Below, in pieces: positions 1-53,270 of a DNA stretch of 53,270 bases. Position 1 is the stretch's first letter. Each line of letters opens with the position of its first letter. The position numbers and the translations under genes were made by a program. The notes beneath the pieces are model-generated. The model saw only the letters and a list, made by a program, of their open reading frames with translations. It was not told the DNA's origin and did no database searches. This DNA is from Candidatus Nitrosocosmicus arcticus (GTDB lineage Archaea; Thermoproteota; Nitrososphaeria; Nitrososphaerales; Nitrososphaeraceae), in the NCBI RefSeq assembly GCF_007826885.1, contig NZ_ML675594.1:1-53270 (forward strand). Direction: 5' to 3'.

Positions 1-65
1 ATCTACTATCTTTCTAATCCAAGTTTTTGCTTAAAATCAATCATTGGTTTAGAAAGATAGTAGAT
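1..65. repeat. 17-bp perfect inverted repeat at window edge
   Basis: Bases 1-17 and 49-65 are perfect reverse complements. After one mismatch the pairing continues for four more bases (CCAA/TTGG), leaving a loop of about 20 nt. It lies downstream of leuD, so it could be a 3' processing or termination hairpin, or the arm of a larger element cut by the window edge. No gene is visible in bases 66-182. Confidence 0.7.
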
Positions 66-182
66 AACGAAAGAGAGAAAAAAGAGTCAAGAGGTAACAT
101 TAAGAATCTAAGCCGCCTTGACAAAAAAAATAAGTAGAGAATAAAATATACAGGGATTTATCCATTTCTATGCTATGGTATT

Positions 183-674
183 TTAAGAGATTTTATAATT
201 AAAAAGCCCACCCGCTTCAATGATATCTGAAATTATTTTACTAAATGGTTTGATTGGATACGATTCTTTTTTAGTAACGTTTAAAATACTGTTTTTGTCT
301 AAATTAATTTCTATTTCATCTTTATCATCGATTTTTTCTAAAATATTTTCTTCAATTTCAATAGGTAGCAGATAACCACCATCTATAGAATTTCTGTAGA
401 AGATTCTAGCAAAAGATGGAGATAAGATAGCTTTAATACCTGTTTTTGATAGAGCAATTGGAGCATGTTCTCTACTCGATCCACATCCAAAATTATGACC
501 CACCAAGAGAAAATCACCTTTTGAAACTTTGGTGGTAAAATCAGGATCTAGTCCTTCCATTGCATGTTTTGCAAGTTCATCATGATCATGTATTTTAAGA
601 TACGGACCTGGAATGATAACATCCGTGTCTATATTCGGCCTATTGTATTTATGCACAGTACCTTTTAAAACCAT
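183..674 (-). CDS. leuD: 3-isopropylmalate dehydratase small subunit (LeuD)
   Basis: Small (swivel-domain) subunit of the aconitase-superfamily enzyme that isomerises 2-isopropylmalate to 3-isopropylmalate in leucine synthesis. The 163-residue length is normal for archaeal LeuD. Family signatures are DTDVIIPGPYL near residues 17-27 and the swivel motif GHNFGCGSSREHAP near residues 59-72. The ATG overlaps the stop codon of leuC by one base (TAATG on the minus strand), so the two subunits are probably translationally coupled. Archaeal LeuCD paralogues can also act on homoaconitate or related substrates, so substrate specificity is inferred from family and not proven. Confidence 0.9.
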   Translation of the reverse strand: MVLKGTVHKYNRPNIDTDVIIPGPYLKIHDHDELAKHAMEGLDPDFTTKVSKGDFLLVGHNFGCGSSREHAPIALSKTGIKAILSPSFARIFYRNSIDGGYLLPIEIEENILEKIDDKDEIEINLDKNSILNVTKKESYPIKPFSKIISDIIEAGGLFNYKIS

Positions 675-1951
675 TATAAATCCCTCGGGTCCGTTAATTT
701 TCCGGTAATCGCCGACGCAGCTACAACCATCGGAGAGGCAAGATATGTCTTGGACGTTACATCTCCCATTCTACCCGGAAAATTTCTGTTAGTCGTGCTT
801 GCACAAATTTCATCTTTACCTAAAACACCCATATGCGCACCACAACAAGCTCCGCAGGTAGGTGGACCAATAACTGCACCAGACTCCATAAAAATGGTAA
901 CCAACCCCTCTTTAATAGCCTTCATATAGATCGATTGAGCAGCAGGGAGTACCTCGGTTCGTACTTTAACTTTTTTTCCGTCCAAGATCTTGGCTGCAGA
1001 TCTGAGGTCGGAAAGCTTTGCGCCAGTGCAAGATCCTATATATGCTTTGTCTATTTCAGTACCTTGAACCTCCCTTACAGGAACAACATTCTCCGGAGAA
1101 TATGGTTTTGCCACAGAAGGTTCCATTTTTTCGCAATCATAATCAAATACTTCACTAAATTCGGCATCTGGATCTCCTTTAATTAGGTTAAAGTTTATTC
1201 TCCCAAGCCTTGACCTTAAATATTCCACAGTAGTGTTATCCGGTTCAATTATTCCATTTTTTGCACCCGCCTCCGTGGTCATATTGGTTAAAGTAAACCT
1301 TTCCTCCATTTCCAAACCATCTACAACACTACCACCAAACTGCATCGCTCTATAATTTGCCCCATCGGTCCCTATATCAGAAATAATATTCAAAATAATA
1401 TCTTTGGCCATAATATAATCTGGTTTTTTTCCTGTTACCCTAAATAGCATAGTTTCTGGTACCTTAAACCATATTTTACCATGCTTTAAAACATAAGCAA
1501 TATCTGTATGACCTAGCCCTGCACTAAAAGCACCAATTGCGCCTGTAGTATTAGTGTGTGAATCCCCACCAACATAAACTTCTCCTGGTAACACTAACCC
1601 CTCTTCATGGGAAATCGTATGACAAATACCGTATTGTCCCATTCCATACTTGAAGTGTTTTTTAATACCATATTTTTGGGCCCACTTCGTTAATTGTATC
1701 ACATTGTCAGCAGAAATCCTATCGGAGGCAGGAACAAAGTGATCTTCAGAAATCCACACCCTATCAGGGTCCCATAATTTTTCCAACTGGTAGCCCTTTT
1801 TTTCCAATTCCTTAAACACCTTGATAACCCCAGGACCTGAAACATCATGCATCATGACTTTATCAACGTTGGAAAATATGATGTCTCCAGGAGTAACTGT
1901 TTTGGAATTTGAGGAATGAGACAGGATTTTTTCTGTTAATGTCATTCCCAT
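674..1951 (-). CDS. leuC: 3-isopropylmalate dehydratase large subunit (LeuC)
   Basis: Large subunit of isopropylmalate isomerase, carrying the [4Fe-4S] cluster. The 425-residue protein has the aconitase-family motifs GGDSHTNTTGAIGAF, YIGSCTGAK (first cluster cysteine) and GPPTCGACCGAHMG (the other two). This matches the archaeal/homoaconitase-like LeuC clade of about 420 residues, not the longer bacterial form. Two start codons are possible, ATG at 1951 and ATG at 1945; an AT-rich TATA-like stretch lies about 10-20 bases upstream. It is the first gene of a leuC-leuD pair. No other leucine gene is adjacent; the dehydrogenase at 6036 looks more like isocitrate dehydrogenase than LeuB. Confidence 0.9.
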   Translation of the reverse strand: MGMTLTEKILSHSSNSKTVTPGDIIFSNVDKVMMHDVSGPGVIKVFKELEKKGYQLEKLWDPDRVWISEDHFVPASDRISADNVIQLTKWAQKYGIKKHFKYGMGQYGICHTISHEEGLVLPGEVYVGGDSHTNTTGAIGAFSAGLGHTDIAYVLKHGKIWFKVPETMLFRVTGKKPDYIMAKDIILNIISDIGTDGANYRAMQFGGSVVDGLEMEERFTLTNMTTEAGAKNGIIEPDNTTVEYLRSRLGRINFNLIKGDPDAEFSEVFDYDCEKMEPSVAKPYSPENVVPVREVQGTEIDKAYIGSCTGAKLSDLRSAAKILDGKKVKVRTEVLPAAQSIYMKAIKEGLVTIFMESGAVIGPPTCGACCGAHMGVLGKDEICASTTNRNFPGRMGDVTSKTYLASPMVVAASAITGKLTDPRDL

Positions 1952-2072
1952 AGTAATATAATTAAGTATGATTGCTAAAGATTAATACTTTTTGAATTTA
2001 GGTTCAAAGAGAAATTTGAAGCTTTCTTAAGATAAAATTAATTATGTACTTTGCTTTGAGAAATATCATAAT

Positions 2073-2846
2073 TTGGAAGTTATCCCCATCCACCTAGATA
2101 GAGAATCATCAGAATTTGATTTGTATGAAAAAATTAGCAAGAATAAAGAAAAAATAAACATCGAAGATAACGATGTACTGGTCATATCAAGCAAATACCT
2201 TTCGATCAGTGAAGGCAGGGTTAAGAAATTAACAGGGATAAAACCAAGCAGTCAAGCTACTCAAGCCTCTAAATCGTATCATATAAACCCGAAAATAATG
2301 GAATTGATTCTCAGGGAGTCTGATGAAATTTTTGGGGGATTATATGGATTTGTCCTAACATCTGTTCATAAAGTATTGGCTCCCAATGCAGGTATTGATA
2401 AGTCAAATGCGCCTAACGGTTCTGTTGTTTTATATCCAAAGTATCCTTACCACTCCATAGAAATCCTCAAACAGAAATTTATGATAAATTCATGGAAAAG
2501 GGTGGGTATTGTATTGTCAGATAGTAGAATTTTACCAATGAGAAAAGGTACAGTGGGTGTTGCATTAGCTTGCTGTGGGTTTGAACCAGTAATAGATCTC
2601 AAAGGGACTTTCGATCTTTTTGGAAATGTTCTAAAATATACATCTCAAAATCTTGCAGATTGTCTGGCTTCCATCGGGACGATGATAATGGGAGAATCTG
2701 ACGCATCGACTCCAGTCATAATAATTAGAGGGTTAAATATTAAAATGACTGACAAGCCTGTCTATAGTGATACGTTGAACATTGATAGCAAATTTGACAT
2801 TTACGTGCGAGGACTTTCAAAGAGAAATGCTTCATCTTACATTTGA
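2073..2846 (+). CDS. cofE: Coenzyme F420-0:L-glutamate ligase (CofE)
   Basis: GTP-dependent enzyme that adds gamma-linked glutamates to F420-0, the last step of coenzyme F420 synthesis. Recognised by the N-terminal VIPI start strand, DVLVISSKYLSISEGR, the NAGIDKSNAPNGS loop, and the SDSRILPMRKGTVGVALAC stretch; 257 residues is typical. The start codon is TTG at 2073: no ATG lies nearby in frame and the family N-terminus begins here. An AT-rich TATA-like stretch about 26-30 bases upstream fits a leaderless transcript. T-rich sequence at 2847-2866 probably ends transcription. The partner genes cofD and cofC lie at 8.4-10.0 kb, so the pathway is split across two loci. Confidence 0.9.
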   Translation: MEVIPIHLDRESSEFDLYEKISKNKEKINIEDNDVLVISSKYLSISEGRVKKLTGIKPSSQATQASKSYHINPKIMELILRESDEIFGGLYGFVLTSVHKVLAPNAGIDKSNAPNGSVVLYPKYPYHSIEILKQKFMINSWKRVGIVLSDSRILPMRKGTVGVALACCGFEPVIDLKGTFDLFGNVLKYTSQNLADCLASIGTMIMGESDASTPVIIIRGLNIKMTDKPVYSDTLNIDSKFDIYVRGLSKRNASSYI

Positions 2847-2916
2847 AAAGTTTTAATTTTTTAAATTATAAATAGTCAAACAATATAATATCAAATGTAA
2901 TTGGAGAAAACTGTTC

Positions 2917-3471
2917 ATGGCTGAATTTTCTACATTTTATCCTAGAAGGATGAATCTTCTACAAGGGATTCAGAACCTTATTAAAAGAGAAGAAGTCGAG
3001 CTGGATCATTTATTTTTGATGGTCAAAATAAAAAAAGATGAAATTGTCAATACATTAGTTTCTGAGGGGTTTAAAATGGTAAAATTTGAACATAAAAAGC
3101 CTACCCAAATTGGTAGCGGTTTCTCAAAAAGACTCAAAAAACCATGGGAGATGCATGTAAGACTCCTAGATTTTAATCAAGGATTGATTGGAATCCATGC
3201 GGAGGTAGAAATCTCTAGAAATTATTTCCAGCATATAAAATCAGTCAGGGTACCTGTGGTTTATGAAATTGAGACCATCTTAAAAAAACATCGTATTGAA
3301 TATCAACTATGGCATTCGATGGTCAAGGATTATATCACAAATATTATCGATGATCACCAAATAAAAATAAAAACTCCCAAGATTCCGGCATTGCCATGGT
3401 TAGGAATGCTAGGATTCATTACCACCATTGCAATAGTATACGGTCTCAAATTTTTCATGGTATTGAAATAG
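2917..3471 (+). CDS. Conserved hypothetical protein with C-terminal membrane anchor
   Basis: I do not recognise a named family. The 184-residue protein is basic and mostly soluble-looking, with alternating charged and hydrophobic strands, and ends in one hydrophobic segment (about residues 163-181, LPWLGMLGFITTIAIVYGL). This suggests a tail-anchored protein with its main domain in the cytoplasm. It starts at ATG 2917 just downstream of cofE and is followed by the DRG GTPase on the same strand; each gap contains AT-rich promoter-like sequence, so it may be transcribed alone. Confidence 0.75.
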   Translation: MAEFSTFYPRRMNLLQGIQNLIKREEVELDHLFLMVKIKKDEIVNTLVSEGFKMVKFEHKKPTQIGSGFSKRLKKPWEMHVRLLDFNQGLIGIHAEVEISRNYFQHIKSVRVPVVYEIETILKKHRIEYQLWHSMVKDYITNIIDDHQIKIKTPKIPALPWLGMLGFITTIAIVYGLKFFMVLK

Positions 3472-3542
3472 CAAAGCATAGACAGTTAAAACACTATTAA
3501 CAAAATTTTTATTGTTATTTTTATAAACCAATATTAAAACCA

Positions 3543-4664
3543 ATGGGAATACCAGAGAAAATCCAGTCCATTCAAGATGAGATACACAAAACGCAGATTA
3601 ACAAAGCCACAGAGTTCCACGTAGGCATTCTAAAGGCCAAGATAGCAAAGCTAAAAAAAGAACAAGAAGAAAACACCCATGGAAAGACCGTCTCTACTGG
3701 AGGAGGCAGTGCGGGCTTTGACGTTAGGAAAGCCGGAGATGGCACTGTCGTTTTAATAGGATTCCCCAGTGTAGGTAAATCTACTTTATTGAATGCATTA
3801 ACAAACGCAAAATCTAAAACAGCAGCTTACTCATTTACCACATTAACTGCTGTGCCAGGTATGTTGGACTATAATGGTGCACGGATCCAGATATTGGATT
3901 TACCAGGTATAATTGAAGGCGCTGCTGCGGGTAAAGGTTTGGGAAAAAGAGTGTTATCGGTTGCTAGAAATGCAGATTTAGTGTTGATTGTCTTAGATGT
4001 ATTCCAGATTAACCATCTAGAGGTCATAAAAAAGGAACTATCTGAAATAGGAGTCAAGGTCGATGAAATGCCTCCGGACATTGTTGTAGAAAAGACCATC
4101 ACTGGAGGTATTTCGGTAAATATTCAGGTTCCTATACAAGTAGATGAAAACTTTATCAGAAATGTTATGCGAATAAACGGTATCCACAACGGACGTATCA
4201 CTATACGAGAAAGAGGTCTCACCATTGACCAGCTAATAGACGTTTTATCCGGGAATCGGGTTTACATTCCTTCGTTAGCAGTTATAAATAAAATCGATTT
4301 GGTTGGTACGGAATATCTTAAGATGGCAACATCCAAACTTAAAATTCCATATACTGCCGTGTCGGCAGACACAAACAAGAATATGGAACTTCTTAAAAGG
4401 GAAATCTACAATAAATTAGACTTTGTTAGAATATATTTGAAACCCAAAGGGCAAGATGCCGATTTGGAAGAGCCTCTAATAATGCCAAGAAATAGTACTG
4501 TCCAGAATATTTGTAACAAGATTCACAGAAACATGGTCAGAGACTTTAAGTTTGCTCAGGTATGGGGCAAAAGTGTAAAATTTGGAGGTCAAAAGGTAGG
4601 GTTAGAACACAGGATTATTGATGAAGATGTCCTTACAATTGTAAAGAAAATAAACGCTCTTTAA
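3543..4664 (+). CDS. DRG-family (developmentally regulated) GTP-binding protein
   Basis: OBG/DRG-type translation GTPase of 373 residues. An N-terminal helical region (residues 1-60) is followed by the G domain with G1 GFPSVGKSTLLNAL, switch I/G2 around the TTLTAVPG turn, G3 DLPGIIEGAAAGKGLGKR, and G4 NKID. A DRG-specific insertion follows G3. The C-terminal TGS domain runs from about residue 295 (RIYLKPKG) to the end. Archaeal and eukaryotic DRGs bind ribosomes; the exact role in archaea is unsettled. A TATA-like TTTTTATAAAC at about 3518-3528 lies just ahead of the ATG, so the mRNA is probably leaderless. Confidence 0.9.
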   Translation: MGIPEKIQSIQDEIHKTQINKATEFHVGILKAKIAKLKKEQEENTHGKTVSTGGGSAGFDVRKAGDGTVVLIGFPSVGKSTLLNALTNAKSKTAAYSFTTLTAVPGMLDYNGARIQILDLPGIIEGAAAGKGLGKRVLSVARNADLVLIVLDVFQINHLEVIKKELSEIGVKVDEMPPDIVVEKTITGGISVNIQVPIQVDENFIRNVMRINGIHNGRITIRERGLTIDQLIDVLSGNRVYIPSLAVINKIDLVGTEYLKMATSKLKIPYTAVSADTNKNMELLKREIYNKLDFVRIYLKPKGQDADLEEPLIMPRNSTVQNICNKIHRNMVRDFKFAQVWGKSVKFGGQKVGLEHRIIDEDVLTIVKKINAL

Positions 4665-4679
4665 ATAGTAAATATTTTT

Positions 4680-4745
4680 GGCGGCTCAGTCAAATGCCTT
4701 TTCTTCATATTGAATACGTGATAACTCTGATTCCTCATAGCCGCC
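4680..4745 (-). ncRNA. Candidate C/D box sRNA closed by a 7-bp terminal stem
   Basis: Read on the minus strand, a perfect 7-bp stem GGCGGCT/AGCCGCC (4739-4745 with 4680-4686) encloses a box C-like ATGAGGA (4732-4738), a box C'-like ATGAAGA (4702-4708) and a box D CTGA (4686-4689). Each C-type box differs from RTGATGA by one base. The C'-to-D interval is 12 nt, the canonical guide spacing in archaea. No clean D' CTGA is visible between C and C'. It sits alone between convergent genes. It could instead be a plain terminator hairpin, but a loop of about 52 nt is long for that. Confidence 0.42.
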
Positions 4746-4881
4746 TACGCATCTGTATATTGTCTACCGATTATTTGATTTTTTGTTTCTAAAGTGGACG
4801 ATGTATTAGTTACGTTTATACAATTAGGTTATAGCAAATATTGGTTTCTACTTCCTGCGATAAAATTTTGGTTTATAATGG

Positions 4882-5295
4882 TCATTTCTTTGCGTTCGTA
4901 CCAACGTGTATGTCAAGAGCTTTGTTTGCAAGATAATCTGCACGACTATTTTTTGTCCGCGGAATATGTTTGTAGGTAATTTTATTATAGTTTTTTTCTA
5001 GATTTGAAATTTCTCTTGAAATTATTTTCAGTTCCTGACTTCGTATTCTGTACTTTAAGTTTCTCTGATTTATCAATAATTCACTATCTGATAGAATATT
5101 TACTTCACTATCCATTCCGGTACAGATTTCAAGTGCTCGTCGTAATGCTTCATATTCTGCCTGATTATTAGTCCGGATACCTATAAATTCACAATGTTCT
5201 TTAATTATTTCATCATCACTTTTTATAATGATGCCTATTGCAGATAATCCCGGATTTCCTCTACTTGCGCCATCAATATGTACGTCCAACAACAA
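4882..5295 (-). CDS. rnhA: Ribonuclease HI
   Basis: Type 1 RNase H, cleaving RNA in RNA-DNA hybrids. The 137-residue protein shows the compact archaeal/double-domain-like RNase HI pattern. Catalytic acidic residues visible are D8 (HIDGASRGNPG), E47 (TNNQAEYEAL), D70 (NILSDSELLI) and the late Asp in NSRADYLANKA. The basic handle region is short. It is transcribed toward the candidate sRNA and away from the membrane protein at 5415. The upstream divergent region at 5300-5400 is very AT-rich, with long T tracts. Confidence 0.9.
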   Translation of the reverse strand: MLLDVHIDGASRGNPGLSAIGIIIKSDDEIIKEHCEFIGIRTNNQAEYEALRRALEICTGMDSEVNILSDSELLINQRNLKYRIRSQELKIISREISNLEKNYNKITYKHIPRTKNSRADYLANKALDIHVGTNAKK

Positions 5296-5386
5296 ATATT
5301 ATGAAAAAACTATTTTACATTTATTTTTTTTTTATTTTTTATCATAAAGATAAATGTCATTGTATTATATCGGTATTTCTAAAGAA

Positions 5387-5394
5387 TTTATATT
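5387..5394 (+). promoter_or_regulatory. TATA-like box for the 5415 gene
   Basis: TTTATATT is centred about 25 bases before the GTG at 5415. This is the archaeal TATA-to-transcription-start distance, so the mRNA probably begins at or next to the GTG. Confidence 0.5.
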
Positions 5395-5414
5395 GTTAGA
5401 ATAATACTGATTTT

Positions 5415-5990
5415 GTGCCCAAGAGAAAGATAAAAGAGGGGACCCCACGAAAGAATTTTTTTCAAAGGCTGGGTAAAAAGGATTTACTTTTGCCCCCGAT
5501 AATTATAGGGGTAGCTGTATTATTTGGACTCGTATTTACACAGATTGTGCCACCTCCAGAAATATTGAGTGTTTGCCTTAAAGCACATTCATTGGATCCT
5601 TACAATGTTTATCCTAGGGTCCAATTGTTTGTAGATGATAAACAATATTTGTTACCTGATAATGTAGGCAAGCAACTCATAGATGGCAAAGAATGTTTGA
5701 AACCAATTCATACTGATTCGATAGGGGATACACTGCACGTCCAATATATTAGACCGGTTCATTTGTCTTTACCTGACCTGATGAAAATCTATTCATATGA
5801 CAATAAAACAGTCAATTTAGTAGATAATTCTACTGGCAAATATGTAAATAGCACTATAGAACTTGCCGATTATGACATTCAGTATTCTTATTATTCAGAT
5901 CAAGGAGAGTTTACTAAAATTGTAAATAGTAGTCAGTTCCCACCATTTTCCAATGCATTTTTTGGAAGGATTGATTTTATCCCAAAGTAA
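5415..5990 (+). CDS. Membrane-anchored hypothetical protein
   Basis: Unrecognised 191-residue protein beginning at GTG (the only good start: the TATA-like box sits about 25 bases upstream). A basic N-terminus (residues 1-22) precedes one membrane segment (about 26-44, LPPIIIGVAVLFGLVF). The rest is a predicted extracytoplasmic domain with two cysteines (SVCLKAH, GKECLKP) about 39 residues apart that could form a disulfide, and three NxT/NxS sequons. Topology suggests the C-terminal domain is outside the cell. It lies between divergent rnhA and the following dehydrogenase. No function is assigned. Confidence 0.75.
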   Translation: MPKRKIKEGTPRKNFFQRLGKKDLLLPPIIIGVAVLFGLVFTQIVPPPEILSVCLKAHSLDPYNVYPRVQLFVDDKQYLLPDNVGKQLIDGKECLKPIHTDSIGDTLHVQYIRPVHLSLPDLMKIYSYDNKTVNLVDNSTGKYVNSTIELADYDIQYSYYSDQGEFTKIVNSSQFPPFSNAFFGRIDFIPK

Positions 5991-6035
5991 CTGAAAAAAT
6001 AAATATGAATATAATCAAACATTTTGTGAGTTTAT

Positions 6036-7061
6036 TTGAGTAATAAAAAAGCTGCTGTAATAAATGGTGACGGTACTGGTCCTGAATTAGTTAATGCGAT
6101 GATAAAAGTGTTAAAATCATGTAATACTAACGTTGAATTAATAACATGTGACGCGGGTTCTGAATGGTGGGGAAAAAATGGAGGTAATTCATATATTTCA
6201 GATGAGGTATGGGACACTCTGAAATCTTCCGATGCTTGTTTTAAAGGTCCCACCACTACAGTCCCAAATCCTGAAGCACCTAGAAGCGTTGCAGTAAGCA
6301 TAAGGCAAAAATTTCAACTTTACGCAAATATCCGCCCGATCAAGACATACAGGATTTCGAAATTACAGCTAAATTTTATTTGCGTAAGAGAATCAACAGA
6401 AGGCCTGTATGCAGGTATTGAGTTTAAGACAAGTGATGATTCGGCCGTAGCGATCAGAAAAACCACTGGAAAGGGTTGCAGAAGGGTAGTCAAAAAGGGC
6501 TTTGAATTAGCTAAAGAAAGAGGATTTAAAAAGATATTCGCAATAACCAAACGAAATATTTTAAAGGAAACCGATGGGATTTTTTGGAATGCGGTAGTGG
6601 AAACAAATAAAACATATCCAGACATCGAAGTCGAAGAATATTATATAGATAACATGACTCAACAATTAGTTAAAAATCCAGAGAGATTCAACAATAGTTT
6701 GTTACTTAGTACAAATCTATTTATGGATATAATCTCCGAATGTGCATCAGGACATGTAGGGTCTATCGGTAATGTTTATTCTGGAAATTATGGTGATACA
6801 TATGCAATGTTTGAACCTGCTCACGGGAGCGCTCCAAAGCATGCTAGGCAAGACAAAGTAAATCCAGTGGCAACCATATTGTCAGGTGCTTGGATGGTCG
6901 AATACTTAGGAGAGAAGCATATTTCAGAAATAATATTTAAAGCCACTGAACAAACGATAGACGAGGGAAAGTTTTTGACATACGACCTGGGCGGATCATC
7001 ATCATTATCGAAAATGGCAGAGGCAATTGCTCAAAGGTCGGCAGCATTACTCAAAAAATAA
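6036..7061 (+). CDS. Isocitrate/isopropylmalate dehydrogenase family protein, probably isocitrate dehydrogenase
   Basis: Beta-decarboxylating dehydrogenase of 341 residues. Seen: N-terminal VINGDGTGPEL, the substrate loop APRSVAVSIRQKFQLYANIRP (shown here as read, with Ser and Arg as in NAD-type isocitrate dehydrogenases instead of the Leu-rich LeuB loop), CVRESTEGLYAG, IDNMTQQLVKNPE and the nucleotide-binding FEPAHGSAPKHA. The metal-site segment reads NLFMDIISECAS, with Met in place of the usual Gly and Glu in place of the second Asp; the first Asp is kept. Start is TTG 6036, about 25 bases after a TATA-like AATATAATC. Isocitrate oxidation in the TCA cycle is favoured; LeuB cannot be excluded given leuCD 4 kb away. 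Confidence 0.8.
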   Translation: MSNKKAAVINGDGTGPELVNAMIKVLKSCNTNVELITCDAGSEWWGKNGGNSYISDEVWDTLKSSDACFKGPTTTVPNPEAPRSVAVSIRQKFQLYANIRPIKTYRISKLQLNFICVRESTEGLYAGIEFKTSDDSAVAIRKTTGKGCRRVVKKGFELAKERGFKKIFAITKRNILKETDGIFWNAVVETNKTYPDIEVEEYYIDNMTQQLVKNPERFNNSLLLSTNLFMDIISECASGHVGSIGNVYSGNYGDTYAMFEPAHGSAPKHARQDKVNPVATILSGAWMVEYLGEKHISEIIFKATEQTIDEGKFLTYDLGGSSSLSKMAEAIAQRSAALLKK

Positions 7062-7093
7062 TCGCAAAATCGATAAAGAAAATCAACTGATCC

Positions 7094-7119
7094 TTTTTGT
7101 GTTTAGGTTTTTCTTTTTT
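7094..7119 (+). terminator. T-rich transcription stop between convergent genes
   Basis: Three runs of five to six T follow the dehydrogenase stop codon within 60 bases, with no stem-loop. This is the usual archaeal terminator form and separates it from the convergent methyltransferase gene. Confidence 0.4.
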
Positions 7120-7140
7120 ATTATCCAAGTTACAATACAA

Positions 7141-7719
7141 TCACATCTTTTCTTTTTTCTTAAGATAATCAGACGTAGAACTATTTTTTACACCAGAGAG
7201 TTCCAATATTTCGAGAGATTCAAAAAAGAATGTCTTTTTTGCGATTATTTTGTTGTTCAAAAACAATTTATCAATGAAATCATCCATTTTCTGATAATCC
7301 GATAAGGTTGATCTCATCATCACAACCTTTCCCATTTCGCTAAGTTGTAATTGAATTGATTTCAAGAATCGAATAGTCAATTCAATTCCTTTTTTTCCCC
7401 CATAAACAGTAGTATCGTCAAAATTACCGAGGCCCCTTGGTAAATATGGGGGATTGCTAATAATCAAATCAAATTTACATTTCAATGGGAGACTCAAATC
7501 GGAACAAACCAATAGTTTGTTACTAATATTTGCCAGGGTATTATTTTTTGCAAACATGATAGAATTAACATCAATGTCAGTTCCGACAACAAACTCAAAG
7601 TTTGAACATAATAATCTAGTCAAGTATCCAGATCCAACGCCTACCTCAAGGGCAATTTTACCTCTATAAGTTGCGAGAATATCCTCCATGAAATAAGTAT
7701 CCTCTGAGGGTCGGTACAT
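7141..7719 (-). CDS. HemK2/Mtq2-type N5-glutamine methyltransferase
   Basis: SAM-dependent methyltransferase of 192 residues, the short archaeal/eukaryotic form that in characterised members methylates the GGQ glutamine of release factor aRF1/eRF1. The N-terminus MYRPSEDTYFMEDIL is the classic HemK2 start. SAM motif I is EVGVGSGYLT (about 25-34), an acidic residue follows in GTDID (about 46-50), and the catalytic NPPY is at 89-92. The C-terminal tail is lysine-rich. In eukaryotes the enzyme works with Trm112; no such gene is in the window. Confidence 0.88.
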   Translation of the reverse strand: MYRPSEDTYFMEDILATYRGKIALEVGVGSGYLTRLLCSNFEFVVGTDIDVNSIMFAKNNTLANISNKLLVCSDLSLPLKCKFDLIISNPPYLPRGLGNFDDTTVYGGKKGIELTIRFLKSIQLQLSEMGKVVMMRSTLSDYQKMDDFIDKLFLNNKIIAKKTFFFESLEILELSGVKNSSTSDYLKKKEKM

Positions 7720-7857
7720 GTAGTAATCGCTTAGCAGGTAAAAAGATAAAAGGTTATTTAATAATATTTTTATAAGAAATTCCCATAATCCTCATTTTAA
7801 AACATGATTTTAAGTGGAAAACCGCTCTAAATCTATATGTGATTTCAGGTTCCATCA

Positions 7858-8256
7858 TCATATTTTTGATGATTTGATAACAATTTCTCCCTTCATGTCG
7901 GGATGAAAAGAGCAATAGTATGTGTAGTTACCCATTTTATTACTTGCAATCCCTGTTACAAAATCTTGCTCCGTAGTCAAGTAGGCGGTATTTATACCTA
8001 GTTCCTCAGATATGAAATCATGTTTCACAAAATCTTTATTAAGAATTATCAGTCTGGTAGGTTGACTTGCGTTCACATATAATGTAGGGTTTGTCTGGTT
8101 AAAGGCATTATTTTGAGCTACTAATAGGATCGAATCATTTGACTTTTGAATATTTTTTTCTTGAGGGGTATTTAATAAACTACCAATGCCCCATAAAGCA
8201 CCCACTATTATGAATGAAATGACTATGATGGCAATGATATTATGTAACAAGTACAT
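7858..8256 (-). CDS. Membrane-anchored cupredoxin (type 1 copper protein)
   Basis: Small blue-copper electron carrier, 132 residues. One N-terminal membrane helix (about residues 5-27) anchors it, with the copper domain probably outside. The four ligands expected of a type 1 site are visible: H79 in FVKHDF, then C115, H118 and M121 in YYCSFHPDM, the plastocyanin C-x2-H-x2-M spacing. Thaumarchaeal ammonia oxidisers use many such proteins in place of c-type cytochromes; whether this one serves respiration or copper handling cannot be read from sequence. It follows cofC on the same strand after a gap of 116 bases. Confidence 0.88.
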   Translation of the reverse strand: MYLLHNIIAIIVISFIIVGALWGIGSLLNTPQEKNIQKSNDSILLVAQNNAFNQTNPTLYVNASQPTRLIILNKDFVKHDFISEELGINTAYLTTEQDFVTGIASNKMGNYTYYCSFHPDMKGEIVIKSSKI

Positions 8257-8372
8257 TAATTATTGTTATACTACCAATAAATATCTTGAATGAAAGAATT
8301 TTTCATTTCAACCTACCTACATTTCTTTTGAAGCACAATCACAACAAAAAACTAAATTAAAATCCATAGAAC

Positions 8373-9098
8373 TCAATAACAAAGTTCATTCCTGTTCTGA
8401 AAGATATTCAACAGATATTCTATCGATTTGTTTTTACTCATGTGTATTTTTTTTTGTTCTGAGATACTCATTTCGATAGTAAAATCAGCTAAATAATATT
8501 TTTTTAAAGCCAGCATTACATCATCGATTGTATCAATATCCATCTTTAAATCATCCTGGTAAAATATTTTCAGCGAGACACTATTATCAAGAGCTTTTTT
8601 AAAATGGTTGAAAAAACTGTTATCATCGTAACTCGTTTCTATTATCGAATGGGGTTTTCTCAACAATATGTTAGTCCCATCGAATCTATTTGAAGGAACC
8701 ATACAAATAATCTCTTTATAATTCTGTGCGAAAGAAGTGATCTCTTTTATTTCTTTTAACGTTAGCAGAGGTATATCTATTGGGATCACAATCGAGCTGT
8801 CAAATTTGTGGCGGTCTATATAACAATCTGCAATATTAACGGCATCATTTACTCCGCTGCTTCGACCTTCAAATAACACCACTACCTTTTCTTTTGATTT
8901 CTCAGGTATTGGAATAATTTCATTTGTAACCAAAAAAATTTTACTTTCTTCTAACTCAGACATTTTTTCAATCAAATCATTTACCATAAGATGACAAAGC
9001 CAGGCCCTTTGTTCTTGACTAAGAAAGCCGCTCAACCGTGTTTTACTCTTTTCAAATCTTTTTATTGGAATAATTATTGCAGTGCTCGCTTTGCTCAA
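8373..9098 (-). CDS. cofC: 2-phospho-L-lactate guanylyltransferase (CofC)
   Basis: Activates a phospho-acid (2-phospholactate, or phosphoenolpyruvate in some lineages) with GTP for coenzyme F420 assembly. The nucleotidyltransferase N-terminus IIIPIKRFEKSKTRLSG, the central VIPIDIPLLTLKEI and MVPSNRFDGTNILLRKP match CofC. At 241 residues it is longer than many homologues because of a tail of about 40 residues after the DIDTIDDV segment. It lies 20 bases downstream of cofD on the same strand, so the two are almost certainly one transcript. Confidence 0.9.
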   Translation of the reverse strand: MSKASTAIIIPIKRFEKSKTRLSGFLSQEQRAWLCHLMVNDLIEKMSELEESKIFLVTNEIIPIPEKSKEKVVVLFEGRSSGVNDAVNIADCYIDRHKFDSSIVIPIDIPLLTLKEIKEITSFAQNYKEIICMVPSNRFDGTNILLRKPHSIIETSYDDNSFFNHFKKALDNSVSLKIFYQDDLKMDIDTIDDVMLALKKYYLADFTIEMSISEQKKIHMSKNKSIEYLLNIFQNRNELCY

Positions 9099-9118
9099 AA
9101 AATAACCCTATTCTATTC

Positions 9119-10045
9119 TTAAAAATTAGAAATTATATATCGCGCTAGTAATGATTCTTTTCTTAAATTCGTCATAAGTATGTCAGTATAACAAAATTTT
9201 ATTTCAGGATAATCGTTTTTTATTTTTCGTTCAATTTCAGATTTATCGAGCTGATCAAAGATCATGGTGCTAGTAATCTCTGAATAAAAGTCAATTAACC
9301 CCCTCAAATTAGGTGGTATATTCTTTGCCTTCATATAAACTTCACAGGGGCCACTGACTGCTTTATTTGAAATAAGGGGAGAAATCATGACAATTTTATT
9401 TTTTAACTTCTTCAAAAGGTTTTTCATACCAGGTATGCTTATTATTGGCCCAATACTGGTAATTGGATTTCCAGGGGCAAATATGATTAATTTTGATTCT
9501 TCAAGCGCTTCTTGAGCTGGCAAAGTTACCCTGGCTTTTTCAATGTCCTTGTAAATAATGTCGCACACAGGTACTGAACCCTGGTATTTTATCCAATATT
9601 CTTGTAAATGAATCCGTTTATTCCCTTCAGTCACTATGTTTGATTCATAATGAGTATCAGAAGCGGGCAATACGAATACTGATAAACCATATTTTTCAGT
9701 AAAGAATTTTGTGATTTCAGTTAAATTCCTACCCTCCTTTAAAAGCTGTGTTCTTAAAACATGGGTTGTCAAATCTTTATCCCCCAGATTAAACCACTTT
9801 TCAGTTCCAAGAGTAGCCATATATTTTAAGAAATTAAAAGAATCTCTCTTGACTCCCCAGCCCTTCTTTTTGTCCAAATTATTACTGAGACCATAGATTA
9901 TCGTATCGATATCTGGACAAACGTAGAGCCCGTAATGCCAAAAATTATCGGCGACATTTGAAATAATTGTAATGTTTTCTGATTCTCTATACATTCCTCT
10001 AACTAATTTAACGGAACCCGTTCCCCCGGCTAAAATGGTAATCAA
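9119..10045 (-). CDS. cofD: 2-phospho-L-lactate transferase (CofD)
   Basis: Transfers the phospholactyl (or phosphoenolpyruvyl) group to the deazaflavin Fo, forming F420-0 or its dehydro form. The 308-residue protein opens with ITILAGGTGSVKLVRGMY, the CofD signature, and has NVADNFWHYGLYVCPDIDTI (family substrate loop) and APGNPITSIGPIISIPG. All family landmarks appear intact. It is the promoter-proximal gene of cofD-cofC. The upstream divergent region 10046-10243 holds long T-rich runs and the promoter of the opposite gene. Confidence 0.92.
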   Translation of the reverse strand: MITILAGGTGSVKLVRGMYRESENITIISNVADNFWHYGLYVCPDIDTIIYGLSNNLDKKKGWGVKRDSFNFLKYMATLGTEKWFNLGDKDLTTHVLRTQLLKEGRNLTEITKFFTEKYGLSVFVLPASDTHYESNIVTEGNKRIHLQEYWIKYQGSVPVCDIIYKDIEKARVTLPAQEALEESKLIIFAPGNPITSIGPIISIPGMKNLLKKLKNKIVMISPLISNKAVSGPCEVYMKAKNIPPNLRGLIDFYSEITSTMIFDQLDKSEIERKIKNDYPEIKFCYTDILMTNLRKESLLARYIISNF

Positions 10046-10243
10046 CCCTACAGTTCTACTTTTTTTCTTTTTTTTATTCTTTTGTTTTTTTTCTCCTAGT
10101 AATGTTTATGATTTTTTTTTACTTTTTAAAATTGGATAAAATATAATTTTTTAAAATCTAATTATGCAGTATTCAATTTGAATTCTTTTAAAATAGAGAT
10201 ATTTCAATAAGATTATAAACAGGCTAAATGGAATTCAAAAATA

Positions 10244-11299
10244 TTGAAATTTAGGTCTCTAGATTATGTAATAGTATTATTGGCTATTGTTTTTTTTGGC
10301 GGAATTATTAATCAAAGCTTTGCTATACAAATGGAAGCAGGTGTGTCCCCTGCAAAAAATGCGGCGGACGCTTCCTTTACAGGTGATAGAATTATTACTT
10401 TAAAGTATCCCGCTAACAGTACTATGTCACAAATCTTAGATGGAAATAAAAAATCAATCTCATTTTCATTGAATTCTTCAGATAGCGGTAATGGTTTAAC
10501 CGAGATTTTAGATAAAATAAACAGTTTATTACTTTCTCAAAAACAAAGTTTAGTGAAATTTGAAAATGCCACACTGGATTATAGAGCAGCCATCAATGGA
10601 GGACCCACAACTGCATCTATTTCTTACCAAGTGGAATTGCATCCAACTATTACCAATCTTGTAACGGCATCAAACGGAACTTCTACGTCTGTTTTGGATG
10701 TAGATTGGAGAAGTATCATATTAGATGAGCCATTGATAGTGACTACCCCCGAATATGGTCAGATTGACATTAATCATCCTATTGGAGGTTTGGAAAAACT
10801 ATCTCCAGAGTTGGTTGCTAAAATTCAAAATACTACTTTAGCTGCTACATTTAATACCCCCATTTTAGAGTTTGGAGAATTTGGATCGTCAATGAATAAC
10901 TGGCACTTTTTGTTTGACGCAACTGGTGCTCAGGCAGGTGCTGCGGGCTATGGGTTTTCCGTTATAGAAGGAGATTCAAAGATAGTTTCGATTTATTCTT
11001 TGGGTGAGAGTAGTTTCAGAGAAGGAACACATACAGTAAAAGAAACTTCTGCTTCAGCAGATATTGATGGAGTAACTGTTACTGCGAATGGTTTAACAGC
11101 ACCTCCAAGTGGACAAATGCAGATAGGCGGATTTGCCCAAATTCAGCAAGCAGGAGATAAAGAATATCTCATTGTATCGACGGAAGCACCTCAAGGTGTG
11201 GCTACTTCTTCTGGTAGCTTTCCTCTAACAGTCTTATTGATATTTGGAGCAATGATGGCAGGAGTTGCAATCCTAGTACTAGTAAAAGCCAGAAAATAA
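10244..11299 (+). CDS. Secreted or surface protein with C-terminal membrane anchor
   Basis: Unrecognised 351-residue protein. A signal peptide (about residues 1-27, hydrophobic VIVLLAIVFFGGIINQ then SFA) is followed by a long Ser/Thr/Asn-rich extracellular region and one C-terminal transmembrane segment (about 326-347) ending in KARK. This layout is that of an S-layer-associated or other surface-anchored protein. The start is TTG 10244: TATA-like GATTATAAAC at 10211-10220 is about 28 bases upstream, and the nearby ATG at 10228 is in a frame that stops at once. No catalytic motif is seen. Confidence 0.8.
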   Translation: MKFRSLDYVIVLLAIVFFGGIINQSFAIQMEAGVSPAKNAADASFTGDRIITLKYPANSTMSQILDGNKKSISFSLNSSDSGNGLTEILDKINSLLLSQKQSLVKFENATLDYRAAINGGPTTASISYQVELHPTITNLVTASNGTSTSVLDVDWRSIILDEPLIVTTPEYGQIDINHPIGGLEKLSPELVAKIQNTTLAATFNTPILEFGEFGSSMNNWHFLFDATGAQAGAAGYGFSVIEGDSKIVSIYSLGESSFREGTHTVKETSASADIDGVTVTANGLTAPPSGQMQIGGFAQIQQAGDKEYLIVSTEAPQGVATSSGSFPLTVLLIFGAMMAGVAILVLVKARK

Positions 11300-11332
11300 T
11301 CAATAGATTTAAAAATTTTTTATTATTTTTGT

Positions 11333-12112
11333 TTATAATACATGGTCAATACTTTTGTCAATACCCGTAGAATGTCGATTTTCATTTTTTAGATAGTATG
11401 TACCAATATCCTGAATAGTGTCTATCGTTATTATGTTAGGCTGAGTAATCAAACTCCCCGAAAACCTAGATTTACCTAATCCAATAACCTCCTTGTGAGG
11501 GTTTAATATTATCAATTGTTGATTTTCTATGATATCTTTGAAAAAGGAAAGAATTGAACTTCCCATTATATCCCTACCAAAAACTATTAGATTTTCAGCC
11601 TTAGTATTGATGATAACATGCGGATAATCCATATTCCTATTGTGTATGACTACAAACTCGGCAAAATTTAACCCTGGAAAGAATTTCTTGTTCTTAATCG
11701 TACCAATTTTCAAACCGATAAGAACGGGCTTTAGTTTTTTGAACAGCATGTCGTCATATTTAATGTTGGAATGAACGAAAACCTCTGTTCTCTTTATGTT
11801 TTTTTCCGACTCAGAGAATTCCATACTCTTTGGGCATCCTTTTGTTAAGGTATGAAATCGTTCTACATCATTGTTGTTACATTGTTCAGCCATAATACTA
11901 CTACTACCACTGCCGCGTGAACTGTGACTTTGAATTTCGTTTGGAATGGTATCAAGTTTTGAAATGTTTGTTTTTTTATCACCAATTGGGGCTTCTAAAA
12001 CCGGTGTTCGGATTAATATCCTTAGTGTTCCAAATATTTCAAAAATTCCCCAATTATTAAAGGACCTTTTTAAAATTGTCTCTTCAACATTAGTCAAATG
12101 TCTATAAGGCAT
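11333..12112 (-). CDS. NIP7-like PUA-domain RNA-binding protein
   Basis: 259-residue protein with a C-terminal PUA domain (about 185-250, KEVIGLGKSRFSGS ... ITIDTIQDIGTYYL) and a NIP7-like pre-PUA part marked by GLKIGTIKNKKF and LIVFGRDIMGSSI. Between them (about 55-100) is a Ser/Asn-rich low-complexity stretch not expected in the family. The ATG lies 2 bases after the stop of the NSUN methyltransferase gene, so they are co-transcribed and probably translationally coupled. In eukaryotes NIP7 and the methyltransferase NOP2 act together in large-subunit assembly, which makes the pairing meaningful. The NIP7 assignment is by motif only; another PUA family is possible. Confidence 0.7.
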   Translation of the reverse strand: MPYRHLTNVEETILKRSFNNWGIFEIFGTLRILIRTPVLEAPIGDKKTNISKLDTIPNEIQSHSSRGSGSSSIMAEQCNNNDVERFHTLTKGCPKSMEFSESEKNIKRTEVFVHSNIKYDDMLFKKLKPVLIGLKIGTIKNKKFFPGLNFAEFVVIHNRNMDYPHVIINTKAENLIVFGRDIMGSSILSFFKDIIENQQLIILNPHKEVIGLGKSRFSGSLITQPNIITIDTIQDIGTYYLKNENRHSTGIDKSIDHVL

Positions 12113-12114
12113 TT

Positions 12115-13251
12115 TTATTCCGGTTTCTTCCTTATTTTTGCTATAAAAAATCCGTTGGTTGCGTGGATATGAGGATAGAACCTTTTGGTATAGACCATTT
12201 TCTCGGCGAATTGGTACTTAGAAAAGCTCGTCAAACCATTCATTCCATAATTTAATGGCTCTATTTTTGCATCCTTGTGATTGCTTAAGAGATGCTGTAT
12301 TATCATCTCATTTTCTTCCGGCGCAAATGAACAAGTACAGTATATCATAAGTCCGTTCGGTTTCAAAGCATTAAAACCAGATACTATCATTTTTTTCTGC
12401 CTTTTACTGCAGGTTTCCAAATCCTCTAAATTACGACTTTTCTTTCTAGATTCATCTTTCATAATGATCCCTTCACAGGTACATGGTGCATCAAGCAGTA
12501 CCCTATCAAACTGTAATTCAAGTTCGTTTATCTCTTCTGCCCTCGTATTAAGCACAATTGTATTATGTACAAAACAACGTGACAAGTTAAAAAATAGAGA
12601 TGAAAGTCTGTTGGAGTTTGATTCGCAAGCGAAAATTGCTCCCTTATTATTTAGTTTTTGAGCGATATGTGTCGTCTTGCCCCCAGGTGCCGCAGCCATA
12701 TCTAATACAACTAAATCTTGTCCATCATGAATTTCTAACTCCTCTACTGCAATGCAAGAGCTCAAATCCTGGATGTAATAGTATCCTCTCAAATATTCAA
12801 TCGTTGAACCAATACTAGCCTGTTTGGGCCCGAGGTTTCTATCTTTGCCAGATTGCAAATCATAATCTGTTTGCGTGGTAGCCTCATTATAATTATCATT
12901 ATTATCATTATTATTGTGATGAGCAATCATGCTCCCTGCGTCCTTAATTTTAATATCGCCGTAACTAGGGTTCTTTATCTCAAATACTTCTTTTAGAACT
13001 GTATCGCTTAAGTGATATCCCTTCTCACCGAGTCGCCTTTTTAGTACCTGGGGATTAGTTCTTAGCGTATTAACTCTAATGTAATGATGCAAGTTTTTAC
13101 TATCATTGATATAATCTAGCATCCTTTCAGGATAGGGAATAAAATTTAGAAATCTAGATATCATCCACTCTTTATATCCATATCTTTCGGATAAGAACCT
13201 AGAATGTTCGTTACCCGTTATAAGTACTGGACAGCCTAAATTTTCATCCAT
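12115..13251 (-). CDS. NOL1/NOP2/Sun-family RNA (cytosine-5) methyltransferase
   Basis: SAM-dependent m5C methyltransferase of rRNA or tRNA, 378 residues. Motif I is LDMAAAPGGKTTHIAQ; the two catalytic cysteines are in DAPCTCEG (motif IV) and YCTCSFAPEENE (motif VI). The N-terminal RNA-binding part includes YIRVNTLRTNP. A low-complexity Asn/Asp insertion (about residues 113-135, NNNDNNDNYNEA) interrupts the region before the catalytic domain and is probably a surface loop. It is upstream partner of the NIP7-like gene. The RNA target is unknown; archaeal members modify tRNA position 48/49 or rRNA. Confidence 0.9.
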   Translation of the reverse strand: MDENLGCPVLITGNEHSRFLSERYGYKEWMISRFLNFIPYPERMLDYINDSKNLHHYIRVNTLRTNPQVLKRRLGEKGYHLSDTVLKEVFEIKNPSYGDIKIKDAGSMIAHHNNNDNNDNYNEATTQTDYDLQSGKDRNLGPKQASIGSTIEYLRGYYYIQDLSSCIAVEELEIHDGQDLVVLDMAAAPGGKTTHIAQKLNNKGAIFACESNSNRLSSLFFNLSRCFVHNTIVLNTRAEEINELELQFDRVLLDAPCTCEGIIMKDESRKKSRNLEDLETCSKRQKKMIVSGFNALKPNGLMIYCTCSFAPEENEMIIQHLLSNHKDAKIEPLNYGMNGLTSFSKYQFAEKMVYTKRFYPHIHATNGFFIAKIRKKPE

Positions 13252-13331
13252 TCTATATTACAATTTATCAGTAGTGGCAATTAGAATTAATAGATTTTTG
13301 AAATTTATTCGAAGATAAATATTACGAATAG

Positions 13332-13373
13332 TATGGGATTCAAATTGGAAAAGTTTCCAATTTGAATCCCATA
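13332..13373. repeat. Perfect 20-bp palindrome abutting the RNase P RNA 3' end
   Basis: Bases 13332-13351 and 13354-13373 are perfect reverse complements around a 2-nt centre. The arm on the minus strand begins directly after the predicted last helix of rnpB. It could be a 3' processing or termination hairpin of rnpB, a replication-sensitive cruciform, or a minimal mobile repeat. No second copy was noticed in the window. Confidence 0.85.
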
Positions 13374-13676
13374 TTGTGTGTCCTAGTAGTAACCCTCCTT
13401 TTGTTTTAAGCAAGATTTAGCTAAGCAGCCTACCTGAGTGTACGTACGGGTTCCTAACTCTGTTTGGCCTTTCTCCACCTAGGTCGACAGTTTCACTCCA
13501 AGATTGAAATCACTCAGATTATTAATCATCATTGCCTTTGATCTCAACTGGATTCTTTTCTATTTCGTTGCCAGAAGTCTCCTTCTAATTATCGCTAATT
13601 CAGGTGCCCGTAGTGAGGGAGGAGTTTCCTCTTCGTTATATATTACCCGAAGTAACTTGCTCGCTAGCTCACAAGT
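13374..13676 (-). ncRNA. rnpB: RNase P RNA
   Basis: Catalytic RNA of RNase P, which trims tRNA 5' leaders. On the minus strand it shows the universal conserved blocks in order: CR-I GAGGAAACTCCTCCC (about 13635-13621), the core GTGAAACTGTCGACC, GGAGAAAGGCCAAACAGAG (about 13474-13456), GGTAGGCTGCTTAGC (about 13430-13416), and a CR-V-like ACAAAAGGAGGGTTAC near the 3' end whose GAGGG can pair with CCCTC of CR-I as helix P4. The ends are set by TTGTG...CTAG (5') pairing with CTAG...CACAA (3') as P1/P2, giving about 303 nt; ends may be off by several bases. It lies between tsr3 and the NSUN gene, all on the minus strand. Confidence 0.85.
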
Positions 13677-13842
13677 AAAAATGAAACTTTAAAGTTATTA
13701 ACTTTCTTATCGACTAATCGTTTATTGGATAAACTTTCTGGTTGAAGATAAAACTAATACACTATTTTCTAAATCCACTAAACTCTATATTAAAATATTT
13801 TTTAATCCCTCAATTAACTTATATGAATAAAATTAGTCTTCC

Positions 13843-13874
13843 AAGGTAATCCGCACTCTTTAGCGCGGTACCTT
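13843..13874 (-). other. GC-rich hairpin in the tsr3 3' region
   Basis: AAGGTA/TACCTT (13843-13848 with 13869-13874) and CCGC/GCGG (13851-13854 with 13865-13868) form a 10-bp stem with a 2-nt bulge and a 10-nt loop, 14 bases after the tsr3 stop. It stands out in AT-rich DNA. It may terminate the tsr3 transcript or mark a small RNA. Confidence 0.5.
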
Positions 13875-13888
13875 TCGCAGATTTGTTG

Positions 13889-14419
13889 TTAGGAGTTGAA
13901 AATGTGTGGAAAGTAGTCCTTTTCTATTGCTATTATCCCATCCTGTCCTTGTGCTTTGGAATAATCCTCCAAGATTTCTGAGTTTAGATCCAAAAATGTA
14001 TGCCCCCATTTGAATTTATTTAATATTTCTCTCGACATTTCTTTGTAATTCAGAATATACAATGCTGCAGATATGGCCTCAACCGTTGAAAGCATTCCTA
14101 ATTTGGCATAATTGGTAGGATTTCCGGCCAATAAGGCAGGAAGCTTTCTATTATTAAAGAATTTTCTTGACGTATTAATTACCTGTGTTGCCAATTTCCA
14201 AGAGCAATCAATAGCACAAATACCTCTGAATTTTTTCATATCAACAGGGGTAACCATTTTTTCAGCGAAAGGGTTAAGTACCAAAAATGTGGTAGGAACC
14301 CTTTTTACTTCCTTAGCCATTTTAAATTTAACAAGTCGCGATGCAGTGCACTTGTTTGGATCATCCTGTCTATACATTAATACAGCCAATTCTAATGGTA
14401 TCGCTCTGGATTCACTCAT
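13889..14419 (-). CDS. tsr3: rRNA aminocarboxypropyltransferase Tsr3 (DUF367)
   Basis: Transfers the 3-amino-3-carboxypropyl group of SAM to a hypermodified pseudouridine of small-subunit rRNA. The 176-residue protein matches the family along its length: RQDDPNKCTASRLVKF near the start, LNPFAEKMVTP, CAIDCSWKLA, LPALLAGNPTNYAKLGMLSTVEA (shortened here), and the C-terminal FKWGHTFLDLN. All landmarks are intact. Its start overlaps the end of the signal peptidase gene by 8 bases, so the two are co-translated. It adds to the ribosome-maturation genes clustered here. Confidence 0.92.
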   Translation of the reverse strand: MSESRAIPLELAVLMYRQDDPNKCTASRLVKFKMAKEVKRVPTTFLVLNPFAEKMVTPVDMKKFRGICAIDCSWKLATQVINTSRKFFNNRKLPALLAGNPTNYAKLGMLSTVEAISAALYILNYKEMSREILNKFKWGHTFLDLNSEILEDYSKAQGQDGIIAIEKDYFPHIFNS

Positions 14420-15032
14420 CTTTTAATTTTTCTTTCTCCTCTTCCTGTTTATCCTTTTTACCTCCTCGAATGAATGAGTATATCAATAATCCCGCGATTA
14501 CAGCCATTATTATATAGTTTACAGGGGGCTTCAATACCTGAGGTATGATACCCACTTGTGGGATTGTATAGATAACTTCCCCTACATAGTTCTCCTCTGT
14601 TATCGGAAAATCTATTCCAGGAATTGAGCACTCATTTGCATCTCCCTTTGTCAGGATTGTTTTTTCCTGTATGACTTCATTTATACCGATAGGAGCACAA
14701 AGGATCACGTTTCCTGTCAAATTATTTCCGTTCTCAATGATAGCTGATACCCGGTGTACAATGGTTTTATTTTCTTCCGCTGGATCCGGGGCTTTAAAAA
14801 CGATGATATCTCCTAAATTCGCATTGCCAAAAGTATTATTGTCTTTCTCCCAAACTATTATCAAATCATTTATGTTGAGGACAGGGATCATACTACCACT
14901 TGCCACTACATAAAACGGATTAGAGTCGGCTAAAAGAGTCCTAATAGAAATAAATGCTATAGCAAAAACTACAACTATGATTATAATTATCTTTATATCT
15001 TTCCTCTTGTTATCCTTATTCTTTTTTGACAA
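14412..15032 (-). CDS. Signal peptidase I, archaeal Sec11 type
   Basis: Membrane protease that removes signal peptides from secreted proteins. A lysine-rich cytoplasmic N-terminus precedes a membrane helix (about residues 13-35). Catalytic residues of the archaeal Ser-His-Asp type are S47 in ASGSMIPVL, H93 in IVHRVSA (where bacterial enzymes have Lys) and D131 in TKGDAN. A second membrane helix (about 171-188) and a charged tail close the 206-residue protein. It precedes tsr3 with an 8-base overlap; proS lies upstream across 106 bases. Confidence 0.9.
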   Translation of the reverse strand: MSKKNKDNKRKDIKIIIIIVVVFAIAFISIRTLLADSNPFYVVASGSMIPVLNINDLIIVWEKDNNTFGNANLGDIIVFKAPDPAEENKTIVHRVSAIIENGNNLTGNVILCAPIGINEVIQEKTILTKGDANECSIPGIDFPITEENYVGEVIYTIPQVGIIPQVLKPPVNYIIMAVIAGLLIYSFIRGGKKDKQEEEKEKLKDE

Positions 15033-15138
15033 CTTGTAATAAATGATTTGGATTTTAAACCTTACATAAACATTCTGTTTAAATTATAATGGTCCCTTAT
15101 TTCACATATTTCAGGTACTTTAAAATGAAAGTATTGTA

Positions 15139-16623
15139 TCAATATGCTTTTGCAAAGATAACGGTCTTATTTGCCTTTTTTCCGCAATAAATACAATCCT
15201 TAATTACCTCATACGTCACATCGAGGCCTGCCGGGAGGTCTTTTATATCAAACGGGATTACTCTGATGTCTGCTCCAGTATTCTCCTTCACTCCGACTTC
15301 ACAATCTTCATTACCACACCAGCCTGTCACCATAAATCCTGAATAACTATCCAAATTCCTCTTGAAATCATTAAAACTTGTTATAATCTTTGTCTTTTCT
15401 TTAAGATAGGTTTCGGCTTTGCAATACAAATCAGATTGTAAACTCTGAAAAATTTTCTCAATTTCTTTACTCAAATTCTCTACAGGTATAATACTTTTTT
15501 GTCTATTGTCTCTTCTCACTATTTCTACATTGTTGCTTTCAATATCTCTTTGTCCAATATTTATTCGGACAGGAACCCCTTTCATTTCCCATTCATTGTA
15601 TTTCCATCCAGCGGTAAACTCATCCCTTTCATCGACAAAAACCCTGTACCCCAAAGCCACTAAACTATCTTTTAATCTATTAGCGTGTTCTTTAACTAAA
15701 TGTTCATTTACATTTTTATAAATTGGAATAATAATTATTTGGATTGGAGCAACAATTGGAGGTAAAATCAAACCTTTGTCATCTCCATGAACCATTATTA
15801 GGGCTCCAATCAATCTCCAGGATATTCCCCAGGAAGTTTGCCAAACAAGCTCTTCAATATTATTCTTGTTCAAAAATTTAATTTCAAATGGTTGTGAAAA
15901 ATTTAAACCCAAATTATGGGAAGTTCCCAGTTGTAGGGCTTTTCCATCAGGCATCATCCCCTCTAATGCAATTGTATAGTCTGCACCAACAAATTTCTCT
16001 TTGTTACTCTTATAGCCAGATATCGTAGGAATTGAAAGGACTTTTTCAATAAAATGTTTGTAAAGATATAAAATTGTCATCACTTCGTCCTCCGCCTCTT
16101 TTTTGTCAACGTGAGCGGTATGACCTTCTTGCCACAAGAATTCCGAATTTCGTATGAAGGGTTTTGTTGACTTTATCTCAGCCCTCAAAGCGGTATTCCA
16201 AAAATTCATTTTAAGTGGAAGGTCTCTATAGCTTGATATCCATTTTGGAAATATTGAATAAAGTAGAGCCTCGCTTGTGGGCCTCAGCGCTAATTTTTCA
16301 CTCAACAACGAATCACCAGATGACGTTACCCAATAGACCTCGGGATTGAATCCCTTGAAATGTTTTTCCTCTTTGTTCAACAGACTTTCAGGTATCAAGC
16401 ATGGTAAGAATCCATTAAGGTGTCCGGTCTCTTTGAATTTCTGATCCAAGTAGGTCTTAATGAGGTCCCAGATGGCAAAACCATATGGCCTAAGAATAAT
16501 AAAACCTTTTGCTGAAATATGATCCGCCAGTCCTGCTTTTTCTATTATTTGAGAATACCACTCGCTAAAATTTTCATCTTTTTTCACACTAATACCAAAT
16601 TCCTTGTTGATTTTCTGGTCCAA
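15139..16623 (-). CDS. proS: Prolyl-tRNA synthetase, archaeal/eukaryotic type
   Basis: Class II synthetase charging tRNA-Pro, 494 residues. N-terminal FSEWYSQIIEKAGLAD and RPYGFAIWDLI mark the short archaeal/eukaryotic type without the bacterial editing insertion. Class II motif 2 is IRNSEFLWQEGHTAH; motif 3 is around SWRLIGALIMVHGDD. The anticodon domain contains RVFVDERDEFTAGWKYNEWE. The C-terminal zinc-binding domain retains four cysteines (WCGNEDC and CIYC) and ends in the conserved AKAY. The gene stands between the small zinc protein at 16704 and signal peptidase on the same strand. Confidence 0.95.
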   Translation of the reverse strand: MDQKINKEFGISVKKDENFSEWYSQIIEKAGLADHISAKGFIILRPYGFAIWDLIKTYLDQKFKETGHLNGFLPCLIPESLLNKEEKHFKGFNPEVYWVTSSGDSLLSEKLALRPTSEALLYSIFPKWISSYRDLPLKMNFWNTALRAEIKSTKPFIRNSEFLWQEGHTAHVDKKEAEDEVMTILYLYKHFIEKVLSIPTISGYKSNKEKFVGADYTIALEGMMPDGKALQLGTSHNLGLNFSQPFEIKFLNKNNIEELVWQTSWGISWRLIGALIMVHGDDKGLILPPIVAPIQIIIIPIYKNVNEHLVKEHANRLKDSLVALGYRVFVDERDEFTAGWKYNEWEMKGVPVRINIGQRDIESNNVEIVRRDNRQKSIIPVENLSKEIEKIFQSLQSDLYCKAETYLKEKTKIITSFNDFKRNLDSYSGFMVTGWCGNEDCEVGVKENTGADIRVIPFDIKDLPAGLDVTYEVIKDCIYCGKKANKTVIFAKAY

Positions 16624-16703
16624 TTAATCAAAAGATAGCTATGGATTTCTATTTATGAAGCTTATGCTGTCATTTCCAACACTTTAAAAAAAAATTAACG
16701 AGG

Positions 16704-16994
16704 CTACTCTAATGGTTCACCCTTACAATAAACAACGCCACTTATCCTACTTTGAAAATTGCTACAAACATAGCATTGCACAAAGCCAAGTTCCTCTTTG
16801 AATACAGGACAATCTACAGATTCTAACTTCATTCTTTTTAACATTTTTGGACTGACACCCTTTAACTTTAGTTTACCTTTATCATCCATCATCCCTGAGC
16901 TTTTTAGCTCAGCTTTAGCTCTATCACTTATTTTCAAGGTTTTTTCCACCTGCTTTATTGGTACCTCATATTTTGTAACTGGAGATTCACTCAT
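16704..16994 (-). CDS. Small cysteine-motif protein, probable zinc binder
   Basis: Unrecognised 96-residue basic protein. The C-terminal third carries four cysteines (VDCPVF, QCYVCSNF, VYCKG) in a C-x11-C-x2-C-x11-C arrangement that could bind zinc or an iron-sulfur cluster. The middle (about 45-60) is a short Lys/Met-rich helix. It is upstream of proS on the same strand, 80 bases away, so shared transcription is possible. The regular spacing and good context suggest a real gene. Confidence 0.7.
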   Translation of the reverse strand: MSESPVTKYEVPIKQVEKTLKISDRAKAELKSSGMMDDKGKLKLKGVSPKMLKRMKLESVDCPVFKEELGFVQCYVCSNFQSRISGVVYCKGEPLE

Positions 16995-17139
16995 CTCAAT
17001 TAGATTCTATGTATGCTCTAAGTATTTATAAAAATTTTTCTTTTAAATTAAGGAATAAAGTATTAGCAAAAAAAACAGACCAATAGATTATAAAATTTCT
17101 AATTTTAGATTCAGCATAATTTATTGAGATCGAACTGGA

Positions 17140-17694
17140 ATGTTAGAGGCAATAATAAATAATCATACATCTTTATTATCTATGACGAATTCAATAAGCT
17201 GCTTGAAGACGTATGTGATATCCAAGAAAGATACGGAAAAAATACTCAAAACAATAGTCAATGGATGGGAGGAAAAGATATCGATTCCCAAAACTAAGAA
17301 TATTAAAGTTTTTGAAATTGAAGAGAAAAAGAGTATCTTGGTTATCGATTCGCTTGTTGCAGTTTTCATTTCTGAGGAGATCATATTGCCTTTTTTAGGC
17401 AGAACGGAAGTACTGGAAAAATTCCCTTCGGTAATTGTAGACTCAGGTTCTATAAAGTTCATATGTAATGGAGCAAAGATATTGCGTCCAGGTATTGTGG
17501 AGTTTGGTCAATTCAAGAAGAATGACATAGTAGTAGCTAAGGAAGAAAAATATGGAAAATATTTATCTGTCGGTCTAGCATTGGAGGACAGCATTAACGC
17601 CAAGGAATTACAAAAGGGACAGATAATTAATAATCTACACTATGTTGGTGACAAATTCTGGAATGCTTTCAAGGAAATTTCATTTCGGATATGA
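17140..17694 (+). CDS. MCTS1-like PUA-domain RNA-binding protein
   Basis: 184-residue protein with an N-terminal MCT-1-like domain (VISKKDTEKILKTIVNGW, then KVFEIEEKKSILVIDS and LPFLGRTEVLEKFP) and a C-terminal PUA domain (about 95-170: VDSGSIKFICNGAKILRPGI). The eukaryotic relative MCTS1 helps recycle or reinitiate 40S subunits with DENR; the archaeal role is not known. The ATG at 17140 is used here; a second in-frame ATG at 17182 lies just before the conserved part and could be the true start. Confidence 0.8.
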   Translation: MLEAIINNHTSLLSMTNSISCLKTYVISKKDTEKILKTIVNGWEEKISIPKTKNIKVFEIEEKKSILVIDSLVAVFISEEIILPFLGRTEVLEKFPSVIVDSGSIKFICNGAKILRPGIVEFGQFKKNDIVVAKEEKYGKYLSVGLALEDSINAKELQKGQIINNLHYVGDKFWNAFKEISFRI

Positions 17695-17726
17695 TATTAT
17701 ATAATACTACGTGGGATGACTTTATC

Positions 17727-17735
17727 TTTATATAT
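17727..17735 (+). promoter_or_regulatory. TATA box of the 17757 small gene
   Basis: TTTATATAT is centred 26 bases before the ATG at 17757, as expected for a leaderless archaeal transcript. It is one of the best matches in the window and supports the small gene that follows. Confidence 0.65.
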
Positions 17736-17756
17736 CCAAACCATTTTTAAAATGAC

Positions 17757-17954
17757 ATGCTTACGGGAAAGATGACAGCTACTTGGCTAATCCTTTTAAC
17801 TATAGCAGGATGCGCTGCAGTTCCAGTTTTGTTAATTTATTATACAACAGTACATCCATTCATCGAAACTCATCCGCCTAAAATAACCTTAGGTTTGATA
17901 GATTTAATTCCAAAGGCCATAACTCTTGGCTTTGCCAGCACAGTCCCAACGTAG
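17757..17954 (+). CDS. Small single-pass membrane protein
   Basis: Unrecognised 65-residue protein. One strong membrane helix (about residues 9-28, WLILLTIAGCAAVPVLLIYY) is followed by a short HPFIETHPPK linker and a second moderately hydrophobic stretch (about 45-60). A strong TATA box exactly 26 bases upstream supports expression as a leaderless mRNA. Size and layout suggest a small subunit of a membrane complex, which is speculation. It lies between the MCTS1-like and GHKL ATPase genes. Confidence 0.65.
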   Translation: MLTGKMTATWLILLTIAGCAAVPVLLIYYTTVHPFIETHPPKITLGLIDLIPKAITLGFASTVPT

Positions 17955-18050
17955 ATTCACTATCTTTAAGCCGGTCAAAAAAAATTAGTAATCAAGTCAA
18001 ATAATTTTTAATATTTGTTTAAATAATCTTCTCCTAAAAACTAAAATATA

Positions 18051-19829
18051 TTGACTATGGAATTAAAAGTTCACCCATCATTTTTTAGAGAGTTTGCCAC
18101 CAAAACGTGGATATCTCCCTACGAAATAGTGCGAGAACTTATTGAAAATGCCTTTGACGAAGATGCAACCAATGTCCTTGTAACTGTACTGGACAACGGC
18201 AATGTGATAATAGAAGATAATGCAGGGATGAACTCCAATTCAATGGACAAGTTTTTGATATTAGGCTCACCTCACAAAGCTGAAGAGACGTTGTCACCAA
18301 AATTGAAAAGATTAAGAACTGGAAGATACGGTACAGGACGATTATCCTTTTTGACCTCGTTTGATCAAATGAAAATCAAAACCCGGCTGGATGATTTTAG
18401 CAAAACTATATCTATTGACGGAAATACATTAGAAGAGCTGATTACCGGACGAGCAAAACTACGTGAGTCAAGGGAACCAAAACTCAACAGAAATGGCACT
18501 GAAATTTTGTTGATAGGATCTAAAATTAGCATTGACATAAACAAACTTTCCAAAGAGATTAAGAAACTCTCCATTTTAAAATATCCACTCTTTGATGTGT
18601 ATATCAAATCGGCTAGTGATATTAAAGAATGGGATATATCTGATTCCCAAGTAATACGCTCGCCAGATATTCAAGGTTATAAGCTTGAAGTAAATTTAGA
18701 TAATCCAAGAATCACCGGCGAAATAACTATTGCTAGAAGGCCATTAGGACAGGATGAGAAGGGAATAGCAATAATGGTAGGTAATCACGTGGTTTTGAGG
18801 AGCACATTTGGATTTGACAACAAGTTAAGCCGAGTTACAGGATATGTAAAATGCGACCAACTTACATCTAGGTTTGCGGATAAATCCGCATTGATTGAGA
18901 ATGATGTCTATAACAATTTCAATCAAAAGGTAAAAACCTTCATAATTGATCAAGTACTTCCAAGCCTAACAGAATATGAAGACGTCCTCATCACAAGGGA
19001 AGAATCAAAGATTTATAAGGAAATAGATAAAGTCATGGGTCAAGCTGTTTTGGAAACCCTTGAACCAGTAGAAGAGATTGAAGGATTTGAATCAGTCGAG
19101 GTTTCAGCTCCGGCCGACGAGAACAGAATAGATGACTCAACTCACCCAAATGATAATCTCCCAGCCAATACATATTCAGTACATGGTCAGGAAAATAATA
19201 GAAACGATAATGTATCTTTTACCTCAACAGAGCTGGATAAGAACTATGATTTAGACATTCGAGATGACAGAAATGAGCTAAATTCTGATTCAACTTTTGA
19301 TGATACGGATACAAAGAAAGATTCCAAAACCTCTTCGTCAGACAATTATATCGACAATAGTGACAAAATTTTAAACAATTCTGAAATCCCGAATTCACCA
19401 AATGAATTTGCCCGCAACGATTCTATCAATAGAGATGGTGCTTTTTTAACTCAGACTTTAAATAATAATCACAACGACCATCTTTCTAATAACGATAACG
19501 GGATGATTAGAAAAACTGTTAGAAAGCCAATTCTCAAAAAAACGTTTACGCTTAAAAAGATAGGATACAAGGTGATCCCCTACGAAGATGAAACAGATCC
19601 GAGATATAGTTTTACGAATGAAAATATTGTCTTTGTAAATAAGGCTCATTCCACCTATAAGGTGGAAGCTCAAAGAGGAGATGAATTTCTTTTCAGACAT
19701 ATTACAAATATTGTTGCCGAGGTGGTGGTCGGATCAAAATACCCAGAAGCTAGGGATATTCTAGAAATTCAAAATAAGCTAATATCCGAAGCAATCAAGA
19801 TTCATGACTACTCGATGTTGAAAAAGTAG
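18051..19829 (+). CDS. GHKL-type ATPase (Hsp90/MutL/MORC-like fold)
   Basis: 592-residue protein with a Bergerat ATP-binding fold: N box E29-L-I-E-N33 (VRELIENAFDEDATN), G1 D56-N-A-G59 and G2 GRYGTGRLSFL (about 91-101). A transducer-like domain follows to about residue 330. Residues about 345-485 are an Asn/Asp/Ser-rich low-complexity linker. A conserved-looking C-terminal domain (about 500-592, KKIGYKVIPYEDETDP and NIVAEVVVGSKYPEARDI) closes it. The TTG at 18051 follows TATA-like GTTTAAATAAT by about 28 bases; ATG 18057 is two codons later. ATP-driven clamp closure is the family theme; the substrate is unknown. It is directly upstream of psmB, 49 bases apart. Confidence 0.75.
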   Translation: MTMELKVHPSFFREFATKTWISPYEIVRELIENAFDEDATNVLVTVLDNGNVIIEDNAGMNSNSMDKFLILGSPHKAEETLSPKLKRLRTGRYGTGRLSFLTSFDQMKIKTRLDDFSKTISIDGNTLEELITGRAKLRESREPKLNRNGTEILLIGSKISIDINKLSKEIKKLSILKYPLFDVYIKSASDIKEWDISDSQVIRSPDIQGYKLEVNLDNPRITGEITIARRPLGQDEKGIAIMVGNHVVLRSTFGFDNKLSRVTGYVKCDQLTSRFADKSALIENDVYNNFNQKVKTFIIDQVLPSLTEYEDVLITREESKIYKEIDKVMGQAVLETLEPVEEIEGFESVEVSAPADENRIDDSTHPNDNLPANTYSVHGQENNRNDNVSFTSTELDKNYDLDIRDDRNELNSDSTFDDTDTKKDSKTSSSDNYIDNSDKILNNSEIPNSPNEFARNDSINRDGAFLTQTLNNNHNDHLSNNDNGMIRKTVRKPILKKTFTLKKIGYKVIPYEDETDPRYSFTNENIVFVNKAHSTYKVEAQRGDEFLFRHITNIVAEVVVGSKYPEARDILEIQNKLISEAIKIHDYSMLKK

Positions 19830-19878
19830 GCATCAATATAGAAACGACTAAATCTGACTCTTTTTTTTTAATTATTAA

Positions 19879-20490
19879 ATGGCTTTTCAATTTATGCCCG
19901 GAGCAACAGCAGTTGGTATTACTTACAATGATGGAGTACTTTTGGCTGCTGAAAAGAGAGTTTCATATGGCAATTTCGTAGTTAATAAAAATACTAAAAA
20001 AACATTTAATGTTACTGATCATGTAGGTGCTGCCTGTGCAGGTATGGTTGCCGACATGCAGGTACTTGTACGACAGGTAAGCGCTTTATCAAAAATCAGG
20101 AAATTGGAAACTCGACGTAATGTTGAACCAAATTCGGTTGCAAAATTGATGTCCGTTATCATGTTTGAAAGAAGATACTACCCTCTACTGACTCAAGTTG
20201 TAGTAGGTGGTGTTACAACTGGAAAACCTGAAATTTATACTCTCGATCCGCTAGGCTCAGTTTTACCAGATAGATATGCTGCAGTAGGAACTGGCGCTGA
20301 AATGGCATTAGGAGTAATGGATGCAGAGTTCTCTGAAAACCTTGACGAGGAGAAAGCAACTAATTTAGCATTAAGAGCCATTCGATCATCCATTCAAAGG
20401 GATTCTGCAAGTGGTGATGGTATAGATATTTTAATCATTAATAAGAATGGAACAAGCGAAAATTCTTACCCTGTATCACCTGAAAAATAA
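19879..20490 (+). CDS. psmB: 20S proteasome beta subunit lacking the catalytic Thr1
   Basis: 203-residue beta subunit of the archaeal 20S core. Alignment without gaps to the active Thermoplasma subunit (GITxxDxVxxAxExRV ... NKNxKKxF) places A9 at the position of catalytic Thr1: the usual G-TTTVG reads G-ATAVG. The remaining catalytic-site residues are kept: Glu17 equivalent (AAEKRV), Lys33 equivalent (NKNTKK), and Asp/Ser in QRDSASGDG. Self-cleavage and proteolysis would therefore not be expected. Crenarchaea and thaumarchaea commonly carry two beta subunits, one of them inactive and structural, and this is probably that paralogue. The ATG at 19879 fits the short propeptide-like MAFQFMPG. Confidence 0.9.
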   Translation: MAFQFMPGATAVGITYNDGVLLAAEKRVSYGNFVVNKNTKKTFNVTDHVGAACAGMVADMQVLVRQVSALSKIRKLETRRNVEPNSVAKLMSVIMFERRYYPLLTQVVVGGVTTGKPEIYTLDPLGSVLPDRYAAVGTGAEMALGVMDAEFSENLDEEKATNLALRAIRSSIQRDSASGDGIDILIINKNGTSENSYPVSPEK

Positions 20491-20714
20491 CATTTCATCA
20501 TATTTGTAGTGCATGGTAAAAAATGATTTTTGTCCTGGAGGCGGAATCAACAATTAGTTTCATTTGATCACTGGAATTAAGATTTGAGAAATGAAAAGTC
20601 AAGACACCTAGAATACTAAATTTTGGTAGTAGAATCTTTTATCATTGTTCTAACCAATTTGAAACTGTTAACCTTTTACTTAAATATAAAAATCGTTACT
20701 CAGAAATAGACCAA

Positions 20715-20812
20715 CGGGCCCGGAGGGATTTGAACCCTCGGCCTGACGCTTAGGAGGCGTCCGCGCTATCCATTATGCGCCTTTGATAATCCAAAGTCTG
20801 CGCTACGAGCCC
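20715..20812 (-). tRNA. tRNA-Arg(CCU) with a D-arm intron
   Basis: Read on the minus strand. Acceptor stem GGGCTCG/CGGGCCC (with a G-T pair), then TA, D stem GCGC, loop ATAATGGATA, GCGC, anticodon stem GACGC/GCGTC with loop CTCCTAA (anticodon CCT), variable AGGCC, and T arm GAGGGTTCAAATCCCTC; discriminator G at 20715. CCA is not encoded. The cloverleaf is perfect only if a 23-nt insertion in the D arm is removed: GCGC occurs twice, flanking AGACTTTGGATTATCAAAG. Length without intron is 75 nt. Confidence 0.93.
20777..20803 (-). other. Noncanonical tRNA intron interval
   Basis: The 23-nt intron lies within this interval. The direct repeat GCGC at both edges (20800-20803 and 20777-20780) makes the exact splice phase ambiguous by up to four bases. 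The intron core CTTTG-GATTAT-CAAAG forms a 5-bp hairpin, the element expected next to a bulge-helix-bulge substrate of the archaeal splicing endonuclease. Confidence 0.8.
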
Positions 20813-20857
20813 ATCTAACACTGTCAGATCATTATATTTTTTAAGATTAACATAATA

Positions 20858-21532
20858 TTAATGCTGAGAAGAATTTACGAGGTTAGATGTAACCATTAGT
20901 TTGCCCAAAGTAGTAATATTAATTACGGTCTTGCCTCTGTCGCCTTTATCTACTTCTACCAGTCCCAAGTCTGCTAATCCTTTATTTTCCTTACCGCCTT
21001 GAACATGATAGCTTAAAAGAGGTTTCCCGTATCCTGAAATTTGTTCTAATTCTTCCAAACTACTTACCATTCCGCCAATGCTATCAATACTTTTTAGGAT
21101 TTTTATTTTAGTATCTGATATAATTTCGCTGTAACTGAACTTTAGAACTGGCAATAAGAGCGGTATTGAGTGACCATGGTCCATTGCAAATGCCTTTATT
21201 CCATTAATGAATGCTGATGAGAGTGCGGCACAACTGATTAATTTATCCCCGGAACTTACATTCATTAGTATATGATGATATTCCATACTTTTCTTTAACA
21301 ACACTTCATTAACTCTTTCAATTGTATCCTTTACGACATTTTCCTTCTGAACAAGAATTATTTCTGAACCAATACCGATTATTGTTTCAATCTTCTTGGA
21401 ATATTCGATGGCTTTGGCTTCATCGCTTGAATAGCATATTAGTATGAGTTGGTGGATTGGAAAATTTCGAATCCCCAATGCAATCCCATCTTGATCGTCG
21501 TCACCAAAGGTAGCAATTTGAAGGGTTTTCAT
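20858..21532 (-). CDS. CARF-domain transcriptional regulator (Csa3/DUF6293-like), orphan
   Basis: N-terminal Rossmann-like CARF domain (LQIATFGDDDQDGIALGI, then a NVSSGDKLISCAAL loop equivalent to the ligand-binding TGGT/SSG motif) followed by a C-terminal winged helix (about 150-225 of this start: SLEELEQISGYGKPLLSYH ... KGLADLGLVEVDKGDRGKT). Csa3-type proteins bind cyclic oligoadenylates and regulate CRISPR genes, but no cas gene or repeat array is in the window. The frame is open further upstream to 21604, but ATG 21532 is the likely start: the family begins here and AT-rich TATA-like sequence lies 17-30 bases before it. Ligand binding is inferred from the fold. Confidence 0.72.
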   Translation of the reverse strand: MKTLQIATFGDDDQDGIALGIRNFPIHQLILICYSSDEAKAIEYSKKIETIIGIGSEIILVQKENVVKDTIERVNEVLLKKSMEYHHILMNVSSGDKLISCAALSSAFINGIKAFAMDHGHSIPLLLPVLKFSYSEIISDTKIKILKSIDSIGGMVSSLEELEQISGYGKPLLSYHVQGGKENKGLADLGLVEVDKGDRGKTVINITTLGKLMVTSNLVNSSQH

Positions 21533-21633
21533 TCTATGTAATATACATATACGAACTTTATTAAAAATATTTGCAATTTTCTCAACTTTTTTGAATTTAG
21601 CCATAAATATGGATTAAATGCTGAAAAATCAAA

Positions 21634-22139
21634 TCATTCTGATCTGTAGGATTCTAGCAGATCATTTCGTTTGATGGTTGACATAATAATTTCATGTTGA
21701 AGATTATTCTTAGCATGCTTCATGACTTTAATATCATCTAAATCGTCAATGAAATTACTAACATCCGAACCAGAAAGTTCTCGGCTTTATATTTTCTCAG
21801 CTACGCGACTAATAAAAGGCAAGAGGCCCTCATTATCTTTAAGAATTTTTACAAAATTATTCATGCCCCTGAAGAGACAAATACTCACGATAGTATGGTT
21901 TTACCTCTTCAAAACCAAGGTCATGACGAATTGCAATTGTCGTAATTGGTATACCCTTAAAACATGCTATAGACTTTCGAACGGTTACTCTTAACATGGG
22001 ATTCTTTTTCCCCATTTGATTTACGCACTTTGTTGCCTATGTCTCGAAACGAAACATGCGAAGTTTTAGAAATTTCGCGAGAGGTTTTCCCTTTTTTGTA
22101 TAGTTTTGCTACTTGTTCTTCCTTTAGTTTCCTGTTGTT
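21634..22139 (-). pseudogene. Decayed thaumarchaeal HTH-family gene
   Basis: Conceptual translation on the minus strand is broken but coherent. It opens with a helix-turn-helix (KEEQVAKLYKKGKTSREISK, then SFRDIGNKVRK), runs off-frame near 21960, resumes as KGIPITTIAIRHDLGFEEVK and YYREYL, shifts again near 21870, continues as NNFVKILKDNEGLLPFISRV, hits an in-frame TAA near 21797, and continues as SRELSGSDVSNFIDDLDDIK to a stop at 21634. There is no in-frame start codon after the upstream stop. I recall intact relatives, with an HTH followed by a second short HTH and a YREY motif, as multicopy in Nitrososphaerales. Two shifts, a stop and a missing start make it dead. Confidence 0.8.
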
Positions 22140-22148
22140 AACAATATA

Positions 22149-23090
22149 TTACTATTAGAAAAAATGCTTAAAAGATTGTAATCGTTTGAATAGCCCAAAG
22201 TATAGTTTTTGCTATCTCTGCTTCCACTGCTACCGTGAAGTATAGAGATAAAATATTCATTCTTGAACTTTTCCTGGATAAATAGACAGATTTCTCTACT
22301 AATCTGAATAAATAAGGATTCGCAAATCAAGGATTTAGGAGTCCACATCTATGAAGGTAGATTCCCCAATTTGACGCACAGAAGCATAGAAACAGAAAGT
22401 CACGTCGATAACTTCCAATCCTAAATACCTATTGAAGAACTTTATTGATTGGAATGACCTTGTTAAGAACCGAAAAGATACTCCTTACTCGTACACCAAT
22501 CCTTCTGCATTATCCTTGTCTTTCACCTAAGATGTTAATATAATATTACAAATAGAAAAAACTGACAAATTATGATTCATTAAGGAATTAAGTCTACCTT
22601 CACTGCTTATACAAGGTCAAATAAAAAGTAAAAGTAAAAATGACCTACTCATTAATTTATGTAGAATAAATTAAAATATTTACGATCGGGTATGTGCTTG
22701 GGTGCTACTGTTCTGTTCATGGATATACATAATTCATTAAACCGGGCAAACCACACAATGTGAAAGAGGGTTAGAGTAGTTATTCGTTGAATGATAATTG
22801 GTATCGTTAGTAGTCGATATATCAACCAGGAGGCCGATCAAAATTATCGTAATATAAAACAATTTACTTTATCTCAAATGTAAGTAAACATGTTCAAAAA
22901 ATTATTTTGAATATTCATTAGGTAATCAACACTGACACATTAACATGATCTTACTTTACTATAATTATAGAGTCATGTTCGGTCACGTATAATCAACATA
23001 AATAAATATTTACTACAAAATTTCGTCAACCTAGGTTAAAAAAAATTTCCTTTTAATATTAGGATAACTAAGTAATCATAGGAAGAGAAT
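22149..23090. other. Long non-coding gap with no recognisable gene
   Basis: About 940 bases of AT-rich sequence with frequent stops in all frames. The only protein-like run noticed is about 28 codons on the plus strand from 22435 (KNFIDWNDLVKNRKD), without a start, possibly a gene remnant. No tRNA, terminal inverted repeat or target duplication was recognised. With the adjacent pseudogene it looks like decaying accessory DNA. Confidence 0.5.
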
Positions 23091-23765
23091 ATGTCAGACG
23101 TGGATCTTAACGCGTGTTCTAGAATCATGAAGGTTTTGAATGAGTTGGAAAAACAATCAACATTAGAAAGATCAGGCTTAACAGATATCTCCCATGAAGA
23201 TTCGATGCTCGCGATTACCAATGACACCGGTAAATTTTTCAGTATCTTATTATCATCTATGAATGCCAAGAAGATATTAGAAGTAGGAACATCTGTTGGA
23301 TATTCAACTCTATGGATAGCATATTCATTTTATCAGAATAAAGAAAACTCTCATTTGTCAAAAAAAAACGTTACAACCATAGATAATAATCCGATTAAAG
23401 TTAAGAAAGCATTAACAAATTTTAAGAATGCCGGAGTTAATGATATTATAGAAATAATCGAAGGAAATTCTCTAGAGGTCCTAAAGCATTTATCAAATAA
23501 AGTTAAAGAAAATCCAGACGATCGAAATCAATATTATGACTTCATTTTCTTGGATGCAGATAAAGAAAATTTGACAGAATATTTTGATTTAGCCCTATCA
23601 ATGGTCAAGAAAGGTGGAATAATTGTAACAGATAATGTATTGTATCCTGAAGAGTATAGACCAACTATGTCTAAATATTTGGAACATATAAGAAAAAAAG
23701 ATTTTGTTCAGTCGGTAACTGTCCCAATCGGATATGGTGAAGAAATAAGTCTAAAAATAAGGTGA
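23091..23765 (+). CDS. Class I SAM-dependent O-methyltransferase (COMT-like)
   Basis: 224-residue methyltransferase of the caffeoyl-CoA/catechol O-methyltransferase family. Motif I is ILEVGTSVGYSTLWIA (about 63-78), the acidic strand-2 residue is in TTIDNNP, the metal-binding motif is FIFLDADKENLTEY (about 150-163), and VTDNVLYPEEY follows, where family members have the second Asp-Asn pair. These residues bind a divalent cation and the catechol-like substrate in characterised homologues. The actual substrate is unknown. It is isolated between the decayed region and a 283-base gap, suggesting a single-gene transcript. Confidence 0.88.
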   Translation: MSDVDLNACSRIMKVLNELEKQSTLERSGLTDISHEDSMLAITNDTGKFFSILLSSMNAKKILEVGTSVGYSTLWIAYSFYQNKENSHLSKKNVTTIDNNPIKVKKALTNFKNAGVNDIIEIIEGNSLEVLKHLSNKVKENPDDRNQYYDFIFLDADKENLTEYFDLALSMVKKGGIIVTDNVLYPEEYRPTMSKYLEHIRKKDFVQSVTVPIGYGEEISLKIR

Positions 23766-24048
23766 TTCTTGAGACAAATGACATCATATGTATTATCATC
23801 CTATTTGAATCCATAATACGCCTCTATCTGAGAAATACCATACCAGAGCAGTAACATTACATTATCTAAAAGAGAATTAATTAATTGTATTATTAAGGGA
23901 TAAATCGAATTTTTTAAGATATGAATTTATTTGGTTCAATTAGAACTTAATATTAACCGCTGCAATTAATTTTGATGTCGAGACTCGTTTCAATGTAGCT
24001 CAATCTATATTTGGCTATGAACAAAGATATTAATTTGGACGTATCAAT

Positions 24049-24276
24049 ATGAACATGACAAAAATTGTTAAAACGAATCATCCCAGTGAAATAATCACAC
24101 TTGAATTATCAAAGTCTGAACTAGAAGACATCCTGAACTCCGTAGATTGCTTGACAGAAAAAGAACAAAGAAAATTATTGGAGAATATACCTTCTACAGA
24201 GGAAGGACGAACAAGATTGGATAAATACAAAGCGCTTAAAGAAGATCTCAAAAAAATATTCGAAACTGTTTCGTGA
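24049..24276 (+). CDS. Small hypothetical protein, helical
   Basis: Unrecognised 75-residue charged protein with no cysteine cluster or membrane segment. Residues about 20-75 look continuously helical (LSKSELEDILNSVDCLTEK, then KYKALKEDLKKIFETV), so a small coiled-coil or dimeric regulator is conceivable. It begins at ATG 24049; ATG 24055 is also in frame. Neighbours give no clue: the O-methyltransferase is upstream across 283 bases of AT-rich sequence. Confidence 0.55.
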   Translation: MNMTKIVKTNHPSEIITLELSKSELEDILNSVDCLTEKEQRKLLENIPSTEEGRTRLDKYKALKEDLKKIFETVS

Positions 24277-24312
24277 AACGTTATTAATAAGAATCAAGCT
24301 ATAAGTTTGTAC

Positions 24313-24324
24313 TACCACGTGGTA
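24313..24324. promoter_or_regulatory. Perfect 12-bp palindrome in a 317-base gap
   Basis: TACCACGTGGTA is a perfect palindrome 37 bases after the small gene at 24049-24276. It resembles a dimeric regulator site but no promoter is clearly linked to it. Nothing else is recognised in 24277-24593. Confidence 0.35.
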
Positions 24325-24593
24325 AAGAAGCGGTAAATTAGAGATTTGTAAATTTACAATAATAGTAGTATTAGCTATTAAAATAACGACCTTTTTTCAG
24401 ACTGACAATTTGTATTTTGTGGAATTTTCTTTTATGAAATTGATTATACTACCCATTGAATGACCCGAAGTAATACATCGAATAAAGAAATTAATAATCT
24501 GAATAAATCAAAAATATAAAAAAGATGGTTTTAGGGATAGCAAGCATAGAATTTTTCATTCACACTTGCTTCACCTAATCATTGTCAATTCGA

Positions 24594-25277
24594 TTAGGCT
24601 ATCGGAGCTACTGGTGTACCTGTTTCTGTTGATGTAGTTCCACTTTGAGGAGCTACTGGTGTACCTGTTTCTGTTGATGTAGTTCCACTTTGAGGAGCAA
24701 TCATACGAGAGCTGTCAGAGCTTGTTGTCTCTTCCTCGTCAGAGCTTGATTTTGCGCTGTCGTCTTCAGAGCTTGATTTTGCGCTGTCGTCTTCAGAGCT
24801 TGATTTTGCGCTGTCGTCTTCAGAGCTTGTTGTCTCTTCCTCGTCAGAAGCGGATTTATTCTGAGGAGTTACAGATTTTTGATTGTCGTCTGGACTTGTG
24901 GTGCTTTCATCTTCAGATGCTGTATCAGATTGTGCTTCTGGAGATTGAAAATCATTGACAGGAAATACAAGATCGATTCCACCTAATGGATCTGTAGCGG
25001 CGGATTCATCTTGAGAGCTTGAAGCAGAGTCATCATTGCCTGATGATGAATCATCTTCAGAACTTGAAGTGCTAGAATCACCGAACGGGAACAATTCATC
25101 AAAACTGAAACCTTCCTTGCTATTTCCAAATAGACTATCAAAATTTAATCCACGAGACCCGTCTTCACCGGCGTTTTGTGCTAATACGTTTTGATTAAAG
25201 ATTGCTTGAGTACCTGTACCTGTTACTACCACTACTAAGAATATTAATAGTAGATTAAATGGTATAATTTTTAGCAT
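24594..25277 (-). CDS. Secreted Ser/Asp-rich repeat protein
   Basis: 227-residue protein. A signal peptide (about residues 1-33, LLLIFLVVVVTGTGTQA then LAQN) leads into an almost wholly low-complexity, highly acidic Ser/Asp/Glu chain, with three tandem copies of a 9-residue unit (EDDSAKSSS, about residues 153-179) and two of a 15-residue unit (APQSGTTSTETGTPV, about 195-224). There is no C-terminal anchor. Phe-rich islands LNFDSLFGNS and FSFDELFPFGDSS near the start are the only folded-looking parts. It is probably an extracellular, intrinsically disordered protein. The repeats are almost identical in DNA, so copy number may vary between strains. Confidence 0.8.
   Translation of the reverse strand: MLKIIPFNLLLIFLVVVVTGTGTQAIFNQNVLAQNAGEDGSRGLNFDSLFGNSKEGFSFDELFPFGDSSTSSSEDDSSSGNDDSASSSQDESAATDPLGGIDLVFPVNDFQSPEAQSDTASEDESTTSPDDNQKSVTPQNKSASDEEETTSSEDDSAKSSSEDDSAKSSSEDDSAKSSSDEEETTSSDSSRMIAPQSGTTSTETGTPVAPQSGTTSTETGTPVAPIA
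24604..24693. repeat. Two 45-bp tandem repeats
   Basis: Units at 24604-24648 and 24649-24693 are identical and encode the 15-residue C-terminal repeat of the Ser/Asp-rich protein in frame. Confidence 0.9.
24716..24844. repeat. Tandem 27-bp repeats flanked by 24-bp repeats
   Basis: Three identical 27-bp units begin at 24740, 24767 and 24794. Identical 24-bp copies of a related sequence lie on each side (24716-24739 and 24821-24844). All are multiples of three, so copy-number change keeps the reading frame. Confidence 0.88.
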
Positions 25278-25529
25278 TATTGAAGATCCTAACTAATCCC
25301 ATAAAGCAGTTTGATAACTGATTACTTTATCAATAGTACAACATCATGTTAAATAAAAATAAAAGAAACAAAATTAACCTATTTAGTTATATAATAGGAT
25401 TCTGCTAAAACACAATCCCAGTATTCTAATGTATGCGTTCTGGTCTTAGGGATTGGATGGGAATATTCGTTAGCAGGTATAATTTTGATGCACAGCCTAT
25501 AAATTTTGAAGAATTATGCCTGTTCTTCT

Positions 25530-26042
25530 TTAAATACTCAAATACTGTTTTGATAATTCTAAGTAATTATTTGATAGCTCTTTTATCCATTCTCGTTCCT
25601 TGTCATTTATATCACGGATTTCCTTCGCGGGCAATCCTCCCCAAAGTTTTCCGGATGGAATTTTAGTATTTGGTTTAACCACCGATCCTGCAGCTATTAT
25701 TGACCACTCTCCAAGCTCGCACTCATCCATGACAATAGAACCAATCCCAACCAGCGAATTATCATTTATTGAACAACCATGAAGTGTCACTGAATGACCA
25801 ATAGTAACATTGTTGCCAATGATGGTAGGGTATTTATTAGTGGTAACATGTACAACACTATTATCTTGTATATTGGTATTAAAACCAACCTTAATGTGAA
25901 ATACATCCCCTCTAAGAACAGTACCGAACCAAACCGATGTACGAGAGCCTATTTCTACGTCACCAATAATAACAGAATTCGACGCAATAAAACAATCGGA
26001 ATTTATTTTTGGAACTTTATTTTTAAAAGGTAATAAGGACAC
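25530..26042 (-). CDS. Gamma-carbonic-anhydrase-like hexapeptide protein
   Basis: 170-residue left-handed beta-helix protein of the gamma-CA/YrdA family. The hexapeptide rhythm runs from about residue 15 to 130, with TSVWFGTVLRGD (the conserved Arg and Asp). Three metal-ligand histidines are visible in NSVVHV and GHSVTLHGC. The C-terminal helix is short. It lacks the acidic loop and proton-shuttle extension of true Cam, so carbonic anhydrase activity is uncertain; many homologues have other or unknown functions. It stands alone, with TetR upstream on the same strand across about 100 bases. Confidence 0.85.
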   Translation of the reverse strand: MSLLPFKNKVPKINSDCFIASNSVIIGDVEIGSRTSVWFGTVLRGDVFHIKVGFNTNIQDNSVVHVTTNKYPTIIGNNVTIGHSVTLHGCSINDNSLVGIGSIVMDECELGEWSIIAAGSVVKPNTKIPSGKLWGGLPAKEIRDINDKEREWIKELSNNYLELSKQYLSI

Positions 26043-26144
26043 ACCCGTGTTAATGATGTAATAGGTTATAAATTAGTTCAGATAAATCGACAGGCATTTC
26101 TCCAACAGAAATTAGGTAGCCAACGATCCACCTTTGATTTGATC

Positions 26145-26747
26145 CTAGTCTAAATTTGACAATATCGCTTTTATCGCTACGGCCCAAGTTTTCTTATTAT
26201 AATTTTCTGGGATCCCAATGAGACTTGCTGTGGTAATCCCATCAAACAAAGATACTATCCCGGAGGCAACATAGGCTAGATTCCTGTCGGCTTTAATAAA
26301 TCCCATATCACTTTGGATCTGCAAATAGTTTTCAACAACTTTATAGATTTTGAGTCTATGATTAAACAAGATTTTTTGCAGTTTTGGATTGCGTGTTGAT
26401 TCTGCTAAAGCCTCAAAAAAAACTTTTGCAGTTCCTTCTTTTTGTAATTTTTGAAAGTTTTCATAAAATAACTCTGCGTTTGATATTAGATCATCCCTAC
26501 TTTTAGTAAATAAGTGATGAAGTTGAACTTTCAATAGGTCAAGACTATCCTCACAAATAGCATTAAATAAATCTTCTTTATTTTCAAAATAATTATACAG
26601 TGTTCCTTTACTTAAATCGGCTGAAAGAGATATTTCGTCCATTCGAGTTCGATCGAATCCATCATTAGAAAAGCATTCAATTGCTGATTGGATGATTCTA
26701 CCTCGTACTTCTAGCTTATGTTGAGATGTTACCTTTGGACACATCAA
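26145..26747 (-). CDS. TetR-family transcriptional regulator
   Basis: 200-residue one-component repressor. The N-terminal HTH is canonical: IIQSAIECFSNDGFDRTRMDEIS then LSKGTLYNYFENKEDLF (each shown as read). The C-terminal ligand domain is helical and of the AcrR/YfiR length. It is divergent from a nucleotide-sugar dehydrogenase and MFS exporter, with 345 bases between. A perfect palindrome sits just upstream of the opposite promoter at 27047, so the likely role is repression of that pair with relief by a small hydrophobic ligand. TetR proteins are mostly bacterial; horizontal origin is possible. Confidence 0.88.
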   Translation of the reverse strand: MMCPKVTSQHKLEVRGRIIQSAIECFSNDGFDRTRMDEISLSADLSKGTLYNYFENKEDLFNAICEDSLDLLKVQLHHLFTKSRDDLISNAELFYENFQKLQKEGTAKVFFEALAESTRNPKLQKILFNHRLKIYKVVENYLQIQSDMGFIKADRNLAYVASGIVSLFDGITTASLIGIPENYNKKTWAVAIKAILSNLD

Positions 26748-27046
26748 TATTCGCCTATCTCTAGATTCTTGTTAGAATAGGTACGTCCTCTAAGGTTTAC
26801 TACTTGGATACGAGACATAGGTGATTTGATACTTTTCTTTAATAAAAAATGTATAGTGCATATTACGATAGATTTAGTATAACTACTAAGAATTTGAAAT
26901 CCTCTAGTAAAAATTTTTATACAATTAAGTACCAATATTATTCTCATTTGAAACCCTAAAAAAGACATCGAAGTGAGTTTTCGAGAATTGATATTAAGCC
27001 TATACATGAACATAATTGAATTAGTTCTGCATGTTAATAAATATGT

Positions 27047-27058
27047 CTGACCGGTCAG
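27047..27058. promoter_or_regulatory. Candidate TetR operator, 12-bp perfect palindrome
   Basis: CTGACCGGTCAG is a perfect palindrome of the TGACCGGTCA type common for TetR regulators. It lies 34 bases before the ATG at 27093 and directly next to the TATA-like TTTAATTTATTAA (about 27060-27072). A bound dimer there would block TBP/TFB access. The divergent tetR gene starts 300 bases away, and no second copy was seen near its start. Confidence 0.6.
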
Positions 27059-27092
27059 TTTAATTTATTAAGGAGTATTTGTAACATAAATC

Positions 27093-28124
27093 ATGATTCC
27101 GTTAAGGAGGGAAAATGATAACGCTTTAGACGATATGCGTCTGGAGACACAAGAACAGTATAAATATCCAGATAGTATTCCTAGTCCCAGTAATACATTT
27201 ACTTCTAATAAATTAAATGATCAAAGGTTTAACGCCCTTAAAAATGAGAAGGTGGTGATCATAGGACTAGGCCAGCTGGGTCTTCCAGTTGCAAAATATG
27301 TTAAAGAACATGGTTTTGATACTTATGGATATGATATAAATCAAAAAACCATGCAATCAGCTGAATCCAAGTACGGAATAAAACAAGCAACAAACTTTGG
27401 AGATTTTGACGTATTAATTATCTGTGTATCTACACATAGACCAGATGATATGTTTACACCACAAGTAGATGGTTTGATGTCTGTTGTTGAAAAAATATCT
27501 AGAGAAGCTAAAGCAGGTGCACTAATATCAATTGAAAGTACAATACCAAAAGGTACATCAAAAAAAGTATTTGAAAAAGTAGATCACAAATTTCACGTTG
27601 TACATGCACCACATAGATGGTATGCATTAGAAGAAGAAGTTCACGGTGTTAATCAACTTCGCATTGTAGGAGGTGTAAGCAACTGCTGTTTACAGCACGG
27701 TCTTAACTTTTATGATGGACGAGAGGTAATATCCCAAACAACAGCAACAGCATCTGGAATAAAAAGTCTATCAATTCCAATGCATCCAGTATCGTCAGTT
27801 GAAGTAGCAGAACTGACAAAAATAGTAGAAAATGCTCATAGATATCTCCAAATAGCATTTGCAGAAGAGCTTTACCTCTATTGCAAATCTAACAGCATTA
27901 GTTTTTCAGAATTACGTGAATCACTCAATACAAAATGGAATGTAGAAGTACTAGAACCAAGAGATGGAATAGGAGGTCACTGCCTTCCCAAAGACACAAA
28001 GATGTTTATCAATTCATCTAATACAATAAAAAGCAAGATACTTCAAGCAGCAGTAGAGATTGATGAAGATTATAGAGAATATAGAAGCAAATTAGAGAAA
28101 GAAGTTAAAATTCCAGCCGTATAA
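27093..28124 (+). CDS. UDP-glucose/GDP-mannose dehydrogenase family protein (short form)
   Basis: NAD-dependent nucleotide-sugar dehydrogenase homologue, 343 residues against roughly 410-440 for the family. A polar N-terminal extension (1-50) precedes the Rossmann motif VVIIGLGQLGLPVAKYV (G58, G60, G63). Then come ISIESTIPKGTSKK, VHAPHRWYALEEEVHG, the central ELTKIVENAHRYLQIAFAEE and the catalytic motif GIGGHCLPKD with C297. The chain ends about 45 residues later, so the C-terminal UDP-binding domain is essentially absent. It may use a different substrate or need a partner. It follows the candidate TetR operator and is 38 bases ahead of the MFS gene. Confidence 0.82.
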   Translation: MIPLRRENDNALDDMRLETQEQYKYPDSIPSPSNTFTSNKLNDQRFNALKNEKVVIIGLGQLGLPVAKYVKEHGFDTYGYDINQKTMQSAESKYGIKQATNFGDFDVLIICVSTHRPDDMFTPQVDGLMSVVEKISREAKAGALISIESTIPKGTSKKVFEKVDHKFHVVHAPHRWYALEEEVHGVNQLRIVGGVSNCCLQHGLNFYDGREVISQTTATASGIKSLSIPMHPVSSVEVAELTKIVENAHRYLQIAFAEELYLYCKSNSISFSELRESLNTKWNVEVLEPRDGIGGHCLPKDTKMFINSSNTIKSKILQAAVEIDEDYREYRSKLEKEVKIPAV

Positions 28125-28162
28125 TAGTAGCATTATTACCATTTTTCACTAAACTGGGATAT

Positions 28163-29719
28163 TTGTTCATGAAAAATACAAAAACAAAAGACACGGAGAA
28201 GATTCACGAATCCACCTGGATAACATTAGCGATATTGGGATCGACAATTTTAATCACGATGTATGGAGAAACCATGCTATTACCAGCTATAAGTGATATA
28301 ATTAGCGATTTTGATATTTCATATAGTACCTCGTCATGGATTCTTACGGCCTACTTAATTTCAGGAGCAGTCATGACACCTATTGCAGGAAAATTATCAG
28401 ACGTATACGGTAGAAAGAAAATGGTGCTTGTGATTTTCATTATCTACATTGTCGGGATCGCCATTGGAGGAATGTCAACTAATATTTACACTTTAATTCT
28501 GGCTAGAATCATTCAAGGGATAGGCATTTCTATGTTTCCCATCGCATTTGGCATCATAAGAGACCAATTTCCGATGTCCAAGATTGCAATCGGTGTAGGA
28601 ATCTTCAGTTCGATGTTTGCCGCAGGATCAGTAGTTGGAATAGCCATAGGTGGGACAATAGTCCAAAATTTTGGATGGCAAGCTACATTTTTCACCATAA
28701 TACCGGTGGCAATAATACTTTGGATTATAATAAAGAAGCTAATAAAGAATGATGACACATCAGATACCGACGACGAAGTTGAACAAAATTCAAATTTCAA
28801 CCTACCCGAAAAGGAAAACGTACAATTAGATCATAATATCATTAGAGGCAAGAAAACCAGACATCATATTGATATTAAAGGAGCAATGTCATTAGCTTTT
28901 TCAATTTCAGCATTCTTATTAACTTTAACTTATTTTGCCAACATAAATGGCGAATCCAATAATATTACATCATTTGATGGCATCGTCATGGTTTCACTCA
29001 TTGCACTGACAATTTGCTCCATGATAGCATTTGTAATCATTGAGAGAAAAGCAAAGGATCCTTTAATACCTCTCGGATTAATCTCAGATAAGATTTTGCT
29101 TCCCTCGAATATTCTCCTCTTAATTTTTGGAATAACAATGTTCATGATTTATCAAACCATACCAATTTTGGTAACTAGCCCAATACCATTTGGATTCGGT
29201 GGTGATGCATTAGATAGTGCAATGGTACAATTGCCGTTCATGATAATTTTCCTAATATTTGCGCCATCCTCAGGATTTATAGTATCAAAAATAGGCAATT
29301 TTAAGCCAATTATTGTAGGGAGTGTTTTGACTACAATTGGTTTTGCTAGTTTATTTGTGTTTCATGTTAATGAATTTGTAATTGCAATAAATTTGATAAT
29401 AATCTCAGCAGGATTGTCATTGACACAAGTAGGAGCTTTCAATATCACATTACAACATACACCCCGTCAGTATAGCGGAGTCTCAATAGGAATATCAGTG
29501 GTATTAGTATTAATGGGTAGTTCCATAGGTCCAGTAATTGCCTCAACATTTATGCAAGCTTATCAGGAGCCAGTTAACGGTATTGATGGACAATCATTTC
29601 CTTCACAGTTATCTTATAACCTCATCTTTATCACTGCAACAATAATCTCTATTGTATCGTTCCCCTGTATGATACTATTGAAAAGAAGAACAAATCAATT
29701 AATCCCTAAAAGAGTTTGA
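28163..29719 (+). CDS. MFS drug:H+ antiporter, DHA2 (14-TM) family
   Basis: 518-residue membrane exporter of the EmrB/QacA type. The first loops carry SWILTAYLISGAVMTPIAGKLSD-like sequence (motif A: GKLSDVYGRKKM) and motif C-like GSVVGIAIGGTIVQNFGW in the fifth helix. A charged cytoplasmic loop (about 195-235) splits the helices, and about 14 hydrophobic segments are visible. TTG 28163 and ATG 28169 are both possible starts, two codons apart. It is 38 bases downstream of the dehydrogenase and probably in one operon under the TetR regulator. Substrate is unknown; proton-driven efflux of a hydrophobic compound is the family role. Confidence 0.9.
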   Translation: MFMKNTKTKDTEKIHESTWITLAILGSTILITMYGETMLLPAISDIISDFDISYSTSSWILTAYLISGAVMTPIAGKLSDVYGRKKMVLVIFIIYIVGIAIGGMSTNIYTLILARIIQGIGISMFPIAFGIIRDQFPMSKIAIGVGIFSSMFAAGSVVGIAIGGTIVQNFGWQATFFTIIPVAIILWIIIKKLIKNDDTSDTDDEVEQNSNFNLPEKENVQLDHNIIRGKKTRHHIDIKGAMSLAFSISAFLLTLTYFANINGESNNITSFDGIVMVSLIALTICSMIAFVIIERKAKDPLIPLGLISDKILLPSNILLLIFGITMFMIYQTIPILVTSPIPFGFGGDALDSAMVQLPFMIIFLIFAPSSGFIVSKIGNFKPIIVGSVLTTIGFASLFVFHVNEFVIAINLIIISAGLSLTQVGAFNITLQHTPRQYSGVSIGISVVLVLMGSSIGPVIASTFMQAYQEPVNGIDGQSFPSQLSYNLIFITATIISIVSFPCMILLKRRTNQLIPKRV

Positions 29720-29894
29720 AACTATAAATTCTCCCGTTGCTGCACTCAAATAGTGTATGTAGTAAGCTAGCGAGAAAAGTCGCAAATTGGAGGTAAAATT
29801 CTCTATTTTCAATAAAAGGAGTCACATATGACATTTTTCTACTTTAGAAGTATGTTCATCATTGCTACTAATACATATGATTGAAACTATCATA

Positions 29895-30173
29895 TCAAAA
29901 TAGTTCAACGAATATATTTATTGGAATCCCATTAGCTCGCATACCAATTCGGATTCTACCCGTCTCATATGATATATCACCTATACTATCCTTTAATCCT
30001 CGTGATGCAAAATGCAGATGATTACTCCTCAGGGTTATTTTGTATGTACCATCTTTTTCATTATGAAGTCCCGACAAAAACTGGATGTGGTCTTCATTTC
30101 TCAATTCATCAAGTTCTCTACAAATAGGCTTGATAATATTCCACGCTTCTTCTTCAAATAGTTCTTTGTTCAA
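29895..30173 (-). CDS. Small hypothetical protein
   Basis: Unrecognised 92-residue protein, acidic N-terminal helix (EEEAWNIIKPICRELDEL) followed by beta-rich sequence (GTYKITLRSNHLHF, GRIRIGMRANGIPINIFV). No membrane segment or metal motif. The amino-acid composition is ordinary and the frame clean, supporting a real gene; there is no context clue. Confidence 0.55.
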   Translation of the reverse strand: MNKELFEEEAWNIIKPICRELDELRNEDHIQFLSGLHNEKDGTYKITLRSNHLHFASRGLKDSIGDISYETGRIRIGMRANGIPINIFVELF

Positions 30174-30561
30174 TCCTTGTCAATAATCAAGACCGATTAT
30201 TATTGGTTAAGATCCTGTTTAACTAGTTCTCAGGACAAAAATACAAATGATAGGCAATGACGTTCATGATCCTATTATACCAATTACCAATTATTCCTAA
30301 CAATAGGAATTTGAATAAACCGTATATCATGTCTTAGAACAGGCCTAGATATGAATGAGAACCGCTAGCAGATATTAACATGACCGAAAAAGACGTCAAT
30401 ATAATTTTTATTCGTCAGTCAGGTAGAAAATTTTGGTTAACAGAGGAAAGGAATGAATAAGAATATGGAGTGGTTCATTGTTTCACCCCTTCTAAACACC
30501 GACTGGCCTCTGAAATCAAAACAATGAGAAAATTAATGAATACCCGATGAGGAGTTAGAGA
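30174..30561. other. Gap without recognisable gene
   Basis: 388 AT-rich bases between divergent genes, holding the polX promoter. I see only very short open frames and no RNA signature. Confidence 0.5.
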
Positions 30562-32439
30562 GTGAAACTTACAAATGCTGAGATTTCTGACATACTGCGT
30601 AAGATTTCATTTCTACTGGAGTTGGAAATGGATAATGATGATAACAAAACTAATTTAAATTTCAAAAATAGAGCATATATTAGAGCAGCTGATCAAATTG
30701 ATAATCTTCCTTTAAGTATTGAATCTCTGTATAGAGAAAGAGGGATTAATGGATTATTGCAGATTCCTTCTATAGGTAAAGCGATCTCCTCAAAAATAGA
30801 AGAATATATCAAAACAGGCAAGATTGAATATTACGAAATACTAAAATCGAAATACCCAATAAAGATAGATGATTTCTTAAGTCTAGAAGGAATAGGTCCA
30901 AAAACTCTGAGAGTAATAATTGATAGGCTACCCGTGAGAAATCTCAGTGATTTAGAAAGGGCTGCTAAGGAAGGGAAGTTGAACGAGATTACAGGAATTT
31001 CTAAAAAAAAGGAAGAAAAAATACTCAAGAGAATCGAATTACATAACATAGGCAAAAAAAGGCATTTACTTGGAGATATTTATCCATTAGTGAAGCAAAT
31101 AGAAGAATATTTAAAAAATATGGAAAGCGCATCTATGGTAACAGCAGTAGGATCCTTCAGAAGAATGAAAGAGACCATTGGCGATATCGATTTTCTAGTA
31201 GTTTCAGACAATCCAGATAGCATAATTAATTCATTCGTAAATATGCCCGAAGTTAAAGAAATTCTAAGCAAGGGCGGTACTAAGGCATTCATTAATTTTA
31301 ATAATGGATTAGATTCCGATTTATTGGTCGTTCCTAAAGAAAGTTATGGAGCAGCATTACAATATTTTACCGGAAGTAAGGAACATGGAATAGCATTGCG
31401 AAGATTGGCACAATCCAAGGAACTCCGCTTGAATGAATGGGGATTATTTGATATTAAATCCGATCAAAAAATATCAGGGGAATCAGAAGAACACTTGTAT
31501 AATGCATTAGGGTTGGAATGGATCCCTCCAGAAATGAGGGAAAACAAAGGAGAAATCGAGATGGCAAGGAAAGGGTCGAAGGAATGGCAGGAAAAAATGA
31601 AAAGATTGTTAAAGTATGGTGATATAAAAGGAGATCTACAAGTACATTCAAACAATACAGACGGTAAAATGTCTATAGAAGAAATGGCATATTTTGCAAT
31701 GACAAATTTTGACCTTGACTATATAGCCATAACAGATCATACAAAAAGCCTAAGAATCGCTAGAGGATTAGATGAACAACAACTGCTAGACCAAGCACAC
31801 AAGATTCAAGAATTTAATGATTCAATAAAAAACGGTACTTTCTTTGTGGATCTAAATGAATCTAATGAAGAAAAACCGTTAGGAAGGAAAACAAGCCGCA
31901 ACGACAAGGAGAGGAGAAGAAGTGAAAGGAATTTGAGGGACTTTAGAATACTATCTTCAGCAGAAGTAAACATTCTTAGCGACGGTTCTTTAGACATTCC
32001 AAACAACATTTTGGATAAATTGGATATAGTAGGCGCTGCAATTCATACTAATTTTTCTCAACCAATAGAAGTACAAACAAGTAGGTTAATTAAAGCAGCC
32101 CAAAATCCGAGTGTAGATATTATCTTTCATCCAACGGGTAGAATCATTAATAAAAGAGAGGGCCATCCTGTTGATATTCCGAAATTAATGACAATTGCAA
32201 AAGAAACTAACACAATTCTGGAAATTGATTCTCACTATAACAGACTAGATTTACGGGATGAATATATAAGAACAGCAGTACAAAATGATGTAAAATTAGT
32301 TATTGATTCGGATGCTCATCACCCCTTTCATTATGCATTTTTGGAATTTGGGATAGGACAAGCAAGAAGAGGGTGGGCAAAAAGAGATGATATCCTGAAT
32401 ACGTTACCCGTAAAAGAATTACTCGAAAAATTGAAATAA
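30562..32439 (+). CDS. polX: Family X DNA polymerase with PHP domain (PolX)
   Basis: Repair polymerase, 625 residues. An N-terminal 8-kDa-like region and helix-hairpin-helix motifs (LLQIPSIGKAIS, SLEGIGPKTLRV) precede the pol-beta palm: GSFRR at 197-201 and metal ligands D208 and D210 (GDIDFLV), with a third Asp in GLDSDLL. The C-terminal PHP phosphoesterase/exonuclease domain begins near 359 (LQVHSNNTDG, H362) and keeps ITDHTK, SAEVNILSDGS, FHPTGR and SDAHHPF. A basic insertion (about 430-455, GRKTSRNDKERRRSERN) makes it longer than the typical 570-580. The start is GTG 30562; no better start lies nearby. NreA follows on the same strand, suggesting a repair unit. Confidence 0.93.
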   Translation: MKLTNAEISDILRKISFLLELEMDNDDNKTNLNFKNRAYIRAADQIDNLPLSIESLYRERGINGLLQIPSIGKAISSKIEEYIKTGKIEYYEILKSKYPIKIDDFLSLEGIGPKTLRVIIDRLPVRNLSDLERAAKEGKLNEITGISKKKEEKILKRIELHNIGKKRHLLGDIYPLVKQIEEYLKNMESASMVTAVGSFRRMKETIGDIDFLVVSDNPDSIINSFVNMPEVKEILSKGGTKAFINFNNGLDSDLLVVPKESYGAALQYFTGSKEHGIALRRLAQSKELRLNEWGLFDIKSDQKISGESEEHLYNALGLEWIPPEMRENKGEIEMARKGSKEWQEKMKRLLKYGDIKGDLQVHSNNTDGKMSIEEMAYFAMTNFDLDYIAITDHTKSLRIARGLDEQQLLDQAHKIQEFNDSIKNGTFFVDLNESNEEKPLGRKTSRNDKERRRSERNLRDFRILSSAEVNILSDGSLDIPNNILDKLDIVGAAIHTNFSQPIEVQTSRLIKAAQNPSVDIIFHPTGRIINKREGHPVDIPKLMTIAKETNTILEIDSHYNRLDLRDEYIRTAVQNDVKLVIDSDAHHPFHYAFLEFGIGQARRGWAKRDDILNTLPVKELLEKLK

Positions 32440-32573
32440 TAAAACTATTCTCGAATCCATCAACAGGGTCTTTTCTTAATTCCAACCAAATTGTCTGATC
32501 TATCAATCCTTACTTCCATCATTGTAGGATGTAAATTCAAATAAGATCATTAACAAAACATATTCAATTTGCA

Positions 32574-33791
32574 ATGTATGCTAGGAATAGCGAGGAGATA
32601 AAAAAACGCATAACAGAAGGTTGGAAGCAGATCTTAAGATCGAACTTTAATAATCTTTCTGAAAAAATATCAGGCGGATCACCACCCTCTGTGTTTGTTA
32701 GTAGCTACTCATATCCAAAAGTAAAAGTAGGACCCTTATTTTCACCATTGCAAACCGATTCAGCAATACTGGATCATCCCGAAAAATGGGCAGGAAAGGC
32801 CATTGAGGATATAATAAGATACAAACTATCTCTAATTAGGGGCACACATTCGGCACATGTAAAAACAAATTTGAACTCTGATCGTTATATTCAATCTCTT
32901 CAGGAATTAACTATGGCAACTGGATCGACCGAAATAGAAGTTGCTTTTGAGGGAAAACCTAAATTGAATTTGGAAGAACTCGCCTCAGGGACGACATCTG
33001 ATTCAGACATGATCCATTTCGGGATAGTATCAAAATTGGAGGATTTGAAACTACCTTCAGATATTTCCAGTGACAAGAAAATTGAAAAAACATTTTATGA
33101 TAAGGACCTAAAAGCCATAGAAGCAATTAACTATTTATACGAAGAAGGAATTGAGATTAGTAAAATTAGTAAAATCCTAAGTTTAGGAATGATTGGAATT
33201 CAAAAAAATAGAAGACTTGTACCCACCAAATGGAGCATCTCTGCAATTGATCAAATAATTTCATCCGATTTAATAAAAAAAACAAATACCTTTCGATCAT
33301 TCGATCTGATTAGGATTTACAAGTACACGCATTTGGGAAATTATTATTCCATTATTTTAATCCCAGATGAGTTATGGAGTTTTGAGATGCATGAAGGATG
33401 GATAGACAAAAAAGGAGATGCAATGATAGAAACAGATTCCGAGGATATAAGGGGTCTGAAGAATTATCCAAAAATAGGCGGATCTTATTTTGCTGCTAGG
33501 CTAGCTGTCATAGAATTTCTGAATAACCAAAAAAGAAGTGCATCAGTAATAGTCCTTAGGGAAATACATCCTGAATATATCCTCCCTGTTGGCGTCTGGC
33601 AAATTAGAGAAGGAATAAGAGAGGCTTTGAGAATGAACGCCATTACATTTGATACCCTGGACACGGCCCTATCATTCGCTTGTGATAATTTAACCATCTC
33701 AAAAAATGAATGGATTGAAAATAGCAGTTTAGTTAGAGCAAGAAAAAGTCAAGGCAGAATTACCGATTATTTCAGTAGGCCTGAATACTAA
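32574..33791 (+). CDS. nreA: DNA repair protein NreA
   Basis: 405-residue archaeal NreA-family protein (DUF650/DUF651). Family landmarks include SPPSVFVSSYSYPKVKVGPL (as read, trimmed), the DHPEKW segment, and the C-terminal IPDELWSFEMHEGW and LREIHPEYILPVGVWQIREG. It ends in a PCNA-interaction-like box QGRITDYF followed by six residues, as seen in characterised NreA proteins. The N-terminal zinc-finger present in some homologues is missing. NreA acts in repair of interstrand or alkylation-type damage in archaea that lack classical nucleotide excision repair. It lies 134 bases after polX on the same strand. Confidence 0.92.
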   Translation: MYARNSEEIKKRITEGWKQILRSNFNNLSEKISGGSPPSVFVSSYSYPKVKVGPLFSPLQTDSAILDHPEKWAGKAIEDIIRYKLSLIRGTHSAHVKTNLNSDRYIQSLQELTMATGSTEIEVAFEGKPKLNLEELASGTTSDSDMIHFGIVSKLEDLKLPSDISSDKKIEKTFYDKDLKAIEAINYLYEEGIEISKISKILSLGMIGIQKNRRLVPTKWSISAIDQIISSDLIKKTNTFRSFDLIRIYKYTHLGNYYSIILIPDELWSFEMHEGWIDKKGDAMIETDSEDIRGLKNYPKIGGSYFAARLAVIEFLNNQKRSASVIVLREIHPEYILPVGVWQIREGIREALRMNAITFDTLDTALSFACDNLTISKNEWIENSSLVRARKSQGRITDYFSRPEY

Positions 33792-34214
33792 TATGGCACT
33801 TTATTAGAATTAGTAGACAAAGAATAATTGAGTTTGTATACCTGCTAGTCAAGAATAGTACAAATTTCCACAAGAGCAAATAATAAATTGTTGGTAGACC
33901 CTGATCCGTTAGAGATTAATACTATTTGTTAGTTTAGGAAATGGATCACCCTAGGACCTGAAAGAATATGCCTTAACTACCTTTGACATTCTCCCCTTTA
34001 AGCTTGCCTAAAATTTATTAGCAAATGTAAACGACCTAACCATAAGATATAGATACAGGACCTTTCGGCTTTGATTTACATTTAGAAATACACATTATAG
34101 AGAAGCGAGATTATTGATTTGCAATGTAAAATATAACCTATTTAATATCATGGCTAACGGTAGCACATTTGTTTAAGTATTTAATAACCGTGATCATAAT
34201 TTGATAAGTGTAAT
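33792..34214. other. Gap without recognisable gene
   Basis: 423 AT-rich bases with stops in all frames; contains the promoter of the next gene near its right end. No RNA gene or repeat was recognised. Confidence 0.5.
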
Positions 34215-34607
34215 ATGGCTATAATATTACAATGTGAAATATGTAGACAGATTAGTAAGAAGACTTATTGTGGAGAATGCAAAAAGTCAATTGACTACTT
34301 TGAAGTTTTCGAATACAACAACGAGGCAACCGACCATGAAGCTAGAGAACCAATTGAAAGAATAAAGGCATATACATGGAGTGATGTATTGAATTTCGTT
34401 AAGAATAAATATTTTCTAGAAACTAGCGATCTAAATATTAACTGTGAGAAGGATTTTGCGTATATAGAAAAGAAAACGCTTCAAGATGCTTCAAATTTGA
34501 ATTCTCTGATTGACCAGTTAGGATACAGGATATTTCTAAACAAAAATATTCCAATAGAATTAAATAATTCATCGAGTCCTGGAAGATTCATCACAGATAT
34601 TACTTGA
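34215..34607 (+). CDS. Small zinc-ribbon protein, function unknown
   Basis: 130-residue protein. The N-terminus has a knuckle pair, C7-x2-C10 (QCEICRQ) and C19-x2-C22 (YCGECKK), giving a probable zinc site. The remainder is an acidic alpha/beta region of about 100 residues without a known motif. A TATA-like region just upstream and clean frame support it. It stands alone between nreA and the convergent MFS gene. Confidence 0.65.
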   Translation: MAIILQCEICRQISKKTYCGECKKSIDYFEVFEYNNEATDHEAREPIERIKAYTWSDVLNFVKNKYFLETSDLNINCEKDFAYIEKKTLQDASNLNSLIDQLGYRIFLNKNIPIELNNSSSPGRFITDIT

Positions 34608-34758
34608 GAAGTGATGATATCCAAAATTGACTAAAGCATGATTAAAGTATTGAAGTTATCTAAACAAATGACAGATAACAGTTAATAAGAATCCCATTAA
34701 TTATTACAAAAGTCTCCTTGTGTGATAGAATTAACTCGAAACTAGAATGATAATGACT

Positions 34759-36057
34759 TTAGCTGCGGAGTTTAATGATAGGAATTATGAAAACTAAAAC
34801 CAATAATCCACCAAATAACCATGCCAAAGAATAACCAAATGAATTCACCATAATAGAGAATATAAATGGAACCCAGAAAGCTCCGAGTAAAGATAATCCA
34901 TTAACAAAACTAACGGCAAGAATTTCATATTTAGGCAATCCCAATTTCTCCAAGGCCAATCGCCTTGCCAATGTATATGGAATTACAAATCCTCCTGACG
35001 CAAAAATTCCAATTAGCATTATTGAGGGTATCAAGAAATAAATATTAATGAATGAAAAACAAATGATATTTACTGAAATTACTATTCCACATATTAGCAA
35101 CAATAATATATCATTATTAAAATTGTTTTTTCGAGTTAGTTTATCATAAATTCTACCAATAATAGGAGCAAATATAACATTCACAATCAAGGTTGATCCC
35201 CCAATTAGACCCGCTATTGAAGATGTAATATCAAGTTCGACTCTAAGAAATAGGATGGTGAAAGTAGAGACTAAATTCCAGGCTATTTGGAAGCCAAGCA
35301 ATGATAACCCTACATAAATCATAGGTTTACTCAACATGATACATTTGAGTGCATCAAAATTAATTTTGAATTTAGAGATTTGATTGCTGGTATCTCTGTT
35401 CGGGTCAAAGGATTTAAAAAAAATATGTACTTTTTCCTGCAAAGAATTATTCCCATAATTATTTGATTCATCATGATTTTTTCTCTGGAGAGCGTATAAC
35501 AAGAACAATCCACTAAGTATTCCTAGAATTCCGCTGATTACTAGACTGGCCCTCCATCCGATAAGCTCCGCAATGATGATCCAACCAAATATTCCAATAA
35601 TTCCACCCAATGAATGAGCGGAATTCAAAATACCAACACCAAGTCCATCGGATCCTTTCCCTAAATATTTTGAAATAAGAATAACGCTAGGACCAAAGAA
35701 AAACGCCATCCCAACTCCTACTAGGAATCTTAGAATTACCATTTGATATAACTCTGAACTTAGCCCTGAAAGAAGAGAAGATATAGACAACAACATTGTT
35801 CCAAAAAATATTATAAATTTTGCATTGTATTTTGCCGACAGTATTCCAGCTGGAATCTGAAAAAGGCCAATCCCTATTAGAAAGCCGGAAGTTACCAATC
35901 CCAGCATCGAAACATCCTGTTTAAAATCATTCAAGATTAGATAAAAAATAGAAGAAATATTGAACCAATTTACAGCGTACACGATCCTAGCAAGTATTAT
36001 GGAGATAACAGGAAGAGAAAATACCTGCTTGAATGAGGACATATACAGGTAAAACAA
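34759..36057 (-). CDS. MFS transporter (12-TM)
   Basis: 432-residue major facilitator with about 12 hydrophobic segments. Visible family landmarks are FLIGIGLFQIPAGILSAKYNA (motif A region, trimmed), RFLVGVGMAFFFGPSVILIS (fourth helix, as read) and GGIIGIFGWIIIAELIGWRA (fifth helix, motif C-like). A cytoplasmic loop of about 40 charged residues lies between helices 6 and 7. ATG 36057 is first, but ATG 36042 before SSFKQ is equally plausible. The overall pattern resembles anion or nitrate/nitrite-type porters in the N-terminal half, but the substrate cannot be read. Convergent with the 34215 gene. Confidence 0.85.
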   Translation of the reverse strand: MFYLYMSSFKQVFSLPVISIILARIVYAVNWFNISSIFYLILNDFKQDVSMLGLVTSGFLIGIGLFQIPAGILSAKYNAKFIIFFGTMLLSISSLLSGLSSELYQMVILRFLVGVGMAFFFGPSVILISKYLGKGSDGLGVGILNSAHSLGGIIGIFGWIIIAELIGWRASLVISGILGILSGLFLLYALQRKNHDESNNYGNNSLQEKVHIFFKSFDPNRDTSNQISKFKINFDALKCIMLSKPMIYVGLSLLGFQIAWNLVSTFTILFLRVELDITSSIAGLIGGSTLIVNVIFAPIIGRIYDKLTRKNNFNNDILLLLICGIVISVNIICFSFINIYFLIPSIMLIGIFASGGFVIPYTLARRLALEKLGLPKYEILAVSFVNGLSLLGAFWVPFIFSIMVNSFGYSLAWLFGGLLVLVFIIPIIKLRS

Positions 36058-36553
36058 GGATTAACGTATTATTACTGTTCGGATCAACAATCGATCAAAA
36101 AACCGAAAACTTACATAGCACGAATAGGAGCCGGACAGAATTTGGTAACTAGAACAATTTTGAAAAAAAATATAGTCAAATTATATTGTCATTTATGGCT
36201 CGCATCCTAAAAATAGGGTATAGTGCATTAGCCACTGTAGTGTTTTTTATGGGCAACCCAACGATTACTATAATCTACACAGTCATGTTACGCATCCAAT
36301 TTTTTAGAAACAGAGAAAGAAATCAAACTAATTGTGTGAATAAATGCGGAGAATCCTTTACGAGGCAGTAATAGATTATGCAATTTTACTACTGCAATGG
36401 ATTGCCCAGACGAAGTTCATCAGTTAGGTATGGTGGAGTGAAAGGTAAAGAATATAGTTCAACACATTTTTAACAATGGTACTAATTAATTAACCGTTTA
36501 ATTATTTCTCTGGTAAGTTAAAGTACATATACAATATAGATTAAAATATCAGA
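36058..36553. other. Gap with no convincing gene
   Basis: 496 AT-rich bases. A 58-61 codon open frame at 36186-36371 encodes one hydrophobic stretch, but nothing else supports it. The right end has the AT-rich promoter of the next gene. Confidence 0.45.
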
Positions 36554-36772
36554 ATGGAGTGTCCCACATGTCAATCCCAAATACATTCTAACATGCATAA
36601 TGCGCTTGTTGGAAAAAATAAGAGAAATATTAGTATTTTTGTTTATTTTCAAATATGTCCAGAATGTGATGAACCTATCGTCGGTATCAAAGAGGCTACT
36701 ATGGGAGAAGTATATATGAACCCCAATAATATTGAGGGTTTAGTCCTATTGAGAAAAGGACAGAGAAGATGA
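36554..36772 (+). CDS. Small zinc-ribbon protein
   Basis: 72-residue protein with two cysteine knuckles, C3-x2-C6 at the extreme N-terminus (MECPTCQSQ) and C-x2-C near residues 35-38 (ICPECDEPIVG). This is the layout of a zinc ribbon like those that begin DUF4145-type proteins, here without a following domain. The ATG follows TATA-like TACATATACAATA at about 36521-36533. It may be a free-standing nucleic-acid- or protein-binding ribbon. Confidence 0.65.
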   Translation: MECPTCQSQIHSNMHNALVGKNKRNISIFVYFQICPECDEPIVGIKEATMGEVYMNPNNIEGLVLLRKGQRR

Positions 36773-36913
36773 GCGCACCGATATAAAATACAAAAACTTA
36801 ATAGAATTTACCGAGTATGTGAGGTAGATGATATTTAATAAACTCAAGTATTTAATTCTGTAGATATCAAAAATAGTAAAGATAATAAAGAAATTGATTA
36901 AGAAATGATATTA

Positions 36914-38386
36914 TTAGACATCATAGTAAAACATGAATTGATTTATTACTGATTCATCGTTACCTATTTCTACGATTTCCTTATTTTTAAGATCCGAATA
37001 CGTACTGATTAAATCATGATGAAAACAAAGGTTAAGATATTTTGAATCACTTTTTAAAGAAGATAACGCTTCCTCCAAACTACCAGGCAGAACACCTATA
37101 CCAAGATCCTTTCTCCTTGAGTCGGACATTTTGTAAATGTCTTCACTAACAGGATTCCCTGGTTCAATTTTCCTATTTATTCCGTCCAATCCAGCTGCGA
37201 CTATAGCAGAGAAAGCAAGGTATGGATTTGCGGAGGGATCGGGGGCTCGATACTCAATCCTTTTGGAGGTTGAACTCTTTTTTTCGTTGACGGGGAGTCT
37301 AACTACGGCAGATCTATTTCCCCTAGCCCATGCAATATAAACCGGAGCCTCAAATCCAGGTATAATCCTTTTATACGAATTTACAGTCGGAGTTACTATT
37401 GCTGATAATGATCTAGCATGATCCAAAATTCCGCCTATGAAGTATCGCCCAGCTTGGCTCAATTCGGCGTAATCATCAGACTCGTCATAAAATAAATTGA
37501 CATTTTTACTTGCGGATTTTGTCCATAAACTTATGCTTACGTGCATACCTGATCCATTATCACTATTTTCATTGTTCAGAGGATCGAAAATTGGTTTTGG
37601 CATAAAATTTGCGATCTTGTTGTATTTTTTTGCCACATTTCTGACTACATCTTTATAAATCTGAACGTTGTCGGCGGATTGAGTCAAGTAATCATGCATA
37701 AAGTTGATTTCAATTTGGCCACTACTAGCCACTTCGTGATTCATGTTTGTGACATTGATATCATAATATTGTTTCAATATATTAGCCACCTCAAACCTAA
37801 ATTCAATCAAAGAGTCTTGAAATGTAGGAACATCATACCCAGATTTTTTACGAATAGGATATTTCCCGATTCCATATTGTTCTGAAGATAGGATTGAAAC
37901 ATCTTTCGCACGATTCCGACCATTTACATTATTACTTGCAGGGTTATTATTTTCCATATCAAATATTATTTGATCAAATACGAAGCATTCCACTTCAGCA
38001 CCTATTTGACACGCAATCTGACTCACCGCAAGGTGATCCTCAAGAGTTTGTGAAACACTTCGTGGATCTTTTATAGATCTACCTTTATCAAATCCGTTGT
38101 AAACATCAGCAATAACTGTCATTATTTCATAGCTTGACAAAGGGATTTTTCTTAATGTTTTTCTATCAGGAAACAGCATCATGTCAGACTCGTCTATTGT
38201 TGAAAAGCCAATTACTGAAGAACCATCCAATCCTATCCCTTTTCTAAAAACATCCTGAATTAACTCTTTATCGATTTGAATGTATTTTGCGAGAAACTTG
38301 CCTATAAGATCAGTATATCTTATTTGCATAAAGTCTCGATCGGCAGATTCAGCAGTAATTCTCCCTGTCATAGTAGTATCATTCAA
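36914..38386 (-). CDS. glnA: Glutamine synthetase, type I, with an active-site substitution
   Basis: ATP-dependent ligase making glutamine from glutamate and ammonia, 490 residues. The grasp-fold N-terminus (MQIRYTDLIGKFLA) and GLDGSSVIGF are normal. Metal ligands are kept: E131 and E133 (GAEVECFVF), E218 and E226 (NHEVASSGQIEINF), and H282 in NGSGMH. The next position normally His, as in GSGMHxHxS, is Ser284 (GSGMHVSIS). The Arg-rich ARGNRSAVVRLP and YRAPDPSANPYLAF segments are present. ATG 38386 is about 28 bases after TATA-like CTATAAAG, fitting a leaderless mRNA. It is a genuine GS-family protein; the His-to-Ser change leaves some doubt about its exact activity. Confidence 0.88.
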   Translation of the reverse strand: MNDTTMTGRITAESADRDFMQIRYTDLIGKFLAKYIQIDKELIQDVFRKGIGLDGSSVIGFSTIDESDMMLFPDRKTLRKIPLSSYEIMTVIADVYNGFDKGRSIKDPRSVSQTLEDHLAVSQIACQIGAEVECFVFDQIIFDMENNNPASNNVNGRNRAKDVSILSSEQYGIGKYPIRKKSGYDVPTFQDSLIEFRFEVANILKQYYDINVTNMNHEVASSGQIEINFMHDYLTQSADNVQIYKDVVRNVAKKYNKIANFMPKPIFDPLNNENSDNGSGMHVSISLWTKSASKNVNLFYDESDDYAELSQAGRYFIGGILDHARSLSAIVTPTVNSYKRIIPGFEAPVYIAWARGNRSAVVRLPVNEKKSSTSKRIEYRAPDPSANPYLAFSAIVAAGLDGINRKIEPGNPVSEDIYKMSDSRRKDLGIGVLPGSLEEALSSLKSDSKYLNLCFHHDLISTYSDLKNKEIVEIGNDESVINQFMFYYDV

Positions 38387-38766
38387 AAAACTTTTCCCTC
38401 AACAACCATAATACTTTATAGGATAAATAATTTTATCAAGTTTAATAGCGTCAGGGATGGAATTAATTCAGTTTCACTGATTATTAAAAATAGAAATACC
38501 ATAGTATTAATTAACTTGGGGCGCTATCCGAGGCACATTAAAGGATACTTACAAAAAAAAGTAAAATTCCAATGGTGGGTATGAAGTGGGATTATCATAT
38601 GGATAACAACAAGCATATGAAATCATCAAGAGTTGTGGTTCTGTGTCTTGAAATCAATCGTCATAAATAAATGAGATTTTACTGGAACTAGTTATTATCC
38701 TCTAATCACATGACCATTTGTAAAAGATAGGTCACATAAAATAAGTTGAGGTTCAATTAGCGGAAA

Positions 38767-39414
38767 CTATGGAAAAATACGTTCTCCTGTATACCTATCA
38801 ATGATAATAATTGCCTTAGTAGGGCAAGTTTTGGCCGCATCAAGTATAGTTTCAAAATCTTCAGCTGTTTCTGAAATTACTACCGCTTTTGGATTTATTC
38901 GTCTGTTCTTCTCAACTACAAAAACCTTTGGAGCAAGTGTTTCACAACTTCCGAAAGCCAAGCACAGGGATGGCTCGACAATTATATGGTATCGACTTTC
39001 TAGTAATGAATTATCCTTCCCAAACGATGCAGCCTCATGTTCGGCATTTAATCTATTTTGAAAATCAACGTCGTCGTCATTATCGTAACTTACGGTCTGA
39101 CTGCCCATGTCATCTGAGACAGTATTTACTTGCCAATTTTTTTGAATAGAAATTGAATTACTTTCACGATTTTGATCAGATCGGTCTAATTTTCTTGGAC
39201 GCTCTCCACCAAGAGTTTCATCGTATTGTTGTCTTTTTCCTGGATCGGATAGGGTTTCGAACGCGATATTTATATTCTTCATGATATCATCAGAAACTTT
39301 TGAATTCCTATCTGGATGATATTTCCTTGCAAGTCGTCTAAACGCACTTTTGATCTCCCGCTGGTTGGCATATCTTGATATCTCTAGAACCTCATAGTAA
39401 TTAGCGTCATCCAA
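38767..39414 (-). CDS. DnaJ-ferredoxin fusion protein (DnaJ-Fer)
   Basis: 215-residue fusion. An N-terminal J domain (residues 1-66) has the HPD motif at 33-35 and would stimulate a DnaK ATPase. An acidic disordered linker (about 70-140) follows. The C-terminal ferredoxin domain (about 143-210) has C151-x5-C157 and the distal C197-P; the usual second cysteine is F154, so three ligands remain, suggesting a [3Fe-4S] cluster. DnaJ-Fer fusions have been described from Thaumarchaeota and green-plant chloroplasts. No dnaK or grpE is in the window. It is flanked by glutamine synthetase downstream and a 600-base gap upstream. Confidence 0.92.
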   Translation of the reverse strand: MDDANYYEVLEISRYANQREIKSAFRRLARKYHPDRNSKVSDDIMKNINIAFETLSDPGKRQQYDETLGGERPRKLDRSDQNRESNSISIQKNWQVNTVSDDMGSQTVSYDNDDDVDFQNRLNAEHEAASFGKDNSLLESRYHIIVEPSLCLAFGSCETLAPKVFVVEKNRRINPKAVVISETAEDFETILDAAKTCPTKAIIIIDRYTGERIFP

Positions 39415-40013
39415 CCAGTTTTTCTAAATAATATATCTTATTCAATTTATATATACATACTTAATTGTTTTTACAGGTCTAGTCACTATTATCAACTGGT
39501 TTAATAAGAATTACAAATAGAAATGAAGATTGAAAATACTGGAATAGTGGTATTCATTCATTAGGGTAACAAACAAATATTGTTATGATAACGACTTTGC
39601 TATCATATGGTATCAAAAATTTAACTAATTCTTTTGATAACAATCCATTTAACTTTCTGCCTCAAAGTTACTAAACTGTTAGAAAGTATGATTAGAGAAA
39701 CAGAATGAATGAAACAGAATTTTTTCTAGTATAAAAGTGAATGAAAGTCAAGTAATTATTTCAGACTAAATAAATCCTTTATAAGCGACCTTTACCTTAG
39801 AATTCTCCATTTGAGCATTCATCATTAAATAATCCAGGATGGATATTTTATAATTTAGCCTACAAATACATCGTCATGTATAAGATTGAACTATGAATAG
39901 ATGAAGAGCGGTATTAAATTAAATTCAGACAATATTCGAACTGTCTCTTAGCCTTTTATATCAAACAAAAGATTATTCAATACCAATTACCCATATATAC
40001 CTGATATTGAACT
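39415..40013. other. 600-base gap without recognisable gene
   Basis: AT-rich, stops in every frame, no tRNA, repeat or RNA core recognised. The left end contains the promoter of the DnaJ-Fer gene and the right end that of the 40014 gene. Confidence 0.5.
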
Positions 40014-40247
40014 ATGGCAAAATACGGAAACTCTGGCAGTCGCAGAAGGGGTTTATTTTCGCGCGTCGTAGGATACATAATGACTGGTTTTATCATCCCC
40101 TTTGTTTTGAAAAGGATTCAACATCGTATAATAAAAGAACAAATGTCAAGATGTGACCGCTGCAAAAGAAAAATGGAGATGATAAAAAAGAATGAATATT
40201 ATTGTAAACACTGTAAGATCATTAAGATCGATGATCGGGATAGATAA
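40014..40247 (+). CDS. Small membrane-associated zinc-ribbon protein
   Basis: 77-residue very basic protein. A Ser/Arg-rich N-terminus (NSGSRRRGLFSR) precedes a short hydrophobic helix (about 18-32, VVGYIMTGFIIPFVL) and a zinc ribbon C-x2-C-x13-C-x2-C (SRCDRCKRK ... YYCKHCKII). Together with the genes at 34215 and 36554 this is the third small ribbon protein in 6 kb. No function is assigned. Confidence 0.68.
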   Translation: MAKYGNSGSRRRGLFSRVVGYIMTGFIIPFVLKRIQHRIIKEQMSRCDRCKRKMEMIKKNEYYCKHCKIIKIDDRDR

Positions 40248-40451
40248 GTAGTAGGCGCATTTTTTTGTGTTTTATTTATTACCAATGGTAAAGCCCCGAG
40301 TTATTTACATCCTGGTTTTTTCAATTCCCTTCTAATTTGATTATTAACAATATGCCACGGCTCTCTCATATTAGATAAATAAAAGGATAAGAACGAATCG
40401 TCATAAATGAGAAAGAAAAATAATGAATTAGAATAAGAGTCGTTATTATTT

Positions 40452-40718
40452 CTAAGACATTGATTTTGTTGTCCGAGATTTTAAATCATAATTTACATTA
40501 AACATCGTTATTATATCGCGGAAGTTTTCATTTGATGAAAATCTACAGAGTGTAATCCAATTTCCACGGAGACGTATTTTGATTTCACAGATGCCATTTA
40601 AAGGAGGAGCAACAGATTCCACATCAAACCGGCGTCTTAATTTTTCTTCTAATTTAGTCCTTATTGGATCATCGGCCAGGATCAAAATTTTTTGCATGTT
40701 AAATTTCAGAATTGTCAA
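40452..40718 (-). CDS. Small hypothetical protein
   Basis: Unrecognised 88-residue basic protein. ATG 40697 (before QKILILADDPIRTKLEEKL) may be the true start, since the first seven residues look like leader. The pattern of an N-terminal strand, then a charged helix, then strands (EIKIRLRGNWITLCRF) suggests a small alpha/beta fold. Context gives no clue. Confidence 0.5.
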   Translation of the reverse strand: MTILKFNMQKILILADDPIRTKLEEKLRRRFDVESVAPPLNGICEIKIRLRGNWITLCRFSSNENFRDIITMFNVNYDLKSRTTKSMS

Positions 40719-40883
40719 TAATAGTATAAATCATAACGTGACACAAAAAAATTTGCTCTAATATCTTTGAAATGCTGAAGCATTATCATGTTAGATTCTA
40801 GAAGAGTAGAGTAATTATGCAACATGATTCAATTATCTACAATTAACTTCCTGAGATAAACAAAGGAAGTAGAACAGATATAG

Positions 40884-41465
40884 TTAGTCAATTCTTAAGG
40901 AACCAATCATAGAGTTAATATCCATGATATTTTTCGATTGTTCTGTTTCCCCAACTGTATAGCCTACTACAAACGCATTTGAATCATCAACAAACAAAAT
41001 TTGTGTTTGTGAGTATGAATTGATTGTAGATGAAACATTATATTTTAACCCGCTTATATTACCTAGCGAAATTGGAAGATTATTTGATAATTTGATTGTA
41101 GGATCTGCGACTAATGAATTCCTCGTTAATTCGGTATATTTTTCAAGGGGCACAGGGAAAGGAAGTAATTCAGACAATACTAAGAATGAAGATCCATCCA
41201 TGGATTCTGGGAGTAATAAAACTATAGGTTCAACAAGTTTGGGATCTGGATTCAACCCAGTATCCATACCACCCTTATCTCCAAGTATTGCATCAACATA
41301 TTCTTTAGTAGTTACCTTCCAATCTGATGGATACTGAAAAGTAATTCCTGAACTTGGATCTTGAAAGGTGGTTTTTGTTACATTTGATTGTCCCAAGACC
41401 ACGGGAAAAACAAAAAGAAATGCAATAAGAAATAAGAATAGAGGGATTGTAATGATTTTTTTCAA
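40884..41465 (-). CDS. Secreted PsbP-like protein
   Basis: 193-residue exported protein. A signal peptide (about residues 1-25, IPLFLFLIAFLFVFPVVLG) precedes TFQDPSSGITFQYPSDWKV, the characteristic opening of PsbP/DUF1795-like domains, and a domain of about 150 residues with alternating strands ending in a short helix. Such secreted PsbP-like proteins are recurrent in thaumarchaea, with unknown roles. There is no anchor after the signal peptide, and residue 26 is Gln, not the Cys of a lipobox. Confidence 0.75.
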   Translation of the reverse strand: MKKIITIPLFLFLIAFLFVFPVVLGQSNVTKTTFQDPSSGITFQYPSDWKVTTKEYVDAILGDKGGMDTGLNPDPKLVEPIVLLLPESMDGSSFLVLSELLPFPVPLEKYTELTRNSLVADPTIKLSNNLPISLGNISGLKYNVSSTINSYSQTQILFVDDSNAFVVGYTVGETEQSKNIMDINSMIGSLRID

Positions 41466-41691
41466 CGATACAGGTTACCTAAAGACAGCTATTACTTATT
41501 CTTTTCTACAACTATTTGCTAGTGCAGGTTTCCATTCAGTATGGTTCAGTTACGTGTTACGCCTCATTCCCAACAATTAATGGCTCGGATGAGTAAATTG
41601 AATTTGTATTTATGTACGTCTAATCTTGCGGGTATTTCAAAAATTATTCACTTTGAATACTAGCTTTAAATCATATGCTAAATTAGTATGA

Positions 41692-43923
<2,232 letters not shown>

Positions 43924-44293
43924 TCCACTGAATTTTAAAAAAGCTGATACCTAATCCCTATTTGTAACACTAATCTCGGCCGAATAAACCCATAGTCTTA
44001 CCTTCATTGCAAAAACCATTCAAAATTGATACGGACCAAATCCATTTTTGTTAATTTTTGCCCTAATATCGATTTCAATTTTTTTGAACTCAATTAGACA
44101 AAATCAAATTTGTTGGTAGAAATTCCTTGATGGATCTTAATCATAAGGCAACAAGATAAATCAATCATTTTTTTTCATTATAGTCATCCTGAGTCCAGTT
44201 CCCAGGACTTTATCTACAGAGTCAAATGAATATATTGAAAACTTGTTCAAATTCGATTTCATCTTTAGTTTGATACCGACTTTTGGTGTGGTA
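43924..44293. other. Gap between convergent genes
   Basis: 370 AT-rich bases between cdc48 and htpX, which converge. It holds both 3' ends and T-rich stretches; no gene or repeat was recognised. Confidence 0.5.
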
Positions 44294-45187
44294 TCAGTAT
44301 CGACGCATAGATGACTCCATGTCTAACAATTTCTGAACTCTCTTCTCGATCGGTGGATGTGTTGAAAAGAGTCGTGTAAGAGCATCACCTGAAATTGCAG
44401 GAATTATAAAAAAGGCATTATATCCTTCTATATGTTTTAATTCCCTTGGTGGCACTTTATGCATAGTTCCACTAATTTTCAATAATGCGTTAGCCAAGCT
44501 GGCAGGCTTTCTAGTCATTTGGGCAGCACCCCTATCTGCAGAATACTCCCTGTAACGCGAGATCGCCCTAATTATTAGAAAACTTACTATCCATGTTATT
44601 AATGAAACAAGAATTATGATTATAATAGAACTTCCATTATTTCGATCCCTTCCTGCACCATATATTCCTCCAAAAAATCCGAATTGCATCATTTGCCATG
44701 CTATGGTTGAAAACAAACTAGCGAGCGTTATTACCATTACATCTCGATTTTTTATGTGAGTTAATTCGTGTGCCAAAACTCCCTCTAATTCATCAGGCTC
44801 CAATATTTCTAACAGTCCTGTAGTAACAGCGACCACAGAACTGCGATGGCCTTTGCCTGTAGCGAACGCATTTGGAATTCTGTTGTTTACTACAGCAATC
44901 TTGGGTTTGGGCAAATTATTGTTAGAGACTATATTTTCTACCATAGAGTGCAAACTTCCATATTGTTCCTTGGTAACTATTTTTGCCCCAGTACTCCATA
45001 GAACTAGTCTATCTGAAAAAAACCACTGACCCAGAATAAAAACTGCTGAAATTAATACTATTGGAAAAAAGCCCAGGCCAAAATAAGCCAAAACTGTGAT
45101 AAAAACAATATATAAAAAGGCCAATATACTTAAGCAAATTACTATTCTTACTGTTATACCAGTATCCCTTTTTTTCCAACTCTCCAT
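44294..45187 (-). CDS. htpX: HtpX-type M48 membrane metalloprotease
   Basis: Zinc protease of membrane protein quality control, 297 residues. Two N-terminal membrane helices (about 12-56), the zinc motif HELTH with H140, E141, H144 (VLAHELTHIKNRD), two further hydrophobic segments (about 150-170 and 185-210) and the third ligand Glu in REYSADRGAAQ. The family motif NAFATGKG is at about 106-113. C-terminal FSTHPPIEKRVQKL is typical. It is opposite in direction to cdc48; both serve protein quality control. Confidence 0.93.
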   Translation of the reverse strand: MESWKKRDTGITVRIVICLSILAFLYIVFITVLAYFGLGFFPIVLISAVFILGQWFFSDRLVLWSTGAKIVTKEQYGSLHSMVENIVSNNNLPKPKIAVVNNRIPNAFATGKGHRSSVVAVTTGLLEILEPDELEGVLAHELTHIKNRDVMVITLASLFSTIAWQMMQFGFFGGIYGAGRDRNNGSSIIIIILVSLITWIVSFLIIRAISRYREYSADRGAAQMTRKPASLANALLKISGTMHKVPPRELKHIEGYNAFFIIPAISGDALTRLFSTHPPIEKRVQKLLDMESSMRRY

Positions 45188-45448
45188 TTATTTATATTTG
45201 GATGATTTGCTATTTAATCATGATATTTATTGTTTCTTTGTTCCCCCCCATAAGAAAAGATAGATGAAATACAGTGTTAGCAATTCCGGAACTTTATAGT
45301 TTAATGAAAATCGTATATAGTACATAACACAGCAATAAGGCTCGGATTTTTTTTGATAATTGATCATAACTATATGATGATCCCCCATCTAGAAAATTTA
45401 AAATCCCCTCGGTAGTGTTCGTTAAGGATATTTCTTAATGTGCCTCTT

Positions 45449-45542
45449 CTCTTTAGCTACACTGGATAAGGAAATTCAAGGAATCGTGCGGTCTCTTTAG
45501 CTACACTGGATAAGGAAATTCAAGGAATCGTGCGGTCTCTTT
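45449..45542. repeat. Perfect 44-bp tandem duplication at the end of the DJ-1-like gene
   Basis: Units at 45449-45492 and 45493-45536 are identical and a six-base third start follows. The inner copy contains the stop codon and last ten codons of the gene at 45501; the outer copy is untranslated. Perfect identity implies a recent event. The rest of 45188-45448 shows no gene. Confidence 0.95.
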
Positions 45543-46166
45543 GCCAACATGTGTCCCAAAAAAATGACTTACAAGGTATAAAGATAACCTTATGCCTGAA
45601 GCAACCCCTGCAGAAGTAAATATAGGTCCCTCGATTGTAAAAACCACATTTTTTTGTATCTGTGCTTTGGGTGCAGATTCGCGTAGAAAATTGTATGCTC
45701 TCCAATGAGTGGTAGCTTTTTTTCCATCCAAAAGTCCCGCCCTTCCAATTAGACTCGAACCCGTACATACTGATGCGGTTAAATTGGATTTTGCAGATAG
45801 TTTTGATATCTCTTGGATCAGTACAGAATTATTTACCTCTCTACGTGTACCCCACCCCCCAGGTATAACAAATAAATCCAAATCTGGACAATCATCAAAA
45901 GTAAAATCCGGAATTAGTTTTAATCCTCCGATTGCGATAACAGGTGTTTTTTTTTCAGACAATAGTACAACTCGAAATGGCGATGTGGTTTCATATCTTT
46001 TGTCTTCATCAAGCCGTGTCATAGAAAAAACTTCGAATGGACCGGCAACATCCAGAACTTCTACGTCGTTAAATATCAAAATTCCTACAGTCTTCACACT
46101 AGAATTTTTTTTTTCCGTTGTAGATAACATATCTAAATGCATAATAACGCCACCTTTATTTTTCAC
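45501..46166 (-). CDS. DJ-1/PfpI-family protein (GATase1-like, isonitrile-hydratase-like)
   Basis: 221-residue class I glutamine-amidotransferase-like protein. GILIFNDVEVLDVAGPFEVF near the start is typical of the AraC-regulator/isonitrile-hydratase branch; FVIPGGWGTRRE and the nucleophile elbow ASVCTGS with C134 follow, then KKATTHWRAYNFL with the His. No DNA-binding domain is attached. The frame begins at GTG 46166, but ATG 46142 is better placed: AAGGTGG lies about eight bases ahead of it as a possible ribosome-binding site, and TATA-like TTTTAAAA sits further upstream. The true product may therefore start at HLDMLST. The 3' end is duplicated. Confidence 0.85.
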   Translation of the reverse strand: MKNKGGVIMHLDMLSTTEKKNSSVKTVGILIFNDVEVLDVAGPFEVFSMTRLDEDKRYETTSPFRVVLLSEKKTPVIAIGGLKLIPDFTFDDCPDLDLFVIPGGWGTRREVNNSVLIQEISKLSAKSNLTASVCTGSSLIGRAGLLDGKKATTHWRAYNFLRESAPKAQIQKNVVFTIEGPIFTSAGVASGIRLSLYLVSHFFGTHVGKETARFLEFPYPV

Positions 46167-46361
46167 TGTATTGATTTTAAAATTTCAACGAATTATCAGG
46201 GTTTAGACTTACACCATCATTAAGATATAGTATAGGTCTCATGAGGTCAGCATTTATACTTGTACCTTCTCACCTTTACCATACAAATTCCCAAATTTTA
46301 CTTTTTATTATGATGTCTGGCCGGCTTGAAATAGACAAACGATTATTCATTTATACAATAT

Positions 46362-47387
46362 ATGCGAACTAGTATCATGAAAGTCCAGGCCTTTGCGGCA
46401 ACCAAACCGGGATCAAAATTGAAACCTTTTGAATATGAACTAGGACCACTCAAACCTGATGAAGTCGACATAGATATCGAATATTGTGGCATATGTCATA
46501 GCGATCTACACATGCTCAAGAATGAATGGGGAATCACAAAATATCCATTTGTCCCAGGACATGAGATCATAGGAAAAATTTCAGCCGTTGGAAAAATGGT
46601 AACTCATTTAAAAACAGGTCAACGAGTTGGAGTGGGATGGAGATCTCGTTCATGTCAAACATGTGAACAATGTTTGAGTGGCTATCATAACCGATGTTTC
46701 ACTGGAGAGGATGTAATTGTAAGTAGACATGGCGGATTTGGAAACAAGGTCCGTTGTCAAGCCTTATGGGCTTTTCCACTCCCAGATAAACTAGACATTA
46801 AAACAGCAGGGCCACTCTTTTGTGGTGGTATTACAGTATTTAGCCCCATCATTCAAAATGGGATCAAGGCTACAGATCACGTAGGAGTGGTAGGGATAGG
46901 AGGGCTTGGCCATATGGCTCTTCTTTTTCTCAAAGCATGGGGTTGTGAAGTTACAGCTTTCTCTACCAATCCTAAAAAAGAGAAAGAGGTCCGGAAATTT
47001 GGTGCACATCATTTCATAAATTCCAATAATTTGGATAATCTGAGTTCATTGACAAATAAATTTAATCTGATCATTGTAACGGCAAATGTTGAGATAGATT
47101 GGGACGCCTATATCAATACTCTAGCCCCAGGAGGAAGATTACATATTGTTGGTGCGGTTCCACAGGTTAGGGCCACTATGTCTCCATTGATTTCTCATGA
47201 AAGATCAATAGGAGGCTCCCCTACAGGAGGTCCTGCGGTTATCTTGAGTATGCTCGGTTTTTGTACGCGACATCAGATCGGGCCACTTGTTGAGGAATAT
47301 CCATTGTCCAAAGTCAATGAAGCCCTTGAACATCTAGAAGCAGGAAAAGCAAGATATCGTATTATATTAAGAAATGATCTGACTTAA
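46362..47387 (+). CDS. Zinc-dependent alcohol dehydrogenase (YahK/CAD-like)
   Basis: NAD(P)-dependent medium-chain dehydrogenase acting on aldehydes or alcohols, 341 residues. Catalytic zinc ligands are in YCGICHSD and PGHEIIG and the later LFCGGITVF. The structural zinc loop keeps four cysteines, C-x2-C-x2-C-x7-C (SCQTCEQCLSGYHNRC). The Rossmann motif is VGIGGLGHMAL. The family branch is that of cinnamyl-alcohol/aldehyde reductases such as YahK. ATG 46362 opens the frame, but ATG 46377 is preferred: TATA-like TTTATACA at 46350 lies about 25 bases before it. Divergent from the DJ-1-like gene, with about 195 bases between. Confidence 0.92.
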   Translation: MRTSIMKVQAFAATKPGSKLKPFEYELGPLKPDEVDIDIEYCGICHSDLHMLKNEWGITKYPFVPGHEIIGKISAVGKMVTHLKTGQRVGVGWRSRSCQTCEQCLSGYHNRCFTGEDVIVSRHGGFGNKVRCQALWAFPLPDKLDIKTAGPLFCGGITVFSPIIQNGIKATDHVGVVGIGGLGHMALLFLKAWGCEVTAFSTNPKKEKEVRKFGAHHFINSNNLDNLSSLTNKFNLIIVTANVEIDWDAYINTLAPGGRLHIVGAVPQVRATMSPLISHERSIGGSPTGGPAVILSMLGFCTRHQIGPLVEEYPLSKVNEALEHLEAGKARYRIILRNDLT

Positions 47388-47643
47388 CCAATTATTGAGG
47401 AAATCTCATTTCTGTTTAAGATATAGTTATACTATTCCAACCAAATTCTAAATCACTTTTTTTCATTTTAATAAATTTAATCAAATAATAAAAGAAAAAA
47501 ATGGTGCCTCCAATTAGTATTAATTCATTTGTTTTCTTAGCGAATTTTCAAGACTTGACTTCATTAAAGTTCAATAAGCAACAGATTTTCTTGCTAGTTT
47601 AAACATACTTTCTTTATAACGATGTACCTATGATTAGTTTTTT

Positions 47644-49953
47644 TTAATTGCCTTTTGATGGTAAGATCAGTGTAAACTCGGAACCTTCAATTTTGTTATT
47701 TCTATCGTAACAATTTTTAGCCCATATCATGCCCTTGTGCGCCTCGATTATTTTTTTTGAAATGTACAATCCCAATCCTGTTCCTTTCCGTGATTTTGAT
47801 ACAAACTTTGTGAATAGATTGGGTAGAATTTCTGGATCTATCCCGCTCCCCGAATCACTAATGGTCAATCGAATCTCATGGGTTGCCATGTTCTCATTTA
47901 ACCGCAGAGTGATTGTCCCCCTTTCTGTAAATTCAACTGCATTCTCTAAGATGTTCATGATGACCTGAATTATTCGTGTTCTATCAGCAAATACAAATCC
48001 ATAATTTCTATTGCTTTCAGGATTAATATTATTGCAACCATTGAGTCTGGAATCGTACAGAATTTCCAACTGATTCTTATTTAAGAGATGTATATTATTA
48101 TTGTATTCTCTTACAATTTCTATTACAAGTTTCTCTAAATTAAAATTCTCTTTATTTAGTATCAATAACTCATTTTCTAGTTGGGTAACATCCAATACTT
48201 TATCAATCAAACGTGCAAGCCTCTTTGTGCTCTGATTCATAGTAACAATAAAGTTACTATATTTTTCGATGTTGCCCTTGGTATTCATCAATATATCGGA
48301 AAACCCTAATAATGATTGCACAGGGTTTCTAAGTTCATGCGCCGCAATATTAATAAATTCTTTCTGTAACCTGTCTTGTACTTTTAGTTTATCGTATAGT
48401 TCCGCTTGATTCCAAAGAGCTTCAAATATAGACGCATATGATTTAGAAATCCTGTGACTATTTGAATAGGATGAAAGTCCAATAGACTCAACCATATCAA
48501 TCGAAGGTATATTTTTTGATTCGATTATCAATGATTTATTCTTATCAACAATTAAGAATCCTATCTCAGTAAATAACCTGCTGTTTAAAATTTTCAATTT
48601 AAAATTTTCGACATCCTTAAATTGAAATTCCATCGGGACCCCACCAGAGTTAGAACTGCCAGGAATATTTCCATTAAATTTATCAAACAGTGTCAAAATT
48701 TTGTGCTGCATTTCATTATCAGTTTCCTCAACGATAAGGATTCTGATATTTACATTCTTTTTTGATTGAGCGATATTCTTCATAAATTCCATCATTCCCG
48801 ATTCTACCTGTCTCAAAAATGAATTAAAATTGGGAAGAATGCCTAAAATTTCATATTTAGCAGATGATATCAACGTACGAATCAATTTCACTGACTCCTC
48901 AGGATCATCGATTGTCTCTATAAACGATAATTCGGTCTCCTCTTCTAGTGACTTTATGATTCTTTCTGGATCTTTGCTATTCTTCCAAAGCTCTTCAAAT
49001 ACATTTGTGAAATGATCTAGATATGATGGGTCATTACTATACAAAATACTATCAGTAGGATCGTTTTCTCCTGTTCTCTTAACAGATATAATAAGATCAG
49101 AATTACTGACAGTGTAGTCGATAGAAGATATATCTTTGCTATGTCTAATTTGTATTCCTAAATTCAGAAATTCTTTAATTATTTCTAGATTGTCTCTATT
49201 GATCTCGACAAGGATTCGTATTCGTTTATGCGCATTTATCCCCTCCTTTTTTAATGCATGTGTTATGGACTCAATAAGATAATTTTTGTTAATCTTTAAA
49301 CCGTCTATGGATGTACAAATATTAATTTCAGGAGAATTCCGTACTATCCGCCCTAACTCAGTTTCTATTAAGGAATCACTAGATTCTGTAATTAGTTTTG
49401 TTTCATAATATTTGATCCCTTCTTTTAATTCTTTAATCTTTTTTTGGGCAACTGTAGCATTTTTCCACAAAGTATCAAAAATAAATTGTCCCTGAGCAAC
49501 TACTGCGTCTACATTGCTGTAGATTACCTCTGTTAATGGCTGTGCTTCTTGAAGGACTGTAGTAGCCATGTACTCGGATTCATTTATAGCGATACCACCT
49601 TTAAGACCATCCATGTGTCTTAATTCAGTTACAGTTTTCACCAATTCCTCGCAATATTGTAGATTCTCTTTGGTGATTTCGGTTATACACCTAATTTTTC
49701 CACCCCTTTTTAGAATATCCGCGTAGCCATTGTAGTATTGTGGGATTTCAATCACTATTGAAGGAGCTTTATGATCAAATGTAATATCCATCTTTTGTTT
49801 AACATTTTTCATAAATTCTACTCCTTTTCCTACCGCATTTTTAGCTCCATATAATATCTGCGTATTCTTTTGCAGATGAAGACCATGAGTGGGTAATGAT
49901 TTCTCATCATATTCGCCTGGAGCCATGGATACACAAAAAATTACTATTGACAT
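47644..49953 (-). CDS. Soluble sensor histidine kinase with three related sensor modules
   Basis: 769-residue kinase without membrane segments. The dimerisation/phosphoacceptor box has H539 (IAAHELRNPVQSLLGFSDIL). The ATPase part has N671 (MNILENAVEF), DSGSGIDPEILP and KGTGLGLYISKKI. The first 520 residues contain three modules, each ending in YSN followed exactly 14 residues later by F-[DE]-x-LW: Y145/F159, Y305/F319, Y496/F510. The stretch before residue 10 is doubtful: ATG 49926 (MAPGEYDEKS) is the likelier start because the TATA-like TTTATATA at 49954-49962 gives initiation close to it. No response regulator is adjacent, so its partner is elsewhere. Confidence 0.9.
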   Translation of the reverse strand: MSIVIFCVSMAPGEYDEKSLPTHGLHLQKNTQILYGAKNAVGKGVEFMKNVKQKMDITFDHKAPSIVIEIPQYYNGYADILKRGGKIRCITEITKENLQYCEELVKTVTELRHMDGLKGGIAINESEYMATTVLQEAQPLTEVIYSNVDAVVAQGQFIFDTLWKNATVAQKKIKELKEGIKYYETKLITESSDSLIETELGRIVRNSPEINICTSIDGLKINKNYLIESITHALKKEGINAHKRIRILVEINRDNLEIIKEFLNLGIQIRHSKDISSIDYTVSNSDLIISVKRTGENDPTDSILYSNDPSYLDHFTNVFEELWKNSKDPERIIKSLEEETELSFIETIDDPEESVKLIRTLISSAKYEILGILPNFNSFLRQVESGMMEFMKNIAQSKKNVNIRILIVEETDNEMQHKILTLFDKFNGNIPGSSNSGGVPMEFQFKDVENFKLKILNSRLFTEIGFLIVDKNKSLIIESKNIPSIDMVESIGLSSYSNSHRISKSYASIFEALWNQAELYDKLKVQDRLQKEFINIAAHELRNPVQSLLGFSDILMNTKGNIEKYSNFIVTMNQSTKRLARLIDKVLDVTQLENELLILNKENFNLEKLVIEIVREYNNNIHLLNKNQLEILYDSRLNGCNNINPESNRNYGFVFADRTRIIQVIMNILENAVEFTERGTITLRLNENMATHEIRLTISDSGSGIDPEILPNLFTKFVSKSRKGTGLGLYISKKIIEAHKGMIWAKNCYDRNNKIEGSEFTLILPSKGN

Positions 49954-50060
49954 ATATAAAACCTATTTGAATAGTTCAAAGAAATCTAATCATGATTTTT
50001 TAAAAATTATACAGTAGAGAAATATAATACATTCACCCAAATATACATGATTTTTTATAA

Positions 50061-50846
50061 ATGAATATGATAGTAGACGCAAACTGGTTGACTTCACAAC
50101 TAGACGATGAAAATTTGATCTTAATTGATTCCAGAGGGTTAATGCCCTTTAGATTCAGCCATATTAAGAATGCGATACCAATGGGTGTGGAAAATGTGAT
50201 ATCAATCGATGAAAATGGGTCTCATTTGGTCATTTCACCCCAAGAGGCTGAGCAAATTTTTACTGACATTGGTATTGATGACACCAAACTAGTCATAGTA
50301 TACGGCGAATACCCAGATCCTTCACTGGCAAGAATTGTTTGGACACTTATTTATTATGGCCATAGGAATGTAAAGATTTTAGACATTGGGTTTGAAGACT
50401 GGTTACGAATGGGATACCCTGTGACAAAAGACTTAAAATCCAAGAATTCAGCTTCAAAATCTGACAGACGATTTGTTGCACGTATTAATGCAACTGAGAG
50501 AGCGGACGCACAATTCATTAATGAAGAGCAAGGCAAGTCCGAAACTACTATCATAGATGCACGCACACCCCAAGAGCATTTCCAGGCAAGAATTCCAGGA
50601 TCAATCCTGCACAATTATGAAGAGGGAATTGGAGACAGGGGAAAAATGATCAAGGATGCTGAAATGTTAAAACAAGATTTCGAAAAAATAGGTATTACTC
50701 AGGACAAACAATTAATATGCTATTGTCACTCCGGAATTCGAGCTGCCCACACCTATTTGCAACTAAAACAAGCAGGTTTTGATAATGTAAGACTGTATGA
50801 TGGTTCTATCATAGATTGGGCCAAGCGTAAATATCCTTTAAGATAA
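50061..50846 (+). CDS. Tandem-rhodanese sulfurtransferase
   Basis: 261-residue thiosulfate/3-mercaptopyruvate sulfurtransferase-like protein with two rhodanese domains. The first (about 1-125: LIDSRGLMPFRFSHIKNA) lacks the active Cys and is structural, with VYGEYPDPS in its place. The second (about 150-261) has IDARTPQEHFQARIPGSI and the active loop CYCHSGIRA, with the nucleophilic Cys followed by the C-x4-R pattern. It moves sulfane sulfur to cyanide or thiol acceptors; the physiological acceptor is unknown. ATG 50061 is used; ATG 50067 is two codons on. Confidence 0.92.
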   Translation: MNMIVDANWLTSQLDDENLILIDSRGLMPFRFSHIKNAIPMGVENVISIDENGSHLVISPQEAEQIFTDIGIDDTKLVIVYGEYPDPSLARIVWTLIYYGHRNVKILDIGFEDWLRMGYPVTKDLKSKNSASKSDRRFVARINATERADAQFINEEQGKSETTIIDARTPQEHFQARIPGSILHNYEEGIGDRGKMIKDAEMLKQDFEKIGITQDKQLICYCHSGIRAAHTYLQLKQAGFDNVRLYDGSIIDWAKRKYPLR

Positions 50847-51114
50847 AATTATCATTAGATCTTGCATTGGATCTTGATAATCATAAAGCCTTTTGCTATT
50901 CACTGGAATAATCAAATAAGTACTGTCTTACGAAAATATCTTGATGGATTAACAAATAATCTAACTAAAAATCTACGATTACCTGGAATCTATCGTTTAT
51001 TTGTCTTTTTAGTGCAGTGCATCAAAGATCTATACGGATATGGGATTTACAATCGAGTTGAACACTTCTTTGGTCACTAATTAAAATATACGTTTTTGAC
51101 GACTAGATGTATTT

Positions 51115-51783
51115 CTATAACTTGGTTTCAATAATCGACCTTGCCTTTTCAAATATTTGAATCCACATCGGCCATGTTAAAGTCCCAGTATTGGTATTTC
51201 TCCTGCTTGGATGATACGAAACGATCAAAGTCTTATTAGAATCTACCTGGTAAACGCTATTATGTTTGAATTTCAATCCCCTTATATCATTCAATTTGCA
51301 ATATGTGTCAAAAGCCATTTTGCCTAAAGTTACGATTACAACTGCAGTACTTTTTAACAGTTTTAACTCGCTTATTAAAAAAAGGGAACAATTAGAAATT
51401 TCAACATTGGTGGGTTTGTTCATTGGAGGAGCGCATTTCACTATGGAGGTAACGTATGCGTCTGATAGGAGCAATCCATCATTAATAGATACGCTATTTG
51501 GGCTATTAGCAAAACCAGTTTCAAACATTGCTTTCATCAACCATTCCCCGGAGCTATCTCCTGTAAACATCCTTCCTGTTCTGTTACCACCATTGGCTGC
51601 CGGTGCTAAACCAATTATCAACAATCTCGCTTTAGGATCGCCGAAGGATGGGACAGGTTTTGTCCAATAAGTATGGCCTCTATATCTTTGTGGCCTATTG
51701 TCTTCCACTTTGCGAATATATTTCAGGAGACGAGGACACAGACGGCATCTAGTGATTTGTTCATTAACTTTATCTAATGACAA
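51115..51783 (-). CDS. Uracil-DNA glycosylase, family 5 (UDGb)
   Basis: Base-excision repair enzyme removing uracil and related deaminated bases, 222 residues. Motif 1 GLAPAANGGNRTGRMFTGD is diagnostic of family 5, which lacks the polar Asp/Asn of other families; the second motif is SYHPSRRNTNTGTLT. Iron-sulfur ligands are C13 and C16 (TRCRLCPRL) with later cysteines in VKCAPP and TYCKL. The frame is complete. It lies close to the convergent rhodanese gene across a gap of about 270 bases that contains no convincing gene. Confidence 0.93.
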   Translation of the reverse strand: MSLDKVNEQITRCRLCPRLLKYIRKVEDNRPQRYRGHTYWTKPVPSFGDPKARLLIIGLAPAANGGNRTGRMFTGDSSGEWLMKAMFETGFANSPNSVSINDGLLLSDAYVTSIVKCAPPMNKPTNVEISNCSLFLISELKLLKSTAVVIVTLGKMAFDTYCKLNDIRGLKFKHNSVYQVDSNKTLIVSYHPSRRNTNTGTLTWPMWIQIFEKARSIIETKL

Positions 51784-52106
51784 ATATTGTTCACCCGCCT
51801 CCTTTTTTTATTTTAGTGTGTCTAATATTCAATATAGTTCTTTACTATTGATTTGAGTATTGATTTTATTTGTGATGTATTTATAATTATTATGCAAACA
51901 CACGATGTTATTGCCGGAACAATTAAAATAACCGACACTAATGCAATTATTTATTGACAAATTCGATAATAAAATGAAAATTCTTTGAGGATTTTACAAC
52001 ATGGATCCAGTTTTCAATTTAGATATCTGTATTTCCAAATTTAAGTGAAATTAAAAATCCGATTTTAAAACAGAAGTGTTAAATATTAAAATTTATTATA
52101 CCTAAT
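51784..52106. other. AT-rich gap holding two promoters
   Basis: 323 bases between divergent genes, rich in T and A runs, with TATA-like TTAAAATTTATTATAC near 52085-52100 close to the next start. No gene or RNA was recognised. Confidence 0.5.
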
Positions 52107-52385
52107 ATGTACCCACTAATTGAATTCCAATACTGGACAGTTACTGAGTTTGTTAGACAGTTGATCGAAGGTAATGTGATTTCGACAATTGGAGATAAGA
52201 ACGTAGATGATTTGGATAAGAAAGTACTACAATGGATAGAACGAAGCTATGAAAAAGACTTTGATGTACATGAGGATGGAAAGTTACAAGATCTTACTAA
52301 AGAGATATTTGATCAAATCGTTTTTCTTCGACTTACAGGATTATTATCAGGGATTTTGTCCATACACAAATTTGGCAAGTCTTAA
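52107..52385 (+). CDS. Small hypothetical protein
   Basis: Unrecognised 92-residue acidic, mainly helical protein (EFVRQLIEGNVISTIG, DDLDKKVLQWIERSYEK) with no membrane segment or cysteine. The TATA-like sequence just upstream and ordinary composition support expression. Context gives no role. Confidence 0.6.
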   Translation: MYPLIEFQYWTVTEFVRQLIEGNVISTIGDKNVDDLDKKVLQWIERSYEKDFDVHEDGKLQDLTKEIFDQIVFLRLTGLLSGILSIHKFGKS

Positions 52386-52590
52386 TTCCTAAACCCTTTT
52401 TAAAATAGCATCTTATCAATAGGTAATAGGTTCGTATCAAAAATAATATCTAAATTCGAGGTATAAAATTTAACATCCTTTATGAGTATTGAAAGCGAGA
52501 GTGAGAAGAATTAGTATGTTTTATGGAGATGAATTATTGGAATTAGGCACACTGTAGTTCATTTGTTTTACTGCAACACTTTTTTAAATA

Positions 52591-53109
52591 TTAGTAATTA
52601 AAAAAAGTATATGATGTTATAGGGACATATTCAGGATCAAGAATGTCTTGGTCTTGTATTCCGTCTTGATTATCATCAAGTGTCTGAGCATAAACAACCA
52701 TCGTCAAGATTTTGTTTTTTGTGTTTAAAGTATCTGGAAGTTGAAATTCCAAATCAATATTATTCTTACTCAAATCCCATTTTTTTGCTTCTATTATCTT
52801 GTAGGAATCATCCTTTTTTTCCTGAATATATTGCAAGTCTGAGGGCAGGGGTTTAGAAATCATTAACTTCAGATCTCCAAAGTCGTAACTATTCTTGTCT
52901 CTATTTTTTTCATAATTTAGTTTGGTTGGAAACTCGTCTAAGAAGAATGATACGTGATTTATGACAAAATTTAATTTATTTTGATCATTGATTTCAGCTT
53001 CCAATTTTATATCTTCATTATTTTTTAGGATTTTAAGGTCTGAATTTAGATAGTGATTTTCAAAATTCTGACACCATGACAAAATAATATTTATTAAATG
53101 CAATTCCAA
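52591..53109 (-). CDS. Hypothetical protein with calcium-loop-like C-terminus
   Basis: Unrecognised 172-residue protein, rich in Lys/Asn/Asp with alternating strands. Near the C-terminus DDNQDGIQDQD resembles the DxDxDG calcium-binding loops found in dockerin or thrombospondin-type-3 repeats, usually extracellular. There is no signal peptide at the ATG 53109; the N-terminus is only mildly hydrophobic (LHLINIILSW), so the export signal may be lost or the protein may be cytoplasmic. No gene is seen in 53110-53270. Confidence 0.6.
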   Translation of the reverse strand: MELHLINIILSWCQNFENHYLNSDLKILKNNEDIKLEAEINDQNKLNFVINHVSFFLDEFPTKLNYEKNRDKNSYDFGDLKLMISKPLPSDLQYIQEKKDDSYKIIEAKKWDLSKNNIDLEFQLPDTLNTKNKILTMVVYAQTLDDNQDGIQDQDILDPEYVPITSYTFFNY

Positions 53110-53270
53110 TGACTCACATGAGTATGAAACATGTTTAAAATATTATTTTTAGTGCCCGTTTGTTGCAACAAGTTCTCACTCATTATGGATCATTGAGTAT
53201 TTCTAAATCATTAATTGCCTTGTATTGATCAATGACTGGACAGTAAACGCTTGTAATCATTACATAAATC

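Follow-up and report, generated by a model that had tools for sequence, protein, structure and literature searches.

A soluble orphan histidine kinase of Candidatus Nitrosocosmicus arcticus with three predicted inactive PLD-like modules of TrmB effector type ahead of its kinase core

A 53,270-nt stretch of the genome of the soil-type ammonia-oxidizing archaeon Candidatus Nitrosocosmicus arcticus (assembly size 2.64 Mb; the whole stretch is called the window below) encodes a large protein whose annotation ends at 'histidine kinase' because no Pfam or NCBIfam model covers its sensor region. The question raised by the locus is what this region is made of and how it might act on the kinase. The gene and the domains of its kinase core are as follows.

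47644..49953, minus strand: soluble sensor histidine kinase of 769 aa, an orphan (ORF with ATG start; orthologues 83-89% identical in Ca. Nitrosocosmicus genomes)
48172..48366, minus strand: HisKA/DHp domain, residues 530-594, with phosphoacceptor His539
47656..47985, minus strand: HATPase_c domain, residues 657-766, with boxes N (667), G1 (700), F (713) and G2 (724)

The kinase core is intact, a box check having found H539, N667, DSGSG700, LFTKF713 and GTGLGL724 all present, that is, the H box with its phosphoacceptor histidine and the N, G1, F and G2 boxes of an orthodox (HisKA/HATPase_c) kinase. As the original prediction had stated, no transmembrane segment is found in the 769 residues (the highest 19-residue Kyte–Doolittle mean is 1.06), and the gene product is a soluble (cytoplasmic) orthodox histidine kinase. 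Among archaeal kinases 62% lack membrane segments and 72% carry PAS or GAF domains (PMC6944256). When the kinase itself was scanned with Pfam, NCBIfam and PADLOC, no trustworthy match appeared N-terminal of the core (weak matches to Spermine_synth, GDH_ACT1 and Cas11a in the sensor region were discarded): the Pfam scan of the query alone returned HisKA and HATPase_c only, with no significant family in the sensor region and no match to the N-terminal winged HTH of TrmB (PF01978), and phmmer against the PDB matched the kinase core alone.

The sensor region carries a two-part signature, YSN followed by F[DE]xLW, which the original prediction placed at residues 145/159, 305/319 and 496/510. These positions are exact, the distance from Tyr to Phe being 14 each time by regular expression, and the three copies, delimited by regular expression and by alignment of homologues, are as follows.

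49465..49521, minus strand: signature 1, Y145-S-N-x11-F159-D-T-L-W163
48985..49041, minus strand: signature 2, Y305-S-N-x11-F319-E-E-L-W323
48412..48468, minus strand: signature 3, Y496-S-N-x11-F510-E-A-L-W514

Within the 769-aa protein F[DE]xLW occurs by regular expression at 159, 319 and 510 only, a fourth YSN (at 565), inside the DHp domain, has no F[DE]xLW partner, and three of the four tryptophans in the protein are motif tryptophans. An origin of the motif by chance was rejected, as composition leads one to expect the full motif 4e-7 times per protein and three copies at about 1e-20. The signature is kept in orthologues that are 83-92% identical and also in paralogues. When 75 homologues were aligned, the motif Trp was present in 75/75 in each of the three modules defined below (M1, M2 and M3), Phe in 74, 74 and 68, Ser in 74, 72 and 63 and Asn in 61, 63 and 48 of the 75 respectively, while Tyr was strong in M1 (62/75) and M3 (61/75) and weak in M2 (13/75). 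In a loosened form, [YW][ST][ND]-x11-F-x-x-[LIM]-W, the signature also closes the effector domain in several regulators of TrmB type that belong to other families of the phylum, and it therefore does not serve as the fingerprint of a ligand of this kinase. It is the C-terminal strand-loop-helix of a PLD-like half-domain and mostly a signature of the fold. The modules themselves are as follows.

49399..49860, minus strand: module M1, residues 32-185, predicted inactive PLD-like/TrmB-effector-like half-domain
48919..49386, minus strand: module M2, residues 190-345, predicted PLD-like half-domain, including the match to MitoPLD
48388..48918, minus strand: module M3, residues 346-522, predicted PLD-like half-domain adjoining the kinase, with TrmBL2 as best structural match

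M1, M2 and M3 are homologous, the products of an old triplication. Their sequences have less than 20% identity with one another (19% for M1/M2), and the weak similarity noted earlier outside the signature is thus a fair description at the sequence level. Such low identity would suit three unrelated folds that have a short motif in common by convergence, but the profile matches are collinear and full-length, one secondary-structure order is predicted throughout and the structural neighbours are common to the modules, so that we consider convergence extremely improbable. BLASTP with single sequences alone already aligns M1 with M2, and hhalign gave a probability of 99.7% for M1-M2 over 142 collinear columns, 92.5% for M1-M3 and 93.2% for M2-M3, again collinear across nearly the whole module. 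With insertions removed the profile-profile values for M1-M2, M1-M3 and M2-M3 were 99.7, 73.7 and 92.5, and in every pair the real score exceeded the best of 25 block-shuffled control profiles (92.6, 36.0 and 31.6 in the same order), by a narrow margin for M1-M3. These matches and controls led us to reject a lack of homology between the modules. Among the homologues 111/114 modules match best to their own module type, and the triplication therefore predates the spread of the paralogues; M1 and M2 form the closer pair, and M3 is the transmitter-proximal module.

Structure prediction bears on the same point. It had been proposed that unrelated folds for the three segments would overturn the idea of an old internal triplication with divergence; instead, an AlphaFold2 model of residues 25-522 (pLDDT 85, built on an alignment of 75 homologues) runs three times through the order beta-alpha-beta-alpha(alpha)-beta-alpha-beta-beta-beta-beta-alpha, which, together with the profile-profile comparisons and the best matches by module type, bears that idea out. 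With a pTM of 0.47 for the three-module model, the relative packing of the modules is not readable from it. The top Foldseek matches of the sensor region are enzymes of the PLD superfamily (best E 1.5e-11), at TM-scores for the whole sensor model that are low (0.2-0.3), as would be expected if the relative placement of the modules differs from that in two-half PLD enzymes. For M3 with the start of the DHp domain Foldseek placed TrmBL2 first (8.8e-6), followed by the TrmB sugar-binding domain 2f5t, NucT, Nuc, Zucchini and FAM83, the match to NucT having the highest target-normalized TM-score of that search (0.67). A profile of the sensor region matched MitoPLD in the PDB (3.4e-5, aligned to M2). 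Pfam searches over the 75 homologues found PLDc_2 in 40 (best 2e-9), DUF6879 in 27, Regulator_TrmB in 12, DUF7436 in eight and FilR1_middle in five, it being noted that the listing threshold was 0.1 and that many single matches are weak; we take these recurrent families to be PLD-like or TrmB-related. The predicted models show the alternating beta-alpha half-domain of the PLD superfamily and, judged from homologues and predicted folds together, each of the three modules is a PLD-like half-domain of the TrmB/TrmBL2 effector type. The sensor described originally as of a type that could not be named can thus be named, as an inactive PLD-like half-domain, and the accompanying mention of TrmB-like regulators pointed the right way.

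Among the closest known systems, TrmB/TrmBL2 regulators (PF01978 HTH plus PF11495 or a PLD-like effector domain) have the half-PLD fold in common with the kinase modules, and several end in a similar [YW][ST][ND]-x11-F-x-x-[LIM]-W helix, but they are one-component proteins with an N-terminal DNA-binding HTH, whereas here three modules precede a histidine kinase output; like the kinase, some TrmB-type members from Thermoproteota have such modules in tandem, two in number. The PLD single-half nucleases Nuc, NucT and MitoPLD/Zucchini resemble the modules in fold and in the collinear profile match, but the kinase modules are without the HxKx4D catalytic motif, which is absent from the whole kinase and occurs in 3/75 homologues in chance-like positions. 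The modules are pseudo-enzymes or binding domains. FAM83 DUF1669 and other pseudo-PLD domains likewise have an inactive PLD-like fold, DUF1669 being a eukaryotic scaffold without a fused kinase. Soluble archaeal PAS/GAF kinases also place a cytoplasmic multi-module sensor before HisKA-HATPase; here PLD/TrmB-like modules stand instead, a type not found among the sensors listed by PMC6944256 or PMC5847659.

PLD-like domains can have other roles, in binding nucleic acid or as purely structural units: TrmBL2, which M3 matches best in structure, is a chromatin protein that binds DNA, and the likewise matched FAM83/DUF1669 is a protein-binding scaffold whose inactive pseudo-PLD domain has a non-enzymatic role. 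The modules might accordingly be scaffolds for protein or nucleic acid, the kinase being switched by a partner protein or by RNA or DNA in the PLD-like cleft, and the family does include free-standing modules without a kinase that could serve as partners. Against this, the matched TrmB structure (2f5t) binds sugar in this type of domain, the tandem occupies the usual position of a kinase sensor and M1 has invariant polar residues, and we think a scaffold role unlikely. The free-standing forms are a 237-aa ORF with a lone M1 and a zinc-finger-like tail (L071) and a 363-aa ORF with M1-M3 (L080); it is possible that they act as partners of the kinases or as decoys.

The most conserved polar residues of the sensor lie in M1.

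49615..49665, minus strand: M1 conserved patch N97, C101, R112 and H113, candidate pocket or redox/metal residues (from conservation)

In the alignment of 75 homologues C101 is kept in 74, R112 in 72 and H113 in 75; N97 and H113 are invariant columns there, and N97, C101 and H113 are invariant in a second alignment. On this conservation M1 is our candidate for ligand or redox sensing. The multi-input sensor of the original prediction is one option, but the three modules could also comprise one ligand site plus scaffolding, or could be pseudo-dimers, and may respond to three signals, to one or to none. The gene lies in a block encoding a CDC48-type AAA ATPase, an M48 protease, a DJ-1/PfpI protein, a zinc alcohol dehydrogenase, the kinase, a rhodanese and a UDG-like protein, most of which is conserved around the Nitrosocosmicus orthologues (the alcohol dehydrogenase is missing next to orthologue L169). 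Retention of C101 and H113 over very divergent paralogues, and the syntenic DJ-1/PfpI, zinc alcohol dehydrogenase, rhodanese and M48 protease, would fit modules that are redox or metal sensors, in which Cys101/His113 react with oxidants, electrophiles or metals. However, no equally conserved Cys is found in the aligned stretch of M2 or M3, the kinase and its neighbours do not form one operon, and the rhodanese was found beside the kinase only in the closer orthologue loci (L039, L167 and L172) and not in the more distant L168-L170; we hold it unlikely that the modules are dedicated redox or metal sensors. Elsewhere in the window, both on the minus strand, are the archaeal RNase P RNA (13378-13672; RF00373, 165 bits) and a partial tRNA-like Rfam match of 36.5 bits (20723-20778) that was not called by ARAGORN and is possibly an intron-containing or degenerate tRNA gene.

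How a change in the modules might reach the kinase is suggested by the AlphaFold2 model of M3 with the DHp domain, in which a single helix extends from the FEALW segment to past His539.

48283..48456, minus strand: continuous helix predicted over residues 500-557, leading from signature 3 across the linker and into DHp helix 1 (AlphaFold2, pLDDT about 75-95)

As the last helix of M3 is predicted to run unbroken into the kinase helix that bears His539, M3 would sit directly on the transmitter, and the predicted continuity supports a putative direct mechanical coupling between the two. No receiver (REC) gene is present on the contig of the window, and in three complete Nitrosocosmicus genomes about 50 kb or more separates the orthologue from its nearest REC gene; on these grounds the kinase is an orphan. 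It thus lacks the adjoining cognate response regulator that is usual, though not obligatory, for orthodox kinases, whereas for several paralogues in the genome a single-domain REC gene is no more than about 3 kb away. One paralogue (L174, G000:C3 60.5-62.3 kb), of 1029 aa, has a hydrophobic membrane-like N-terminal part before M2-M3-kinase and a receiver-domain gene 68 bp downstream; L174-like proteins occur in G001 and G013 (L176 and L178).

We consider it probable that this is a soluble kinase in which three dead PLD-like modules of TrmB type serve as the sensor, M1 senses and a helix relays the signal through M3 towards a REC protein. One or more modules, M1 (N97/C101/H113) most likely, would bind an intracellular small molecule or react to redox state, and the change would travel along the module stack to M3. 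The C-terminal helix of M3, with FEALW, is predicted to continue as DHp helix 1, so a rotation or tilt of M3 relative to its dimer mate could change how well the ATPase domain reaches His539 and, through this, the phosphorylation of an unlinked, stand-alone REC protein.

The distribution of the family was followed with the sensor region. A search of genome contigs with the single protein reached no further than close orthologues and the core of one bacterial kinase. Sensor-region matches occur in 60/61 genomes of the organism's own family and 28/120 of its class, and among 299 sampled genomes of the phylum every strong kinase-coupled match falls in one of two families (f1 and f2), both within the order to which the organism belongs; within this sample of its own phylum the kinase-coupled family is found only in Nitrososphaeria. 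Those weak matches elsewhere in the phylum that were examined are TrmB-type proteins with the PF01978 HTH, several of them with a tandem of two modules. L151 and L157, likewise from other families of the phylum, combine a TrmB HTH with two PLD-like modules in tandem and, after these, CBS domains. The fetched reading frames comprise M1-M2-M3-kinase (76), M1-M3-kinase (six), M3-kinase (five), M1-M1-M2-M3-kinase (three), M1-M1-M3-kinase (one) and the 1029-aa protein with M2-M3-kinase, and these counts are biased by the query, itself a three-module kinase. All kinase architectures have M3 next to the kinase save the M3-HK forms L082 and L084 (about 160 residues between), and the modules upstream of M3 vary among related kinases. 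In one M3-kinase ORF of 500 aa (L083, identical to L179) a short Cys-containing N-terminal segment (FKCSLCGKSL...) replaces M1-M2. The genome of the window has about 10 intact kinases with M3, and degenerate remnants of module/kinase genes with stop codons (G000:C4 123752-124024, C4 148718-148873 and C2 24024-24859) suggest that gain and loss of these kinases are ongoing. A more than ten-fold expansion of arCOG02391 receiver proteins has been reported in the lineage (PMC7603488), which fits an enlarged set of kinases and receivers; equating arCOG02391 with the kinase family itself was dropped, as it is named CheY, response regulator (PMC12254950).

The sensor types given in reviews of archaeal kinases are PAS, GAF, Cache, MEDS, PocR and membrane types (PMC6944256, PMC5847659), and a search of the open-access literature found no histidine kinase described as having a PLD- or TrmB-like sensor. 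With the evidence about evenly poised, soil ammonia-oxidizing archaea may have turned the effector domain of TrmB into a freely combinable sensor cassette for two-component kinases (M1n-M2-M3-kinase), expanded to at least 10 kinases per genome, whose tandem would be a stacked allosteric relay for one or several intracellular metabolites and a cytoplasmic alternative to PAS/GAF arrays. The signals sensed by ammonia-oxidizing archaea are almost wholly uncharted, and a name for the sensor fold, boundaries for its modules and the identity of the one that touches the kinase make ligand screening and work with chimeras possible. One type of ligand-binding domain would then join one-component (TrmB) and two-component signalling in the Archaea.
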